Shown here: one piece after another, positions 1-49,511 of the stretch
Numbering within the stretch: the first letter of the stretch is position 1
How the letters are laid out: each line of letters begins with the position of its first letter
Origin: Planctomycetaceae bacterium
GTDB lineage: Bacteria > Planctomycetota > Planctomycetia > Planctomycetales > Planctomycetaceae
Direction of reading: 5' to 3'
Length of the DNA stretch: 49,511 bases
Assembly: GCA_021732845.1 (NCBI GenBank)
Contig: JAKFUF010000072.1
Span: 1 to 49,511 of the forward strand
The notes under the pieces: generated by a model
Told to the model about the DNA's origin: nothing
The model's database searches: none
Seen by the model: the letters and a program-made list of their open reading frames with translations, nothing else
Position numbers and translations under genes: made by a program

Positions 1-110
1 TGCAGCCGGTCAAGCTCCTGCCAGTCCACCAGCCCCTGCAGCATCTGAAACGCACGGTCAAACTCGGCGTCCCGCGCGGGATCCGAAGAAGCGTTGATTG
101 TTTTCGACAT
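1..110 (-). CDS. 5' part of a hypothetical protein, cut by the window edge
   Basis: The minus strand opens with ATG at 110-108 and stays open to the first base of the window, giving about 36 residues that begin MSKTINASSDPARDAEFDRA and end in a LQGLVDWQELDRL stretch. The product is not recognised. It is acidic and looks helical. The case for a real gene is its upstream region: a perfect -24/-12 sigma-54 promoter lies about 40 bp before the ATG, and a short hairpin sits in the predicted leader with GGGAG about 10 nt before the start codon. It follows the sigma-54 activator gene on the same strand, so it may be a target of that activator. The rest of the gene is outside the window. Confidence 0.6.
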   Translation of the reverse strand, partial: MSKTINASSDPARDAEFDRAFQMLQGLVDWQELDRL

Positions 111-116
111 GCCAAA

Positions 117-140
117 ATGACTCCCAAATCGAGGAGTCAT
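117..140 (-). promoter_or_regulatory. Leader hairpin overlapping the ribosome binding site
   Basis: ATGACTCC (117-124) and GGAGTCAT (133-140) pair as an 8-bp stem with an 8-nt loop. On the minus-strand transcript the hairpin would start almost at the predicted +1, and its 3' arm contains the GGGAG that precedes the ATG at 110. It could protect the 5' end or limit ribosome access. The pairing is seen; the function is inferred. Confidence 0.45.
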
Positions 141-148
141 TATAAGGC

Positions 149-164
149 GCAAGATTCGTGCCAA
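149..164 (-). promoter_or_regulatory. Sigma-54 promoter, perfect -24/-12
   Basis: On the minus strand this reads TTGGCACGAATCTTGC, matching TTGGCACG-N4-TTGC at every fixed position, with the 12-base offset between GG and GC that RpoN needs. Transcription should start near 137 and run into the gene at 110. A sigma-54 activator gene lies directly upstream on the same strand. Confidence 0.75.
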
Positions 165-190
165 TCATAAACAACAGTAAAGTAAGTGCC

Positions 191-263
191 ATTGGGCTAA
201 GGCCCTCCGGCTCATTGGCTGTGCGGCTCGTCAATAATCGACAGTTATTCTTGCCGCGGTCCT
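191..263. repeat. Truncated MITE-like repeat, right end only
   Basis: The stretch contains GGGCTAAGGCCCTCCGGCTC followed by the terminal sequence GTTATTCTTGCCGCGGTCCT (244-263). Both are also present, in the same order, in the right half of the element at 6928-7122. No left terminal repeat is visible, so this looks like a decayed or partial copy. It lies between the 3' end of the activator gene and the sigma-54 promoter at 149-164. Confidence 0.6.
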
Positions 264-364
264 TCCGGAAGAACCAACTTGCAGCACGATTTGCATTTGA
301 GATGGGTGTTCCAAAGCGGTGTGAATCAAAGCCGAACTGCCCTCAAGTTGCAGTAGGCTGGCAG

Positions 365-3300
365 TCAGCTCAACCCAAACTTCTTCAGCTTGCTGAAAAA
401 CGTGCTGCGGGGCAGGCCGAGGAGCCGCGCGGCTTCGGCCTTGTTGCCGGAGGTGCGGGCGAGGGCGTCGACCAGACGGGTGCGCTCTTCGGTGTTCTTT
501 CCCTCTCGGGTGGCGTGCGGCTCCCGCGCACCGTGAGAGGCAGGCATCGGGTGTGGCGAACCCGGAAGAGCCTGGGCAGGGCGGGGGCCGCCGCGGGTGG
601 TTTGGATTGGTTCATCATGGACGACATGCGGCGGCAGGTCGCGCAGTGTCACGTTCGGGCCGTCGGTGAGCACCACGGCCCGCTCGATCACATTCTCCAG
701 TTCACGAATGTTGCCGGGCCAGCGGTAGCGCACCAGCGCATGCAGGGCCTCGTCGTCCAAGTGGGTGATTGTCTTGCCCACCCGCTGCGCCGTGCGGCTC
801 AAAAAGTGCAGCGCCAGGTCCACGATGTCGTCGGAGCGTTCCCGCAGTGGCGGCAGCGTGATGCTGATCACGTTGAGCCGATAGAACAGGTCTTCGCGAA
901 AGCGGCCCTCTTGAATCAGTTGCTCCAGATTCTGATGCGTCGCCGCGATGAGTCGCACATCGACCTGGATCTCGTTGGAGCCGCCGACAGCCTCGAAGGT
1001 GCGTTCCTGCAGCACCCGCAGCAACTTGATTTGTGTCTCCAACGAGATGTCGCCGATTTCATCGAGAAATAGAGTGCCGCTATTCGCGAGTTCAAATCGG
1101 CCCATCCGGTCGCGGTGGGCACCGGTGAATGCACCTTTCACATGACCAAACAGTTCGCTTTCCAGCAGTCCGGGCGAGAGCGCGCCGCAGTGGACGCTGA
1201 TCATCGGGCCGGCACGCCGCGGACTGTTCTCATGGATCGCCTGGGCCAACAGCTCTTTTCCCGTGCCGCTTTCGCCACGCACCAGCACCGAGGACTGGCT
1301 GCTGGAGACCTTCCGCACCGTTTCCAAGACACCGACAATCGCCGGACTGTCACCACGGATCAGGCCCCGATGGAACGGTTCGGCCTCGGTCACGATGACG
1401 GGGTTCGCCCGGCTGGTGATTTCGGATTGCAGCATCGAAATCAGCCGCTGCTGCTCAACGATCCGCTCGGCTTTGAGCCTCACATCTTCGTTGACCCGCT
1501 TGAACGCAGCGTGGACCCGGGCACTATGGAGGGCAACGCTTGTGATCTGACTGAGTGCCGTGAGGAAAGCCAGATCTTCGGCGGCGAAGGGGGCTCCGTT
1601 GCGGCGGGCGGCCAGCAGCAACACGCCGGCCACCTCGCCCTCAACTTCCAGAGCGTGGACCAGGTCCACATCCATGGCCCCCATCGCTTCCAGAGAGGCC
1701 GCATCGCGTTGACCCGCCAGCATCACCGAGCTTTCCGCCGAAAGCCCGGACACCAGCGCGTGGCTCGCCGCCATGCGGACCGGCGCACGCCAGGCACCGA
1801 CGACGGCGATCATCCGGAAATCCCCGCTGTCTCCATCTTTCAAGTAGAGTGCTGCCCGTTCCGCGCCCAAAACGTCGCGGCAGGAGGCGAGCAGCCGGTC
1901 GGCCAGGGCCTCAGGCTCCAGCAGTCGCCCCGCCTCGCTCATGCGGAACAGCGCGCGGTCCAGCGGATACTTCTCGTGGAAGAAACGGCGGTCAACAATC
2001 TGCTGCAACCGGTCGCGAAACCACCCGAGCAACAACACCGCCAACATCACCGTGGCCACGCCCGCCCATGCATGTCCTGCCGCCGACATCTGCGACAACC
2101 CAGCCAGGCTGCTCAGGGCAATCGACACGCTGTAGGCGGCAGCGATCCCTAAACTCATGCCGTAATACAACATGCCGCGATGCAGCAACTGATCGACAAG
2201 CATCAGCTTATAGCGCGCGATGCCCACGGCGTAGGCGCACATGAACAACAGGCTGGCGGCGAACATGGGCAGGCTGGCCTGGCCGAGGGCAAACGCAACC
2301 TTGTCCGTGATCGCGAGATAGAGGGTGTAAGCCACGGGAATCCCCGCCAGCAGTCCCGCCCAAAGCAGCCATCGGACCTGATCGCGGACCAAGGGCGTGC
2401 GGGCCGTGACATAACTATGAAGCATTGCCACCAGTGCCCCGCCGAACTGCAGCGAGGCCATTCCCAAGCAGCAGGAGATGAGCTGGCCAAGAACGTCGAG
2501 AGTTCCTTGGACCTGCGCCGCCGGTCCGCCGTGGTTTGTCTGCCAATGCGCGTAAAGAATGACTGAAAGCATCGTTACGATCGCGATCACCGGGATCGTG
2601 TAGAGCACCACGAGCATCAGTCGCGGAAACCGCGACATCCAGCTTTTGCGCTCGGGGTAAACCAGAAAAAAGTGGAGCGTGGTGATCGGCAGCAGCAGGG
2701 CACAGACGATGAATGGGACCACCAGTGCTGGCGAACCGGAGATGAGCCACCAGTTGTAGCCACCAACAAACGCGCCGACGTTCACGATCGACATGACGAA
2801 AAACAGGCGCGCTGGCGTGTCGAAGGGTCGAGTCCACGCGGCGAGTGCCGCGATGGCGAAGATGCCAAGGTAGAGCAGAAACCAAGTAAAGCTCAGCGCG
2901 AGTTCGCCGGGCGGAAGAGATTGAACCTGAAGCCAGCAGCGGTGGATCACCGGATCGTTCGCGCCGCGAAACTTCACTTCCACCCACCGCTCCCCATCGC
3001 GGTAGTCCTTGACCACGACCGGAGGGAGTAGTTCACCCATCTCCAACATGGCCAAGTCATCATCAATGTGCCCGCCTGGGGGAATAGAGGTACTGCGCAA
3101 TCTGACGAGGCTGTAGGTGAAATCGAGAAATGTGTTGATGGGTTGGCGACCGATTTCCGTGATGACATCGCCGATTTTCGGCGCTCTTTCGCCATCGGCG
3201 CGAAAAACACTGGACACTAATTCAATGTTTGGGCCATCTCGTTCAGGGTCATCGATCAGACAACGCAGTCCCAAATCGGGTGTGGTTGCCACAAATCCCA

Positions 3301-3376
3301 AGACAAGAACGGAATACACCAACACCATGCCACCTAGGATGGCAAGGGACCATTTTTTGAACTCGGTGTATTTCAT
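365..3376 (-). CDS. Membrane-anchored sigma-54-dependent transcriptional activator (PDZ-like sensor, GAF, AAA+, Fis-type HTH)
   Basis: The 1003-residue protein is a bacterial enhancer-binding protein that would open sigma-54 promoters by ATP hydrolysis. Residues 12-30 form a first membrane segment. Residues 35-155 look like a periplasmic PDZ-like domain (GDVITEIGRQPI). About seven more hydrophobic segments follow between 158 and 452, then a GAF-like region near 490-620. The AAA+ core carries Walker A GESGTGKE (701-708), the sigma-54 contact loop GAFTGA (748-753), Walker B with LFLDEIGD (769-776) and the arginine-finger region FREDLFYRLNV (826-836). The C-terminal Fis-type helix-turn-helix spans about 963-1003. 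There is no receiver domain, so activation probably comes through the membrane part. The ATG at 3376 is chosen because it gives a complete N-terminal membrane anchor. The gene is divergent from a sigma-54 promoter at 3553, with an inverted repeat array between them that suits an upstream activating sequence. The ligand is unknown. Confidence 0.93.
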   Translation of the reverse strand: MKYTEFKKWSLAILGGMVLVYSVLVLGFVATTPDLGLRCLIDDPERDGPNIELVSSVFRADGERAPKIGDVITEIGRQPINTFLDFTYSLVRLRSTSIPPGGHIDDDLAMLEMGELLPPVVVKDYRDGERWVEVKFRGANDPVIHRCWLQVQSLPPGELALSFTWFLLYLGIFAIAALAAWTRPFDTPARLFFVMSIVNVGAFVGGYNWWLISGSPALVVPFIVCALLLPITTLHFFLVYPERKSWMSRFPRLMLVVLYTIPVIAIVTMLSVILYAHWQTNHGGPAAQVQGTLDVLGQLISCCLGMASLQFGGALVAMLHSYVTARTPLVRDQVRWLLWAGLLAGIPVAYTLYLAITDKVAFALGQASLPMFAASLLFMCAYAVGIARYKLMLVDQLLHRGMLYYGMSLGIAAAYSVSIALSSLAGLSQMSAAGHAWAGVATVMLAVLLLGWFRDRLQQIVDRRFFHEKYPLDRALFRMSEAGRLLEPEALADRLLASCRDVLGAERAALYLKDGDSGDFRMIAVVGAWRAPVRMAASHALVSGLSAESSVMLAGQRDAASLEAMGAMDVDLVHALEVEGEVAGVLLLAARRNGAPFAAEDLAFLTALSQITSVALHSARVHAAFKRVNEDVRLKAERIVEQQRLISMLQSEITSRANPVIVTEAEPFHRGLIRGDSPAIVGVLETVRKVSSSQSSVLVRGESGTGKELLAQAIHENSPRRAGPMISVHCGALSPGLLESELFGHVKGAFTGAHRDRMGRFELANSGTLFLDEIGDISLETQIKLLRVLQERTFEAVGGSNEIQVDVRLIAATHQNLEQLIQEGRFREDLFYRLNVISITLPPLRERSDDIVDLALHFLSRTAQRVGKTITHLDDEALHALVRYRWPGNIRELENVIERAVVLTDGPNVTLRDLPPHVVHDEPIQTTRGGPRPAQALPGSPHPMPASHGAREPHATREGKNTEERTRLVDALARTSGNKAEAARLLGLPRSTFFSKLKKFGLS

Positions 3377-3412
3377 ATTGGTGAACTTTGATCGATAATT
3401 TCGTCTCGGCGC

Positions 3413-3494
3413 TTCGGCGCTGAGGCGTTTCAGCGCCGAAATCGTTGAAACATTTTGAAATTTTCAGCGCCGAAGCGCTGAGTTTCGGCGCTGA
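3413..3494. promoter_or_regulatory. Four-copy inverted 11-mer array, candidate upstream activating sequence
   Basis: The 11-mer TCAGCGCCGAA occurs at 3430-3440 and 3464-3474, and its reverse complement TTCGGCGCTGA at 3413-3423 and 3484-3494. All four copies are exact, and two of them are extended further by CGCTGAG or CGGCGCT. The array sits 60-140 bp upstream of the sigma-54 promoter at 3553, the distance at which enhancer-binding proteins usually bind, and starts 37 bp before the activator gene. It most likely binds the adjacent activator and might also autoregulate it. Strong hairpins in RNA are an alternative explanation. Confidence 0.6.
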
Positions 3495-3552
3495 CATTCT
3501 GATTCTCTCCAACAAACCCCGCATTTTTCAATCGCACATGTTTATTTTTCAA

Positions 3553-3568
3553 TTGGCACGGAACCTGC
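3553..3568 (+). promoter_or_regulatory. Sigma-54 promoter for the structured RNA
   Basis: The plus strand reads TTGGCACGGAACCTGC, matching TTGGCACG-N4-TTGC at 11 of the 12 fixed bases with the exact 12-base GG-to-GC offset. The predicted start is near 3580. No long plus-strand reading frame follows; instead two long-stem structures and a T-run do. Confidence 0.72.
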
Positions 3569-3579
3569 ATATTCAAAAA

Positions 3580-3869
3580 ACCACCCAGCCGGATCTTTAG
3601 GGAGTGCATGCGGCGCTTTTTGAAGCGAAATACAAGCGACTGCAGCGACCCACTCTGCACCACCTGGCGTACACACCCAACGTACACCGCATGGCTCCCT
3701 AAAGATTCATTTACCTGACCCAGCCTGACCCTCAAGGAACTTCGTTCATCGCCTGACTCAAAGTCGCTCCTGCAATTCCGACCCACATGCAGGTGCCACA
3801 CTGTCTGACCTCGGTGAGACAAATTGAGTCCGGTCGACGAACGCCAAGTTCCTTGAGGGTTATTTTTTT
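3580..3869 (+). ncRNA. Candidate sigma-54-dependent structured RNA with two related domains and an intrinsic terminator
   Basis: Domain 1 (3593-3706) is closed by 12 bp (ATCTTTAGGGAG with CTCCCTAAAGAT) plus 7 bp (CATGCGG with CCGCATG), separated by a small internal loop. Inside are hairpins CGCTT-TTTG-AAGCG (3614-3627) and TGCAG-CGACCCACT-CTGCA (3641-3659), and a weak GTAC/GTAC pairing near 3669-3685. Domain 2 (3728-3860) is closed by 15 bp (ACCCTCAAGGAACTT with its complement at 3846-3860), a 2-nt bulge and 5 bp (CGTTC/GAACG). Inside are GACT-CAA-AGTC (3755-3765), CCTGCA-loop-TGCAGG (3769-3793) and TGTCT/AGACA (3802-3821). The middle hairpin of each domain shows CGACCCAC in its loop on a CTGCA-type stem, which suggests duplication. 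Seven Ts (3863-3869) follow the last stem, as in an intrinsic terminator. It matches no RNA family I know. A 36-codon frame at 3608-3718 is an alternative, but its start region lies in the closing stem. Structures were read by eye, not folded. Confidence 0.65.
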
Positions 3870-3934
3870 GCGCTGAGTCGCTGCGGTTCTCGCCGTTGGT
3901 TTGCCGAACTGCGGACGGGCTAGGAAAGCCCATC

Positions 3935-5032
3935 CTACGCAGACGTGCGAATTCCCCGGCGGGTCAGCAGATAGATGGCAAATGTGCCAAGCCAGTGGCC
4001 GCCAGCGTAATGCTCGCCCGTCACAGTCGGCAGACCGGCCGCTGCGTGTTCGCTGGCCAGTCCCATCAGAATCGCCTGTCGGGGGTCTGTCTCCTGTAAG
4101 GCGGCGGCAATCCCTTCCAGCATCCAGGAACGGCTCAAATTCAAGCCGTCCAAGTGCGCCAGTTTCCCATCGCTCCGGTCTCCACACGCGGCTGGCTTGA
4201 GCCACTGCGCCTGGCAGGCGTCTGGCAAAAACTCCGTCAGCCAGTTGGCGAAGTCGGGAGGGAGCAGAATTCGGCCCATCAGGTCGGCTTCCGCCAGACA
4301 GGGCGACAAAAAATCATGCCCGCTAGGTTCATAAAGAATGGGTGCCTTGCGGTCTTTGCCATGGAAATCCACCGACCGCTCGCAGAGCAACTGTTCAAAC
4401 TTCGTGTCTCCCACCGTCCGTGCCCAGTCAATCGCCAGCCCAAAGGCAAAGGCGGTTTGGCTGTGCTCACCGGACCGGATGGGGTGGGTCAGTTTGACTA
4501 CCCATTCTGAAATCCGTCGCACAGACAGCTCAACCAACGGTTGGAGACTGCTGAGCCACGCGGCGGTGTCTGGTTGTGGGGTTTCGGCGAACTCCTCGTG
4601 GAGTTCGGCATGCAGTTGAAGCAGCCACGCGAGGCCATACGGCCGCTCGAATCCGGCCCGCAGCGGCGGCGCGAGGTAGGCCAGCTCCGCTGCCAGATTG
4701 TCTGGCGAGAGACTCTTCCCCACGGCAGCCCGAGCATCTGTCACCCATGTGGGAGTTGGCTTGCCGGCAGGCTCCGCTGCGGCCGTTCGCCACAACCGCA
4801 CCAGCGACCAGTGGCCGTGCACTGCCGAGTGCCAATCGAAACTCCCAAAGAACGCTGGCGTCAGCTCTCGCGGCGGCCGCACATCGGCGTCGCTCTCCAA
4901 GGCATGCAGCAGATGATTCGGATACTCGCGATGAATACACCCGAGAACGAGCCGCGCCAACCGCTCGGCAATGCCTGGGATGAGTGTGTGGGTCGCGGGA
5001 CGGATGTGGCACCTAAAAATCGATGAGTGCAA
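3935..5032 (-). CDS. DUF2891 domain-containing protein
   Basis: The protein shows the DUF2891 pattern: an early REYPNHLLH segment, then PAFFGSFDWHSAVHGHW near residues 60-76, and conserved later blocks around FHGKDRKAPILYEPSGHDFLSPCLAEA and a C-terminal HYAGGHWLGTFAIYLL. The family is soluble, probably all-helical, and of unknown biochemical function. The start is uncertain. No ATG occurs in this frame before the conserved region; TTG at 5032 is the candidate used, with no good ribosome binding site, and the frame is closed by a stop further upstream. A non-ATG start or a sequence error is possible. The C-terminus and TAG stop lie in a GTAGGATGGGC stretch that forms a small hairpin with the downstream TAGGAAAGCCCATCC. 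It is convergent with the structured RNA. Confidence 0.85.
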   Translation of the reverse strand: MHSSIFRCHIRPATHTLIPGIAERLARLVLGCIHREYPNHLLHALESDADVRPPRELTPAFFGSFDWHSAVHGHWSLVRLWRTAAAEPAGKPTPTWVTDARAAVGKSLSPDNLAAELAYLAPPLRAGFERPYGLAWLLQLHAELHEEFAETPQPDTAAWLSSLQPLVELSVRRISEWVVKLTHPIRSGEHSQTAFAFGLAIDWARTVGDTKFEQLLCERSVDFHGKDRKAPILYEPSGHDFLSPCLAEADLMGRILLPPDFANWLTEFLPDACQAQWLKPAACGDRSDGKLAHLDGLNLSRSWMLEGIAAALQETDPRQAILMGLASEHAAAGLPTVTGEHYAGGHWLGTFAIYLLTRRGIRTSA

Positions 5033-5188
5033 CGATTGAGGCTCATTGCGCTGGGACTGGTGTGAATCTTCGTGCCATCATACCAACGACTCTCCACCCG
5101 CTTGCCATGATGCATGGCCAAATGAAAGATACCAGCGCGGGCAACTCCCGCGCTGGCAATTCGGTATCGGTTCAAGCAAAGGCTTCGA

Positions 5189-6523
5189 TCACTCGGGCAG
5201 CACCAGTTCCATTCCGGCTTGCAGCCCGGCAGCATTTTTCAAACGTGAACTATTCGCTTTAAGGATGTCCGCCGAACGGTTCCGGCGTCCATAAACCTTG
5301 ATGGCGATCCCATCCAGCGTGTCGCCGCGCTGGACTTTCCAGGTCTTGGGTTTGCTGTTCATCAATGGCAGAGACTCTGTTTCCGGGGCTCGGGGAGCTG
5401 TGGGGCGAACTGCTGTGTCACGGGGAGCAGCGGCTGGCGTCGGCGCGGCTGGCACGGCAATCCGTTCGTTCTCCGGGTCGAGCAAGTCGGAGTGGTCACC
5501 GACATTGATTTGGGGCAGCCCACCGCGAGTGTCCTGACTGTGGTCGCGGGGGATCGACAGGGGGCTGACGGCATTCGGCGTCGCTGGTGCGGGGGGCGTT
5601 TGAGTGGGTTGCGGACGGGCCTCTGGTTCGGTGGCCGGAGCCACGCGGTTCCGATCGGCCGGCGAGACTCGCCCTGCCGAGAACGGCGTCCGTCGGCTGG
5701 GGCGCGACAACAGGCGTGGCTCATCTGCGGGCGGCGCCGTTGGGGCAGGCGGGTTCGCCGCAGGCTGGGCGACGGGCCGCTCCTCATCGCGCGGTGCTGC
5801 CGGAGGCGTGCCGGGAATCGGCTCCTCTTCAATCAGATTCTCCAATCCCCGAAGCTCACCCTGCGGAAGCAATGCTGGCTGGGCGGTGGGGATGGCGGGG
5901 ATCCCACGTGCAGTCGAATTGGCGACGGCTGCGTCATGGGGCTCCCTTGACGGAATTTGGATTGTGGCCCCTTCCGGCAGCACGTTGGGACTTTTGAGCA
6001 CAGACCGGTTTGCGTTGTAGACCTCATGAAACCGGGCGCTGGTGCCGAGATACTTATGGGCGATGCTGCTGAGTGTATCGCCCGCCTGAATCACATGCGT
6101 GCGGGGAGTTTCATTGGCAGAGCCAGCGACCGTCGTGGCACTCACGGAATGCACGCCAGGTTGGGCCGGGTTGCGGCTGGTTGGAATCGGATCCGGCACG
6201 TCCGCGCGTTCCGGCGAGAGAATGCCGCGGTTGGCCGCTTCGTCCTCGGCCGTGAGGAAGCCCGGCACGCGATACTGTTGACCCTGGGGCCGGTTCTGCC
6301 GTGCTGACGGCGGAGGGGCCGGCGCGGGTGCCGCGGGAAAGTTGTCCAGTTCCGGCGCGTACGGGCTTTGTTCCCGCTCAGCAATCTGCTGGTTGATGGC
6401 GTCGGCATCGGCCAGTGGCGGCAGGGTCTCAAACGACTCGGGTTGCCGCCTGAAGAACAGCGCGGCCACAATCACGATCAACAACAGCCCGAGTGACAAT
6501 CCGATTTTTGTATCGCGGTGCAT
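5189..6523 (-). CDS. Membrane-anchored protein with two LysM domains
   Basis: The 444-residue protein has one N-terminal membrane segment (IGLSLGLLLIVIVAALFF) and a long low-complexity linker rich in Pro, Ala and Arg. A LysM domain lies in its first half (HVIQAGDTLSSIAHKYLG...) and a second at the extreme C-terminus (WKVQRGDTLDGIAIKVYG...). LysM binds N-acetylglucosamine polymers such as peptidoglycan, so the protein probably sits in the inner membrane with its domains in the periplasm. No catalytic domain is visible. The ATG at 6523 is preferred over two slightly earlier starts because a GGAG lies 8 nt before it. The linker length is unusual but common in this phylum. Confidence 0.85.
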   Translation of the reverse strand: MHRDTKIGLSLGLLLIVIVAALFFRRQPESFETLPPLADADAINQQIAEREQSPYAPELDNFPAAPAPAPPPSARQNRPQGQQYRVPGFLTAEDEAANRGILSPERADVPDPIPTSRNPAQPGVHSVSATTVAGSANETPRTHVIQAGDTLSSIAHKYLGTSARFHEVYNANRSVLKSPNVLPEGATIQIPSREPHDAAVANSTARGIPAIPTAQPALLPQGELRGLENLIEEEPIPGTPPAAPRDEERPVAQPAANPPAPTAPPADEPRLLSRPSRRTPFSAGRVSPADRNRVAPATEPEARPQPTQTPPAPATPNAVSPLSIPRDHSQDTRGGLPQINVGDHSDLLDPENERIAVPAAPTPAAAPRDTAVRPTAPRAPETESLPLMNSKPKTWKVQRGDTLDGIAIKVYGRRNRSADILKANSSRLKNAAGLQAGMELVLPE

Positions 6524-6927
6524 AGTCATGGCTCCAATCAAAGGTCATCCATTGATAGTGGGACACGAATTGCACAAATGCGGCAGGAACTCCGGGATTT
6601 GGCCGCCATCTCTTGAGCCCAAGCCCAGACAAACCAGTTGTGTCGATAGTGCCGATTATTAGGCCGGCAACTTCTCTGGTTGCGGTCGATCATCCGATAC
6701 TGTTGGGCAATCTGCTCGCGTAAATTCCATGGCGCTGTGCTTGCCTGCCTGATTGCGCAGTATGGCGCGATGACGGCGGAGATGAGGGTTATGAGGCTGA
6801 TGGAAGAGTTTGGTTTCCATCTGGCGTTCGACGTGGTGGGAGGGCGAGGCTCCTGCCGAGCCGCGAGCAATGGGCGGCACGGCTTCTTGGTACGAATTTC
6901 GAGCCGCTTCATGGGGGAACTGACGTA
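6524..6927. other. Intergenic region with one interspersed repeat
   Basis: No convincing gene is seen. Open frames exist on both strands but have no family features. The notable element is a minus-strand copy of the GSAGASPS-type repeat at 6838-6866. A MITE-like element follows from 6928. Confidence 0.5.
6838..6866 (-). repeat. GSAGASPS-type interspersed repeat, copy 1
   Basis: GGGAGGGCGAGGCTCCTGCC continues into GAGCCGCGA. Read on the minus strand this is the GGCTCGGCAGGAGCCTCGCC motif found again at 7148, 14357, 15662 and 28472. In translation one frame gives GSAGASPS. Confidence 0.7.
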
Positions 6928-7122
6928 AGGATCGCGGCAACAATAACATGGTGAAGTTGCTTGGGATGGACGCCGACTGAGGGCAGATTCATCAGCCGGC
7001 ATGCGTTAGCGCGCGTTAGCGTCCGGTTCGTGGCGTTGGCGTCTTCCGATCATCATCCAACCGGGGGCTAAGGCCCTCCGGCTCATTGGTCAAAAATCGA
7101 CAGTTATTCTTGCCGCGGTCCT
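6928..7122. mobile_element. MITE-like element, copy A (195 bp)
   Basis: The ends are AGGATCGCGGCAACAATAAC (6928-6947) and GTTATTCTTGCCGCGGTCCT (7103-7122), inverted repeats matching at 18 of 20 positions. The interior carries GCGTTAGCGCGCGTTAGCGT and GGGCTAAGGCCCTCCGGCTC blocks. No coding frame is visible. A 193-bp relative with the same ends lies at 49082-49274 and a half copy at 191-263. No clear target duplication was seen. A non-autonomous transposon or a large hairpin repeat both fit. Confidence 0.65.
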
Positions 7123-7147
7123 AAAAAATCGACACTTGGTGTTCACC

Positions 7148-7191
7148 GTGGCTCGGCAGGAACTTCGCCCTCCCGTGGCGTCGCCCTGCTG
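7148..7191 (+). repeat. GSAGASPS-type interspersed repeat, copy 2
   Basis: GTGGCTCGGCAGGAACTTCG is followed by CCCTCCCGTGGCGTCGCCCT. The same extended form, including the CGCCCTGCTG tail, appears at 28472-28516. It abuts the 3' end of the methyltransferase gene. Confidence 0.7.
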
Positions 7192-7200
7192 ACCATCACT

Positions 7201-9591
7201 TTACACGACGCCAATCGCGTCGATCTCGACGGTAATTCGCCTGGTCTCCTCGGCCGTCGCCAGCAGGGACTGATACGTGCCTAACTCCGACGGACTGAGG
7301 GGGCGATTGGTCCGGTCTTTGAGCCACTTGCGGCAGACCTGATATCCACCGACCTCGGTGGACCACAACGCGGAAGACACCCCTGCGATTCCACAGGCTG
7401 GGTTGAGCCAGGCGGTGTTGTTTTCGTGCTTCGGCCAGCCCGGCGAGATTCGAGTGTCTGGCAACTCTTTTTCCGTGCCGCCACCGACTAGCGGAAACGC
7501 AGACGTCCCATTGGATGGCTCGTCTCGCTGAAACTCGCCGCGCTGAAACCCAAGGTGCAGATTGACCAGCCGCAGCCCTAACACGCTCAGTCGCGACAAT
7601 CTTAGGGGCTCGTGCATCAAGGGAAGCCGCGGAAAGTCACTTTTGAGACCCGCCGCGTACCGTTGCCGATAGTCGGTCGAATAAAAGATGGCATAGACAC
7701 AGGTCACAAACCGCATCGCGCCGGCTTCCCCCGCGAAGTAGTCCTGGGCGCTCCGCGGCAGTGAGGACAATTCCAAATTTACCCGTGGCTCATCCCCCGC
7801 GAGCCACAGGGGAAACTGATAGTCTTGCCCCTTGTTGCCCAGATAGAACGTGCCGTGGCAACACAGCCCCTCACAAACCCCAAAGTGGGTGATCGTGTCC
7901 TGAACCACCTGCCGCATGGCGATCAACGAGACATTCTTGTGTCCCAACACATGCCGCGCCAGCTCGGGCCGCGGGCGTCCCAACAGGGCCGGGTCGTAAT
8001 ACAACCAGCGGACATCGAACGGCCGGTAGAGTACGCGCTGGAGCAAGGACTCACTCCACTCGTGTCCCGCGGCCTGAACCTGCGAGCGCAGTTCCTCTGG
8101 TGTGAACCCAATGAACACGCTGTCCGCGCTGGTCTTCACACCGGGCGAAGAGAACGGCATGAGTTCTTTCAGACTCGGAAACGCCAAATACTCCCGAGGG
8201 ACCATCGCCCGGGGAGCCAGCCAGTAGTCAGGCGACTCGGGGGTGATGACTACTCCAGAAAGGTCGTCGTCGGACGGAGCCTCCAGTCGTGCCAGCTTGT
8301 CGGAACGAAAGCCCTGCCAGCGCACATACGAAACCTTGGTGCCTGCAGGCGACCCCACGAGGACCGCCACCCCCTGCGTGATGTCGAAGACGTTCTGGTC
8401 ACCCGTGGTGCCACCGCGTGTATCGCCGCCTAAGTCGATAATCTCTTGGTGCGGAAACGCCTCCAGCAATTGCTGCCGCAGTCCGCGATGCAGCATCCCA
8501 TCCAGATACGACCGGTTGGTCACATACCCCAATGTTGCGAGGCCGCTTCGTCTGGCGTAGTGCAGCGCCAACACAAAGAACTTGACATAGTCATCGTTGA
8601 GCGGTTGCCGATTCTTCTCGTGCTTGACCGCCTGCTTGACCGGCTGGCAGAGTTCCTCGATCCACGGGTTTTGGTTCTGCGAGCTGATCCGGTAGGGAGG
8701 GTTTCCCAAGATCACTGTTGGGACAAGCGTGACCTTGGCATCGGCCACGGCAGGCGCGACGGTCAAAGGTAATTCCAAACTGTTCGTCTGAAACAACTGC
8801 CACTCAAGCGGCGTTTCAAACGCATAGCCAGTCTCCGCCAACTTCAATAACAATTGCGTCCGAGAGATGGCGAGCGGGGTCGCCATCAGCTCGAACCCCG
8901 TCATCCGTTTGACGAAGCCTGGAACGAATAAGTTCCACTGAGACCTAAGTTCTGCGCCGGCATGACACTTCTGGAATGTCTGCCAGACACGATGGATCAC
9001 GGCAATTAATAACGTCCCTGTTCCCAACGCCGGGTCGAGGATCTGCACAAACGGTTCATCGGGCGACACGCCCTTCGGCGCGGGCCGTGCAAATCGGGTC
9101 GCCACATCGGCCCAGCAGGTGAGATCGGCCAATCCACGCTCCAACCGAAGTTGGGTGCGAAGTGCGTCATCAGCGCGTTCGACGATGAACTGAGCCACCG
9201 GTGCCGGGGTGAAAAAGACACCGCGTTTGAGTCGTGTTCGTGGGTCAAATGCGTGGAGAAAGAGCTCAAAGAACCGGAGGCCGAACTGCTCACCGGAATG
9301 CGTCCGCTGAAAATCGACGAGCAACTCCGCCAGCGAACACTGGTTGAGCCACTCCGCGAATCCGCCAATCACCGCCTGTCCCGCATCGTTCAGTTCCCCA
9401 ATCCTTGGTGGCTCAAACTTGCCAGCCGCGGTATGTTCGAGCCACGCGCAAACGGTGAGGCAGACGGCCGTCTGCGCTACATCGCTGGCCGTCGCCTCTT
9501 CAGCCTCAACAGCCGCCAAACGCTGCAGTCCCCGAGCCGTGGCTGCGGCCTCGCGCACGAAGGCGTCGGCGGTCGTCGGCGGAATCGTCAT
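7201..9591 (-). CDS. N6-adenine DNA methyltransferase with ISP-type C-terminal region
   Basis: The 796-residue product has the gamma-class N6-adenine methyltransferase signature: SAM-binding motif I DPALGTGT (about 186-193) and catalytic motif IV NPPY (about 297-300). Before them is GVFFTPAPVAQFIV, the helical-domain lead-in typical of type I and type ISP/IIG enzymes. The second half, with LGYVTNRSYLDGMLHRGLRQ, IIDLGGDTRGG and later YRPFDVRWLYYDPALLGRPR, resembles the C-terminal region of ISP-type enzymes that recognises DNA. No nuclease motif or helicase domain is seen and no restriction partner is adjacent, so it may be solitary, act with a distant partner or belong to a defence module. The ATG at 9591 is chosen because it overlaps the miaA stop as ATGA; a longer frame continues into miaA. 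The coupling to miaA is unexpected. Confidence 0.88.
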   Translation of the reverse strand: MTIPPTTADAFVREAAATARGLQRLAAVEAEEATASDVAQTAVCLTVCAWLEHTAAGKFEPPRIGELNDAGQAVIGGFAEWLNQCSLAELLVDFQRTHSGEQFGLRFFELFLHAFDPRTRLKRGVFFTPAPVAQFIVERADDALRTQLRLERGLADLTCWADVATRFARPAPKGVSPDEPFVQILDPALGTGTLLIAVIHRVWQTFQKCHAGAELRSQWNLFVPGFVKRMTGFELMATPLAISRTQLLLKLAETGYAFETPLEWQLFQTNSLELPLTVAPAVADAKVTLVPTVILGNPPYRISSQNQNPWIEELCQPVKQAVKHEKNRQPLNDDYVKFFVLALHYARRSGLATLGYVTNRSYLDGMLHRGLRQQLLEAFPHQEIIDLGGDTRGGTTGDQNVFDITQGVAVLVGSPAGTKVSYVRWQGFRSDKLARLEAPSDDDLSGVVITPESPDYWLAPRAMVPREYLAFPSLKELMPFSSPGVKTSADSVFIGFTPEELRSQVQAAGHEWSESLLQRVLYRPFDVRWLYYDPALLGRPRPELARHVLGHKNVSLIAMRQVVQDTITHFGVCEGLCCHGTFYLGNKGQDYQFPLWLAGDEPRVNLELSSLPRSAQDYFAGEAGAMRFVTCVYAIFYSTDYRQRYAAGLKSDFPRLPLMHEPLRLSRLSVLGLRLVNLHLGFQRGEFQRDEPSNGTSAFPLVGGGTEKELPDTRISPGWPKHENNTAWLNPACGIAGVSSALWSTEVGGYQVCRKWLKDRTNRPLSPSELGTYQSLLATAEETRRITVEIDAIGVV

Positions 9592-10565
9592 GCCAACAGA
9601 CCATCTGCAGGGGCCGATCGCGACCGTTGCGACAGCAGGACGATCCGGTCGGCAATCAGCGCCGGCGTGTCCTTCTCCGTGACCGGAACGGCGGTGCATT
9701 CCTCCAGGTTGCGAAACCAGGTGTACTGCCGCTTGGCGAACTGCCGCGTGTGTTCCACCGTCTGCCGAATTGCAACTTCATAACTTAGGCGACCCGCCAG
9801 GTGCTCCAGCAGTTCCCGATAGCCCACCGCCTGTCCCGCCGTGCGGCTCAGTGGCTGCGGGGCGGAAGCCAGCCTGCGCACCTCGTCCAGCCAGCCCTCG
9901 TCCAGCATCTGCCGCACCCGAGTCTCGATCCGCTCATGGAGCCACGCGCGATCGGGCTCCAGCCAATACACGTTTTGCGGCCGCTCGGGCCGCGGTCCTT
10001 CCTGCTGCTGTTCCGACAGCGTCCGTCCCGTGATCTCATGCACTTCCAACGCCCGAATCACTCGGCGCACGTCATTCGGATGCAGCCGTGCCGCGGTCAC
10101 GGCATCGACCGTCGCCAGTTTCGCATGCAGCGACTCTGGTCCATGAACCCGCGCCTCTTCCTCCCACGCGTGCCGCAGCTCCCAGTTTGCGGCGGGCCCC
10201 ACAAACAACCCGCGCAGCACCGTTCTCAAATACAGCCCCGTCCCGCCGACAAACAGCGGCACCCGCCCGCGATCCACAATCGCCTGACAGCATTGTTCCG
10301 CCGCCTGCAGATAATCCGCCAGACTGTATTCCTCATGTGGCTCAAGAATATCAATCAGATGATGCGGCACCCGCTCGCGCGTGGCCCGATCCGGCTTCGC
10401 CGTCCCCACATCCATGCCGCTATACAGCGACATGGAATCGAGCGCCACGACCTCCGCATTCAACCGCTCCGCCAACTCCACGCTCACCGCCGTCTTCCCC
10501 GCCGCCGTCGGCCCCGCCAAGAACCAGCAGCGGGCAAGCAGGGCAGGGGAGAGGGCGACAAGCAT
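9588..10565 (-). CDS. miaA: tRNA dimethylallyltransferase
   Basis: The 325-residue protein transfers a dimethylallyl group to N6 of A37 in tRNAs that read UNN codons. It has the P-loop GPTAAGKT near the N-terminus, the ALDSMSLYSGMDVGTAKP substrate segment, the LFVGGTGLYLRTVL segment and the C-terminal EHTRQFAKRQYTWFRN motif that contacts the anticodon stem. The length is usual for MiaA. ATG at 10565 is preferred; a TTG two codons earlier is possible. Its stop overlaps the start of the methyltransferase gene, so the two are probably co-transcribed and translationally coupled. Confidence 0.97.
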   Translation of the reverse strand: MLVALSPALLARCWFLAGPTAAGKTAVSVELAERLNAEVVALDSMSLYSGMDVGTAKPDRATRERVPHHLIDILEPHEEYSLADYLQAAEQCCQAIVDRGRVPLFVGGTGLYLRTVLRGLFVGPAANWELRHAWEEEARVHGPESLHAKLATVDAVTAARLHPNDVRRVIRALEVHEITGRTLSEQQQEGPRPERPQNVYWLEPDRAWLHERIETRVRQMLDEGWLDEVRRLASAPQPLSRTAGQAVGYRELLEHLAGRLSYEVAIRQTVEHTRQFAKRQYTWFRNLEECTAVPVTEKDTPALIADRIVLLSQRSRSAPADGLLA

Positions 10566-10811
10566 GATCAACCGCGGACGGTGTGTGGAGCGCAGCGCAA
10601 CACACGCACGCCAGAAGACACACTATAGCGGATTCACGGCAATTCCGCGTAATCTGATTCATCAGTCTTGAAGTCGGTCCAACCTTGAGGCCACACACCC
10701 AAAGCGATCAACGCGAGCGGGGTGCCATCAATCCCCCGATCCATTGCCGACAGATCGGCGTCGTATGAAGAGGCTCGGGTCCCGGGAAATACTGGTAAAG
10801 GAGCTCGGCAT

Positions 10812-11174
10812 TTGAAAATTTATCGTATTGGTATGTTTATGAACCCGACAGCGGACCAAATCGTCCGCATCAAGGAAGTCGCATTTGCCCATTTCTCAGC
10901 AGTAGGCACATGGGTCGATGAGCGAGCACCGTGCAAGGCCTGCGGTTGGCATTGGCAAACGATCGTTTCCCCTTTGCGGGTACAGTGGGAACCGTCGACA
11001 GACAAGATCGGCGACTTTTCGTGGGATGGTCCATTCGGCTATACATTCATCGTAAAAAGCGATATTGCCGAAGCTTTGAAAGCAATGCAAATGGAGTGCG
11101 ACTTCTTCCCAGTCGAATTCGTTCCGCCGGAGCCCAACATATCTAGTCTAGGCTCCGCTCCGCGGCGACCGTGA
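10812..11174 (+). CDS. Small protein of unknown function, first gene of an immunity-like trio
   Basis: The product is 120 residues starting MKIYRIGMFMNPTADQIVRI. The TTG at 10812 is preferred to an earlier frame opening because AAAGGAG (10797-10803) lies at the right distance. The sequence has one CKACGWHW knuckle, a WEPSTDKIGDFSWDGPFGYT segment and a late ALKAMQMECDFFPVEFV motif. I do not recognise the family. The small size and the SMI1/KNR4-like gene two places on are reminiscent of immunity genes for polymorphic toxins, but no toxin gene is present. Only 24 bp separate it from the next gene. Confidence 0.6.
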   Translation: MKIYRIGMFMNPTADQIVRIKEVAFAHFSAVGTWVDERAPCKACGWHWQTIVSPLRVQWEPSTDKIGDFSWDGPFGYTFIVKSDIAEALKAMQMECDFFPVEFVPPEPNISSLGSAPRRP

Positions 11175-11198
11175 CACCAAGTCAAAACGAGTTAGATC

Positions 11199-11708
11199 GT
11201 GTCACCAGAGCTTTTGAACGAATCTGAAGGTGGACGACAGTTAGCGCAGTTCTTGCACGAACTGAGGCAAGTTCGCTGGTTCTCGAACATCGGCAAGACT
11301 GTTGGATCGTCAAGCATCGAGCAGATCCACAGTTGGAAAGAGTGGCGAGGCCCAGAGGACAGCGGATTGGTGGAGATCAGTTGCCGACAGCAGGAACTGC
11401 TTGACGAACTTGAGTCCTCAGCCAGCCAAACGGTGCCAAAGGTGGGTCCAATTTGGGAGCACATTCGTGCGGAGGTATTCCGTGCCTCGAGGGAAACCAT
11501 TCCGTATGACAATGAGCGCGATACGTGGCATGGCCCGAATGCTGCGGTGTGGCATGCCGCTTGGACAGCAGGATTGATCGGATTGTGTCATTTCTTAGAA
11601 CGCCCCGCACCACCCGACCTGAATGATCAATGGAGTTGGTTCCTCAAGGGCCAATGGCCATGTGGTTGGGTTGCAGAGTTCCCAAATGGCAAATTGCTTG
11701 TCTACTGA
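11199..11708 (+). CDS. Hypothetical protein, middle gene of an immunity-like trio
   Basis: The 169-residue soluble protein begins with GTG. It is rich in Trp and acidic residues, with IWEHIRAEVFRASRETIPYD followed by WHGPNAAVWHAAWTAGLIGL and ending PCGWVAEFPNGKLLVY. No domain is recognised and there is no signal peptide. It sits 24 bp after one small gene and 34 bp before a SMI1/KNR4-like gene on the same strand, so a short operon is likely. A role as an orphan immunity protein is guessed only from position. Confidence 0.55.
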   Translation: MSPELLNESEGGRQLAQFLHELRQVRWFSNIGKTVGSSSIEQIHSWKEWRGPEDSGLVEISCRQQELLDELESSASQTVPKVGPIWEHIRAEVFRASRETIPYDNERDTWHGPNAAVWHAAWTAGLIGLCHFLERPAPPDLNDQWSWFLKGQWPCGWVAEFPNGKLLVY

Positions 11709-11742
11709 CGCTCGTGATAGCCATTGATCGAATGCACAGGCG

Positions 11743-12198
11743 ATGACACTAAACCCGCTAAGAACCCGATACATCGAGCTGTTTGGAAACGAACCAGCGG
11801 ATGACGGCGTGTTGGGCCAGATTCAATCACGACTGGGCGTGGCTATTCCCAGCGATTTTCGGCAGATCGCCAGTTTTTACAGTGGCGGAATGGTTGGTGG
11901 AATCAGCCACCATGCGATCGCGGCCAAAGGCCGGGAAACCAACATCCTGGCAGAAACGCTGAGACTTCGTAAGAGCATCGCCCTCCCGCATTCGATGCTC
12001 GTGCTTGCAGAACCTGCCGAAAGCCTGATCATTCTCGTAACCGATCATTCAATGGCTCGCCCCGCTGTGCTCTGGCTCGACAGTATTGATGCTCCGAACC
12101 GGAACGACGTTGAATCCCTTCGCAACCCGGAATCATGGAATTCTTACGCTGACTTCTTTGAATTCTTACTTGACAGTGAGTTGGAGGAGCGGTCCTAA
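11743..12198 (+). CDS. SMI1/KNR4 (SUKH) family protein
   Basis: The 151-residue protein shows the SUKH layout: an early LGVAIPSDFRQIASFYSGG segment where the family has a short helix before the first strand, a middle LVLAEPAESLIILV strand pair, PAVLWLDS, and a C-terminal SYADFFEFLLDSEL helix. SUKH proteins are common immunity proteins against contact-dependent and polymorphic toxins, acting in the cytoplasm. No toxin is encoded nearby, so this may be an orphan immunity gene retained for defence. Other SUKH roles cannot be excluded. Confidence 0.7.
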   Translation: MTLNPLRTRYIELFGNEPADDGVLGQIQSRLGVAIPSDFRQIASFYSGGMVGGISHHAIAAKGRETNILAETLRLRKSIALPHSMLVLAEPAESLIILVTDHSMARPAVLWLDSIDAPNRNDVESLRNPESWNSYADFFEFLLDSELEERS

Positions 12199-12293
12199 GC
12201 TAAGAGACAAGCCGACTCGATCGTTGCTCACGGTTCTGGAGGACCAGAGCCGGCGCGAGCCCTTTGGTGAGTCTCCACGCAGTGGGATAATCC

Positions 12294-12322
12294 ATCACCG
12301 GACGGCTTGCGCCGTGCCGCTA
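12294..12322. repeat. Hairpin repeat shared with the REP region
   Basis: ATCACCGGACGGCTTGCGCC plus GTGCCGCTA is repeated with one substitution at 27247-27275. It contains a small ACGGC..GCCGT hairpin. A second shared block with CTCTCGCGGAGCGAGAGG follows near 12438-12463 and recurs at about 27306 and 28244, with a more diverged copy at 27110. These blocks overlap the 3' end of the terminase-like gene. Confidence 0.6.
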
Positions 12323-12334
12323 ACAATGAACGGC

Positions 12335-13603
12335 CTAGTGTTGTCTTTTGCTCCGCAAGACTACCGACGGGAAACTGCGGTGCCAATCGACAGCCATCGG
12401 GGGATGATGCGGGGGCCGTTGTCGGACCACGATCGCGGCCTCTCGCGGAGCGAGAGGCGACACTACGCAGTGGATCGCGCCGCCCCGACCCCACCGAGTT
12501 CGTCTCGGTGGTGAACGGGCCTGTGCACTACGCCGCCCGCCGCCACCGACAGGCGGCGCAAGACAGGCTGATCTTGTGGCTTCGGCTTGCGCCGAAGCGT
12601 GTGGACTGAAGCCCAAGCCACGGGCGCTGAGAGGGGGCGCGGCAGCAACTGGGGTTGAGCGTTCAACTTTCAAAATTCGCGCGATGTTCAGCCGGTCCAG
12701 ACCATCAACGGGACCGCCAATTTTGAAATCTGAACACCCGACCCCTGCTTCACCGGCGAGCGGTCGCGACCGACGTTCAGATTGGCGGGCACAGACAGGG
12801 GGCGCGGTTTCACTGGTCGTTCTCGTGACAGGGGGCGCAAGGCTGGCCATTGAGGTGTGCTCCAACTCGCCGCAGACAGGCGGCGCTCCCCCGGCACCCT
12901 CATCAGCGTCAACCAACATCCGTGGCTCATCTCCATTTTCCTCCGGCACAACGACCGCCCCTTCCACTGGCCGCATCTGGCCGTTGTTGTCACCAACTTC
13001 TGCCGCACTCTCCGTGACCGTCGGAGCTGCCGCGAGCTGCTCTGCCCACAGGTCGTGTTGCCAGCCCCGGCGGCACTTGGCGAAGTACGGCCCCTCTGGA
13101 TCCAAGTGGCTCAAGCAGTACATCACCGCCCACGGCTCGCCGCGCTCCAGCGCGACGACCAGCCGCCGGTTCAGTTCCTCTGCCAAATCCGGCCGTGGCT
13201 CACCCTGCGCGACCGGTTGAGCCACGCGATGAGAGACAACCGGCACCAACGCCACCGGCTTTCCCGCGTCTGCCGGAACAGCGGTCTTAACGCCCGCCCG
13301 CGCACAAAACTGCAGCGCCCACCCCTCGCCAGCCGACACCGCCGCTTGCAGCCGTTCACTCGCCTTTTGGACCAAGAAGTCCCGCCCGGCATCCCTCCAC
13401 GTCCGCAGCCGCTTCGAGCGGGCCACCCGCTGCACCAACGATGCCAGAGTCACCCCCAAATGGATGGCGGCGCAGGCCAGCACCCCAAAATTCTGACACA
13501 GCGCAATAAACAACGGATCCTCCGTCACCAAACGGTCAGCCTCGGCCTGCCGTCTGGCTGCAACCCCCGCCCTATAGCCAACGCTGAAAGCGTCCATTTT
13601 CAT
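12335..13603 (-). CDS. Terminase-small-subunit-like DNA-binding protein, paralogue 1
   Basis: The protein is about 423 residues. Its first third has a helix-turn-helix-like region (ALCQNFGVLACAAIHLGVTL) followed by LQAAVSAGEGWALQFCARAG and, later, VVALERGEPWAVMYCLSHLD. This A-x(3)-GE-x-WA-x(3)-C module matches the ALEDGAPWAIKYCLKTFG module of the gene at 28478-29755 and recalls small terminase-like proteins of phages. The C-terminal half is low complexity with repeated APPV, coded by GACAGGGGGCGC-type direct repeats, and its last 90 residues run into interspersed repeats, so that part may not be functional. The start is uncertain: ATG at 13603 gives MKMDAFSVGY; earlier starts are possible. 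No phage structural genes are nearby. Confidence 0.55.
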   Translation of the reverse strand: MKMDAFSVGYRAGVAARRQAEADRLVTEDPLFIALCQNFGVLACAAIHLGVTLASLVQRVARSKRLRTWRDAGRDFLVQKASERLQAAVSAGEGWALQFCARAGVKTAVPADAGKPVALVPVVSHRVAQPVAQGEPRPDLAEELNRRLVVALERGEPWAVMYCLSHLDPEGPYFAKCRRGWQHDLWAEQLAAAPTVTESAAEVGDNNGQMRPVEGAVVVPEENGDEPRMLVDADEGAGGAPPVCGELEHTSMASLAPPVTRTTSETAPPVCARQSERRSRPLAGEAGVGCSDFKIGGPVDGLDRLNIARILKVERSTPVAAAPPLSARGLGFSPHASAQAEATRSACLAPPVGGGGRRSAQARSPPRRTRWGRGGAIHCVVSPLAPREAAIVVRQRPPHHPPMAVDWHRSFPSVVLRSKRQH

Positions 13604-13867
13604 CCCCAATGTACTAATGCACCTCGGTTCGTATTTCAGCACGATACGGACGTTCAGTGATGGCGTCAAGCACAAAGGCGAATAGTTTGAAAAATTTATG
13701 ACAAAGCCATGCGGTCTGTGTCATGGCGAAGGTGGCAAAACGAGTTCCCATTCGGCTGGCTGAAGTCGTCACGCACCTCATATTGTCGCAATCTCCCACT
13801 CGCGCTAAACTTCCGCCGCGGGCTGTCGCCGGGAGCGGCGGCCAGGAATGGGGCTTGAGGATCAGGG

Positions 13868-15655
13868 ATGATGCAGCGGCAACTGGCGTGGCTCATGGCG
13901 GCAGCCGGGCTCGTGATTTTTCTGCAACTTGGCCAGGTCCGGTTGTGGGATGAAGACGAACCCAAGAACGCCGTTTGCGGCCGCGAGATGCTGGAGCGCG
14001 GCGACTGGATCGTCCCGACGTTTAACGGCCAATTGCGGACGGACAAGCCGATTCTGCTTTACTGGCTGATGCTGTCGGCCTACGGCGTGTTCGGCGTCTG
14101 TGAATTCGCCGCGCGGCTCCCCTCGGCGGTGCTGGGAATGGGAACGGTGGTCCTGACCTATGACATCGGACGCAGGCTGGCCGGTGAACGGGCCGGTTTC
14201 TGTTCGGGGCTGGTGCTGATTGGCAGCATGCTGTTTGGCGTGGCCTCCCGCGCTGCAACTCCGGATGGAACGCTGTTGTTCTGCACGACGCTGGCCTTCT
14301 GGGCGTTTGTCCGCGGACGTACGTGGTCGGGTGCTGCGCCGGCTGAGCTGTGGCCTCGCGGCTCGGCAGGAACCTCGTCCTCCCGCCACGTTGCTCAGCA
14401 GAGTGAAACGAACGGTCTGGCATGGTGCGGCCTGTATGTTGCCCTGGGTCTGGCGGTCCTCGCCAAAGGTCCGGCGGGGGTGATACTGCCGTTGGGCGTG
14501 TTGGGGACATTCACGCTCTGGTCGCATGGCCGCGAGACTCGCTGGAATGGCATGCTGGCCTGGGGTGCCACGACTCTGCGAACCACGCTGAAATCGCTGC
14601 GGCCGGTGCGGGGGCTCGCCCTGACGCTGCTGATCGCCGCGCCGTGGTATGCGGTCGTGGCCTGGAAGACGGATGGCGCCTGGGTCGCCGGGTTTCTCGG
14701 CCGTCACAACATCGACCGCTTTTTGCAGCCACTGGAGGGGCACCGCGGGCCGTTCTTCTATTACATCCCGGCGATTTTGGCGGGAATGCTCCCCTGGTCG
14801 GTCTGTTTGCCGGGAGCCACGCTGGCGCTGGTGCAACGTTTTCGCCAGCGGTCTGTGACGGACGTCGACCGGTTCCTGCTGGCCTGGATTGGAGTCTATG
14901 TTGTCTTCTTCTCCCTGGCGCGGACCAAGCTGCCCAGCTATGTCCTGCCCGCCTATCCCGCGCTGGCATTGTTCATCGGCCTGTGGCTCGAAGCGGTCGT
15001 CTCCCACAAGACTGCCCCCAAGGAATTCACCGCACACGGAGTAACCAGAAAAGATGCCGCCCGCGCCTTGTACTGGATGGCAGGCTTCGCCGTGGCTCTG
15101 GCAGTCGTGCTGGGAGTCGCCTTGCCGATCGTAGCGCATCTCGTCGTCCCCGGCATGGAGTGGTGGGGCTTGTTGGCATTGATTCCAGCCACGGGCGGGG
15201 CAGCGGTTTGGCACTTCACCCGCGGCGGACAATGGCGGCAGGCCGCCACGGCCTACGCCGGCATGGCGGTTGTGTTGGCAGCCGGGGTGTTTGGCATGGC
15301 GGCGGTTCAGGTGTCGCAGTCCCAGTCGAGTCCGCTGTTTGCAGAGACCGTGCGCTCTGATTCCACAGCACCCTCCGTCGGCACGCTCGATGCATTTCAG
15401 CCGAGTCTCGTGTTCTACACGGGGCAGACGGTCGCCGACCTTCCAGACCCCAAGCAGGCTGCCGCTTACCTTCAGAGCAACCCGCAGGCATTTCTGGTGA
15501 CACGTGAGGAACACTGGCCGGCCTTGGAGCGTCTCTTGGACAGGGAGTTCACCGTCTTGGAGCGCCGGCCGTTGTTTTTGAGGGAGGTCAATCTGTTACT
15601 GATCGGCCGCGGTCCGGTACGGGAGCGAGTCCAAGTTGCGAAGCAGGATGATTGA
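13868..15655 (+). CDS. GT39-type membrane glycosyltransferase (ArnT-like)
   Basis: The 595-residue polytopic protein begins with a membrane segment, then WDEDEPKNAVCGREMLERGD, the first periplasmic loop in which GT39/ArnT enzymes keep an acidic catalytic pair. FNGQLRTDKPILLYWLM follows, a typical GT39 loop. Roughly ten hydrophobic segments are visible. Such enzymes transfer a sugar from a polyprenyl-phosphate donor to a lipid or protein outside the inner membrane. Residues about 164-178 (WPRGSAGTSSSRHVAQ) are the translation of an interspersed repeat that lies at 14357-14400, so the gene has tolerated an in-frame insertion, presumably in a loop. The substrate is unknown. Confidence 0.87.
   Translation: MMQRQLAWLMAAAGLVIFLQLGQVRLWDEDEPKNAVCGREMLERGDWIVPTFNGQLRTDKPILLYWLMLSAYGVFGVCEFAARLPSAVLGMGTVVLTYDIGRRLAGERAGFCSGLVLIGSMLFGVASRAATPDGTLLFCTTLAFWAFVRGRTWSGAAPAELWPRGSAGTSSSRHVAQQSETNGLAWCGLYVALGLAVLAKGPAGVILPLGVLGTFTLWSHGRETRWNGMLAWGATTLRTTLKSLRPVRGLALTLLIAAPWYAVVAWKTDGAWVAGFLGRHNIDRFLQPLEGHRGPFFYYIPAILAGMLPWSVCLPGATLALVQRFRQRSVTDVDRFLLAWIGVYVVFFSLARTKLPSYVLPAYPALALFIGLWLEAVVSHKTAPKEFTAHGVTRKDAARALYWMAGFAVALAVVLGVALPIVAHLVVPGMEWWGLLALIPATGGAAVWHFTRGGQWRQAATAYAGMAVVLAAGVFGMAAVQVSQSQSSPLFAETVRSDSTAPSVGTLDAFQPSLVFYTGQTVADLPDPKQAAAYLQSNPQAFLVTREEHWPALERLLDREFTVLERRPLFLREVNLLLIGRGPVRERVQVAKQDD
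14357..14400 (+). repeat. GSAGASPS-type repeat inside a gene, copy 3
   Basis: GCGGCTCGGCAGGAACCTCG followed by TCCTCCCGCCACGTTGCTCA matches the family. It is in frame with the GT39 gene and yields the residues RGSAGTSSSRH. Confidence 0.7.
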
Positions 15656-15661
15656 GCAGTT

Positions 15662-15696
15662 CGCGGCTCGGCACGTGCCTCGCCCTCCCGCCACGT
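15662..15696 (+). repeat. GSAGASPS-type interspersed repeat, copy 4
   Basis: CGCGGCTCGGCACGTGCCTC followed by GCCCTCCCGCCACGT lies just after the GT39 stop codon and 100 bp before the DUF4132 gene. Confidence 0.65.
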
Positions 15697-15796
15697 CGGT
15701 CCGTGAAATCATTGTGACTGATGAAGAATCGCGGACAGTGCGTGGGTATCATCGGGCATCATCTTCGATCCTGCATTCCCATTCGACGAGCACACC

Positions 15797-18700
15797 ATGG
15801 CGCGGAAAAAGGCGGCGGCTGGCAAGGGGGCCAAGGGCACCGGCGAATTCAGCAATCCTCTGGGCTTGAGCCCCGCGCAGTTGCAGGCGCTCTCGATCGA
15901 ATTCGCGCCGCTGACGGGGATCGCGCCGACGGTTGTGCCACGGGTGTTGAAGTACCTCGTCGATGGCGAGGACGTCGCGGTGCTGACTGAGCTGTCGAAC
16001 CTCAAGCAGGGGCCGGGGCTGTTGGGGCTGAGCTTCGCGGAGTTCGGCACGCGGAATTGGGACCAGGAAGGCAAGCTGCAGTTGCGGCGGCAGGAGATGC
16101 TGGCCGCGCAGCCACGCTTTCCGCATGCGGTGCTGCGGCGATTGGGTGAGGTCTATCATGCGATGCCGCACTCGTACTCGCATGGTCCGTCGGCCTTTCC
16201 GGATTGGCTGTACGACTTGTTGGTGGAATCGCAGGTGGGGCACCGAGAGGCGGGGGTCATCTGGCCGTTGGCGGAATTCGAAGGGTTCTTGCAGGAGCAT
16301 GGTCTCACGCCGACGCTCGTGGCAATCCATGCGGTTGAAAACGGAATCGGCTCCTATCCGATCATTTTCGCTGGTGCGTTTGGCGATTTCGCCGAATATC
16401 TCCAACGCCACGCCAGTGTGGTGGAGACAACGCTGAAGAACGCGAAACCGGCGTTTCGCGGGCGGATGTACGACCACCTCAAAGACCTCAAGTGGAACCC
16501 GATGCCGTCCATCGAACTGGTGGCGGATGACTGCTGCCAGTCCACGAAATCCTTAAGGGAATCGGCGCTGGCAGTCATTCAACACCACGCGAAGCAGGCC
16601 AGGCCGCACCTGGAACGACTGCTGGCAGAGGGGAACACGGGTACCCGACAAGAGGCGGTGCAGGCGCTGTGGCGGCTGTACGGAACCGACGCGGCAGCCG
16701 CGCTGCGAAAGCAGCGGAAGGTTGAGAAGAACGAACGCGTCAACCAGGCGATTGACACGCTGCTGCTGATGGCCGACTCGGATTCTGGACCAGCGTCCGC
16801 TCAGACTGCGGAGGGAAGTTCGCAGATGCCGGACCTCCCGCCACTGGTTGTCGAAACGGGCATCGTCCCGCTGTCCGAAGCGGCGCGGAGCGGGCTGCGC
16901 GAGCATTTCGAGAAAGACCATCAGACCCGGCTGCAAGGTTATCAGCGTGAACAGGAACGGTGGAAATCTCCCGATCGGCCCAAGGGGATGAGCCAGCCGG
17001 TCAAACCGAAGGCGGTCACGGCGGCGGAACTCGACCTGTTGTTCAAGTTCGTCGAAGGCAGCACCGCTGACGCGAAGTGGCCGTACAACCATTACGCACT
17101 GCGTGCGCTGGGAGACTGGTTCGCCCCGCCAGATTTCAAATTGGTCCATGTCCTGCGGCTGATGGTCGCATTTCGGCAGGCACAGGTCGACGAAGGGCAG
17201 TTCTGGACACGACAAACCGCGCTCCTCGAGCAGTATCGGACGCGATGCCAGCCGCCATTCGGTCTCAGGGAAATGGATGCCGTCGTGGCGTCTCTCGCGA
17301 ACGGCCAGCGGGGTCTGGTCCTGGATGACTATTTGAGGAACAATTCGCACTGGTACCGGTATCTGGACTGGGAGCCGCCAGCGATCTGGCCGGCATTCGC
17401 AGAAGATCCCGGGCGGCTGAAAACCTCGCTGGAGCCCGCGCAGCAGAACCGCAATCAGCGGGACAACGCCATCAAAGTGATGTCCTACTTTCCGCAACTG
17501 CCGGCAGAGTTCGTCCCGGTTCTCTGGCAGTTGGCAGTCACGGCACCGAAAGCCGAGCGGCCGCTCGTGCGGCAGGCGCTCCAGACCGTTCCCGACAAGC
17601 CACGCAAGGTTTGTCTCATCCTGAAGGACAAGAAGCCCGAAACGCGGGCCAGCGCCGCCGAGTGGCTCGGCCAACTCGGCGACCCGGTGGCCATCGATCC
17701 GCTGAAGGCCGCCTACCAAGCCGAGTCGCAGGAAGTGGTCAAAGGCGCATTCCTGGCCGCGCTCGACAAGCTGGGGGCCGATGTCAGTGAATTCATCGAC
17801 CGCAAGAAGCTGTTGAAGGTTGCCGAAGCGGGACTGCAGAAGAAGAAACTTCCCGGTCTCGACTGGTTCCCGCTCGATGCCCTCCCGCCACTGCATTGGG
17901 CCGATACGGGAAAGAAAGTCGATCCACAGATCGTGCGGTGGTGGCTGGTGGAGGCGGTCCAGCAGAAGGTGCCCGTCGCGGGTCCGTTGCTGCGGCGGTA
18001 TGTCGGCCTGTGCCGCCCGGAAGGTGCCGCAAAGCTGGCCGAGTTCATTCTGCAGTCGTGGCTGAGTCACGACACGCAGACACTCTCGCATGACGAGGCC
18101 CTCGCCAAGGCGAAAAAATACGCCAACAAATATTATTCCGCTGAAGAGTTGCTGAAACAATATCTCGGCGAGTTCACTGGTTCGGCCATCGGAGAAAAGG
18201 GGATGCTGGCCCTTGTGGCGGCGGCGGGGACGCCCAACTGCGTCAAGCTGGCCACCCAGTACATTCGAAAATACTTTGGCTATCGGCTGGCCCAATGCAA
18301 GTGCCTGATCGATGTGCTGGCCGAACTGGATGATCCCGGCGCACTGCAGACCCTGCTGGCGATTTCCACACGTTTCCGCACCAAGGCCCTCCGCGACCAG
18401 GCGACCGAGCGCGTCCAGCAGATCGCCGACCGCAACGGCTGGACCATTGATGAACTGGCCGACCGCACCATTCCCGATGCCGGCTTTGAACGCCCCGTCA
18501 ACGATCAGGGCGAACCGGTCGGGCATGTGGCTCAACTCCTCCTCGACTTCGGCCCGCGCAAGTTCACGGTCCGTCTTAACGACAACCTGGAGCCCACGAT
18601 CGAGAATGCCGAAGGCAAGGTGATCAAAAGCCTGCCCGTAGCGGCCAAGACCGACGATGCAGAACTCGCCAAAGAGGCCTCCAAGCAGTTCTCCGAAGCC

Positions 18701-19486
18701 AAAAAATCCATCAAAGAGGTCGTGGCCCGGCAGCGCGAACGCCTGTACGAGGCCCTTTGCACGCAGCGTTCGTGGGTCTTTTCCGACTGGCAGCGGTACC
18801 TGGCCATGCACCCGATTGTCGGGCGGTTGTGTACACGCGTGGTGTGGGTGGTGAACGAGGCCGGAGAAAAAGGCAAGCTTCTGGGAAGTTTTCGTCCACT
18901 GGAGGACGGCACCCTGACCAGTGCCAAAGACGACGCCGTCGAGTTTCCGCCCACGGCAATGGTCCGGGTGGCGCATCCCTGCAACCTCCCCGCCGCCGAA
19001 GGCAAACTCTGGCCACAGCACCTCGCTGACTATGACATCACCCCGCTGTTCACACAGTTCGGCCGCGATCCGTTCGTGCTCGACCCAGAAATGAAGAACA
19101 CCACGGAGATCAAGACGTTCGAAGGCCACATGCTGAACACCTTCAAGATGCGCGGACGGGCGACGAAACTGGGGTATGTGCGGGGCGAGGCGGAAGACGC
19201 CGGCTGGTTCTACTCGTACCGCAAGCCATTTCCCTCGCTGGGCCTGCATGCCGTGATCCATTTCACGGGCAATTATCTCCCCGAGGAAGACCGGCCCTGC
19301 GCCCTCACGACGCTCTCCTTCACCCGGGTCCAGTCCGACCGGGAGAGTTTCGCCGCCTACGCCCCGCCGCTGCCGCTGGGGTCGCTCCCGCCCGTCCTTC
19401 TCAGCGAGTGCCACGGCGATCTGCGGCAACTCGCGGCAGAGGGTACCGGTTTCGATCCGAACTGGGAGTCGAAATCCAGTTACTGA
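15797..19486 (+). CDS. DUF4132 (MolR-like) giant protein with HEAT-like repeats
   Basis: The 1229-residue cytoplasmic protein starts with a Lys/Ala-rich tail. Helical HEAT-like repeats are visible around 255-300 (ESALAVIQHHAKQARPHLER...) and 614-662 (TRASAAEWLGQLGDPVAIDP...). The C-terminal quarter matches the DUF4132 pattern: QRERLYEALCTQRSWVFSDW, HPIVGRLCTRVVWVV, FPPTAMVRVAHPCNLP, then TFEGHMLNTFKMRGRATKLGY with a final GLHAVIHFTGN segment. The WGR domain often fused to this family is not seen. The E. coli relatives (MolR/YehI) have no settled function. It is flanked by unrelated genes and is probably monocistronic. Confidence 0.83.
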   Translation: MARKKAAAGKGAKGTGEFSNPLGLSPAQLQALSIEFAPLTGIAPTVVPRVLKYLVDGEDVAVLTELSNLKQGPGLLGLSFAEFGTRNWDQEGKLQLRRQEMLAAQPRFPHAVLRRLGEVYHAMPHSYSHGPSAFPDWLYDLLVESQVGHREAGVIWPLAEFEGFLQEHGLTPTLVAIHAVENGIGSYPIIFAGAFGDFAEYLQRHASVVETTLKNAKPAFRGRMYDHLKDLKWNPMPSIELVADDCCQSTKSLRESALAVIQHHAKQARPHLERLLAEGNTGTRQEAVQALWRLYGTDAAAALRKQRKVEKNERVNQAIDTLLLMADSDSGPASAQTAEGSSQMPDLPPLVVETGIVPLSEAARSGLREHFEKDHQTRLQGYQREQERWKSPDRPKGMSQPVKPKAVTAAELDLLFKFVEGSTADAKWPYNHYALRALGDWFAPPDFKLVHVLRLMVAFRQAQVDEGQFWTRQTALLEQYRTRCQPPFGLREMDAVVASLANGQRGLVLDDYLRNNSHWYRYLDWEPPAIWPAFAEDPGRLKTSLEPAQQNRNQRDNAIKVMSYFPQLPAEFVPVLWQLAVTAPKAERPLVRQALQTVPDKPRKVCLILKDKKPETRASAAEWLGQLGDPVAIDPLKAAYQAESQEVVKGAFLAALDKLGADVSEFIDRKKLLKVAEAGLQKKKLPGLDWFPLDALPPLHWADTGKKVDPQIVRWWLVEAVQQKVPVAGPLLRRYVGLCRPEGAAKLAEFILQSWLSHDTQTLSHDEALAKAKKYANKYYSAEELLKQYLGEFTGSAIGEKGMLALVAAAGTPNCVKLATQYIRKYFGYRLAQCKCLIDVLAELDDPGALQTLLAISTRFRTKALRDQATERVQQIADRNGWTIDELADRTIPDAGFERPVNDQGEPVGHVAQLLLDFGPRKFTVRLNDNLEPTIENAEGKVIKSLPVAAKTDDAELAKEASKQFSEAKKSIKEVVARQRERLYEALCTQRSWVFSDWQRYLAMHPIVGRLCTRVVWVVNEAGEKGKLLGSFRPLEDGTLTSAKDDAVEFPPTAMVRVAHPCNLPAAEGKLWPQHLADYDITPLFTQFGRDPFVLDPEMKNTTEIKTFEGHMLNTFKMRGRATKLGYVRGEAEDAGWFYSYRKPFPSLGLHAVIHFTGNYLPEEDRPCALTTLSFTRVQSDRESFAAYAPPLPLGSLPPVLLSECHGDLRQLAAEGTGFDPNWESKSSY

Positions 19487-19542
19487 CCAATTCCGACCAA
19501 GACAGACCGCGCGGGGGCAACGCTGGGCCGCCGCGAACACGT

Positions 19543-21060
19543 TCATCCAAACGGGTAGATGTTGCACTTCGTCACGTCGCACAGGCCCGCAATGTTGTAG
19601 TTGCGAATGCGACGCCCAACAAATTCATTGAAATTGCCGGATTCACCGCGTCCCTGAGTGCGGGCCAGAACCTCCGCGTGGCACTCCGCCACGATGCCGC
19701 GAAAGACGGGATCGTCCGCCAACAGCAGGGCGGGCGGTTCCGCGATTGCTCGGCCCAAGTCCCGGACGTTCCGGCGGAGATGCTCGCTCATCGTGGCTCC
19801 GGCAAAGTAAAGCATGCTGAACCCCGCGAAGACATCCGGAGGCAGTGGAGCATGTGGATGGGAATTCAGCGCCAGATAACAACCGTGGACCAGCCGGTCG
19901 ACATGGTCGATTTCCACCTGCAACCGCTCGTCATACCTCTGTAGCGCTGCTGCCCGACGGCGGGGGTCACGATCCTCCAAAATGCAGGCGAGCCGCTCGA
20001 TTCCACAGAGATTGTGGGCGTTGCCGGTGCTGTGGAGGGCGTCAAAGGTGTACGCGGTGAGCGGAAGCATGGCCCAATCCGGCCCCGCCGCCTGCTCCAC
20101 ACGCTTCTGAAGCCGGGCCGTTCGCCGCAGCGGGCCGCACAGTTCTGTCAATCGGGCCTCGGCGAACTGCCAGGCCAGCGAGGGGTAGCGGCTCATCCAC
20201 TGCTGCCACTCCGCTTCTGCCGAGACCGCGGCGTCCAGCGGCGACTGTTCCGCATCGATCATGAAGCCGGCGGACGTGACCCCGTTATTAAACGGCAACA
20301 CATACATCCAGCCATCGTCAAACAGGTGGTGCAGGGCGGAGTCATCACAGCGAAACAGATAATCGCCAATGTGGCAGCCACGGTCGGCCAGCAAATCCTC
20401 CCAGCGGCGGAGACCCGTGAAGTGGCCGTAGAGGCACCGAGAGTTGGTGTGCATTCTCCGTGGCTCAAGGCTCTGGCCGAGCCACCGCGCCAAAACCCGA
20501 CCGTCGCCTGTGGCGTCAACCACGAAATCAGCCTGGATCTCGATCGGCTTTCCCAGCCGTGTGCCGCTCAAGTGCCAATCGCAAGGTTGCGGCCGTGCAA
20601 TCCGTTGAATGTCACACTGGTCGAAGGCGGCGATCTTCTCGCGCAGGACTTCACTCCACAGAAAGGCGTCAAAGTCGGGGCGAAACCAGTGGGTGTCGGC
20701 ATCGTCTTCCGCATGACTGGCCGCCACGAGAAGTTCGGTGGGATGGCCTGGCAGGGGCTCGAACGGGCGGCCGGCCTGGTGGCGGTAGTAGGTGAAGCCA
20801 CGCTTCAGGCCGCAGGGCAGGGCAGGGTAGGCGGCCTGCCAGCTCCCGTACTCGGCCAGCGGCGCGATGCGCGGCAGGTCGTACCGCCGTGCAAGTTGTT
20901 GCAGAACTAGGCCCGCGACCGGCGTTGACGATTCGCCCAGCGTGAGCCTTGGGTGCCGCCCGCGATCCACCACCACCGGAACCAGCCCGATCCGCCGCAG
21001 AATCAGCGCCAGCAGACTTCCGCCGAAGCCACCGCCCAGGATCGCCACATCGACCTTCAC
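19543..21060 (-). CDS. FAD-dependent oxidoreductase, tryptophan-halogenase-like
   Basis: The 505-residue protein has an N-terminal dinucleotide-binding fold with GGGFGGS (9-15), an acidic end of the second strand (VVVDRG), the GESSTP segment typical of flavin halogenases and geranylgeranyl-reductase-like enzymes, and DFVVDATGDGRVLARWLG. The halogenase signature WxWxIP is not present; the corresponding region reads GWMYVLPFNNG. It is therefore more likely a monooxygenase or dehydrogenase of this superfamily than a true halogenase. The C-terminal 200 residues resemble the halogenase helical domain. No obvious biosynthetic partner is adjacent; it is convergent with the DUF4132 gene. Confidence 0.8.
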   Translation of the reverse strand: MKVDVAILGGGFGGSLLALILRRIGLVPVVVDRGRHPRLTLGESSTPVAGLVLQQLARRYDLPRIAPLAEYGSWQAAYPALPCGLKRGFTYYRHQAGRPFEPLPGHPTELLVAASHAEDDADTHWFRPDFDAFLWSEVLREKIAAFDQCDIQRIARPQPCDWHLSGTRLGKPIEIQADFVVDATGDGRVLARWLGQSLEPRRMHTNSRCLYGHFTGLRRWEDLLADRGCHIGDYLFRCDDSALHHLFDDGWMYVLPFNNGVTSAGFMIDAEQSPLDAAVSAEAEWQQWMSRYPSLAWQFAEARLTELCGPLRRTARLQKRVEQAAGPDWAMLPLTAYTFDALHSTGNAHNLCGIERLACILEDRDPRRRAAALQRYDERLQVEIDHVDRLVHGCYLALNSHPHAPLPPDVFAGFSMLYFAGATMSEHLRRNVRDLGRAIAEPPALLLADDPVFRGIVAECHAEVLARTQGRGESGNFNEFVGRRIRNYNIAGLCDVTKCNIYPFG

Positions 21061-21229
21061 AGAGTTCCCTTCGCCAAGCCGGATGAATCGAGTCCGTATG
21101 ATGAAGCAATGTTATAGGGAGCGCAAGATTCTGCCAGATGCCGCCTCGTCATTTGACTGCCGGATCTGTCGACCTAGGTTTGTGCAACTGTCGAGTCAGA
21201 CTCTCACGTTGCGCCCTCCGTGAACCGCC

Positions 21230-22072
21230 ATGCCTGTTGCCACCGATAAAATCGTTGCGACCCTCACCGAAACCGATCTGCACGATTTGGTGAGCCGGTT
21301 TGGCCAGCCGAAGTCGCTGCCTTCGACGGCGTGGCTGTCGCAATTGAACCTGGAGAAGCCACGGGAAAACTTGCGCTGCCTGGACGAGACCACGCGGATG
21401 GGCAAGCGGATCATGGATGTTGTCGTGTCGGTGACGCTGCTGATTGTCTTGGCACCTGTCATGCTGCTGGTGGCCTTCGCCGTGTGGCTCACCTCTCCCG
21501 GTCCCATCATCTTCAGCCAGGTGCGAACCGGGCTCAACCTGCGGGGAAAGCACCCCGACCGCCGGGCGCGCGATGATGAATCGCCTGAGGAAGCCGATCG
21601 CCGGGCTGCCGCCAGCCGGCGGACCCTCGCGGGCTACGGCAAGCCGTTCGTACTCTACAAGTTTCGCACCATGCGGAACGATGCCGAAAAGAACGGGGCG
21701 CAGTTCGCGGTGAAGGGCGACCCACGGGTGACTTCGATCGGCTGGTTTCTCCGCAAGACCCGGTTGGACGAACTGCCTCAACTGTGGAATGTGCTTCGAG
21801 GGGAGATGTCGTTGGTCGGTCCGCGTCCAGAGCGGCCCGAGTTCGTCAAAAGTCTTTCGGCCGAGATTCCCGGCTACCTGAATCGCCTGGGCCTGAAGCC
21901 AGGCCTGACCGGTCTGGCGCAGATCGTCAACGGCTATGACAATGACATACAGGGGTTCCGCCGCAAAGTGGCCCTCGACCTGCTGTACCTGCAGAATTGC
22001 TGCCTGTGGAACGATGTCAAAATTCTGTTTCGCACCATCCGCGTGGTGCTGACCGGCAGCGGGGCGCTGTAA
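21230..22072 (+). CDS. Polyprenyl-phosphate sugar phosphotransferase (bacterial sugar transferase)
   Basis: The 280-residue protein belongs to the family of monotopic or polytopic phosphoglycosyl transferases that start exopolysaccharide or O-antigen synthesis by moving a sugar phosphate onto undecaprenyl phosphate. A re-entrant or membrane helix lies at about 65-88 (IMDVVVSVTLLIVLAPVMLL). LYKFRTM is near residue 141, TRLDELPQLWNVLRGEMS near 177 and VGPRPERPEF follows; all are hallmark motifs, as is PGLTGLAQ. Compared with the shortest family members there is an extra charged stretch (RGKHPDRRARDDESPEEADR) before LYKFRTM. No polysaccharide cluster is adjacent. Confidence 0.92.
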   Translation: MPVATDKIVATLTETDLHDLVSRFGQPKSLPSTAWLSQLNLEKPRENLRCLDETTRMGKRIMDVVVSVTLLIVLAPVMLLVAFAVWLTSPGPIIFSQVRTGLNLRGKHPDRRARDDESPEEADRRAAASRRTLAGYGKPFVLYKFRTMRNDAEKNGAQFAVKGDPRVTSIGWFLRKTRLDELPQLWNVLRGEMSLVGPRPERPEFVKSLSAEIPGYLNRLGLKPGLTGLAQIVNGYDNDIQGFRRKVALDLLYLQNCCLWNDVKILFRTIRVVLTGSGAL

Positions 22073-22077
22073 GCAGC

Positions 22078-22093
22078 GGACACCATGGTGTCC
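22078..22093. promoter_or_regulatory. Perfect 16-bp palindrome downstream of the sugar transferase
   Basis: GGACACCATGGTGTCC is fully self-complementary. It lies 6 bp after the sugar transferase stop. A second inverted repeat, GTGACA-TCCGG-TGTCAC, is at 22179-22195, about 60 bp before the next gene. They could be operators for that gene or, for the first, a weak terminator without a T-run. Confidence 0.35.
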
Positions 22094-22256
22094 CCCGGCT
22101 CCGACGCCGGTCAGTGGCTTCATGACACTGCGGCGGGAGAACGGTACTGCCAAGGATTTTTGCGGACTGCGAACAGGGGTGACATCCGGTGTCACACCCG
22201 GCTGGAAGATCGGACCGTGTTGACGGTTCCTCTTCCTCTCGCAGAAAGCAACAAGA

Positions 22257-23018
22257 ATGCGGACACTCATTGGACGCGGTGTGTTGAGCGTGGCTCTGGG
22301 CCTGACGGCCGTGGGCGTGTTGGTCGGCCGGTCAGGTGCCGAACCGACAAAGGTTGCGGAACGAGGCACACCCGCCGTTCCGGCGGTCGAGCCCGGCGAA
22401 ACGCCGAAACCGGAAGATACAAAGCCTCTGCCGAAGCCGGGCGACCGGGCGCTGCTGACCGTCAAGGTCTGCCCGATCGCGGTGATGATGGAATACGGTG
22501 ATTACACGACCTACCAGGCCGCATTGTGCGACCCGGGTTTCGTGGGATATGCCAGCTTCGATTCCATCAATGGACTCACCCTGGGGGGGTGCGGAACCAA
22601 CAATCCCCACTGCGTCAACGGAGGTAATGTACTGCACGCCGTTGGCGGCGATTTTCTGAGCGCCGGGCTGGCCACCGCCGGTCTGACCACTCGGCTGCCA
22701 GCCGACACGTCCCCCAAGTTCGCGGACAATGTCGAGCTGCTCGATTCGCAGGACGCCTGGATTCCCATCCCGAGTGCCACTCCACGCGCCCCCATGCACG
22801 TCAAGCTGCTGCTGATCAAGCTGCTGCCGAAGGACAGTCAGGTGCATCAGCCCCGCATCTTTGGCCTGGGGTATGAAGTTGCCACCACCGGCAAACCGCC
22901 CTCCATGTCGATCGATTCCCGGGAAATCACACCGATCGCCGCGCATGCCCTCAACCTCAAGCTCGGCTCCGTGAACTACCGCGTGCTGACACACCGCGAC
23001 ACGCCGGCCATTCGCTAA
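22257..23018 (+). CDS. Exported protein of unknown function
   Basis: The 253-residue product begins with a signal peptide (RTLIGRGVLSVALGLTAVG, probable cleavage after RSGA) and a Pro/Glu/Lys-rich linker, then a compact domain with several cysteines: VCPIAVMMEYGDYTTYQAALC and GGCGTNNPHCVNGG. The cysteines probably form disulfides in the periplasm. No family is recognised. The gene is preceded by two palindromes and followed by a strong hairpin, so it is likely transcribed alone. Confidence 0.75.
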   Translation: MRTLIGRGVLSVALGLTAVGVLVGRSGAEPTKVAERGTPAVPAVEPGETPKPEDTKPLPKPGDRALLTVKVCPIAVMMEYGDYTTYQAALCDPGFVGYASFDSINGLTLGGCGTNNPHCVNGGNVLHAVGGDFLSAGLATAGLTTRLPADTSPKFADNVELLDSQDAWIPIPSATPRAPMHVKLLLIKLLPKDSQVHQPRIFGLGYEVATTGKPPSMSIDSREITPIAAHALNLKLGSVNYRVLTHRDTPAIR

Positions 23019-23048
23019 CCCCCTGTGGCTTGATTCGCCCATGAATTT

Positions 23049-23082
23049 CCACAGCCCGGTCGAAATCTCGACCGGGCTGTGG
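23049..23082. terminator. Strong hairpin between convergent genes
   Basis: CCACAGCCCGGTCGA (23049-23063) pairs perfectly over 15 bp with TCGACCGGGCTGTGG (23068-23082) across an AATC loop. It lies between the ends of two convergent genes. The following TGTTGTTA is only moderately T-rich, so it probably acts as a shared, bidirectional terminator. Confidence 0.75.
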
Positions 23083-23134
23083 TGTTGTTACGGAAGTCGT
23101 TCAACAACGTTGAACACTGCTCGCTTCGCGGCGA

Positions 23135-23878
23135 CTACTCCTTGAAATCGGCGTGGCAGCCAGCGCACTGCTTGCCTGCGGCGGCAAATGCGGTCTTGGC
23201 GGCGGCGGCATCTTTCGCGCGGAGAGCGGTGGCGGTTTCGGTCATGTGAGTCTGCATGTCGGCGGCGAACTTCTGCCACTTGGAGATGTCATTCTTGTTC
23301 TTCACTTCGTGAGTGTCGGCATGGGCGACCAGTGCCAACACGGCGAGGGTGCTGGCCTGACGCGTGGCTTCGGCCGTGTCGTCCGAAGTCTTGCGGAGGG
23401 CGGTGCGGATTTTGGTGTTGAGGAACGCGACTTCAGTCATCACGTTGTCCAGCGAGGTCAACTTCGCCCAGTCATGCTCGGCCTTGGCACCCGAAGCCTT
23501 GCCGCCCTGGGCTTCCTTCACGGCGGCGAGTGCGGCCTTGGCATCGTCGTAAGATTTGGCTTCGGCCAGCTTCAGTGCGGCGGCGCGGACATCGGCGGCG
23601 GCACCCTTCCAAGCGGCTTTGTCACTGTGTTCGGCCAGAGCCTGAGCCACGACGGCGAGGATGCCGGCATCCTTGGGAATTGCCTTCGCCTTGGCGGCAC
23701 CGTAACTGTCACCATCTTTCAGGGCGGCTTCCAGCGTCGCGATCTTGGCATCGCCGGCGGCAACCAGCTCCGCCGAAGGGGCGACCTTTTCCAGAGCCAC
23801 CGGAGAGGCAGCGTACGTCGGGAGGACAAGGGCGGCTGCCAGGGCGGCCACGGCCAGACTCATCAGAACGGGCTTCAT
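23135..23878 (-). CDS. Secreted cytochrome c'-like protein with a C-terminal CxxCH
   Basis: ATG at 23878 has GGAG 7 nt upstream and gives a 247-residue protein with a clear signal peptide (KPVLMSLAVAALAAALVLPTYA). The mature part is Ala/Lys-rich and helical and ends AAGKQCAGCHADFKE, a single covalent haem-binding CxxCH near the C-terminus as in class II (c'-type) cytochromes. The whole protein is longer than a usual c' domain of about 130 residues, and the first half looks like a second, haem-free helical bundle. It probably works as a periplasmic electron carrier or sensor. There are no respiratory genes next to it. Confidence 0.78.
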   Translation of the reverse strand: MKPVLMSLAVAALAAALVLPTYAASPVALEKVAPSAELVAAGDAKIATLEAALKDGDSYGAAKAKAIPKDAGILAVVAQALAEHSDKAAWKGAAADVRAAALKLAEAKSYDDAKAALAAVKEAQGGKASGAKAEHDWAKLTSLDNVMTEVAFLNTKIRTALRKTSDDTAEATRQASTLAVLALVAHADTHEVKNKNDISKWQKFAADMQTHMTETATALRAKDAAAAKTAFAAAGKQCAGCHADFKE

Positions 23879-24294
23879 TGCGGACTCCTCGATTTTGCGG
23901 ATCAACAGCTTGCGGACGGTGTCAGTCGAACTGTGGACAGTGGGATACACCGGATGCAGGTTCCAAGAACCTCACCGGCATCAACTTCCAGATCTTGCTA
24001 AAATACTAGAGCAACCTGGCCTCGAATGGCAGGTCGCCGACGAGCGGTGGGCTGGTTTGGCGAGAGCTTCATCAACTCCATGCGTGGCACGGACACAAGC
24101 ATTGTGAGTTGCCAGCGTACCGGATGTCAACCGAATTGTAATGCGGACTTCAGCCCACACGCCCTCACGCGACACTGCCCGAGACGACCCAATCCTTGAC
24201 ATGACGCACCTTCTAAACCCGCGTGGCGGGCTGGTATCATCAGCAGCCCATTCAACCCCGCTGCACTTCACCCCATCGTCGATACGTTGTTTTC

Positions 24295-25341
24295 ATGGCC
24301 CTCGACCCCGCACTGGAACGCTACAGCCGGCAGATTCTCTTTCGCGAAATCGGCGAAGCGGGACAGCGGAAGATCTGCGGCAGCCGTGTCCTGCTCTGTG
24401 GCTGTGGTGCTCTGGGCAGCGTCCTGGCCGACGGACTGACCCGCGCGGGGGTGGGGTTCCTGCGAATTGTCGACCGCGACTTTGTTGAGCTGAGTAACCT
24501 GCAGCGGCAGGTGTTGTTCGACGAAGCCGATGTGGCCGAGGGGCTGCCGAAGGCGGTCGCAGCCGGACGCAAACTCGCCCGCATCAACAGCCAGGTCCAG
24601 TTGGAACCGCTTGTGGCCGATATCCATTCCCAGAACATCCTCGGTTTTGCCGACGGGGTGGACCTGATCGTTGACGGGATGGACAACTTCGAGACCCGGT
24701 TTCTCATCAATGACACTTCGCTGGCCACCGGAACCCCCTGGATCTATGGCGGCTGCATCGGCAGCCACGGCCAGACGATGACCATTTTTCCGGGAGAGAC
24801 CGCCTGTCTGCGCTGCCTGATTGAAGCCCCGCCCGGTGCCGGCGCGGCGGAGACCTGCGACACCGCGGGAATATTGGCTCCGGTCATCAATGTCATCGCC
24901 TCGCTGCAGATCGTCGCGGCACTCAAAATTCTGTCGGGTCACAGGGATCAGATTGACCCCGCCCTGACGATTGTCGATGTATGGGATGGCACACTGAGAA
25001 AAATGAACACCCGCAACCTGCGGGACCAGGGCCGCTGCCCCGCCTGTGTCGGCGGCGTGCGGGAGTGGCTGGCCGGGACGCGGGGTTCGCAAACGACGGT
25101 GCTGTGTGGACGCAACGCCGTGCAGGTTTCACCCGCGGAACGCGCACCGGTGTCTCTGTCCGATCTCGCCGACAAACTGCGCGGCGTGGGGGAGGTCGCG
25201 GTCAACCCGTTCCTGCTGCGGCTCACGGTCAACAGCGGCGAGTTTATCATAACCGTTTTTCCCGACGGCCGGGCGATCATTAAAGGCACGCAGGAACCCG
25301 CTGTCGCCCGCGGCCTGTACGCCCGCTATGTTGGAAGTTGA
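24295..25341 (+). CDS. ThiF/MoeB/HesA-family E1-like adenylyltransferase
   Basis: The 348-residue protein adenylates the C-terminus of a small sulfur-carrier protein (ThiS- or MoaD-like). It begins ERYSRQILFREIGEAGQRKI and has the nucleotide-binding CGCGALGS (35-42), DRDFVELSNLQRQVLFDEAD, the two zinc-binding pairs C171-C174 (CLRC) and C248-C251 (CPAC), and the candidate catalytic C188 in ETCDTAGILAPV. Residues from about 265 form an extra C-terminal domain (VLCGRNAVQVSPAERAPVSL...) found in some ThiF/HesA proteins instead of a rhodanese domain. No ThiS or MoaD gene is adjacent. ATG at 24295 is chosen because the family motif starts just after it; the frame opens earlier. Confidence 0.9.
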   Translation: MALDPALERYSRQILFREIGEAGQRKICGSRVLLCGCGALGSVLADGLTRAGVGFLRIVDRDFVELSNLQRQVLFDEADVAEGLPKAVAAGRKLARINSQVQLEPLVADIHSQNILGFADGVDLIVDGMDNFETRFLINDTSLATGTPWIYGGCIGSHGQTMTIFPGETACLRCLIEAPPGAGAAETCDTAGILAPVINVIASLQIVAALKILSGHRDQIDPALTIVDVWDGTLRKMNTRNLRDQGRCPACVGGVREWLAGTRGSQTTVLCGRNAVQVSPAERAPVSLSDLADKLRGVGEVAVNPFLLRLTVNSGEFIITVFPDGRAIIKGTQEPAVARGLYARYVGS

Positions 25342-25479
25342 CGACGGCAACCCCACGTAATATTGCCCTCTCATACTTCGTGCCCTTGTACACGATAAAA
25401 GATTGAACCCATCGACAAATCTCGATATCATTGGGCTTGTGAGTTTCATGGTGCGATGAACCGCGTGAGGAATCCTATG

Positions 25480-26853
25480 CTTTCATTGCACACTGGCCGC
25501 TGTGATCGTCGCGGATTTCTCCGCAGTGGCTCAGTCGCCGTCGGCAGCCTCGCTTTGGCTGGGTTGACCGCGGCGCAGGTTGCCGCGGCGGAACGCACGC
25601 GGCTCACCACCGGAAAATCGGTCATTTTCCTGTTTCTGCACGGCGGCCCCAGCCAGTTCGAGACCTTCGACCCGAAGATGTCCGCGCCTGTGGACATCCG
25701 CAGCACGACGGGGGAAGTCGCGACAAGTCTTCCGGGCGTGACGTTCGGGGGCACGTTTCCGCAGCTTGCCCAGCGGGCGAAGCAGGTCGCCATCGTCCGT
25801 TCCTTCACCACGGGTGATGCGAATCACGACATCAAACCGATTGTCGGTCGCGATACGAAGGGGGCGAATCTCGGGGCACTCTATGCGCGCGTGGCTGGAG
25901 CCAACCATCCGCTGAGCGGCATGCCGACCAACGCGCTCCTCTTTCCCCGGGCGGTCGATCCCTCGACACAGCCGGGGATCTCTACGTTCGGCCGCTTCGA
26001 TTCCAGCGGCACCCTGGGCAGCAGCTACGCGCCGTTCATGCCCGGTGCCGGCGGCGATCTGCAGCGCGACCTGGAACTGGTGCTTCCTGTCGACCGACTC
26101 GGTGACCGGCGGTTGTTGTTGTCTCAGCTCGACCGTTTGCGATGGCGCACGGAAGCGGCCAGCACTGGGCTGGACGCTCTGCGCGAGCAGGCCTTCAGCA
26201 GTCTCTTGGGTGGCGTGGCGGGAGCATTCGACCTGTCGCGTGAAGACCCCGCCACCGTGGCACGCTACGACACCGCGCCACTGGTCCGGCCCGACCAGAT
26301 CAGCAAGGTCTGGAACAACTACAACAACTACGTCGACAATGCCAAGTCGCTCGGCAAGCTGTTGTTGCTGGCCCGGCGGCTGTGCGAAGCCGGCTGTGGC
26401 TTCGTCACGGTCACCACGAACTTCGTCTGGGACATGCATGCCGACGTGAACAATGCGACGGTCACGGAGGGCATGGGCTACATGGGGCGGCCACTGGACC
26501 ATGCCCTGGCTGCCTATCTGGATGATGTCGAGCAGCGGGGGCTGAGCCACAAGATTTTGCTGGTCTGTTGCGGTGAAATGGGACGCACGCCGCGGATCAA
26601 CAAGTCCGGTGGGCGCGACCATTGGGGCAGCCTCGCTCCGCTGCTGCTTGCCGGTGGCGGCCTGAAAATGGGCCAGGTGATCGGGCAGTCCACACGCGAC
26701 GCCGCTGAACCCTCGTCCACGCCGATCACCAACAAACACCTGGTGGCCACGGTGCTCAATACACTTCTGGACGTCAACGAACTCCGCGTGGCTCAGGGCG
26801 TCCCCCAAGAAATCACGCAGGCGGCAACAGCGGCGGACACGATCGCGTCGTGA
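25480..26853 (+). CDS. DUF1501 protein with Tat signal
   Basis: The protein belongs to DUF1501, which has an alkaline-phosphatase/sulfatase-like fold and is hugely expanded in planctomycetes, often next to DUF1800 or PSD1 cytochrome genes. It starts with a twin-arginine signal (CDRRGFLRSGSVAVGSLALA), then IFLFLHGGPSQFETFDPK, the family's first conserved block, and later EMGRTPRINKSGGRDHWGS, the second. ATG at 25480 is preferred over 25456 because GAGGA lies 8 nt before it; it gives 457 residues. It should fold in the cytoplasm and be exported by Tat. Neither usual partner is present. Confidence 0.9.
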   Translation, partial: LSLHTGRCDRRGFLRSGSVAVGSLALAGLTAAQVAAAERTRLTTGKSVIFLFLHGGPSQFETFDPKMSAPVDIRSTTGEVATSLPGVTFGGTFPQLAQRAKQVAIVRSFTTGDANHDIKPIVGRDTKGANLGALYARVAGANHPLSGMPTNALLFPRAVDPSTQPGISTFGRFDSSGTLGSSYAPFMPGAGGDLQRDLELVLPVDRLGDRRLLLSQLDRLRWRTEAASTGLDALREQAFSSLLGGVAGAFDLSREDPATVARYDTAPLVRPDQISKVWNNYNNYVDNAKSLGKLLLLARRLCEAGCGFVTVTTNFVWDMHADVNNATVTEGMGYMGRPLDHALAAYLDDVEQRGLSHKILLVCCGEMGRTPRINKSGGRDHWGSLAPLLLAGGGLKMGQVIGQSTRDAAEPSSTPITNKHLVATVLNTLLDVNELRVAQGVPQEITQAATAADTIAS

Positions 26854-26882
26854 GCGTTCGTGGTTCCGTGACAGCAGGGTTC

Positions 26883-27445
26883 GAGTCACGGAGTGACGAC
26901 AAAGTTGCCGAGTCACTCCGTGACTCGCTCGGCGTTCCCATTGTTCAACGTCTGAACTCAACAAGCCAGCTCGACATGTCTGCTCACTGCGTGAGCAGCT
27001 TCGAGTCACTCCGTGACTCGCTCGGCGTTACCATTTGTTCAACGTCCAAACTCAAGTCGACAGCGTGATTCCAGAGCCTCCGTGTTTGTCCGCGCCGGAC
27101 CACGCCCGCGTCCTTTCGCAGGAGCGAAAGGCGACACAAAGTCGCCGAGTCACTCCGTGACTCGCATCGGGGCTTTCTCGACGGCTTGTCCTCCAACGCG
27201 CGCGGCAGGGCACAAGCTCTCCGGTGAACCACAAATTGCGAAACCGATCACCGGACGGCTCGCGCCGTGCCGCTATCAAGACGGCGTAAACCGGACCACG
27301 CCCGCGTCCTCTCGCGGAGCGAAAGGCGACACAAAGTTGCCGAGTCACTCCGTGACTCGCTCGGCGTTCCATTGTTCAACGACCGAACTCAACAAGCCAG
27401 CCGGCCTGCTCACTGCGTGAGCCGCTTCGAGTCACGGAGTGACTC
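26883..27445. repeat. REP-like palindrome array, 3' side of the RAYT gene
   Basis: Palindromes GAGTCAC(GG/TC)..GTGACTC occur at 26883-26897, 26910-26926, 27003-27019, 27147-27163, 27342-27358 and 27429-27445. Between them recur CTCGGCGTTACCATTGTTCA, AACTCAACAAGCCAGC, TTCCAGAGCCTCCGTGTTTG and the TCTCGCGGAGCGAAAGGCGA block. This is a higher-order array of at least two long units. It fills the gap between the DUF1501 gene and the RAYT; no gene is seen in it. Confidence 0.85.
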
Positions 27446-28115
27446 GGCAACTTTGGTCTGTCTGGTTTGGGCGTCGCCAGTGCCTGTATTCGCCGTTCCC
27501 AAGTCCGGCCATGGGGCCGTTTTCCGCGATGTAGTATTGGAACCGTTCGAATTGCTCCGGGCTGCGCACCAGGTGGTCGAAGCTCTCTGGCTGCCAGAAC
27601 TCACCGGTTTGACCCAAAGCCTTGTTGATCTTTGTCCCCGTGAATTTCTTCCAAGAGTAGCACTGTGTTTCGACCTCGGTCTCGCCGAGCAATCCGACCA
27701 GCAGATGCACGTGGTTTGGCATCACGACGAAGTCGCCCATATGGTAGCGCTGTCCGTCGAAGTGACGCAGGCTATTGACAACGATGTCCGCCAAGTCGGC
27801 CCGACGAAGAACGCAGGCTCCGTGGCCCTTGTCGAGACTCTGCTGATATTCGCGCGAGAACGTGGCATGGAAATCTCGCTGCTGCGGTTCTGGCAGCCGC
27901 TGAAAGGCGGCCTGCCAGTTCGTTGCGCCTGGATTGATTCGGTGACGACGCAGCCAGTCATCGCGGCGGCGATGCCACAAATCCGCGACCTCCTTCGGCA
28001 TCGAATCCCCGGTGCGGAACGTAACGAAGTAGGTTGCCCCCGGCTGATACCAATGCGGCAGATCGCCGGCTTCTATTCGCAGGTCGCCGTCTGGATCAAA
28101 AAGATTGAATTGCAT
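27432..28115 (-). CDS. REP-associated tyrosine transposase (RAYT, IS200-like Y1)
   Basis: The 227-residue protein carries the Y1-transposase signature: HWYQPGATYFVTFRT near the start, the metal-binding HUH motif in MPNHVHLLV (His135, His137), then FWQPESFDHLVRSPEQFERF and QYYIAENGPMAGL with the candidate nucleophile Tyr194/195. RAYTs cut and join single-stranded REP hairpins and have no transposon ends of their own. Here the gene is embedded in matching REP arrays on both sides, and its last residues (DQSCRVTP) are coded by a REP palindrome. ATG at 28115 is used; an earlier in-frame start would read through REP sequence. It looks intact. Confidence 0.9.
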   Translation of the reverse strand: MQFNLFDPDGDLRIEAGDLPHWYQPGATYFVTFRTGDSMPKEVADLWHRRRDDWLRRHRINPGATNWQAAFQRLPEPQQRDFHATFSREYQQSLDKGHGACVLRRADLADIVVNSLRHFDGQRYHMGDFVVMPNHVHLLVGLLGETEVETQCYSWKKFTGTKINKALGQTGEFWQPESFDHLVRSPEQFERFQYYIAENGPMAGLGNGEYRHWRRPNQTDQSCRVTP

Positions 28116-28135
28116 TGCTGGCATCCAAAGTTGCC

Positions 28136-28384
28136 GAGTCACACCGTGACTCGCTCGGCGTTACCCTTTCGTTCAACGACCGAACTCAAGTCGACAGCGT
28201 GATTCCAGAGCCTCCGTGTTTGTCCGCGCCGGACCACGCCCGCGGCCTCTCGCGGAGCGAGAGGCGACACAAAGTTGCCGAGTCACACCGTGACTCGCTC
28301 GGCGATCCCATTGTTCAACGTCCGAACTCAACAAGCCAGCCGACATGCTCACTGTGTGAGCCGCTTCGAGTCACGGAGTGACTC
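28136..28384. repeat. REP-like palindrome array, 5' side of the RAYT gene
   Basis: Three palindromes lie at 28136-28152, 28280-28296 and 28368-28384. The linkers match the array on the other side of the RAYT gene, including TTCCAGAGCCTCCGTGTTTG and CTCTCGCGGAGCGAGAGG. Two of the three carry GAGTCACACCGTGACTC, a variant not seen on the other side. No gene is seen between here and 28477. Confidence 0.85.
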
Positions 28385-28471
28385 GGCAACTTGGTCTGCT
28401 GGTATTGGCTGAGCTGGGAATGCATCCATCGTCAGAAGCATGCGTCTATCCAACGCGAGTTTCAAGTTTAT

Positions 28472-28516
28472 CGTGGCTCAGCAGGAGCATCGCCCTCTTG
28501 CGGCATCGCCCTGCTG
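28472..28516 (+). repeat. GSAGASPS-type repeat at the 3' end of a gene, copy 5
   Basis: CGTGGCTCAGCAGGAGCATC followed by GCCCTCTTGCGGCATCGCCC and TGCTG is nearly the same as the copy at 7148-7191. The stop codon of the terminase-like gene lies inside it, so the residues EQQGDAARGRCSC come from the repeat. Confidence 0.7.
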
Positions 28517-29755
28517 TTCGGCAGCGTGATCTTCCGCGTCGACCTGCGACCGTTCCACATCGGGATCGAGCGATTTGGCGACCTCATTCCCCGCCCATTC
28601 CAACCGCAGTGGGACGCGGCCCGGGCCGGCTGGGTCTGAGCCACGGGGGTTGTTGTCGGCGACCGACTGGTCGTCTTCGACAACGGCGGTTCTCTCACCG
28701 CGCCGGTGGCTCAGGTTCAGTTCTCGCTGACTTTGCGCCCCCTGCGAAGCGGTTTTTTGTGCCGTCAACGGTCGCACATCCTTGATAACCCGAATCTCCA
28801 ACTCGCCCGATCCGTCATTTGTCTGACCCAAACTTTGCGCCCCCTCGACCTCCTGAACGATCATCGTCTGCGACGGTTCGCTCTCAAGCGAGGTGCCGAC
28901 CTCGTGCGCTTCAACAGTCTGTCGATCGACAGCGTTCTCCGCGGGTTGATCAACGGTCACCTCCTCATCCTCCGATCGATCAACCGCATACGGGTCCTCG
29001 ATCAGCATCACCAGGTCGCCCAGAGTGCTGTCATCAATGGTTGTCCCATCGCCGGCCACCCACAGTTCGTTGTGCTCGGTGACGTCGTAATAGGTGGTCG
29101 TCTCCGGCGTCCTGCGGATCGGATCCAGCATGAGTTCCTTGGGAAATGTCGGCCGGCCGGCATGCTCCTTGGGAGGTGCGTACCCTTTGGACGCGCCGAA
29201 TGTCTTCAGGCAGTACTTGATCGCCCACGGAGCGCCGTCCTCCAGTGCGTCCAGGAGGTTTCGGTGGCTACCGTCCAGTTTCCGACCACGCTCCTCATCG
29301 AGTTCGATCGGAGCCTCGGAGCTGCGTTTTTTCCGCGATCGCCCACCCATGGCCTTGCCCGCCTCCCCGACCAACGTGGCTTCACTCCCCCTCGCCGCCT
29401 CCGGGCCACCAGAGCCTGCCTGAGCCACGCCGGCGTCTTCCCCGCATGGGCGTGGCTCGGGATCAAACAGCCCATCCGTCCGTCCCAGCGTCTTCAGGAC
29501 AAACAGGATGGCCCAGGGCTTTTTCTCAGCCAGTGCATCGTCCAGCCCCGCCTCGGCGTAATCGAAGCACATCCGCCGGGACGAGTCGCGGATGTACTGC
29601 AACTGCGGGTTCTTCCGGATCCGCTCGGACACCAACGTCCGGCTGACCCCCAGCCTGTCCGCCGCCTCCGTCACCACCCCCCGGCACTTCCAGAGCGCGT
29701 CGCCAACTTCCGTATCCATCACCTTCAACCGCCGCGCCTTGACCTGCCGAATCAT
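28478..29755 (-). CDS. Terminase-small-subunit-like DNA-binding protein, paralogue 2
   Basis: The protein of about 425 residues has an N-terminal helix-turn-helix (CRGVVTEAADRLGVSRTLVS) followed by LQYIRDSSRRMCFDYAEAGL and ALAEKKPWAILFVLKTLGRT. The second module, ALEDGAPWAIKYCLKTFGAS, repeats after about 90 residues. This HTH plus 'PWAI.F.LKT.G' order is that of small terminase-like proteins from phages, and the gene at 12335-13603 is a diverged paralogue. Residues from about 230 on are acidic, poorly conserved and end in repeat-derived sequence. ATG at 29755 is used; a longer frame starts at 29800. No phage genes are nearby, so domestication or a mobile gene are the likely options. Confidence 0.62.
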   Translation of the reverse strand: MIRQVKARRLKVMDTEVGDALWKCRGVVTEAADRLGVSRTLVSERIRKNPQLQYIRDSSRRMCFDYAEAGLDDALAEKKPWAILFVLKTLGRTDGLFDPEPRPCGEDAGVAQAGSGGPEAARGSEATLVGEAGKAMGGRSRKKRSSEAPIELDEERGRKLDGSHRNLLDALEDGAPWAIKYCLKTFGASKGYAPPKEHAGRPTFPKELMLDPIRRTPETTTYYDVTEHNELWVAGDGTTIDDSTLGDLVMLIEDPYAVDRSEDEEVTVDQPAENAVDRQTVEAHEVGTSLESEPSQTMIVQEVEGAQSLGQTNDGSGELEIRVIKDVRPLTAQKTASQGAQSQRELNLSHRRGERTAVVEDDQSVADNNPRGSDPAGPGRVPLRLEWAGNEVAKSLDPDVERSQVDAEDHAAEQQGDAARGRCSC

Positions 29756-30124
29756 GATGAATTCCCGTACCGATCCCCGACATGATACACGCGTACACAT
29801 TTCATTTGACGTGCGAGGAGGTGTCGATCGAAGGGGAAATCTCTGTTATTTTCTTATTTTGTTCAAAATAGTGCTGAACTGTCCTGGCGCCAGTTTTTCA
29901 AAAAATCAGCCGGAACGCGTTAGCGTCCGGTTCCCGATTTTGCGCAGACACCGCTATCTGTCACGGCCAGAACCGGGGCCTAACGGCCTCCGGCTGATTG
30001 AGCTTCGCCATTTTCAAAACTTGGCCAGCCCCGCCCAAGTTGTCGGCTCGCATCACGTCACTTGGCATTCGTGGTAGATTGCGCTGTGCTGCGCACACCC
30101 TAAAACTCCGACGCGAGTGGCATT
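29756..30124. other. Intergenic region with a palindromic repeat
   Basis: The only structure seen is CAGCCGGAACGCGTTAGCGT-CCGGTTC (29907-29933) facing GAACCGGGGCCTAACGGCCT-CCGGCTG (29970-29995). This is the inner part of the MITE-like elements at 6928 and 49082 without their terminal repeats. No gene is seen. Confidence 0.6.
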
Positions 30125-30628
30125 ATGGCTCAACCCAATTCGGAACTGACCATCCGGCCTGCACGCGAGAGCGACACGGGAGCCATTTGGGAGATCCTCG
30201 AGCCGATCATTCGGGCTGGTGAAGTCTTCGCCATTCCCCGAGAGATCTCCCAAGAAGACGCCATCGCCTCCTGGACCGGCAACGACCGGAAGACGTTCGT
30301 CGCCATTTTTGAGGGGCAAATCGTTGGTACGTACTACCTGCGAACGAATCAGGCCGGCGGTGGCTCACACGTCACCAACTGCGGCTATGCCACCTCAACG
30401 AAAGCGCGCGGGAGAGGTGTGGCCCGGCAGATGTGCCTGCATTCGCTCGAACTGGCTCGGTCGAGCGGCTTCAAGGCCATGCAATTCAATTTCGTGGTGA
30501 GCACCAACGAAGTTGCCGTGCGGTTGTGGAAAGCCCTCGGATTTGAGGTCGTCGGCATACTACCAGGGGCTTTCGCACATCCCGGAATCGGGTACGTCGA
30601 TGCGCTGGTGATGTTTCAGAAGCTGTAG
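30125..30628 (+). CDS. GNAT family N-acetyltransferase
   Basis: The 167-residue protein has a complete GNAT fold. LTIRPARESDTGAIWEILEP forms the first strand and helix, and the acetyl-CoA pyrophosphate loop is in TKARGRGVARQMCLHSLELA. The final part, VRLWKALGFEVVGILPGAF, is the usual strand-helix-strand end. The sequence style, with EPIIRAGEVFAIP, recalls phosphinothricin/amino-acid acetyltransferases, but the substrate cannot be told. It is transcribed alone, convergent with the DUF1570 gene. Confidence 0.88.
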   Translation: MAQPNSELTIRPARESDTGAIWEILEPIIRAGEVFAIPREISQEDAIASWTGNDRKTFVAIFEGQIVGTYYLRTNQAGGGSHVTNCGYATSTKARGRGVARQMCLHSLELARSSGFKAMQFNFVVSTNEVAVRLWKALGFEVVGILPGAFAHPGIGYVDALVMFQKL

Positions 30629-30667
30629 ATACAGCCGCTACATGGGCTTTTACCGAACTTCACGGCT

Positions 30668-32215
30668 TCACGGTGCCTCCTCGGCCTCTTCCGTCACCGT
30701 GTTCAAACCCGTCAGGTATTCCTTGTATTCAGCGTCGAGTTCCGCGGCCCGGACGGTGGTCAGTTCCTCCATCGACTGGGGAAAATCACGGATGGCCGAG
30801 CGGGAGCTGTAGATCTGCGTCAGATATTGCACGAGGGCGTCGCGGTATTTGCCGTCTTCGTAGTGAATGAAGAAATGGGCCAGCGCCGCGCTCTGGCTGT
30901 AGTTCTTGCGGATGTTCTTGTCGGTTTGAAACGCCTGCATGCCCATGGCGGAGAAGTCGCGCAGCGGCACGTAGTACTGGTCGGTGACCAAATGGTGCTG
31001 GGCGGCACGCATGCGGATTTGCGTGGGGTCACCCAGTGACGCCGTTTCACCGTCACGGCGGAAGGATTCCATGTAGCAGGCGATCCCCTCGATGATCCAG
31101 AAATCCGACCGCATCCCCAGCGGCTTGGCCTGGGGCTTGTTCCCTGACAGGAGCAGATGCGTGGCTTCGTGATAAAGGGTGGAATCGTCGTCGTTCTCGG
31201 GGTCATCGTAGAAGTAAGCGCGAGCGAGGTTGGGGAAAAAGATCCCCTTGGTCATTTCCACCTCCTGCTGAGTGAGGCCCTTGATGACCTTCAGGTACTC
31301 CTCGTGGGTGCGATAGTAATTGACCTCCAGCGGCCCGGACACGGTCTTCTTTTGATTTTTCCCTTCAAACAACAGACGCAACTGCTCTGGAGACTGAAAG
31401 AATCCTGACAGAGTCTGCGTGCAGACGCCGTGAAAGTCTTCCAGCTTAGTCGCCAGTTCGACGCCGCGTTCCAAACTGTGGTTCGTCAGCACCTTGAAGT
31501 GTTCGGTGCGAATCTCCCAGGCATAGCGAAAGTCGCGGCGAATCTCGGTTTCCTTCGCGGTGCTCATCCATTGGTTGCGATAGAACCGCTCGCCTTTTGC
31601 ATACCGATCTTCGTGGGCGCTGGGCAGCCACCCAAAGCGGGGGGTCCAAACCTTTTTCGCCCGCTTCATTTCGGCTTCAAACGGCGTCACCCATTCGTTT
31701 TCGGAGCGCACAAACCCCAGGATTCGCCGAGCCACGGGGTGATCGGGGTCGTACAGGGCCGTCTCCCGAACCAGGTCATACGCCAGGCTGGGCATGCCTG
31801 CCGTCAGTGTTTGCCGCGAGAGCAGGTACAGCCCCTTGGCCAGTTCCGACTGATGCCGGCGAATCTGGGCCTCCCGAAACTTGTCATCCGGAGGCAGGTC
31901 GGCGGGCAATTCACCGCGCACAGCGCGGGGCAGGGCACTCTGGCTGGAGGGCGTCTCTTGGATCATTTTCCGGATGCGAGCGGCCTCATCCGGCTGACCG
32001 CTCGTCTCACTGGCAGCGGCCACCTCTTCCATGGCCAACTGGTACTTCTTCAGCAGGTCCGCCCGCTGCCGGACATGCAGCGGCGCGTCGCGGTTCGCCC
32101 GTGACGGACTGGCTTGGCGGGGGCTCGTGCCGGGTGCCGCCAGTGAGTACCCGACACACACGGCCACCAGCAGGCCGAACGACAGGACGCACAACTGACA
32201 GACACGAACAATCAT
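30668..32215 (-). CDS. Exported DUF1570 protein with HEAxH metal-binding motif
   Basis: The 515-residue product has an N-terminal signal (VRVCQLCVLSFGLLVAVCVG). After a charged helical region it shows the DUF1570 domain: RTEHFKVLTNHSLERGVELA, then TLYHEATHLLL with the zinc-protease-like HEATH (about 349-353) and, 23 residues on, WIIEGIACYMES whose Glu could be the third metal ligand, as in gluzincins. It is probably an extracytoplasmic metallopeptidase-like protein, though activity of DUF1570 is unproven. ATG at 32215 is preferred over GTG at 32224. Confidence 0.85.
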   Translation of the reverse strand: MIVRVCQLCVLSFGLLVAVCVGYSLAAPGTSPRQASPSRANRDAPLHVRQRADLLKKYQLAMEEVAAASETSGQPDEAARIRKMIQETPSSQSALPRAVRGELPADLPPDDKFREAQIRRHQSELAKGLYLLSRQTLTAGMPSLAYDLVRETALYDPDHPVARRILGFVRSENEWVTPFEAEMKRAKKVWTPRFGWLPSAHEDRYAKGERFYRNQWMSTAKETEIRRDFRYAWEIRTEHFKVLTNHSLERGVELATKLEDFHGVCTQTLSGFFQSPEQLRLLFEGKNQKKTVSGPLEVNYYRTHEEYLKVIKGLTQQEVEMTKGIFFPNLARAYFYDDPENDDDSTLYHEATHLLLSGNKPQAKPLGMRSDFWIIEGIACYMESFRRDGETASLGDPTQIRMRAAQHHLVTDQYYVPLRDFSAMGMQAFQTDKNIRKNYSQSAALAHFFIHYEDGKYRDALVQYLTQIYSSRSAIRDFPQSMEELTTVRAAELDAEYKEYLTGLNTVTEEAEEAP

Positions 32216-32300
32216 CGGCGGCACCGATGCGAGGGGATTCCGGGACTGTGGGAATCCTATTTCAAACGCGTGGCGGCGAACAGACGATTTCGACAGGCGG

Positions 32301-32332
32301 GATTTTCGATTTTCGATTTATGATTTTCGATT
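32301..32332 (+). repeat. ATTTTCG array, outward partner of 33694-33724
   Basis: GATTTTCGATTTTCGATTTA is followed by TGATTTTCGATT. The reverse-complement array (ATCGAAAATC units) lies at 33694-33724. Together they flank the molybdoenzyme gene in opposite orientation. Confidence 0.7.
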
Positions 32333-32374
32333 GGTGTTGACGGCACGGATTGTCATTGGCGTCGCGTTTCGCGC

Positions 32375-33589
32375 TCAAACGCACTCGATGGCGATGCCTT
32401 CCACAGCGTTCCACTCGTAGCCATGGGGATTCCAGAACGTTGCCCCATCCAGGGGTTGGGTACGGCCGAGGGCGTCGCTGGCGCGGGCCAGGATTTCATG
32501 CCGCCCGGCGGGGAGCATGGCGTTGAAGCTCCACCGGGTCCAGGCGTAGGTGCCCTGGCCGGGTTCGAGCATCGCTGGCCGCCACGTCTGGCCGCCGTCG
32601 AGGGAAACGAGGACGGAATCGATCTTGGCGGCACCGTCGTTGAAGGCCACACCTTGGACCTTCACCAACCCGGCCGGAACCTTCGACTCGGGAGCAGGGA
32701 GCAGCGTGACGCTCTTGACGTTCATGGCCCAGTTGGGGCGGCTGTTTTCGAAGGTGAACTCATACTTCTCGCCGAGCGCGATTGGATGCAGTGGCATCCG
32801 ATAGCGGGGCATCTGGTGGTTCACCGTCGTCTCTTTCGCTTCAAACCGCAGACTGGCGAGCCACTTGATGTTCATCGTCGCAAAGAACCCCGGCGTGATC
32901 AGCCGCACCGGGCCGCCGTGGATGGCGGGGATCGGCTCGCCATTCATCTCGAGGGCGAGGAAGGAGTTTTCCAGGGCGTCTGAAATCCGCAGACTGTGTT
33001 CGAAGTCCTGCTTGCCGGCTGGCGGCAAATCGCGCCCGTCAGCGGTCAGAAACTTTGCCTCGGGGTTGATTTTGACTTCCAACTTGTCTAGCACCGTCGA
33101 CAGCGGCACGCCACGGAATTTGACGTTGCCAAACCCGCCCCGCCCCCATTGGGTCCCCTCGGTCGGCGAGAATTTGGAATAGAGGGAGCGGCTGTTGCCC
33201 GAGCATTGCAGGACCAGCTCATGCTCGACCTGGGTCCATTCCGCCAGTTTGGCGGCATCGAGCACTGCGGGACGGTTGATCAACCCGGTGAGTTCAATCT
33301 TCCAGCCGGCCGGGGAAACCGGCTCCAGGCTGGCCGCTTCCTGCCGATCCTGATTGTTGCGGATGAACAGCCACTCCTTGGACGTAATCCGCTCCGCCGC
33401 CAGCTTTTCCAGCGGTGTCTCCATCACCAGCGGCGTCTTGGAAAGCACCGTCAGCGCGCCTTTGCCCTTGAGCATCGGTGCCTCGGCGGCGACCAACTGG
33501 TTATGGTGGCCGCTTCCGCCGAGCCACAGTCCACTGACCGCAGCCGTGGCTCCCAGGAACTGCCTGCGTGAGAGATCCATCGGGTCCAT
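32375..33589 (-). CDS. Periplasmic molybdopterin-dependent sulfite-oxidase-like enzyme
   Basis: The 404-residue protein belongs to the sulfite oxidase / SoxC / SorA family. A Tat signal (DLSRRQFLGATAAVSGLWLG) implies folding and cofactor loading in the cytoplasm before export. LVLQCSGNSRSLY holds Cys129, the candidate molybdenum ligand. PVRLITPGFFATMNIKWLAS and the C-terminal immunoglobulin-like dimerisation domain (VQGVAFNDGAAKIDSVLVSLDGG... WTRWSF) are also typical. ATG at 33589 is chosen because AGGTG lies 6 nt upstream. No haem domain and no cytochrome partner are seen. The gene is flanked by inverted ATTTTCG arrays. Confidence 0.9.
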   Translation of the reverse strand: MDPMDLSRRQFLGATAAVSGLWLGGSGHHNQLVAAEAPMLKGKGALTVLSKTPLVMETPLEKLAAERITSKEWLFIRNNQDRQEAASLEPVSPAGWKIELTGLINRPAVLDAAKLAEWTQVEHELVLQCSGNSRSLYSKFSPTEGTQWGRGGFGNVKFRGVPLSTVLDKLEVKINPEAKFLTADGRDLPPAGKQDFEHSLRISDALENSFLALEMNGEPIPAIHGGPVRLITPGFFATMNIKWLASLRFEAKETTVNHQMPRYRMPLHPIALGEKYEFTFENSRPNWAMNVKSVTLLPAPESKVPAGLVKVQGVAFNDGAAKIDSVLVSLDGGQTWRPAMLEPGQGTYAWTRWSFNAMLPAGRHEILARASDALGRTQPLDGATFWNPHGYEWNAVEGIAIECV

Positions 33590-33693
33590 GCGGCACCTAG
33601 GCATCTTTGAGTGCGGGATCAACGTTCAAACACCGATCCCATCTTAACCAACAGTCGCCGCCTTGGCAGCAGGGCGGCCCCCGAACCACCGCG

Positions 33694-33724
33694 ATCGAAA
33701 ATCAAAAATCGAAAATCGAAAATG
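33694..33724 (-). repeat. ATTTTCG array, partner of 32301-32332
   Basis: ATCGAAAATCAAAAATCGAA is followed by AATCGAAAATG, the reverse complement of the array on the other side of the molybdoenzyme gene. It ends 4 bp before the ppk1 stop codon. Confidence 0.7.
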
Positions 33725-33727
33725 AGT

Positions 33728-35860
33728 TCATTCTTCGTGAATCTCATTCGCCATCTCCGCCGACTGCACTTCTTCGAGGAATTTCATCTGTGCCCGCACG
33801 GCGGGTTCACCCTCTTTGCGTTCCACCCGGCGGTATTTGCCGTCGGGCAGCATCTCGCGGGCTTTGACGTTGTCGCTCAGCAGCGTGGGAATGAAGGACT
33901 GCAGCAGCCGCCGTTTGAGGGCCGGCTCGATGACCGGGAACATCAGCTCCACGCGGCGGCGGAAGTTGCGGGGCATCCAGTCGGCGCTGGCGACGAAGAC
34001 ATCGGCGTCGTCGCCTTGCCCAAACACATACATCCGGCTGTGTTCCAGGAAGCGATCGAGAATGCTGATGACCCGGATCTTGTCGGAAATGCCGGGAATG
34101 CCCGGTCGCAGGCAGCAGCTTCCGCGCACGATCAGGTCGACGGTCACGCCGGCTTGTGAGGCGCGGTACAGGGCTTCGATCACGTCCGGATCGACTAGGG
34201 CGTTCAGCTTGCCGGCGATGTAGCCGGCTGAGCCACGGCTGGTTTCGCGGTGAATCAGGTCGAGAATCCGCTGCTGCAGATTGAACGGCGACACGGTGAA
34301 GCACTGCCATTCGTGCCCGCGGGAGTAGCCGGTCAGCAGGTTGAACAACGCGGTGGCATCCTCGCCGAACCGTCGGCGGCAGGTGAACAGGCCCAGATCG
34401 GTGTAGATCCGGGCCGTTGAGGCGTTGTAGTTGCCGGTGCCCAAATGGACGTAGCGGCGGACTTTGTCGCCCTCGCGCCGAACGACGAGGGTGATCTTGC
34501 AGTGAGTCTTCAGATTGACGAAGCCGAACACCACGTGGACGCCGGCCCGTTCCATCTGCCGGGCCCAGTTCACGTTCGACTGTTCGTCGAAGCGAGCCAA
34601 CAGTTCCACCACGGCGGTGACGTTTTTGCCTTTTTCGGCGGCGTTGATCAGCGCCCGCACGATCGGGCTTTCGCTGCCCGAGCGATACAGCGTCTGCTTG
34701 ATGGCCAGCACATCCGGGTCTTCGGAGGCCTGCTTCAGAAAGTCGACCACGCAATTGAACGATTCGTACGGATGATGGATCAAGACGTCGCGTTTGCGGA
34801 TTGTCTCGAACATGTCCGTGTCTTCTTCGAGCCCGGGCGGCCGGTGCGACGTGAACGGTTCGTCGCGCAGGGCGGCCAGCTTGTCGATGTTGTGCCAGTC
34901 CATGAACGCCGTCAGGTCCAGCGGACCGTCAATCTCGTAGATCTCCTGGGCGCTGAGCTTCAGGGGCTTGCGGATCGAATCCATCAACTGGGGGTCCGTG
35001 CCGGCCTTCACTTCGAGGCGCACCACTTCCCGGTGCCGCAGGGCTTTCAGCCCCTCTTCGACGGCGTGGGACAGATCCTGCAGCACCTGGTCGCCGTCGA
35101 GGTCGAAGTCGGCGTCGCGGGTGATCCGCATCATCGTCCAGCAGTGGATCGTTGAACCACCAAAGAGCTGGTCCAGCCGCGAGGCGACGACTTCCTCCAG
35201 CAGGATGTAGGCCAGTTGCTCGCCGGGCAGGGCGATCAACCGGGGCAGCACGGCGGGCAACTGCACGGCCGCCAACATCTTGCGGGTGCCGCCATGGCGG
35301 TCGGCCTCCTGCTCGATGATCGCGGCCATGTACAACCCACGGCTGCGCAAGTGCGGCGTCGGGTGGCTCGGGTCGATCGCCATCGGCGTCAGCACGGGGA
35401 ACACCGTCTGACGGAAAAAATCGTCCATGTACAGCTTCTGCTCGTCCGACAGTTCATGCGGATAGAGCAATCGCAGGCCGTGTTCGGCCAGCTTGGGCAG
35501 CACGTCGTTTTTCAGGCATTGATACTGCCGGGCGACCAGCTCGTGGGTGCGGGCGTGGCACTGCTGGTAGACTTCGGAGACCGGCAGCCGTTCGGGCAGG
35601 CGGTCTTCCGGCTCGGCCATGTCGAACAGTTGCGAGCGGACGCCGGAGATCCGCACCATCATGAATTCGTCGAGGTTTCCGCTGAAAATGCTGAGAAACT
35701 TGATCCGTTCCAGGAGCGGATTGGTCTCATCCTCCGCCTCTTCCAGGACGCGAGCGTTGAACTCGACCCACGTCATCTCGCGGTTGAGGAAGTAGTCGGG
35801 ACCAATCACCTTGTCGCTGTCAGCGGGATTTGCAGCGGTGGACGAAACAGCGGTCGACAT
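33728..35860 (-). CDS. ppk1: Polyphosphate kinase 1
   Basis: The 710-residue enzyme makes polyphosphate from ATP. The N-terminal domain begins YFLNREMTWVEFNARVLEEA and continues FLSIFSGNLDEFMMVRISG. The catalytic part has HHPYESFNCVVDFLKQASED, the DVLAIKQTLYRSGS segment and YVHLGTGNYN, where His472 is the expected phosphorylated histidine. SADWMPRNFRRRVELMFPV is the conserved C-terminal domain with the second phosphate-binding arginines. ATG at 35860 is chosen because the family motif starts about 25 residues later; the frame opens 45 codons earlier. Length is normal for PPK1. No ppx or pho genes are adjacent. Confidence 0.96.
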   Translation of the reverse strand: MSTAVSSTAANPADSDKVIGPDYFLNREMTWVEFNARVLEEAEDETNPLLERIKFLSIFSGNLDEFMMVRISGVRSQLFDMAEPEDRLPERLPVSEVYQQCHARTHELVARQYQCLKNDVLPKLAEHGLRLLYPHELSDEQKLYMDDFFRQTVFPVLTPMAIDPSHPTPHLRSRGLYMAAIIEQEADRHGGTRKMLAAVQLPAVLPRLIALPGEQLAYILLEEVVASRLDQLFGGSTIHCWTMMRITRDADFDLDGDQVLQDLSHAVEEGLKALRHREVVRLEVKAGTDPQLMDSIRKPLKLSAQEIYEIDGPLDLTAFMDWHNIDKLAALRDEPFTSHRPPGLEEDTDMFETIRKRDVLIHHPYESFNCVVDFLKQASEDPDVLAIKQTLYRSGSESPIVRALINAAEKGKNVTAVVELLARFDEQSNVNWARQMERAGVHVVFGFVNLKTHCKITLVVRREGDKVRRYVHLGTGNYNASTARIYTDLGLFTCRRRFGEDATALFNLLTGYSRGHEWQCFTVSPFNLQQRILDLIHRETSRGSAGYIAGKLNALVDPDVIEALYRASQAGVTVDLIVRGSCCLRPGIPGISDKIRVISILDRFLEHSRMYVFGQGDDADVFVASADWMPRNFRRRVELMFPVIEPALKRRLLQSFIPTLLSDNVKAREMLPDGKYRRVERKEGEPAVRAQMKFLEEVQSAEMANEIHEE

Positions 35861-36022
35861 GCGTAAATCATTCGCTGGCGATGTGAAGAAATGGCTAACC
35901 CCGCAATTGTACCACGGTTCGGTCCAAATCAATGACCCTGCCGTGTGGAATTCCGTGCCGCCAGCCCGCCAGCACCGAGTCTGGGGACCCGGCAAGCTGT
36001 GACGCGCGGTTCGTAAGGCGTT

Positions 36023-37855
36023 TTACGGTTCAAGCTGCCGCTGCAGAACGGTCAGCAGCCGGTCCAGTGTGGGCCGGTCTTTCACGGCGATGCGAATCGT
36101 GCGGCCGTCGGGGAATTGTGTCATCGACCCGATGTCCCGCAGAAACACCCCCTCGGCTTGGCAGCGGCGAACCACGGTGGCGGCGTCCGGGTGGCTGGGT
36201 GCCAGTTTGCACAAAACAAAATTCGCCACGCCCGGAAACACCTGCAGGCCCAGGTTTTCCAGTTTTGCGGCCAGCACGGCCCGCAGGCTGCGGGTCTCGG
36301 CGTACCGTGCCTGATAATAGTCGTGCGAGCGCAGCGCCTTGACCGCCGCCAACTGCCCGGGCAGGCTGACTGGCCAAGGCGGTGTGATCCGCCGCAGCGA
36401 CTGCATCAGGGCCGGGGGGCCGGACAAATATCCCGCGCGAACTCCACTCAGCGCATATCCCTTGGACAACGACTTGCAGACCACCACGTTTTCACTGGCC
36501 GCTGCAAACTGCTCCAACGACTGGTCCTGACCCACATATTCCAGGTATGCCTCGTCGATCCAAAACCGCGTGGCGGGCGGGGCTTCCCGCAGCACCGGCT
36601 CGAACCGTTCTCTCGGCACATGCTGCCCGGTCGGGTTGTTGGGATTGACCAAAATGACGAGATCAAATTCCTCCCGCAGGGCCATTCGCAGACTGTCCAG
36701 GTCGAGCTGATAGTTTTCACTGGCTCTCAGCCGGAAGCGTTCGACATGGCAGCCGATGACCTTGTGCAGCAGGTGCTGGTATTCGCCGTAGGTCGGGTCG
36801 AGCAACAGGACACGGGAGGCGGGCCGCAGCCACGCGGTGAGGGCACGGAAGATCAGATCCGAGGACCCGCTGCCCACGACGAGTGATTCTTGGGGAATCT
36901 TCCGCACCTGTGAAATTGCGTCGATCAGCCCCTCACAGTTGGTCGGCGGCGAGGTCCGCACGAGCCACTCCAGATGCTCCCGCAGCGCGTCGAGAATCGC
37001 TGGGGCCGGCGGAAACCAAGCGTCGAGTACATCCGCGTTGATGATCTCGTGCCGTCGGTTCAGGTGCTGGAAATCTTCACCAATGGCCTGAAAAAATGCC
37101 CCACCGTGATAGCAGGCCGGTTCCCCAGGCAATGGTTCCCGCTTGTGTTCGATCACTGGCAATTGCCAGGGCGTCTCCAGCTCCCAATGAAACTTGGGCT
37201 TCAGCGTTCGCAAATGGCCGGCATACGCCTGGAGCGGTGCGTACATCTGGGCGATTTCACCCGCCAGCAGTTCATAGTGGACGGCTCCCGCCTGAAAGAC
37301 GTGCCCCTGCCGCTGCATGCCGGTTTTCAGATACAGACTGACAACTTCGCTGCGGCCGATGGCCAGCAGGCGGCGGCCACCCTGTTGCTCGACCGTGCGA
37401 AACGCCGCGTACATCAAGAGCGGCCCAATGAAGCTCGACCGGCAACTTTCAATCACCGTGAGGATGCGGATTTCGTACAGGTCGGGACCGGTCGGAAACG
37501 GCCAGTCGGCTCGCGGCAGATACTTGTCGAGCGAATACCGGTCGCGTGTCGGCGGCGTGATGCTGACAAACCCCAGCAGACGTGGACCATCCATGGCGAC
37601 CAGGTACTGATTGAACTCATCCAGACTGTCCGACAACGACTGCTGCTCGTTGCACGGGTGCTGCCCGAGTTCCGCGGCATATACCGCGTGCCGCATCCGG
37701 TAGATGGCTTCGCGGTCGTGTGGTTGGGCCACACGGATCGTGACCGGTTGGCGGTGTGTGCTCTTGATGGCCTGTTCATGGGCAAGTGCAGACGGGTGCC
37801 GAGTAATGACCATGTGCGCCTCAGGTCGGGGAAAGGACCGTGACACACGTTTCAT
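36023..37855 (-). CDS. Fusion of a GNAT-like acyltransferase with a histidinol-phosphate-aminotransferase-like PLP enzyme
   Basis: Residues about 38-205 look like an N-acyl-amino-acid-synthase/GNAT domain: IRVAQPHDREAIYRMRHAVY, FNQYLVAMDGPRLLGFVSIT, YEIRILTVIESCRSSFIGPL and a final LAIGRSEVVSLYLKTGM. After a linker, residues about 255-610 are a fold-type I aminotransferase of the HisC/CobD group: GSGSSDLIFRALTAWL, NPNNPTG (404-410), FWIDEAYLEY (Asp434) and CKSLSKGYALSGVRAGYL with Lys465 as the PLP lysine. Both halves look complete and are in one frame with no stop. A bifunctional enzyme that transaminates and acylates one small molecule is the obvious idea; the substrate is unknown. ATG at 37855 is used, with another at 37813. 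It stands alone in its orientation block. Confidence 0.82.
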   Translation of the reverse strand: MKRVSRSFPRPEAHMVITRHPSALAHEQAIKSTHRQPVTIRVAQPHDREAIYRMRHAVYAAELGQHPCNEQQSLSDSLDEFNQYLVAMDGPRLLGFVSITPPTRDRYSLDKYLPRADWPFPTGPDLYEIRILTVIESCRSSFIGPLLMYAAFRTVEQQGGRRLLAIGRSEVVSLYLKTGMQRQGHVFQAGAVHYELLAGEIAQMYAPLQAYAGHLRTLKPKFHWELETPWQLPVIEHKREPLPGEPACYHGGAFFQAIGEDFQHLNRRHEIINADVLDAWFPPAPAILDALREHLEWLVRTSPPTNCEGLIDAISQVRKIPQESLVVGSGSSDLIFRALTAWLRPASRVLLLDPTYGEYQHLLHKVIGCHVERFRLRASENYQLDLDSLRMALREEFDLVILVNPNNPTGQHVPRERFEPVLREAPPATRFWIDEAYLEYVGQDQSLEQFAAASENVVVCKSLSKGYALSGVRAGYLSGPPALMQSLRRITPPWPVSLPGQLAAVKALRSHDYYQARYAETRSLRAVLAAKLENLGLQVFPGVANFVLCKLAPSHPDAATVVRRCQAEGVFLRDIGSMTQFPDGRTIRIAVKDRPTLDRLLTVLQRQLEP

Positions 37856-37918
37856 AGCGACTTCGTTCTCGCTCCGGCAGTCAAGCGTGTTTCGGTTCTG
37901 CGACTTCCCGCTCGTTTC

Positions 37919-38287
37919 CTACAGCGTCACCGCTTTCAATTGGCAGCTCAGCTTCGCCAGACAAAGTTGATTCAAGCTGACGCCCTCGCCCTCAGCTTCA
38001 ACCAGCAAAGCGGAGTGGATCGACTTTGGCAGCCGCAGCAGGATTTTGCCATTTGCTTCGGGGACAGCCGCCCCCAACGCGGATTGCATCTCCCCCATCA
38101 TCTCGGTGATTTGCTTGTATTCGGGTGACTTGACGAACTCGACTTTTTCCTCGCCGGGCGGGAACAGCACGGAGATCTTCCCGCCTATGCCGAAAAGTGC
38201 GTTGTGAAACGCAATCCAGTCGGCAGACTGTTCCGCCATCTGCTTGGCGAACTCCAAAGCCTCTTGGGCCTTGCTGGTCCTGGCCAT
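37919..38287 (-). CDS. HicB-like antitoxin
   Basis: The 122-residue protein ends in a ribbon-helix-helix-like segment, NGKILLRLPKSIHSALLVEA followed by GVSLNQLCLAKLS, the C-terminal pattern of HicB-family antitoxins. The N-terminal 70 residues (KAQEALEFAKQMAEQSADWI... EEKVEFVKSPEYKQITEMMG) are not a standard HicB half and may bind the partner. The start ATG has AAAGGA at good distance. It is the second gene after a 104-residue gene on the same strand, 94 bp apart, with a palindromic operator-like site upstream of the pair. No HicA (short dsRBD-like toxin with HGS) is seen. Confidence 0.72.
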   Translation of the reverse strand: MARTSKAQEALEFAKQMAEQSADWIAFHNALFGIGGKISVLFPPGEEKVEFVKSPEYKQITEMMGEMQSALGAAVPEANGKILLRLPKSIHSALLVEAEGEGVSLNQLCLAKLSCQLKAVTL

Positions 38288-38381
38288 GATTTCGGTCCTT
38301 TCAAAAACGACTCGATTTTGCGCGCCGAGTGAAACTCAACAGGAAACAACAGGGCCATACGCCTGCTCCTACTGTGGCTGG

Positions 38382-38696
38382 CTAGTCGATCTTCAGGATC
38401 CTGACCCCATCGAAGTACTGAACCTCGAAGAACATCGCCAGTTGGCCAAGTTGCTTGCCGATTTCCTTGACGAGCGTTTCGGCTTCAGCCAATCGATTGC
38501 TGTCGCAACTGACAGATACTTTCAAGCAAATATCCTTGTAGAGCTGGTCACCATCGACCCAGAAGCCTTCGGTTTTCCCTTCCACCGTGGCTCCCTCAAA
38601 GCGTTGCCAAAACATTCCCAAAATCTGTTGAATTTCGCCTTCGGAGACTTCCGAGCCGTCATTGCGAGTCGTCGGAATCAGCGTGGTGAACTTCAC
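38382..38696 (-). CDS. Small protein paired with the HicB-like gene
   Basis: GTG at 38696 is chosen because GGGAGG lies 6 nt upstream; it gives a 104-residue protein starting MKFTTLIPTTRNDGSEVSEG. FEGATVEGKTEGFWVDGDQL and DICLKVSVSCDSNRLAEAET are followed by KEIGKQLGQLAMFFEVQYFD. This alternation of strands and helices recalls DUF3574-like small proteins, but I do not place it firmly. With the HicB-like gene behind it, it could be the toxin of a two-gene module. It lacks RNase motifs I could name. Confidence 0.6.
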   Translation of the reverse strand: MKFTTLIPTTRNDGSEVSEGEIQQILGMFWQRFEGATVEGKTEGFWVDGDQLYKDICLKVSVSCDSNRLAEAETLVKEIGKQLGQLAMFFEVQYFDGVRILKID

Positions 38697-38744
38697 CCGG
38701 CACCTCCCTTCGAAGGTCAAATGATCACAGACGCCGCCAGGTAA

Positions 38745-38766
38745 TGATATCGCAAGTGATATCACT
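38745..38766. promoter_or_regulatory. Candidate autoregulatory operator of the HicB-like pair
   Basis: AGTGATATCACT (38755-38766) is a perfect 12-bp palindrome, and a further TGATATC half site lies at 38745-38751, forming an inverted pair with GATATCA (38758-38764). It sits 50-70 bp before the GTG of the first gene, where a promoter would lie. Ribbon-helix-helix antitoxins commonly bind such sites. Confidence 0.5.
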
Positions 38767-38818
38767 CGTCAATTCAAGTGCCGTGAGTTGAGCACGGGCG
38801 TTTTGGGAAGCGGCGGCC

Positions 38819-39028
38819 TCAACCCCCGTCTTCACCCTCCATCTCTTCCCGCAGCTCAATCTCCGCGAGCTTGTCCGGCGTGAGCGGTTCGACGAGCGCG
38901 TACCGTCCCTCGGCCCAACGGAACAGGTCGATGTTTCGGCACCGGGCACTGCAAAACGGGAAGGTCTTTTCATGGGTGTCCGGGGCGACGGTGGCATCGC
39001 AGATCGGACAACTGGGCGCGCGGACCAT
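38819..39028 (-). CDS. yacG: DNA gyrase inhibitor YacG
   Basis: The 69-residue zinc protein has C7-x2-C10 (CPIC) and C26-x3-C30 (CSARC) followed by [15 protein letters not shown], the YacG signature. YacG binds GyrB and inhibits gyrase in E. coli; elsewhere its role is less clear. It lies 32 bp after the FmdB gene on the same strand. Confidence 0.9.
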
Positions 39029-39060
39029 GGTGGCCTCCAGAGTTCAGACGACCTTGGTGG

Positions 39061-39396
39061 TCAGGACTTTTCCGTGGCCTTCGGCGTGGAACTGGTGCTG
39101 TCCGCCGCCTTGGCGGGTGTGGCTTCGGTTTTCGCAGCGGTGTCAGTGCCAGACGACTCTTTCGGCGTCTCCGTGGCCTTCGACGCCGCGTCGGCTCCCT
39201 GTTTGTACGACTCGCTGCGGTAGTCGGTTTCGTAGAACCCCGAACCCTTGAAGATGATCCCCGTGCCGCCGCTGAGCAGCCGTCGGGCCTTCTTTTTCTT
39301 GCAGGCCGGACACTTGGCGGTCGGTTCAGCGGTGATCGACTGAAACTCTTCCCAGCGGTTGGCACAGGCGTCGCACACGTATTCGTAAGTCGGCAT
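39061..39396 (-). CDS. FmdB-family zinc-ribbon protein
   Basis: The 111-residue protein begins MPTYEYVCDACANRWEEFQS, with C8-x2-C11 and C29-x2-C32 zinc pairs and ARRLLSGGTGIIFKGSGFYE, all typical of the FmdB regulator family. The remaining 50 residues are low complexity (Ala/Lys/Thr/Ser), as is common. ATG at 39396 matches the family start; the frame opens earlier. It is followed closely by yacG, so the two are likely co-transcribed, and is divergent from obgE. Confidence 0.9.
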   Translation of the reverse strand: MPTYEYVCDACANRWEEFQSITAEPTAKCPACKKKKARRLLSGGTGIIFKGSGFYETDYRSESYKQGADAASKATETPKESSGTDTAAKTEATPAKAADSTSSTPKATEKS

Positions 39397-39626
39397 CGTT
39401 TCGAGAATCCAAGTCCGGTTGGCTGCGAGAAACATCAGCAGGGCACGGAACGGCCCAACTTCTCAGTATCCGCAAAACGGCCTGTAATCGGTACTGAACG
39501 ACGGCCGATTCTCCGCTCCACTTGACAATCGATTGCATCAAGCATCAGGATAGACGTGGCTCGACGGGTTACGGCGGGCGGTTGTCGCGGCGCGCCGTGA
39601 CGGTTCCTGACGATGCGAGTCTGAAG

Positions 39627-40667
39627 ATGTTTGTCGATCGTGCGACCATTCATGTGCGGGGTGGGGATGGCGGCCATGGCTGCATGAGCTTCCGCCGTGA
39701 GTTCAAAGTTCCCAAAGGCGGCCCCAACGGCGGCGACGGCGGAGACGGCGGCAGCATCATTCTGCGGGCCGAACGCAATGTCGACAGTCTGGCCGTGTTG
39801 TCTGGCCAGAAGCACTGGCGGGCCGGCAACGGGATGCCCGGCAAGGGAAGCACCTGGACGGGCAAGTGTGCCGACAACTTCACGATTCTCCTGCCGATCG
39901 GCACACTGGTCCGCGATGCCGAACGCGGTCACCTGTTGAAAGATCTCGCCGAACACGGCGATTCCGTCGTGGTTGCCGCCGGCGGACGGGGCGGCCGTGG
40001 GAATGCCCGCTTCGCCACGTCGGTCGACCGCGCGCCGCGGACCTACGAACTCGGCTTCCCCGGCGAGTCGCGGATGATCACCCTCGAACTCAAGGTGATC
40101 GCTGACGTGGGACTGATCGGCAAACCCAACGCCGGCAAGTCCACGCTCCTCAGCCGCCTGTCCCGCGCTCATCCGGAAATCGCCGACTACCCGTTCACCA
40201 CCAAATACCCGAACCTGGGGATGGTGCAGTCCGGCTTCGAAGATTCATTCGTGATGGCCGACATTCCCGGCCTGATCGAAGGGGCACATGCCGGGGCAGG
40301 GCTGGGACACGAGTTTTTGAAGCACGTGGAGCGGACCAAGGTGCTGGTGCATCTGATTGAGCCCGACCCGATGGACGGCTCGGATCCGGTCACCAACTAT
40401 CGGCAAATCCGCGAAGAACTGCGGCTGTACGATGCCTCGTTGATCGAGCGGCCGGAAATTGTCGTGGTGTCGAAGGCGGAACTGCCCACTTCGGAAGACA
40501 TTGCCGACTTGCTGCGGCGCGATCTGCCGGGCCTCCCGGTGATGTGCATCTCCGCCGTGACTGGCCGGAATCTGCCGGAACTCGTGCGCAAAATCGACAA
40601 CGAGTTGAAGCGGTTGAAGGATCAGCCCAAGCCGGTTCTCTCTCTTCCGGTTCCGGTTTCAGTGTGA
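39627..40667 (+). CDS. obgE: GTPase ObgE/CgtA
   Basis: The 346-residue protein is the ribosome-assembly GTPase. The Obg domain starts [20 protein letters not shown] with [12 protein letters not shown] and later [13 protein letters not shown] glycine runs. The G domain has GKPNAGKST (G1) and [20 protein letters not shown] (G3 and the Obg-specific part). A long C-terminal extension is absent. ATG at 39627 is the family start. The last codons overlap the GTG of the next gene (GTGA), so the ligase gene downstream is translationally coupled. Confidence 0.97.
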
Positions 40668-42355
40668 GCAGCGCGACCGTCAACATCGCCGCGTGGCTCA
40701 CCCGTTCCGCGGGTGAAGCCCCGCATCAGCGGGCCGTTGTGTTTCCCGCCGGCCGCGACCGCGCGGGCCGCGTGGCTTACACGCACTTCACCTTCGCCCA
40801 GCTCGATGCCGAAAGTGACCGGCTCGCCTGGGGGCTGACGGCGCTCGGTGTGAGGCAGGGGACGCGGATCGTGCTCATGGTGCGGCCGAGCCTCGAGTTC
40901 ATCGCGCTGACTTTTGCCCTGTTCAAGACCGGGGCGGTGGTGGTGCTGATCGACCCCGGCTTGGGGCGGAAACGGGTCCTGGGTTGCCTGCGGGAAGTTG
41001 AGCCCCAGGGGTTTGTGGCCGTGCCCCTGGTGCAGGCGATCCGTGTCGCCAGCCGGAAGTTTCCGCAAGCCACACTGAATGTGACGGTCGGCCGCCGCTG
41101 GTTTTGGGGCGGGCCGACCTATCAGACGCTCCTGAAGATGGGCGATGTCGAAGCCGAAAGGGCTGGCGGGGCAGGGGAGGCAACGATTCGTCGAGCGTTT
41201 CCCATCGCTCCGACTCAAGCCACCGATCCGGCGGCGATTCTCTTTACCAGCGGCAGTACCGGGCCTCCTAAAGGCGTGCTCTACGAGCACGGGATGTTTG
41301 CCGCTCAAGTCGAATGGCTGCGGGAGCTGTATCAGATTCAGCCGGGCGAAATTGATCTGCCGGGGTTTCCGCTGTTTGCCCTGTTCAATTCGGCCATGCG
41401 GGTGACGACGGTCATCCCGGATATGGACCCCACCCGGCCCGCGCGGGTCGATCCCCGCAAGATCGTCGAGGCGATTGAGAATCATGGAGTCACGCAGGCG
41501 TTTGGATCGCCAGCGATTTGGCTGCGCGTGGGCCGGTACTGTCATGAGTTGGGGCTGACCCTGCCCTCAATGAAACGTGTGTTGTCGGCGGGAGCTCCGG
41601 TGCCGGAATCCGTCTTGAAACTGGTGAAGAACGCCCTGCCGAACGGCGCGGAAATGTTCACGCCGTATGGAGCCACGGAGTCACTGCCCGTGGCTTCGAT
41701 TGGGGCCGATGAGGTCCTGCTTGAGACGGCCGCCAAAACCCGCACGGGAGCCGGTACCTGCATTGGCAAACCTGTGCCCCGGATCGAGGTAAAGATCATC
41801 GCCATCTCGACCGCACCCATTCCCGACTGGAAGGCTGTGCAGGAACTGCCGATGGGTGAGGTGGGCGAGATTGTGGTGCGGGGAGCCGTTGTCACCCGCG
41901 AATACTTTCAACGACCAGAAGCCACGGCTTTGGCCAAGATCGCCGATGGCGGCACATTCTGGCACCGCATGGGAGATGTCGGCTACTTCGATGCCGAGGG
42001 GCGTCTATGGTTCTGCGGCCGCAAGGCGCACATCGTAAACACCGCGATTGGGCCGCAATACACCGACTGTGTGGAACCGATCTTCAACGCCCATCCCCAG
42101 GTGTTTCGAACAGCGCTGGTCGGCGTCGGTCCGGCTGGCCAGCAGACACTGGTCATCGTGGTCGAACGGTCTCCAGGCGGAACCGCTTCAAATGAATCGT
42201 TGATCCAAGAGCTGCGTGAGATGGCCAGACTCCATCCGCACACGCAGGCGATCGACAAATTCCTGTTCCATCCCTCACTGCCCGTCGATATCCGGCACAA
42301 CGTCAAGATTTCGCGCGAGGAACTGGCGGTGTGGGCAGCCAAGCAATCAAGGTGA
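40664..42355 (+). CDS. OleC-like acyl-AMP ligase (beta-lactone synthetase family)
   Basis: The 563-residue adenylate-forming enzyme has [19 protein letters not shown] (AMP loop) near residue 195, [61 protein letters not shown] and YGATESLPV, then [20 protein letters not shown]. The DMDPTRP block and the WFCGRKAH ending are typical of OleC, which turns beta-hydroxy acids into beta-lactones in head-to-head olefin synthesis. OleA, OleB and OleD are not in the window, so the ligase is orphan here and a fatty-acyl-CoA-ligase role is also possible. GTG at 40664 overlaps the obgE stop. Confidence 0.82.
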
Positions 42356-42379
42356 TTTTCGATTTTCGATTTTCGATTG
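42354..42379 (+). repeat. ATTTTCG array after the OleC-like gene
   Basis: GATTTTCGATTTTCGATTTT is followed by CGATTG. The inverted partner lies at 42457-42493. The array begins at the stop codon of the ligase gene. Confidence 0.7.
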
Positions 42380-42456
42380 AGCGTGGTGGCATTCGACCGG
42401 TCTCCGGTTGCGATGGGGCTTGGACCTCCCAAGCGACGAAGATCATGGCGAGCCCC

Positions 42457-42493
42457 AATCGAAAATCAAAAATCAAAAGTCAAAAATCAAAAA
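42457..42493 (-). repeat. ATTTTCG array, inverted partner before the aldo/keto reductase
   Basis: AATCGAAAATCAAAAATCAA is followed by AAGTCAAAAATCAAAAA. With 42354-42379 it could form an imperfect hairpin around about 80 bp. The stretch 42356-42594 otherwise shows no gene. Confidence 0.65.
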
Positions 42494-42594
42494 CGGTCCG
42501 TGGTTTTCCGCCAACCATTTCCACTACGCTGTCACCCACGGACCCGGGCTTGCGCCCGGCCCAGCTTTGTTCGACCACGATTCGGGACGCATTC

Positions 42595-43626
42595 ATGGAC
42601 TATCGACAACTTGGCGGCTCGGGTTTCAAGGTTCCCGTGCTCACCTTGGGAACAGGCACGTTTGGCGGCGGCGGCGAGATGTTCAAGGCCTGGGGCACGA
42701 CCGATGTCGCCGAGGCTTCGCGGCTGATTGACATCTGCCTCGACGCCGGGCTGACGATGTTCGATACGGCGGATGTCTATTCTCAGGGCATGTCGGAGGA
42801 GATTTTGGGCGCGGCGATCAAGGGCCGCCGCGACAAGGTGCTGATCTCCACCAAGGGGACTTTCAAAACCGGCCCTGGTCCCAATGATGTCGGCTCCTCG
42901 CGGTTCCACATCCTGCAGACGGTCGAGGCCAGCCTGAAGCGGTTGGGAACAGACTCCATCGACCTGTTCCAACTCCACGGATTCGACGCCCTGACGCCCG
43001 TCGAAGAAGTCCTATCGACACTCGACGGCCTGGTGAAGGCGGGCAAGATCCGCTACGTCGGCTGCTCGAACTTTTCCGGCTGGCACTTGATGAAGTCGCT
43101 CGCCGTCTCCGACCGCTACGGCTGGTCGCGGTATGTGGCTCATCAGGCGTACTACTCGCTGATCGGCCGGGAGTACGAGTGGGAGCTGATGCCGCTGGCG
43201 CTGGACCAAAAGGTCGGTGCCGTGGTCTGGAGTCCGCTCGGCTGGGGCCGGCTGACCGGCAAGATTCGCCGCGGCCAGCCGATGCCCGCCTCGAGCCGAC
43301 TGAATTCCGCCGCCGCCCGCAACGCCGGTCCGCAACCGAGCGACGAACTGTTGTTCAACGTGGTGGACGCCCTGGACGAAGTCGCCAAGGAGACCAGCAA
43401 GACTGTGCCACAGGTGGCCCTCAACTGGCTGCTGCAGCGGCCCTCGGTGGCGACATTGGTCATCGGTGCCCGCAACGAAGAGCAACTGCGACAAAACCTT
43501 GGAGCTGTCGGCTGGAATCTGTCTGTCGCCCAAGTGGCCAAACTGGAGGCCGCCAGCAAGGTGCCCGTGGCTTACCCGTATTGGCACCAGCATCAGTTCG
43601 CCGACCGGAACCCGCCGGCGGTGTAG
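42595..43626 (+). CDS. Aldo/keto reductase
   Basis: The 343-residue TIM-barrel oxidoreductase shows MFDTADVYSQGMSEEILGAA with the catalytic Asp and Tyr, ISTKGTFKTG with the catalytic Lys, and DLFQLHGFD with the His. GKIRYVGCSNFSGWHL and SPLGWGRLTGKIRRGQP are usual. It would reduce an aldehyde or sugar ketone with NADPH; substrate is not clear. ATG at 42595 (MDYRQLGGSG) is the family start. It is flanked by ATTTTCG arrays. Confidence 0.93.
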   Translation: MDYRQLGGSGFKVPVLTLGTGTFGGGGEMFKAWGTTDVAEASRLIDICLDAGLTMFDTADVYSQGMSEEILGAAIKGRRDKVLISTKGTFKTGPGPNDVGSSRFHILQTVEASLKRLGTDSIDLFQLHGFDALTPVEEVLSTLDGLVKAGKIRYVGCSNFSGWHLMKSLAVSDRYGWSRYVAHQAYYSLIGREYEWELMPLALDQKVGAVVWSPLGWGRLTGKIRRGQPMPASSRLNSAAARNAGPQPSDELLFNVVDALDEVAKETSKTVPQVALNWLLQRPSVATLVIGARNEEQLRQNLGAVGWNLSVAQVAKLEAASKVPVAYPYWHQHQFADRNPPAV

Positions 43627-43628
43627 GC

Positions 43629-43660
43629 ATTTTCGATTTTCGAAGAAGGATTTTCGATTG
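43629..43660 (+). repeat. ATTTTCG array, partner of 44707-44737
   Basis: ATTTTCGATTTTCGAAGAAG is followed by GATTTTCGATTG. It begins two bases after the aldo/keto reductase stop. The inverted array lies on the far side of the next gene. Confidence 0.7.
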
Positions 43661-43765
43661 GAGGCCCGCCAGGACTGATCCTGTCGGGGCTGCGATTCAG
43701 AAGGCGTCGCCTGTTTGTCTGGCTCAGCCATGCGAGACGCGGCTCACGTTTCAATGGGTGCCTCA

Positions 43766-44698
43766 ATGCAGCGGATTCAAGTTGGCCGAATTCTCGTTCT
43801 CGCCACATTGTTCCTGAGTCTTCTTGTCAGCCAGAACTTCGCTGACGAACCTGGGACGCGGGTGGCAGTGACAGCGTGGCCGCGGAAGGTTGTCATCACG
43901 GCGGGCGGCATTTGCACGCGGATTGATGGTCCGAAGCTGTGGACGCTGAGCGGGATCGATTTTGAGGGCGAGGCGATGGCGACTGAGGACAGCGCCTACG
44001 GTTCCGTGCTCACCATTCGCGGTGTCGGGCACCTGGGCACGGCGCATTTTCTGGACGTGCCGGGCAAGCCCGGACAAGTGGAAAAGGAACAGGTCAGCCG
44101 TCTGCAACTGTTTGTGGATGATAAGCCCGTAACGGAATTGACCCCAGCCATGACGCTGGGGGGCAAGTCATTCCGGATGGAAAGAAGGTCCAAGATTCGC
44201 ACGATGAATCTGGAAACGTCCATTGCCATTCACGACGATGTGTTGACCGAGACGGTGCATTTTCGTGCTACTGCGCCGATGGACCTGCAGAACTCTTACC
44301 CGTGGATGTATGCCTTTACACCCAAGGCGACGGCCTATCTGTTCACCGACAAAACCGGCGTGCAGCAGCGCGGCCGGTTTCTGCCGGAGGGGAAGGTGGT
44401 GAGCCACGTTTTCCGGAACGCGAACTGGATGGCCGTGTTCGACCCGACGAGTGGCAAGGGAGCGGTCTGCTGTCTCCTGAAGCACCCGCCGATGGCCGAG
44501 GGATCCCTGCTACTGGTGGATGCACCCGGCAGCTATCGCAAGGTGGCCGCCTATACCCTGGTCGACAAAATCGTCCCCGCGGATTTCGATGGCACCTACA
44601 AGTCCGCCGTGGGCTTTTTCAAAGCCACAGAAGGCGATTGGGAAGAACATGCCATCCGCCGAGCCGCGGAGATCAAGGCCCTGACCACAGAGCGTTGA
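43766..44698 (+). CDS. Exported protein of unknown function
   Basis: The 310-residue product has a signal peptide (QVGRILVLATLFLSLLVSQN, probable cleavage after NFA). The mature part is mainly strands with no recognised motif; it contains LETSIAIHDDVLTETVHFRA and KGAVCCLLKHPPMAEGSLLL, with a vicinal Cys pair. Similar all-beta exported proteins in planctomycetes are annotated as DUF-type or 'hypothetical'. Several ATGs are possible; the one at 43766 puts the signal peptide at the N-terminus. It is flanked by inverted ATTTTCG arrays. Confidence 0.7.
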   Translation: MQRIQVGRILVLATLFLSLLVSQNFADEPGTRVAVTAWPRKVVITAGGICTRIDGPKLWTLSGIDFEGEAMATEDSAYGSVLTIRGVGHLGTAHFLDVPGKPGQVEKEQVSRLQLFVDDKPVTELTPAMTLGGKSFRMERRSKIRTMNLETSIAIHDDVLTETVHFRATAPMDLQNSYPWMYAFTPKATAYLFTDKTGVQQRGRFLPEGKVVSHVFRNANWMAVFDPTSGKGAVCCLLKHPPMAEGSLLLVDAPGSYRKVAAYTLVDKIVPADFDGTYKSAVGFFKATEGDWEEHAIRRAAEIKALTTER

Positions 44699-44706
44699 TC
44701 ACCCAC

Positions 44707-44737
44707 AATCGAAAATCAAAAATCAAAAATCGAAAAT
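44707..44737 (-). repeat. ATTTTCG array, inverted partner of 43629-43660
   Basis: AATCGAAAATCAAAAATCAA is followed by AAATCGAAAAT. It lies 8 bp after the stop of the exported-protein gene. Confidence 0.7.
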
Positions 44738-44759
44738 TTCCCCCCAAGGTCGGTCGCTG

Positions 44760-45221
44760 ATGCAAGTTCTCTGTTCCTGTCCAAGTTGCCTGCGGACAGT
44801 GCGTGAAGAGGTGGGGCCGGCAACCACCCAGCTCAAGTGCCAGCATTGTGCCTGGGTGCGGCCTGTTGACGAAGGGGACCGCGTGGCTCCCACCAAATGT
44901 CTGCTCTGTGGCTGCGACGACCTGTGGCGGCAGAAGGACTTTCCACAGAAGCTCGGCGTCGCGATGGTGGCGCTCGGCGCGCTCCTCAGCACCATCGCCA
45001 TCGCGTATTACCTGCCGGTCGTGGCGATCAGCATCCTGCTGGGGTTTGCCGCGGTGGATATGATTCTCTATGCGGTCATGCGTGACGTTCTGGTTTGTTA
45101 CCGCTGCCAGGCCCGATACCGAAATGTCCCCGGCATGGCAGAGCGGGCGCATTTCAATCTGGAGACTGCCGAACGCTACCGCCAGGAAGCGGCGCGGTTG
45201 CAGCCGGGCAAGCCGGCCTGA
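44760..45221 (+). CDS. Zinc-ribbon membrane protein
   Basis: The 153-residue protein has cysteine pairs CSCPSC, CQHC, CLLCGC and, after the membrane part, CYRC. Two hydrophobic segments lie at about 65-88 (LGVAMVALGALLSTIAIAYY) and about 89-110 (LPVVAISILLGFAAVDMILY). It is thus a small inner-membrane protein with cytoplasmic zinc-ribbon domains on both sides of a hairpin anchor. The function is unknown. It sits 70 bp upstream of the methyltransferase/PKS operon on the same strand and may or may not belong to it. Confidence 0.7.
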   Translation: MQVLCSCPSCLRTVREEVGPATTQLKCQHCAWVRPVDEGDRVAPTKCLLCGCDDLWRQKDFPQKLGVAMVALGALLSTIAIAYYLPVVAISILLGFAAVDMILYAVMRDVLVCYRCQARYRNVPGMAERAHFNLETAERYRQEAARLQPGKPA

Positions 45222-45291
45222 TGTCGTCCAAACCATGACACTCTTTCAGTAAAAGATTGCACTTCTTCCGGAAGTTCGATAAGACCAAGGA

Positions 45292-46011
45292 ATGTGGACT
45301 TCACGCTTGCGGCAACCGGAAGTGATGGATCAGCCGGGGCTGCTGCCCCAGGCGCATCATGTCGCGCTGCGGGTGCTGCAGCGGGTAAATTGGCTGAGCC
45401 GCACGCCCACCGTCATTTGGAAAGAGATCGCCCGGCATGCCAGGACTGACCGGCCGCTCAGGGTGTTGGATCTGGCCTGTGGCGGCGGCGACGTGGCACT
45501 GCAGATTTCCCGGCGAGCCCTGCATGAGGGGATCTCGCTGTCGGTCACCGGTGCTGACATGAGCGAGACTGCCATTGGGTTTGCCCGCGAGCAGGCAGCC
45601 CGCCATCCGGAACTCAAGGGCCGGCTGGAATATGTCACGCTGGACGTGCTGCGCGACCCGTTTCCAGCCGACTTCGACATCATTTATTGCACGCTGTTCC
45701 TGCATCACCTCGACGAACCCGAAGTGGTGCATGTGCTGCGCAAGATGCACGAAGCAGCGCGGGTTTCGGTCTTGGTGGATGACCTGCGGCGGACGGGGTT
45801 GGGATATGCCATGGCGTGGGTGGTGTCCCGAACGCTGACCCGCTCGCCAGTGGTGCGCGTCGACGGGCCGATATCCGTCCGCGGGGCCTTCACCATCAAG
45901 GAGGCCGTGACTCTCGCCCAGCAGGCCGGCTGGGAGGGCGTCGAGGCCCACAGCCACTGGCCCCAGCGGTTCTTGATGCGCTGCTCGCGTGATAATCCGG
46001 TGCCAGCGTGA
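45292..46011 (+). CDS. SAM-dependent methyltransferase of the type III PKS operon
   Basis: The 239-residue class I methyltransferase has the SAM-binding LDLACGGGDVAL (59-70), the acidic ADMSE after the second strand and DIIYCTLFLHHLDEPEVVHV in place of motif II. It begins RQPEVMDQPGLLPQAHHVAL, a lead-in usual in such operons. Its stop overlaps the GTG of the flavoprotein gene. By analogy with srsB of Streptomyces it may methylate the alkylresorcinol made by the PKS; this is inferred from operon structure only. Confidence 0.85.
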   Translation: MWTSRLRQPEVMDQPGLLPQAHHVALRVLQRVNWLSRTPTVIWKEIARHARTDRPLRVLDLACGGGDVALQISRRALHEGISLSVTGADMSETAIGFAREQAARHPELKGRLEYVTLDVLRDPFPADFDIIYCTLFLHHLDEPEVVHVLRKMHEAARVSVLVDDLRRTGLGYAMAWVVSRTLTRSPVVRVDGPISVRGAFTIKEAVTLAQQAGWEGVEAHSHWPQRFLMRCSRDNPVPA

Positions 46012-47198
46012 ATGGCGGGCACGACGCGCGGGCAGTCGCTTCCACGGCATGGGAGGCGGTCGTCATTGGAGCCGGGCCGGCCGGGGCGGTGCTGTCTCAC
46101 CAACTCGCCCGGCGTGGCTGGAAGGTGCTGCTGGTCGAGCGGAAGACGTTCCCGCGCGACAAGGTCTGCGGCGGGTGCCTCAATGGCTTGGCGATTTCCG
46201 CGCTGGAGGCTGCGGGGATGCCGACACTCTGTGACGATCTCCATGCGCCGCACCTGTCTCGCCTGAGGTTGAGGCAGGGGGGAAGGAGCATCACCATCAG
46301 CGCGCCCATGGGCCGGGCCGTGCTCCGCCGCAGTTTTGACGCGGCCCTGGTCCAGCAGGCGCAGAGCGTTGGAGTGACTTTTCTTCCTGCAACAACGGCG
46401 CATGTACTCCCTGGAGAGGCCAACAGCGACGCCCCGCTGAGGGTCCGCCTGCAAGGTTTGCCGAGCGCAGGTGCCCAAGAGTTCGAAGTCGAGTCGAACC
46501 TGGTCTTCGCCGCGGACGGACTCGCTCATCCCAGCCTGGAGAACCTGCCGGGCTTTCACACAGCCGTGAAGCCCACCAGCCGGGTTGGACTGGGTGCCTC
46601 CTGGAAGGTGGAAGACTGGCCGGATGCGGCCGACTGTGTCTCCATGTCAGTGGGGCGACATGGCTATGTCGGTGCGGTCCGCACGGCTGAGGGCGAGATC
46701 AATGTGGCGGTGGCGGTGGATCCGGCGAAACTGAGAGCCACGGGTCCGCGGGAGATGGTCCGCGACATCTGGCGCGAGGCGGGGGCAAACTTCCCAGATC
46801 CGCCCGAAGAGATTCACTGGCTCGGCACGCCGCCATTGACGCGTCGGACCACACCCCTGGCGATGCGGCGGCTGTTTCTGCTGGGAGACGCGGCGGGGTA
46901 TGTCGAACCCTTCACTGGTGAAGGCATGGCCTGGGCGCTGGCAGCGGCCCTGGCGGTGGTGCCCCTGGCCGAACAGGCCCGAGAGCAGTGGGACGACCGG
47001 TTGAGTGCACGCTGGGAGCAGACCTTTGCCAAAATTGTGCGGCGGCGGCAATGGGTCTGCCGGGCGGTCGCCATGATTGTTCGCCGCCCATGGTTGTCCG
47101 CCGGCGCGATCCGGCTGGTGCAGCAGTTTCCACAGTGCACTGAAACCCTCATTCTTCGACTCAATCGCAGCCTCGATCACGCGGAACTCGTGCCATGA
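46008..47198 (+). CDS. FAD-dependent oxidoreductase of the type III PKS operon
   Basis: The 396-residue flavoprotein of the geranylgeranyl-reductase/hydroxylase superfamily has VIGAGPAGAVLSHQLARRGW (19-38), the RDKVCGGCLNG segment that is typical of the group, LVFAADGLAHPSL, and RLFLLGDAAGYVEPFTGEGM that contacts FAD. GTG at 46008 overlaps the methyltransferase stop, and its own stop overlaps the PKS start. In srs-like pathways the equivalent enzyme hydroxylates the resorcinol ring to give a quinone, so an oxidising role here is plausible. Confidence 0.87.
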   Translation: MNGGHDARAVASTAWEAVVIGAGPAGAVLSHQLARRGWKVLLVERKTFPRDKVCGGCLNGLAISALEAAGMPTLCDDLHAPHLSRLRLRQGGRSITISAPMGRAVLRRSFDAALVQQAQSVGVTFLPATTAHVLPGEANSDAPLRVRLQGLPSAGAQEFEVESNLVFAADGLAHPSLENLPGFHTAVKPTSRVGLGASWKVEDWPDAADCVSMSVGRHGYVGAVRTAEGEINVAVAVDPAKLRATGPREMVRDIWREAGANFPDPPEEIHWLGTPPLTRRTTPLAMRRLFLLGDAAGYVEPFTGEGMAWALAAALAVVPLAEQAREQWDDRLSARWEQTFAKIVRRRQWVCRAVAMIVRRPWLSAGAIRLVQQFPQCTETLILRLNRSLDHAELVP

Positions 47199-48289
47199 CT
47201 CCCCTCCCGTTTCTGGGTCTCGGCACAGCCGTCCCCCCGTTCTCCATTCAGCAGCCGGCCGCGGCCGAACTTGCCTCGCGGCTGAAGGTCGCACGCGGCG
47301 AAGAACGCCTCGTGTCCATCGCCTATCGCCGATCGGGCGTCAGTTCACGGCACTCGGTTGTGCTGGAAGGTCCCGTCACGGACGAAGTCCCACAGTCGTT
47401 CTATCCGGCCGCATTGGATGATTTGGATCTTGGCCCCACCACCGGCGAGCGGATCCGCCGCTACGAACAGGAGGCGGCGAAACTGGCGGGGGCCGCCGTG
47501 ACCAATGCCCTGCGCGACTCGGGCGTCGCCGCGGCAGAAATCACGCACTTGATCACGGTATCGTGTACCGGCTTTTCGGCACCCGGCTTCGACCTGGAAC
47601 TGATGCGGGACTTCAAGCTGCGGCCCGGCGTGTCCCGGACGCATCTCGGGTTCATGGGCTGCCACGGATTGTTAAACGGGCTGCGGGTGGCAAGCGCCTA
47701 CCACGCCGCCGACCCCTCCGCCAAAGTGCTGGTGGTGGCCTTGGAAGTCTGCACCGTGCACCAGCAGTACACCAGCGACCCTGGACAGATTATCGCCAAC
47801 GCGCTGTTTGCCGACGGAGCCGCGGCGATCGTGTGTGGCACACCGGCTTCTGGGAGTCCAGCGGGCTGGCAACTCTTGCGCAACGGTTCGCATGTCGTCG
47901 CCGATTCAGAAGACGCGATGTCCTGGCGGATCGGCGACCACGGCTTCGCGATGACGCTCGCCCCCTCCGTCCCAAAACTGATCGGCGAACTCCTCCGCCC
48001 GTGGCTCACCGACTGGCTGCGAAAGTCCGGGCTGCAACTGGGTGACATCCGGCACTGGGCCGTACACCCCGGCGGTCCCAAGATTCTCCAAGCCGTGCAG
48101 GATTGCCTGAACCTGCCAGCGAACGCTCTCGCGACATCGCACCGGGTGTTATCGGAGTTCGGCAACATGTCCTCGCCGACGCTGGCGTTCATCCTGCAAC
48201 GGCTTCAACGCACGCCAACCGCGGGGCCTTGCGTCATGCTCGGGTTTGGTCCCGGTCTGACCATTGAGGCGGCACTGTTGGAGGGATGA
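47195..48289 (+). CDS. Type III polyketide synthase (chalcone/stilbene synthase family)
   Basis: The 364-residue enzyme has the full catalytic triad Cys156 (LGFMGCHGLLNGLR), His291 (WAVHPGGPKIL) and Asn324 (FGNMSSPTLAFIL), plus SCTGFSAPGFDLELM and the final MLGFGPGLTIEAAL. Bacterial members extend a fatty-acyl or other starter with malonyl-CoA to pyrones or resorcinols. ATG at 47195 overlaps the flavoprotein stop as ATGA. Product type cannot be read from sequence; an alkylresorcinol or alkylpyrone is the best guess from the operon partners. Confidence 0.94.
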   Translation: MTPLPFLGLGTAVPPFSIQQPAAAELASRLKVARGEERLVSIAYRRSGVSSRHSVVLEGPVTDEVPQSFYPAALDDLDLGPTTGERIRRYEQEAAKLAGAAVTNALRDSGVAAAEITHLITVSCTGFSAPGFDLELMRDFKLRPGVSRTHLGFMGCHGLLNGLRVASAYHAADPSAKVLVVALEVCTVHQQYTSDPGQIIANALFADGAAAIVCGTPASGSPAGWQLLRNGSHVVADSEDAMSWRIGDHGFAMTLAPSVPKLIGELLRPWLTDWLRKSGLQLGDIRHWAVHPGGPKILQAVQDCLNLPANALATSHRVLSEFGNMSSPTLAFILQRLQRTPTAGPCVMLGFGPGLTIEAALLEG

Positions 48290-48300
48290 AGCGGTCGAAG

Positions 48301-48846
48301 TCAGGACGGAAAATCGAGAAAGGCGACGGGCACATGATCGGTGAGCCACACGCCGTTTGCGGACAGGAAGAACTGATGCCCCGCCTCGCGCATCTGCCGG
48401 GCACGGACCACCAAAATGACCGGCCGGCCGTGCCGCTGCCCGACCTTGGTGGCCGTCGCCGCATCGAGTGACAAGTGCACGTGCTGCCGGTTCCGCTTAT
48501 CCAACCCCTGCCCACGGATGGAATCCACCGAGTGGCTCGCGGTCCCATGATACAGCAACGCCGGTGGCTCACTGGGTTCCAGCGCGAGATCAATCTCCAC
48601 GGAGTGCCCCTGGCTGGCACGAATCCGCAGGCCATCAGGGCTGAAGGCAAACCGCTGTTTGTCGTTCTCTTTCACGACTTGTTCAAGCAGCTCGGCTGTC
48701 AGCCGGCGGCCGCTTTGATTCGCCAGTCGCAGCAAATCCTCGACAACGGCCCAGCCTTGCTCGTCGAGCGTCAGCCCAATCTCCTCCGGCTTATGCCGCA
48801 GGACGAGGCTGAGGAATTTGCTTGTTCGCACGATGTTGGCTGACAT
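48301..48846 (-). CDS. kptA: RNA 2'-phosphotransferase (KptA/Tpt1)
   Basis: The 181-residue protein transfers a 2'-phosphate from RNA to NAD+, giving ADP-ribose 1'',2''-cyclic phosphate. The N-terminal winged-helix part begins SKFLSLVLRHKPEEIGLTLD and the ADP-ribosyltransferase-like part has LLYHGTASHSVDSIRGQGL, the HVHLS motif and GVWLTDHVPVAFL. ATG at 48846 is the family start. In bacteria its natural substrate is unclear. It is convergent with the PKS operon. Confidence 0.93.
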   Translation of the reverse strand: MSANIVRTSKFLSLVLRHKPEEIGLTLDEQGWAVVEDLLRLANQSGRRLTAELLEQVVKENDKQRFAFSPDGLRIRASQGHSVEIDLALEPSEPPALLYHGTASHSVDSIRGQGLDKRNRQHVHLSLDAATATKVGQRHGRPVILVVRARQMREAGHQFFLSANGVWLTDHVPVAFLDFPS

Positions 48847-49081
48847 GAGGGAAGAATCCAAATGACAAATGACAAATGACAAATTGGCGTCCAGTAGAGG
48901 ACGTGGCCAACACGCAATGATTTTGCCGGTCCATGTTAATCATCATGCGATTTGGATCGCAGCAACAATCACTGTGACATTGATGTGCACATCCGGCAGC
49001 AAACACCTCAAGGAGGAAGAAGTTGTTGGTCACGTCGGCCAGTCAGGCAAGACGGTGCGGGAATCGCATGGTCATAAATTA
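48847..49081. other. Intergenic region without a recognised gene
   Basis: The stretch contains an AATGACAAATGACAAATGAC triplet-like direct repeat just upstream of kptA. No convincing gene is seen. Confidence 0.5.
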
Positions 49082-49274
49082 AGGATTGCGGCAACAATAA
49101 CAGGGTGATTTTGATTCGGAGTTGGCTGCCCGAAATGGATAGCTCCATCAGCCGGCACGCGTTAGCGCGCGTTAGCGTCCGGTTCCGGGAAACGTCCAAA
49201 CCGGACGCTAACGCGTGCCGGCTGATTGGCTGGATGGTGCGTCAAAAACCGACAGTTATTTTTGCCGCGACCCT
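49082..49274. mobile_element. MITE-like element, copy B (193 bp)
   Basis: The ends AGGATTGCGGCAACAATAAC (49082-49101) and GTTATTTTTGCCGCGACCCT (49255-49274) are inverted repeats related to those of copy A at 6928-7122. The interior has a long palindrome: CAGCCGGCACGCGTTAGCG (49149-49167) faces its reverse complement near 49206-49224. There is no coding frame. Confidence 0.65.
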
Positions 49275-49279
49275 AACCA

Positions 49280-49399
49280 CGAATTTTCACGAATCTTACG
49301 AATTTCACGAATCATCACCGGTATCACCGGTATGGCATCACGGGCGATAGGATCCTTCACGTTGTCATTCGTGACATTTGTCTGATTCGTGAAAATTCG
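49280..49399. repeat. Inverted repeat with TTTCACGAAT blocks
   Basis: CGAATTTTCACGAATC (49280-49295) is the exact reverse complement of GATTCGTGAAAATTCG (49384-49399). ACGAATTTCACGAATC and TCACCGGTATCACCGGTATG lie inside. A 120-bp imperfect hairpin or another interspersed repeat is likely. No gene is seen from here to the window end, apart from a well-placed AAAGGAG before an ATG that is followed at once by TGA (49449-49454). Confidence 0.55.
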
Positions 49400-49511
49400 G
49401 TGCGCCAGGCCAAGCCTGGTTGATCTTGTGGACTGAAAGGAGTTCACCATGTGAGTTGCTCGATACGCATGTAGCCTGTCCAGCGTCGGTGCGAGCAATC
49501 AGCCGGCGGAG

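Follow-up and report, generated by a model that had tools for sequence, protein, structure and literature searches.

Tandem copies of an apparently undescribed candidate small regulatory RNA divergent from a sigma-54 activator gene in a planctomycete bacterium

The window, a stretch of 49,511 nucleotides from a Planctomycetaceae bacterium, contains two homologous RNA domains (D1 and D2) on the plus strand of a 558 bp intergenic gap between the gene of a sigma-54 activator (EBP) and a DUF2891 gene. D1 and D2 appear to be two tandem units of a small regulatory RNA which occurs in planctomycete bacteria and apparently has not been described before. It is highly probable that this RNA forms a module together with a sigma-54 promoter and the divergently oriented EBP. 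An initial annotation of the DNA had described two RNA domains of shared architecture; the candidate sigma-54 promoter, the divergent EBP gene, the probable EBP sites, the terminator-like end, the shared start ACCCAGCC and the matched differences between the outer stems were absent from it. The coordinates of all features are summarized in Table 1.

Table 1. Features of the candidate RNA locus and its neighbours (positions within the window).
Feature	Position	Strand	Basis or remark
EBP gene, divergent from the RNA: N-terminal membrane region, GAF, AAA+, Fis-type HTH_8	365-3376	-	Pfam
Palindrome array, TCGGCGC/GCGCCGA cores at 3406, 3414, 3433, 3467, 3485	3405-3495	.	Probable EBP upstream activating sequence
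Candidate sigma-54 -24/-12 promoter TGGCACGGAACCTGCA	3554-3569	+	Score 18.2 of 19.2, our own weighting of a sigma-54 consensus
RNA domain D1	3583-3713	+	R1 86.4 bits, E 1.8e-15 in genome (D1 in R1 training set); fold
D1 closing stem	3591-3604 with 3695-3708	+	Pair probabilities 0.94-1.0
D1 apical loop CGACCCAC	3646-3653	+	Sequence; pair probabilities
RNA domain D2	3718-3870	+	R1 46.4 bits, E 1e-6 (D2 outside R1 training set)
D2 closing stem	3726-3742 with 3846-3862	+	Pair probabilities 0.73-1.0
D2 apical loop CGACCCAC	3779-3786	+	Sequence; pair probabilities
U-tract TTATTTTTTT at the end of the D2 stem, intrinsic-terminator-like transcript end	3861-3870	+	Sequence
DUF2891 gene, convergent neighbour, outside the module	3935-5032	-	Pfam DUF2891 3.5e-118

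Fold and shared sequence of the two domains

The common architecture proposed by the initial annotation was largely borne out by folding. Positions 3580 to 3869 yielded -121.1 kcal/mol compared to -74 +/- 4.8 kcal/mol for 200 shuffles (z -9.8), and the minimum free energy structure consisted of two separate domains with both closing stems kept. These stems of 14-17 bp were nearly certain in the ensemble. Both domains open with ACCCAGCC, a direct repeat (3583-3603 and 3718-3738) is 76% identical, and the differences between the outer stems of D1 and D2 are matched changes on both sides. The octamer CGACCCAC, previously assigned to the loops of two hairpins, was indeed found between TGCA arms in both domains. 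In D2 it is unpaired with a probability of 0.96-1.0. The prediction for D1 places a single G3647-C3653 pair inside the loop; the unpaired probabilities are 0.11 and 0.15 at these two positions and 0.98-1.0 at the six others. By its number the octamer does not stand out, as it occurs 5 times in the window versus 3.0 times expected and 15 of 100 shuffles reach 5; what is not due to chance is that it sits in both of the homologous hairpins and is conserved across genera. A short first hairpin of 4-5 bp had been claimed for both domains. It was observed for D1 (CGCTT/AAGCG) and is lacking in the best fold of D2, where forcing the candidate GACT/AGTC costs 8.7 kcal/mol (-60.6 versus -69.3 kcal/mol). 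Each domain has one ACCCA site at its 5' end and another in its apical hairpin; D1 carries an extra one ('CACCCAA').

The terminator-like stem encloses about 100 nt, unlike a classical short terminator. A terminator consensus scan did not report the U-tract of D2; the loop of this stem lies far above the loop limit of 8 used by the scan. In the alignment of members, neither D1 nor D2 ranks among the six sequences nearest to the other (D2 shares 58.7% identity with locus L036, D1 51.9% with L059), which suggests that the doubling may be old or that one copy may be fast-evolving.

Distribution and conservation of the RNA

A BLAST search with the whole region against 59 genomes gave no match besides the region itself. 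Searching 170 genomes of the host's family with the loop pattern yielded 38 match rows, part of which was inspected individually. In addition to the two matches of the window, six loci (L012, L013, L014, L017, L021 and L032) were accepted as members. Five of them carry a 5' ACCCAGC or GCCCAGC, a closing stem and a U-rich tail; L013 is truncated at the contig start. The matches L002, L006, L007, L010, L015, L026 and L028 were rejected, as 5' box, closing stem and tail were missing; the inspection included a translation in the case of L002 alone. The stretches viewed for L016, L018 and L030 did not contain the match, and the R1 hits of these genomes (see below) were located on other contigs.

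The covariance model R1 was built from six training sequences, namely D1 and the five loop-pattern loci other than L013. D2 had been misplaced by MAFFT, was consequently left out and served as hold-out. R1 matched 92 of the 170 family genomes with one match per genome, and two matches were found solely in the genome of the window. The held-out D2 was recovered at E = 1e-6 in a whole-genome search, in agreement with the earlier view of homologous domains. With the second model, R2, 66 of 297 genomes of the class were matched, and with the third, R3, 31 of 391 genomes of the phylum, all of them from the host's family. R3 gave no match in five listed genomes of this family (G029, G007, G060, G024 and G152). 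A scan of named genomes returned ten stretches, of which seven were members with at least 61.7 bits; the other three (two halomonads and one Anaerolineales, at most 17.7 bits) were taken as chance matches. The seven are metagenome-assembled genomes labelled Planctomycetaceae or Planctomycetota. All contain the promoter element (16.5-18.2), and a divergent long open frame was found at the place of the EBP in six, the remaining one being cut by the locus end. We are aware that some named records duplicate G genomes (L070 is identical to L152), so that not all of the seven are independent.

Homology, covariation, strand and loop conservation were computed, the latter three for a set of 55 distinct members derived from 58 sources of our choice. 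Near-duplicates and the member loci L047, L058, L060, L068, L071, L073, L075 and L078 were left out of the 58 sources, as were L116-L121 and L123-L128. L111, L114 and L115 were detected only by the unfiltered model and had no match in the 58-source step; the identical row L152 was removed before counting. In the 55-member alignment, which was fitted to the structure, 93.1% of 1036 cells were paired and changes on both sides were observed in 19 of 20 pairs. The covariation was 0.598, while shuffles gave 0.238. Slid partners did not exceed 0.138, and they reached no more than 58.3% paired cells and 10 pairs with changes on both sides. The first training alignment, A4 (MAFFT, six sequences), was not fitted to the structure; the structure was superimposed by us, and the 3' stem of L021 stands two columns out of register. 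Here, 11 of 20 pairs had changes on both sides, with a covariation of 0.500 versus 0.275.

A central ACCCA is present in 54 of the 55 members versus 7.4 expected after shuffling, in line with the selection on the loop proposed earlier, while the stems covary. Checking related genomes for loss of the loop, as the initial annotation had suggested, revealed that it is kept in nearly all members and absent from L147 and from the non-members L116 and L117. Of the 54 members having this ACCCA, 34 leave it fully unpaired in their best single fold and 20 pair some of it, so that by prediction its exposure is not certain in every member. The 5' box, defined by us as CCCA[GCA]C, was found in 48 members and is lacking in 7. 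The U-tail is seen in the final 9 nt, which contain 6.2 T on average. In 21 of the 55 members a G-U closes the stem as the outermost pair; on the opposite strand it would be A-C. Since these pairs, the promoter elements and the U-tails all point to the plus strand, we read it as the RNA strand.

Tandem copies with strong inverted repeats might also be parts of a DNA-level or mobile element (transposon palindromes, a recombination site or a bidirectional terminator without regulatory RNA), and structured single-stranded DNA elements covary too. Such an element is very unlikely here, given the single hit per genome, the fixed place in 30 genomes compared, the lack of a second place for D1 or D2 in the own genome by BLAST or R1, the G-U pairs on one strand and the sigma-54 element at the 5' end. 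Even less probable, to a degree that it hardly needs consideration, is a diverged housekeeping RNA, above all 6S, with which the RNA shares a rod-like fold, a length of about 150 nt and the occurrence once per genome. The 6S model RF00013 matched places other than this RNA in 50 of 61 family genomes, 39 of them above the cut-off, and the match of the own genome (G000:C223:4067-4260), which lies apart from D1 and D2, contradicts this identity. The latter match has 42.6 bits and is below the Rfam cut-off of 46.4, as are those of ten other family genomes. Rfam 15 gave no match at the gathering score in the whole window, which also speaks against a housekeeping RNA. Up to an E-value of 10, three matches were obtained for 3377-3934, all far under the cut-off, and for five relative loci (E up to 1) a single one, RNase_MRP with 19.1 bits (cut-off 50), located outside of the RNA.

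Promoter element, upstream palindromes and the divergent EBP gene

The promoter-like element, the palindromes and the linkage to the EBP gene were computed as well, whereas transcription and EBP control are what we infer from them. The transcription start is expected near 3580, just before ACCCAGCC. Elements were scored by our own weighting of a sigma-54 consensus. Using a threshold of 16 of 19.2, which was set afterwards as the lowest observed value, all 30 loci had an element within 200 nt upstream on the RNA strand, compared to one of the 30 on the reverse strand and 108 of 3000 shuffles. This 30-locus set, which was also used for the palindromes, does not include D2. In the 55-member set, which overlaps with the 30 loci and credits D2 with the promoter of D1, the element precedes 54 members and fails for L150. 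Its distance to the CCCAGC box ranges from 24 to 139 nt, D2 and L150 excepted. For L034-L063 the range is 29 to 139 nt. Members with a distant element have room for a leader, and by eye several of those among L034-L063 show a palindrome just before the CCCAGC box.

These strand data also bear on a cis-acting leader of the EBP mRNA on the minus strand, i.e. a riboswitch or attenuator upstream of 3376. The reverse complement upstream of the EBP start folds better (-136.9 versus -119.0 kcal/mol for a 298-nt stretch), and a U-run follows D1 on the minus strand. Nevertheless, we rejected such a leader as most improbable, because promoter element, U-tail and outermost G-U pairs are all found on the strand opposite to the EBP gene.

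Within 330 nt before the RNA, each locus contains 2-6 GCGCCGA/TCGGCGC cores, most of which lie on that side of the promoter which faces the EBP gene. Of the 30 loci, 27 carry GCGCCGAAA upstream of the RNA and 21 carry CAGCGCCGA; for the latter, shuffles gave 0.14 on average, and of 29 control stretches taken downstream one contained it. Our consensus of the palindrome units is TTCGGCGCYGAA. Its exact form occurs with more than one site only at this locus of the own genome, the other four sites being single; the reversed control gave 5. The palindromic TTCGGCGCYGAA-like units are likely binding sites of the EBP.

The EBP matched the Pfam families Sigma54_activat (1.1e-69), AAA_lid_14, HTH_8 and GAF; it carries GAFTGA in the AAA+ domain and several hydrophobic segments in the N-terminal region. 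In four of five EBP homologues read (L068, L070, L072 and L076) GAFTGA is replaced by GAFTDA. A predicted model of the N-terminus, with a poor mean pLDDT of 61.2, shows a beta-rich part and many helices. Pfam yielded no match for the N-terminus at E up to 1, and the eight PDB matches with E<=0.001 were of phytochrome, sensor-kinase or GAF type, none naming a membrane sensor fold. The N-terminus may resemble sensors which combine PDZ with a multi-helix region, ComP being an example. Since no receiver domain was detected by Pfam, the EBP looks like a one-component, membrane-anchored sensor.

The RNA is divergent from the EBP gene for 31 of 31 RNA hits in 30 genomes, with a gap of 180-451 bp. Homologues of the N-terminal half of the EBP were found in 90 of 148 class genomes, in a listing which omits 38 genomes without match, and 39 rows came from the host's family. 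The linkage count refers to the 30 of these 39 which had an R2 hit. Upstream of the other nine EBP genes, the unfiltered model detected the RNA in seven cases (E 8.5e-10 to 1.9e-3). Even this model gave no credible hit for L116 and L117, both from genus g8 of the host's family. These two loci possess the EBP, a sigma-54 element and a long hairpin with U-rich tail, the loop region being GCCTGAC without ACCCA; the hairpin is possibly a variant of the RNA. The EBP is common outside the host's family. Among 11 such loci, L122 (family f14) had the sole clear divergent RNA hit (E 8.6e-6). L123 (f9) reached E 0.15 and shows a promoter element and, by eye, CCCAGC and a TACCCAT loop; no RNA hit was obtained for the other nine. 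In a separate scan of 29 first-round loci, the nearest upstream frame encoded mutually homologous divergent proteins in 25, the exceptions being L038 (cut at the contig start), L041 (a small nearer frame was taken in place of a divergent one), L042 and L043.

Four features of a sigma-54-dependent sRNA paired with an EBP are present at the sequence level, i.e. a predicted -24/-12 element, an adjacent EBP gene, repeated upstream palindromes and a terminator-like end. Such sRNAs are a kind of regulator and not a sequence family.

Proposed mode of action and known systems

In the proposed mechanism, one plus strand gene would give rise to a small regulatory RNA of approximately 290 nt, reaching from the sigma-54 promoter to the U-tract and composed of two tandem copies of a domain that is single in the relatives found. 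The EBP would sense a signal, bind to the palindrome array and open the sigma-54 promoter. The divergent arrangement argues for the small RNA as the main output of the EBP. Leaving the last step aside, an EBP-controlled, sigma-54-dependent small RNA is the probable product of this locus. There are likewise good grounds to expect that the RNA acts in trans, presumably via its ACCCA sites. Trans action and the last step belong to the interpretation. For the last step our first choice is a decoy titrating an RNA-binding protein, similar to CrcZ, with base-pairing to mRNAs, similar to Qrr, as a close second.

The decoy is preferred for two reasons: ACCCA occurs more than once per domain, with a further doubling in the present RNA, and long antisense targets show no enrichment. 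We give such a role an even chance. Base-pairing under the same gene organisation and control would employ GACCCAC and 5' CCCAGCC as seeds against GGGUC/UGGGU in mRNAs. The conserved loop sequence speaks for this reading, and sigma-54 EBPs are known to drive pairing RNAs, as in the case of Qrr1 and LuxO (PMC3843225). Perfect antisense matches to the consensus loop of the relatives, GTGGGTCAGGCTG, counted only over the full 13 nt, were found 64 times in 170 genomes (85 matches minus 21 which by coordinates are the RNA itself), compared to 87 for the reversed-pattern control. This lack of an excess weighs against pairing, which we consider a serious possibility of somewhat less than even probability; it gives the decoy no positive support either. 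The complete one-component signalling circuit would unite a membrane sensor and a sigma-54 activator in one protein, with apparently one promoter and a decoy RNA as sole output, which titrates an RNA-binding protein via paired ACCCA sites. It would be kept through the planctomycete family and in at least one further family, the tandem second domain having doubled the dose in this lineage. Taken as a whole, this picture is tentative and holds with perhaps one chance in three.

Several systems with comparable parts are known. The Vibrio gene qrr1 is sigma-54-dependent and divergent from luxO, and a LuxO-type EBP has a response-receiver domain. Phospho-LuxO induces qrr1, which represses litR (PMC3843225), and the likeness to the present locus is an sRNA produced on demand by a sigma-54-type activator. 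In contrast, the EBP described here has no receiver by Pfam and possesses a membrane region and GAF instead. With 295.7 bits it stays below the cut-off of 800 of the NCBIfam model for LuxO. In Pseudomonas, CrcZ acts through repeated motifs. According to PMC6296734, the EBP CbrB directly activates RNAs sequestering Crc, several of which may exist per species, so that CrcZ/CrcY-CbrB resembles our proposal in having an EBP-activated, protein-sequestering RNA as output; the same source describes CbrB as two-component with non-palindromic subsites. The present locus differs in its palindromic sites, its apparently membrane-anchored EBP and its ACCCA motif. GlmY and GlmZ are under sigma-54 control and presumably unrelated to the present RNA. 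In E. coli one of the two is a decoy and the other a pairing RNA (PMC7073468).

No description of this RNA was found in the accessible portions of the open-access literature, including PMC12316311, PMC2864571, PMC9029176, PMC8103513, PMC3843225, PMC12369376 and PMC6296734. PMC12316311 covers sigma-54 regulons including Planctomycetia, and the words sRNA and small RNA are absent from its main text. The Rhodopirellula-1 motif (Weinberg 2010) is a candidate RNA of Planctomycetes and Proteobacteria without Rfam number, scored '?' as RNA and 'y' as cis-regulatory (PMC2864571). The present RNA may be identical to this motif. For the PVC group as a whole, a review from 2022 puts the number of distinct annotated sRNAs at 8 (PMC9029176). 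Few planctomycete small RNAs are on record, and the present one would add a widely conserved example with its control machinery visible. It would also offer a handle on the signal sensed by the membrane activator, and its conserved ACCCA sites make a search for an RNA-binding protein not yet described worthwhile.

Elsewhere in the window, two long open frames on the minus strand (12335-13675 and 28478-29800) had no Pfam match at E up to 1e-5. The protein encoded at 7201-9699 (minus strand) combines a Type ISP specificity domain with a weak match to Eco57I methylase and is possibly a restriction-modification enzyme. At 46008-48289 (plus strand) a FAD-dependent oxidoreductase is found beside a chalcone/stilbene-synthase-like protein which may be a type III polyketide synthase.
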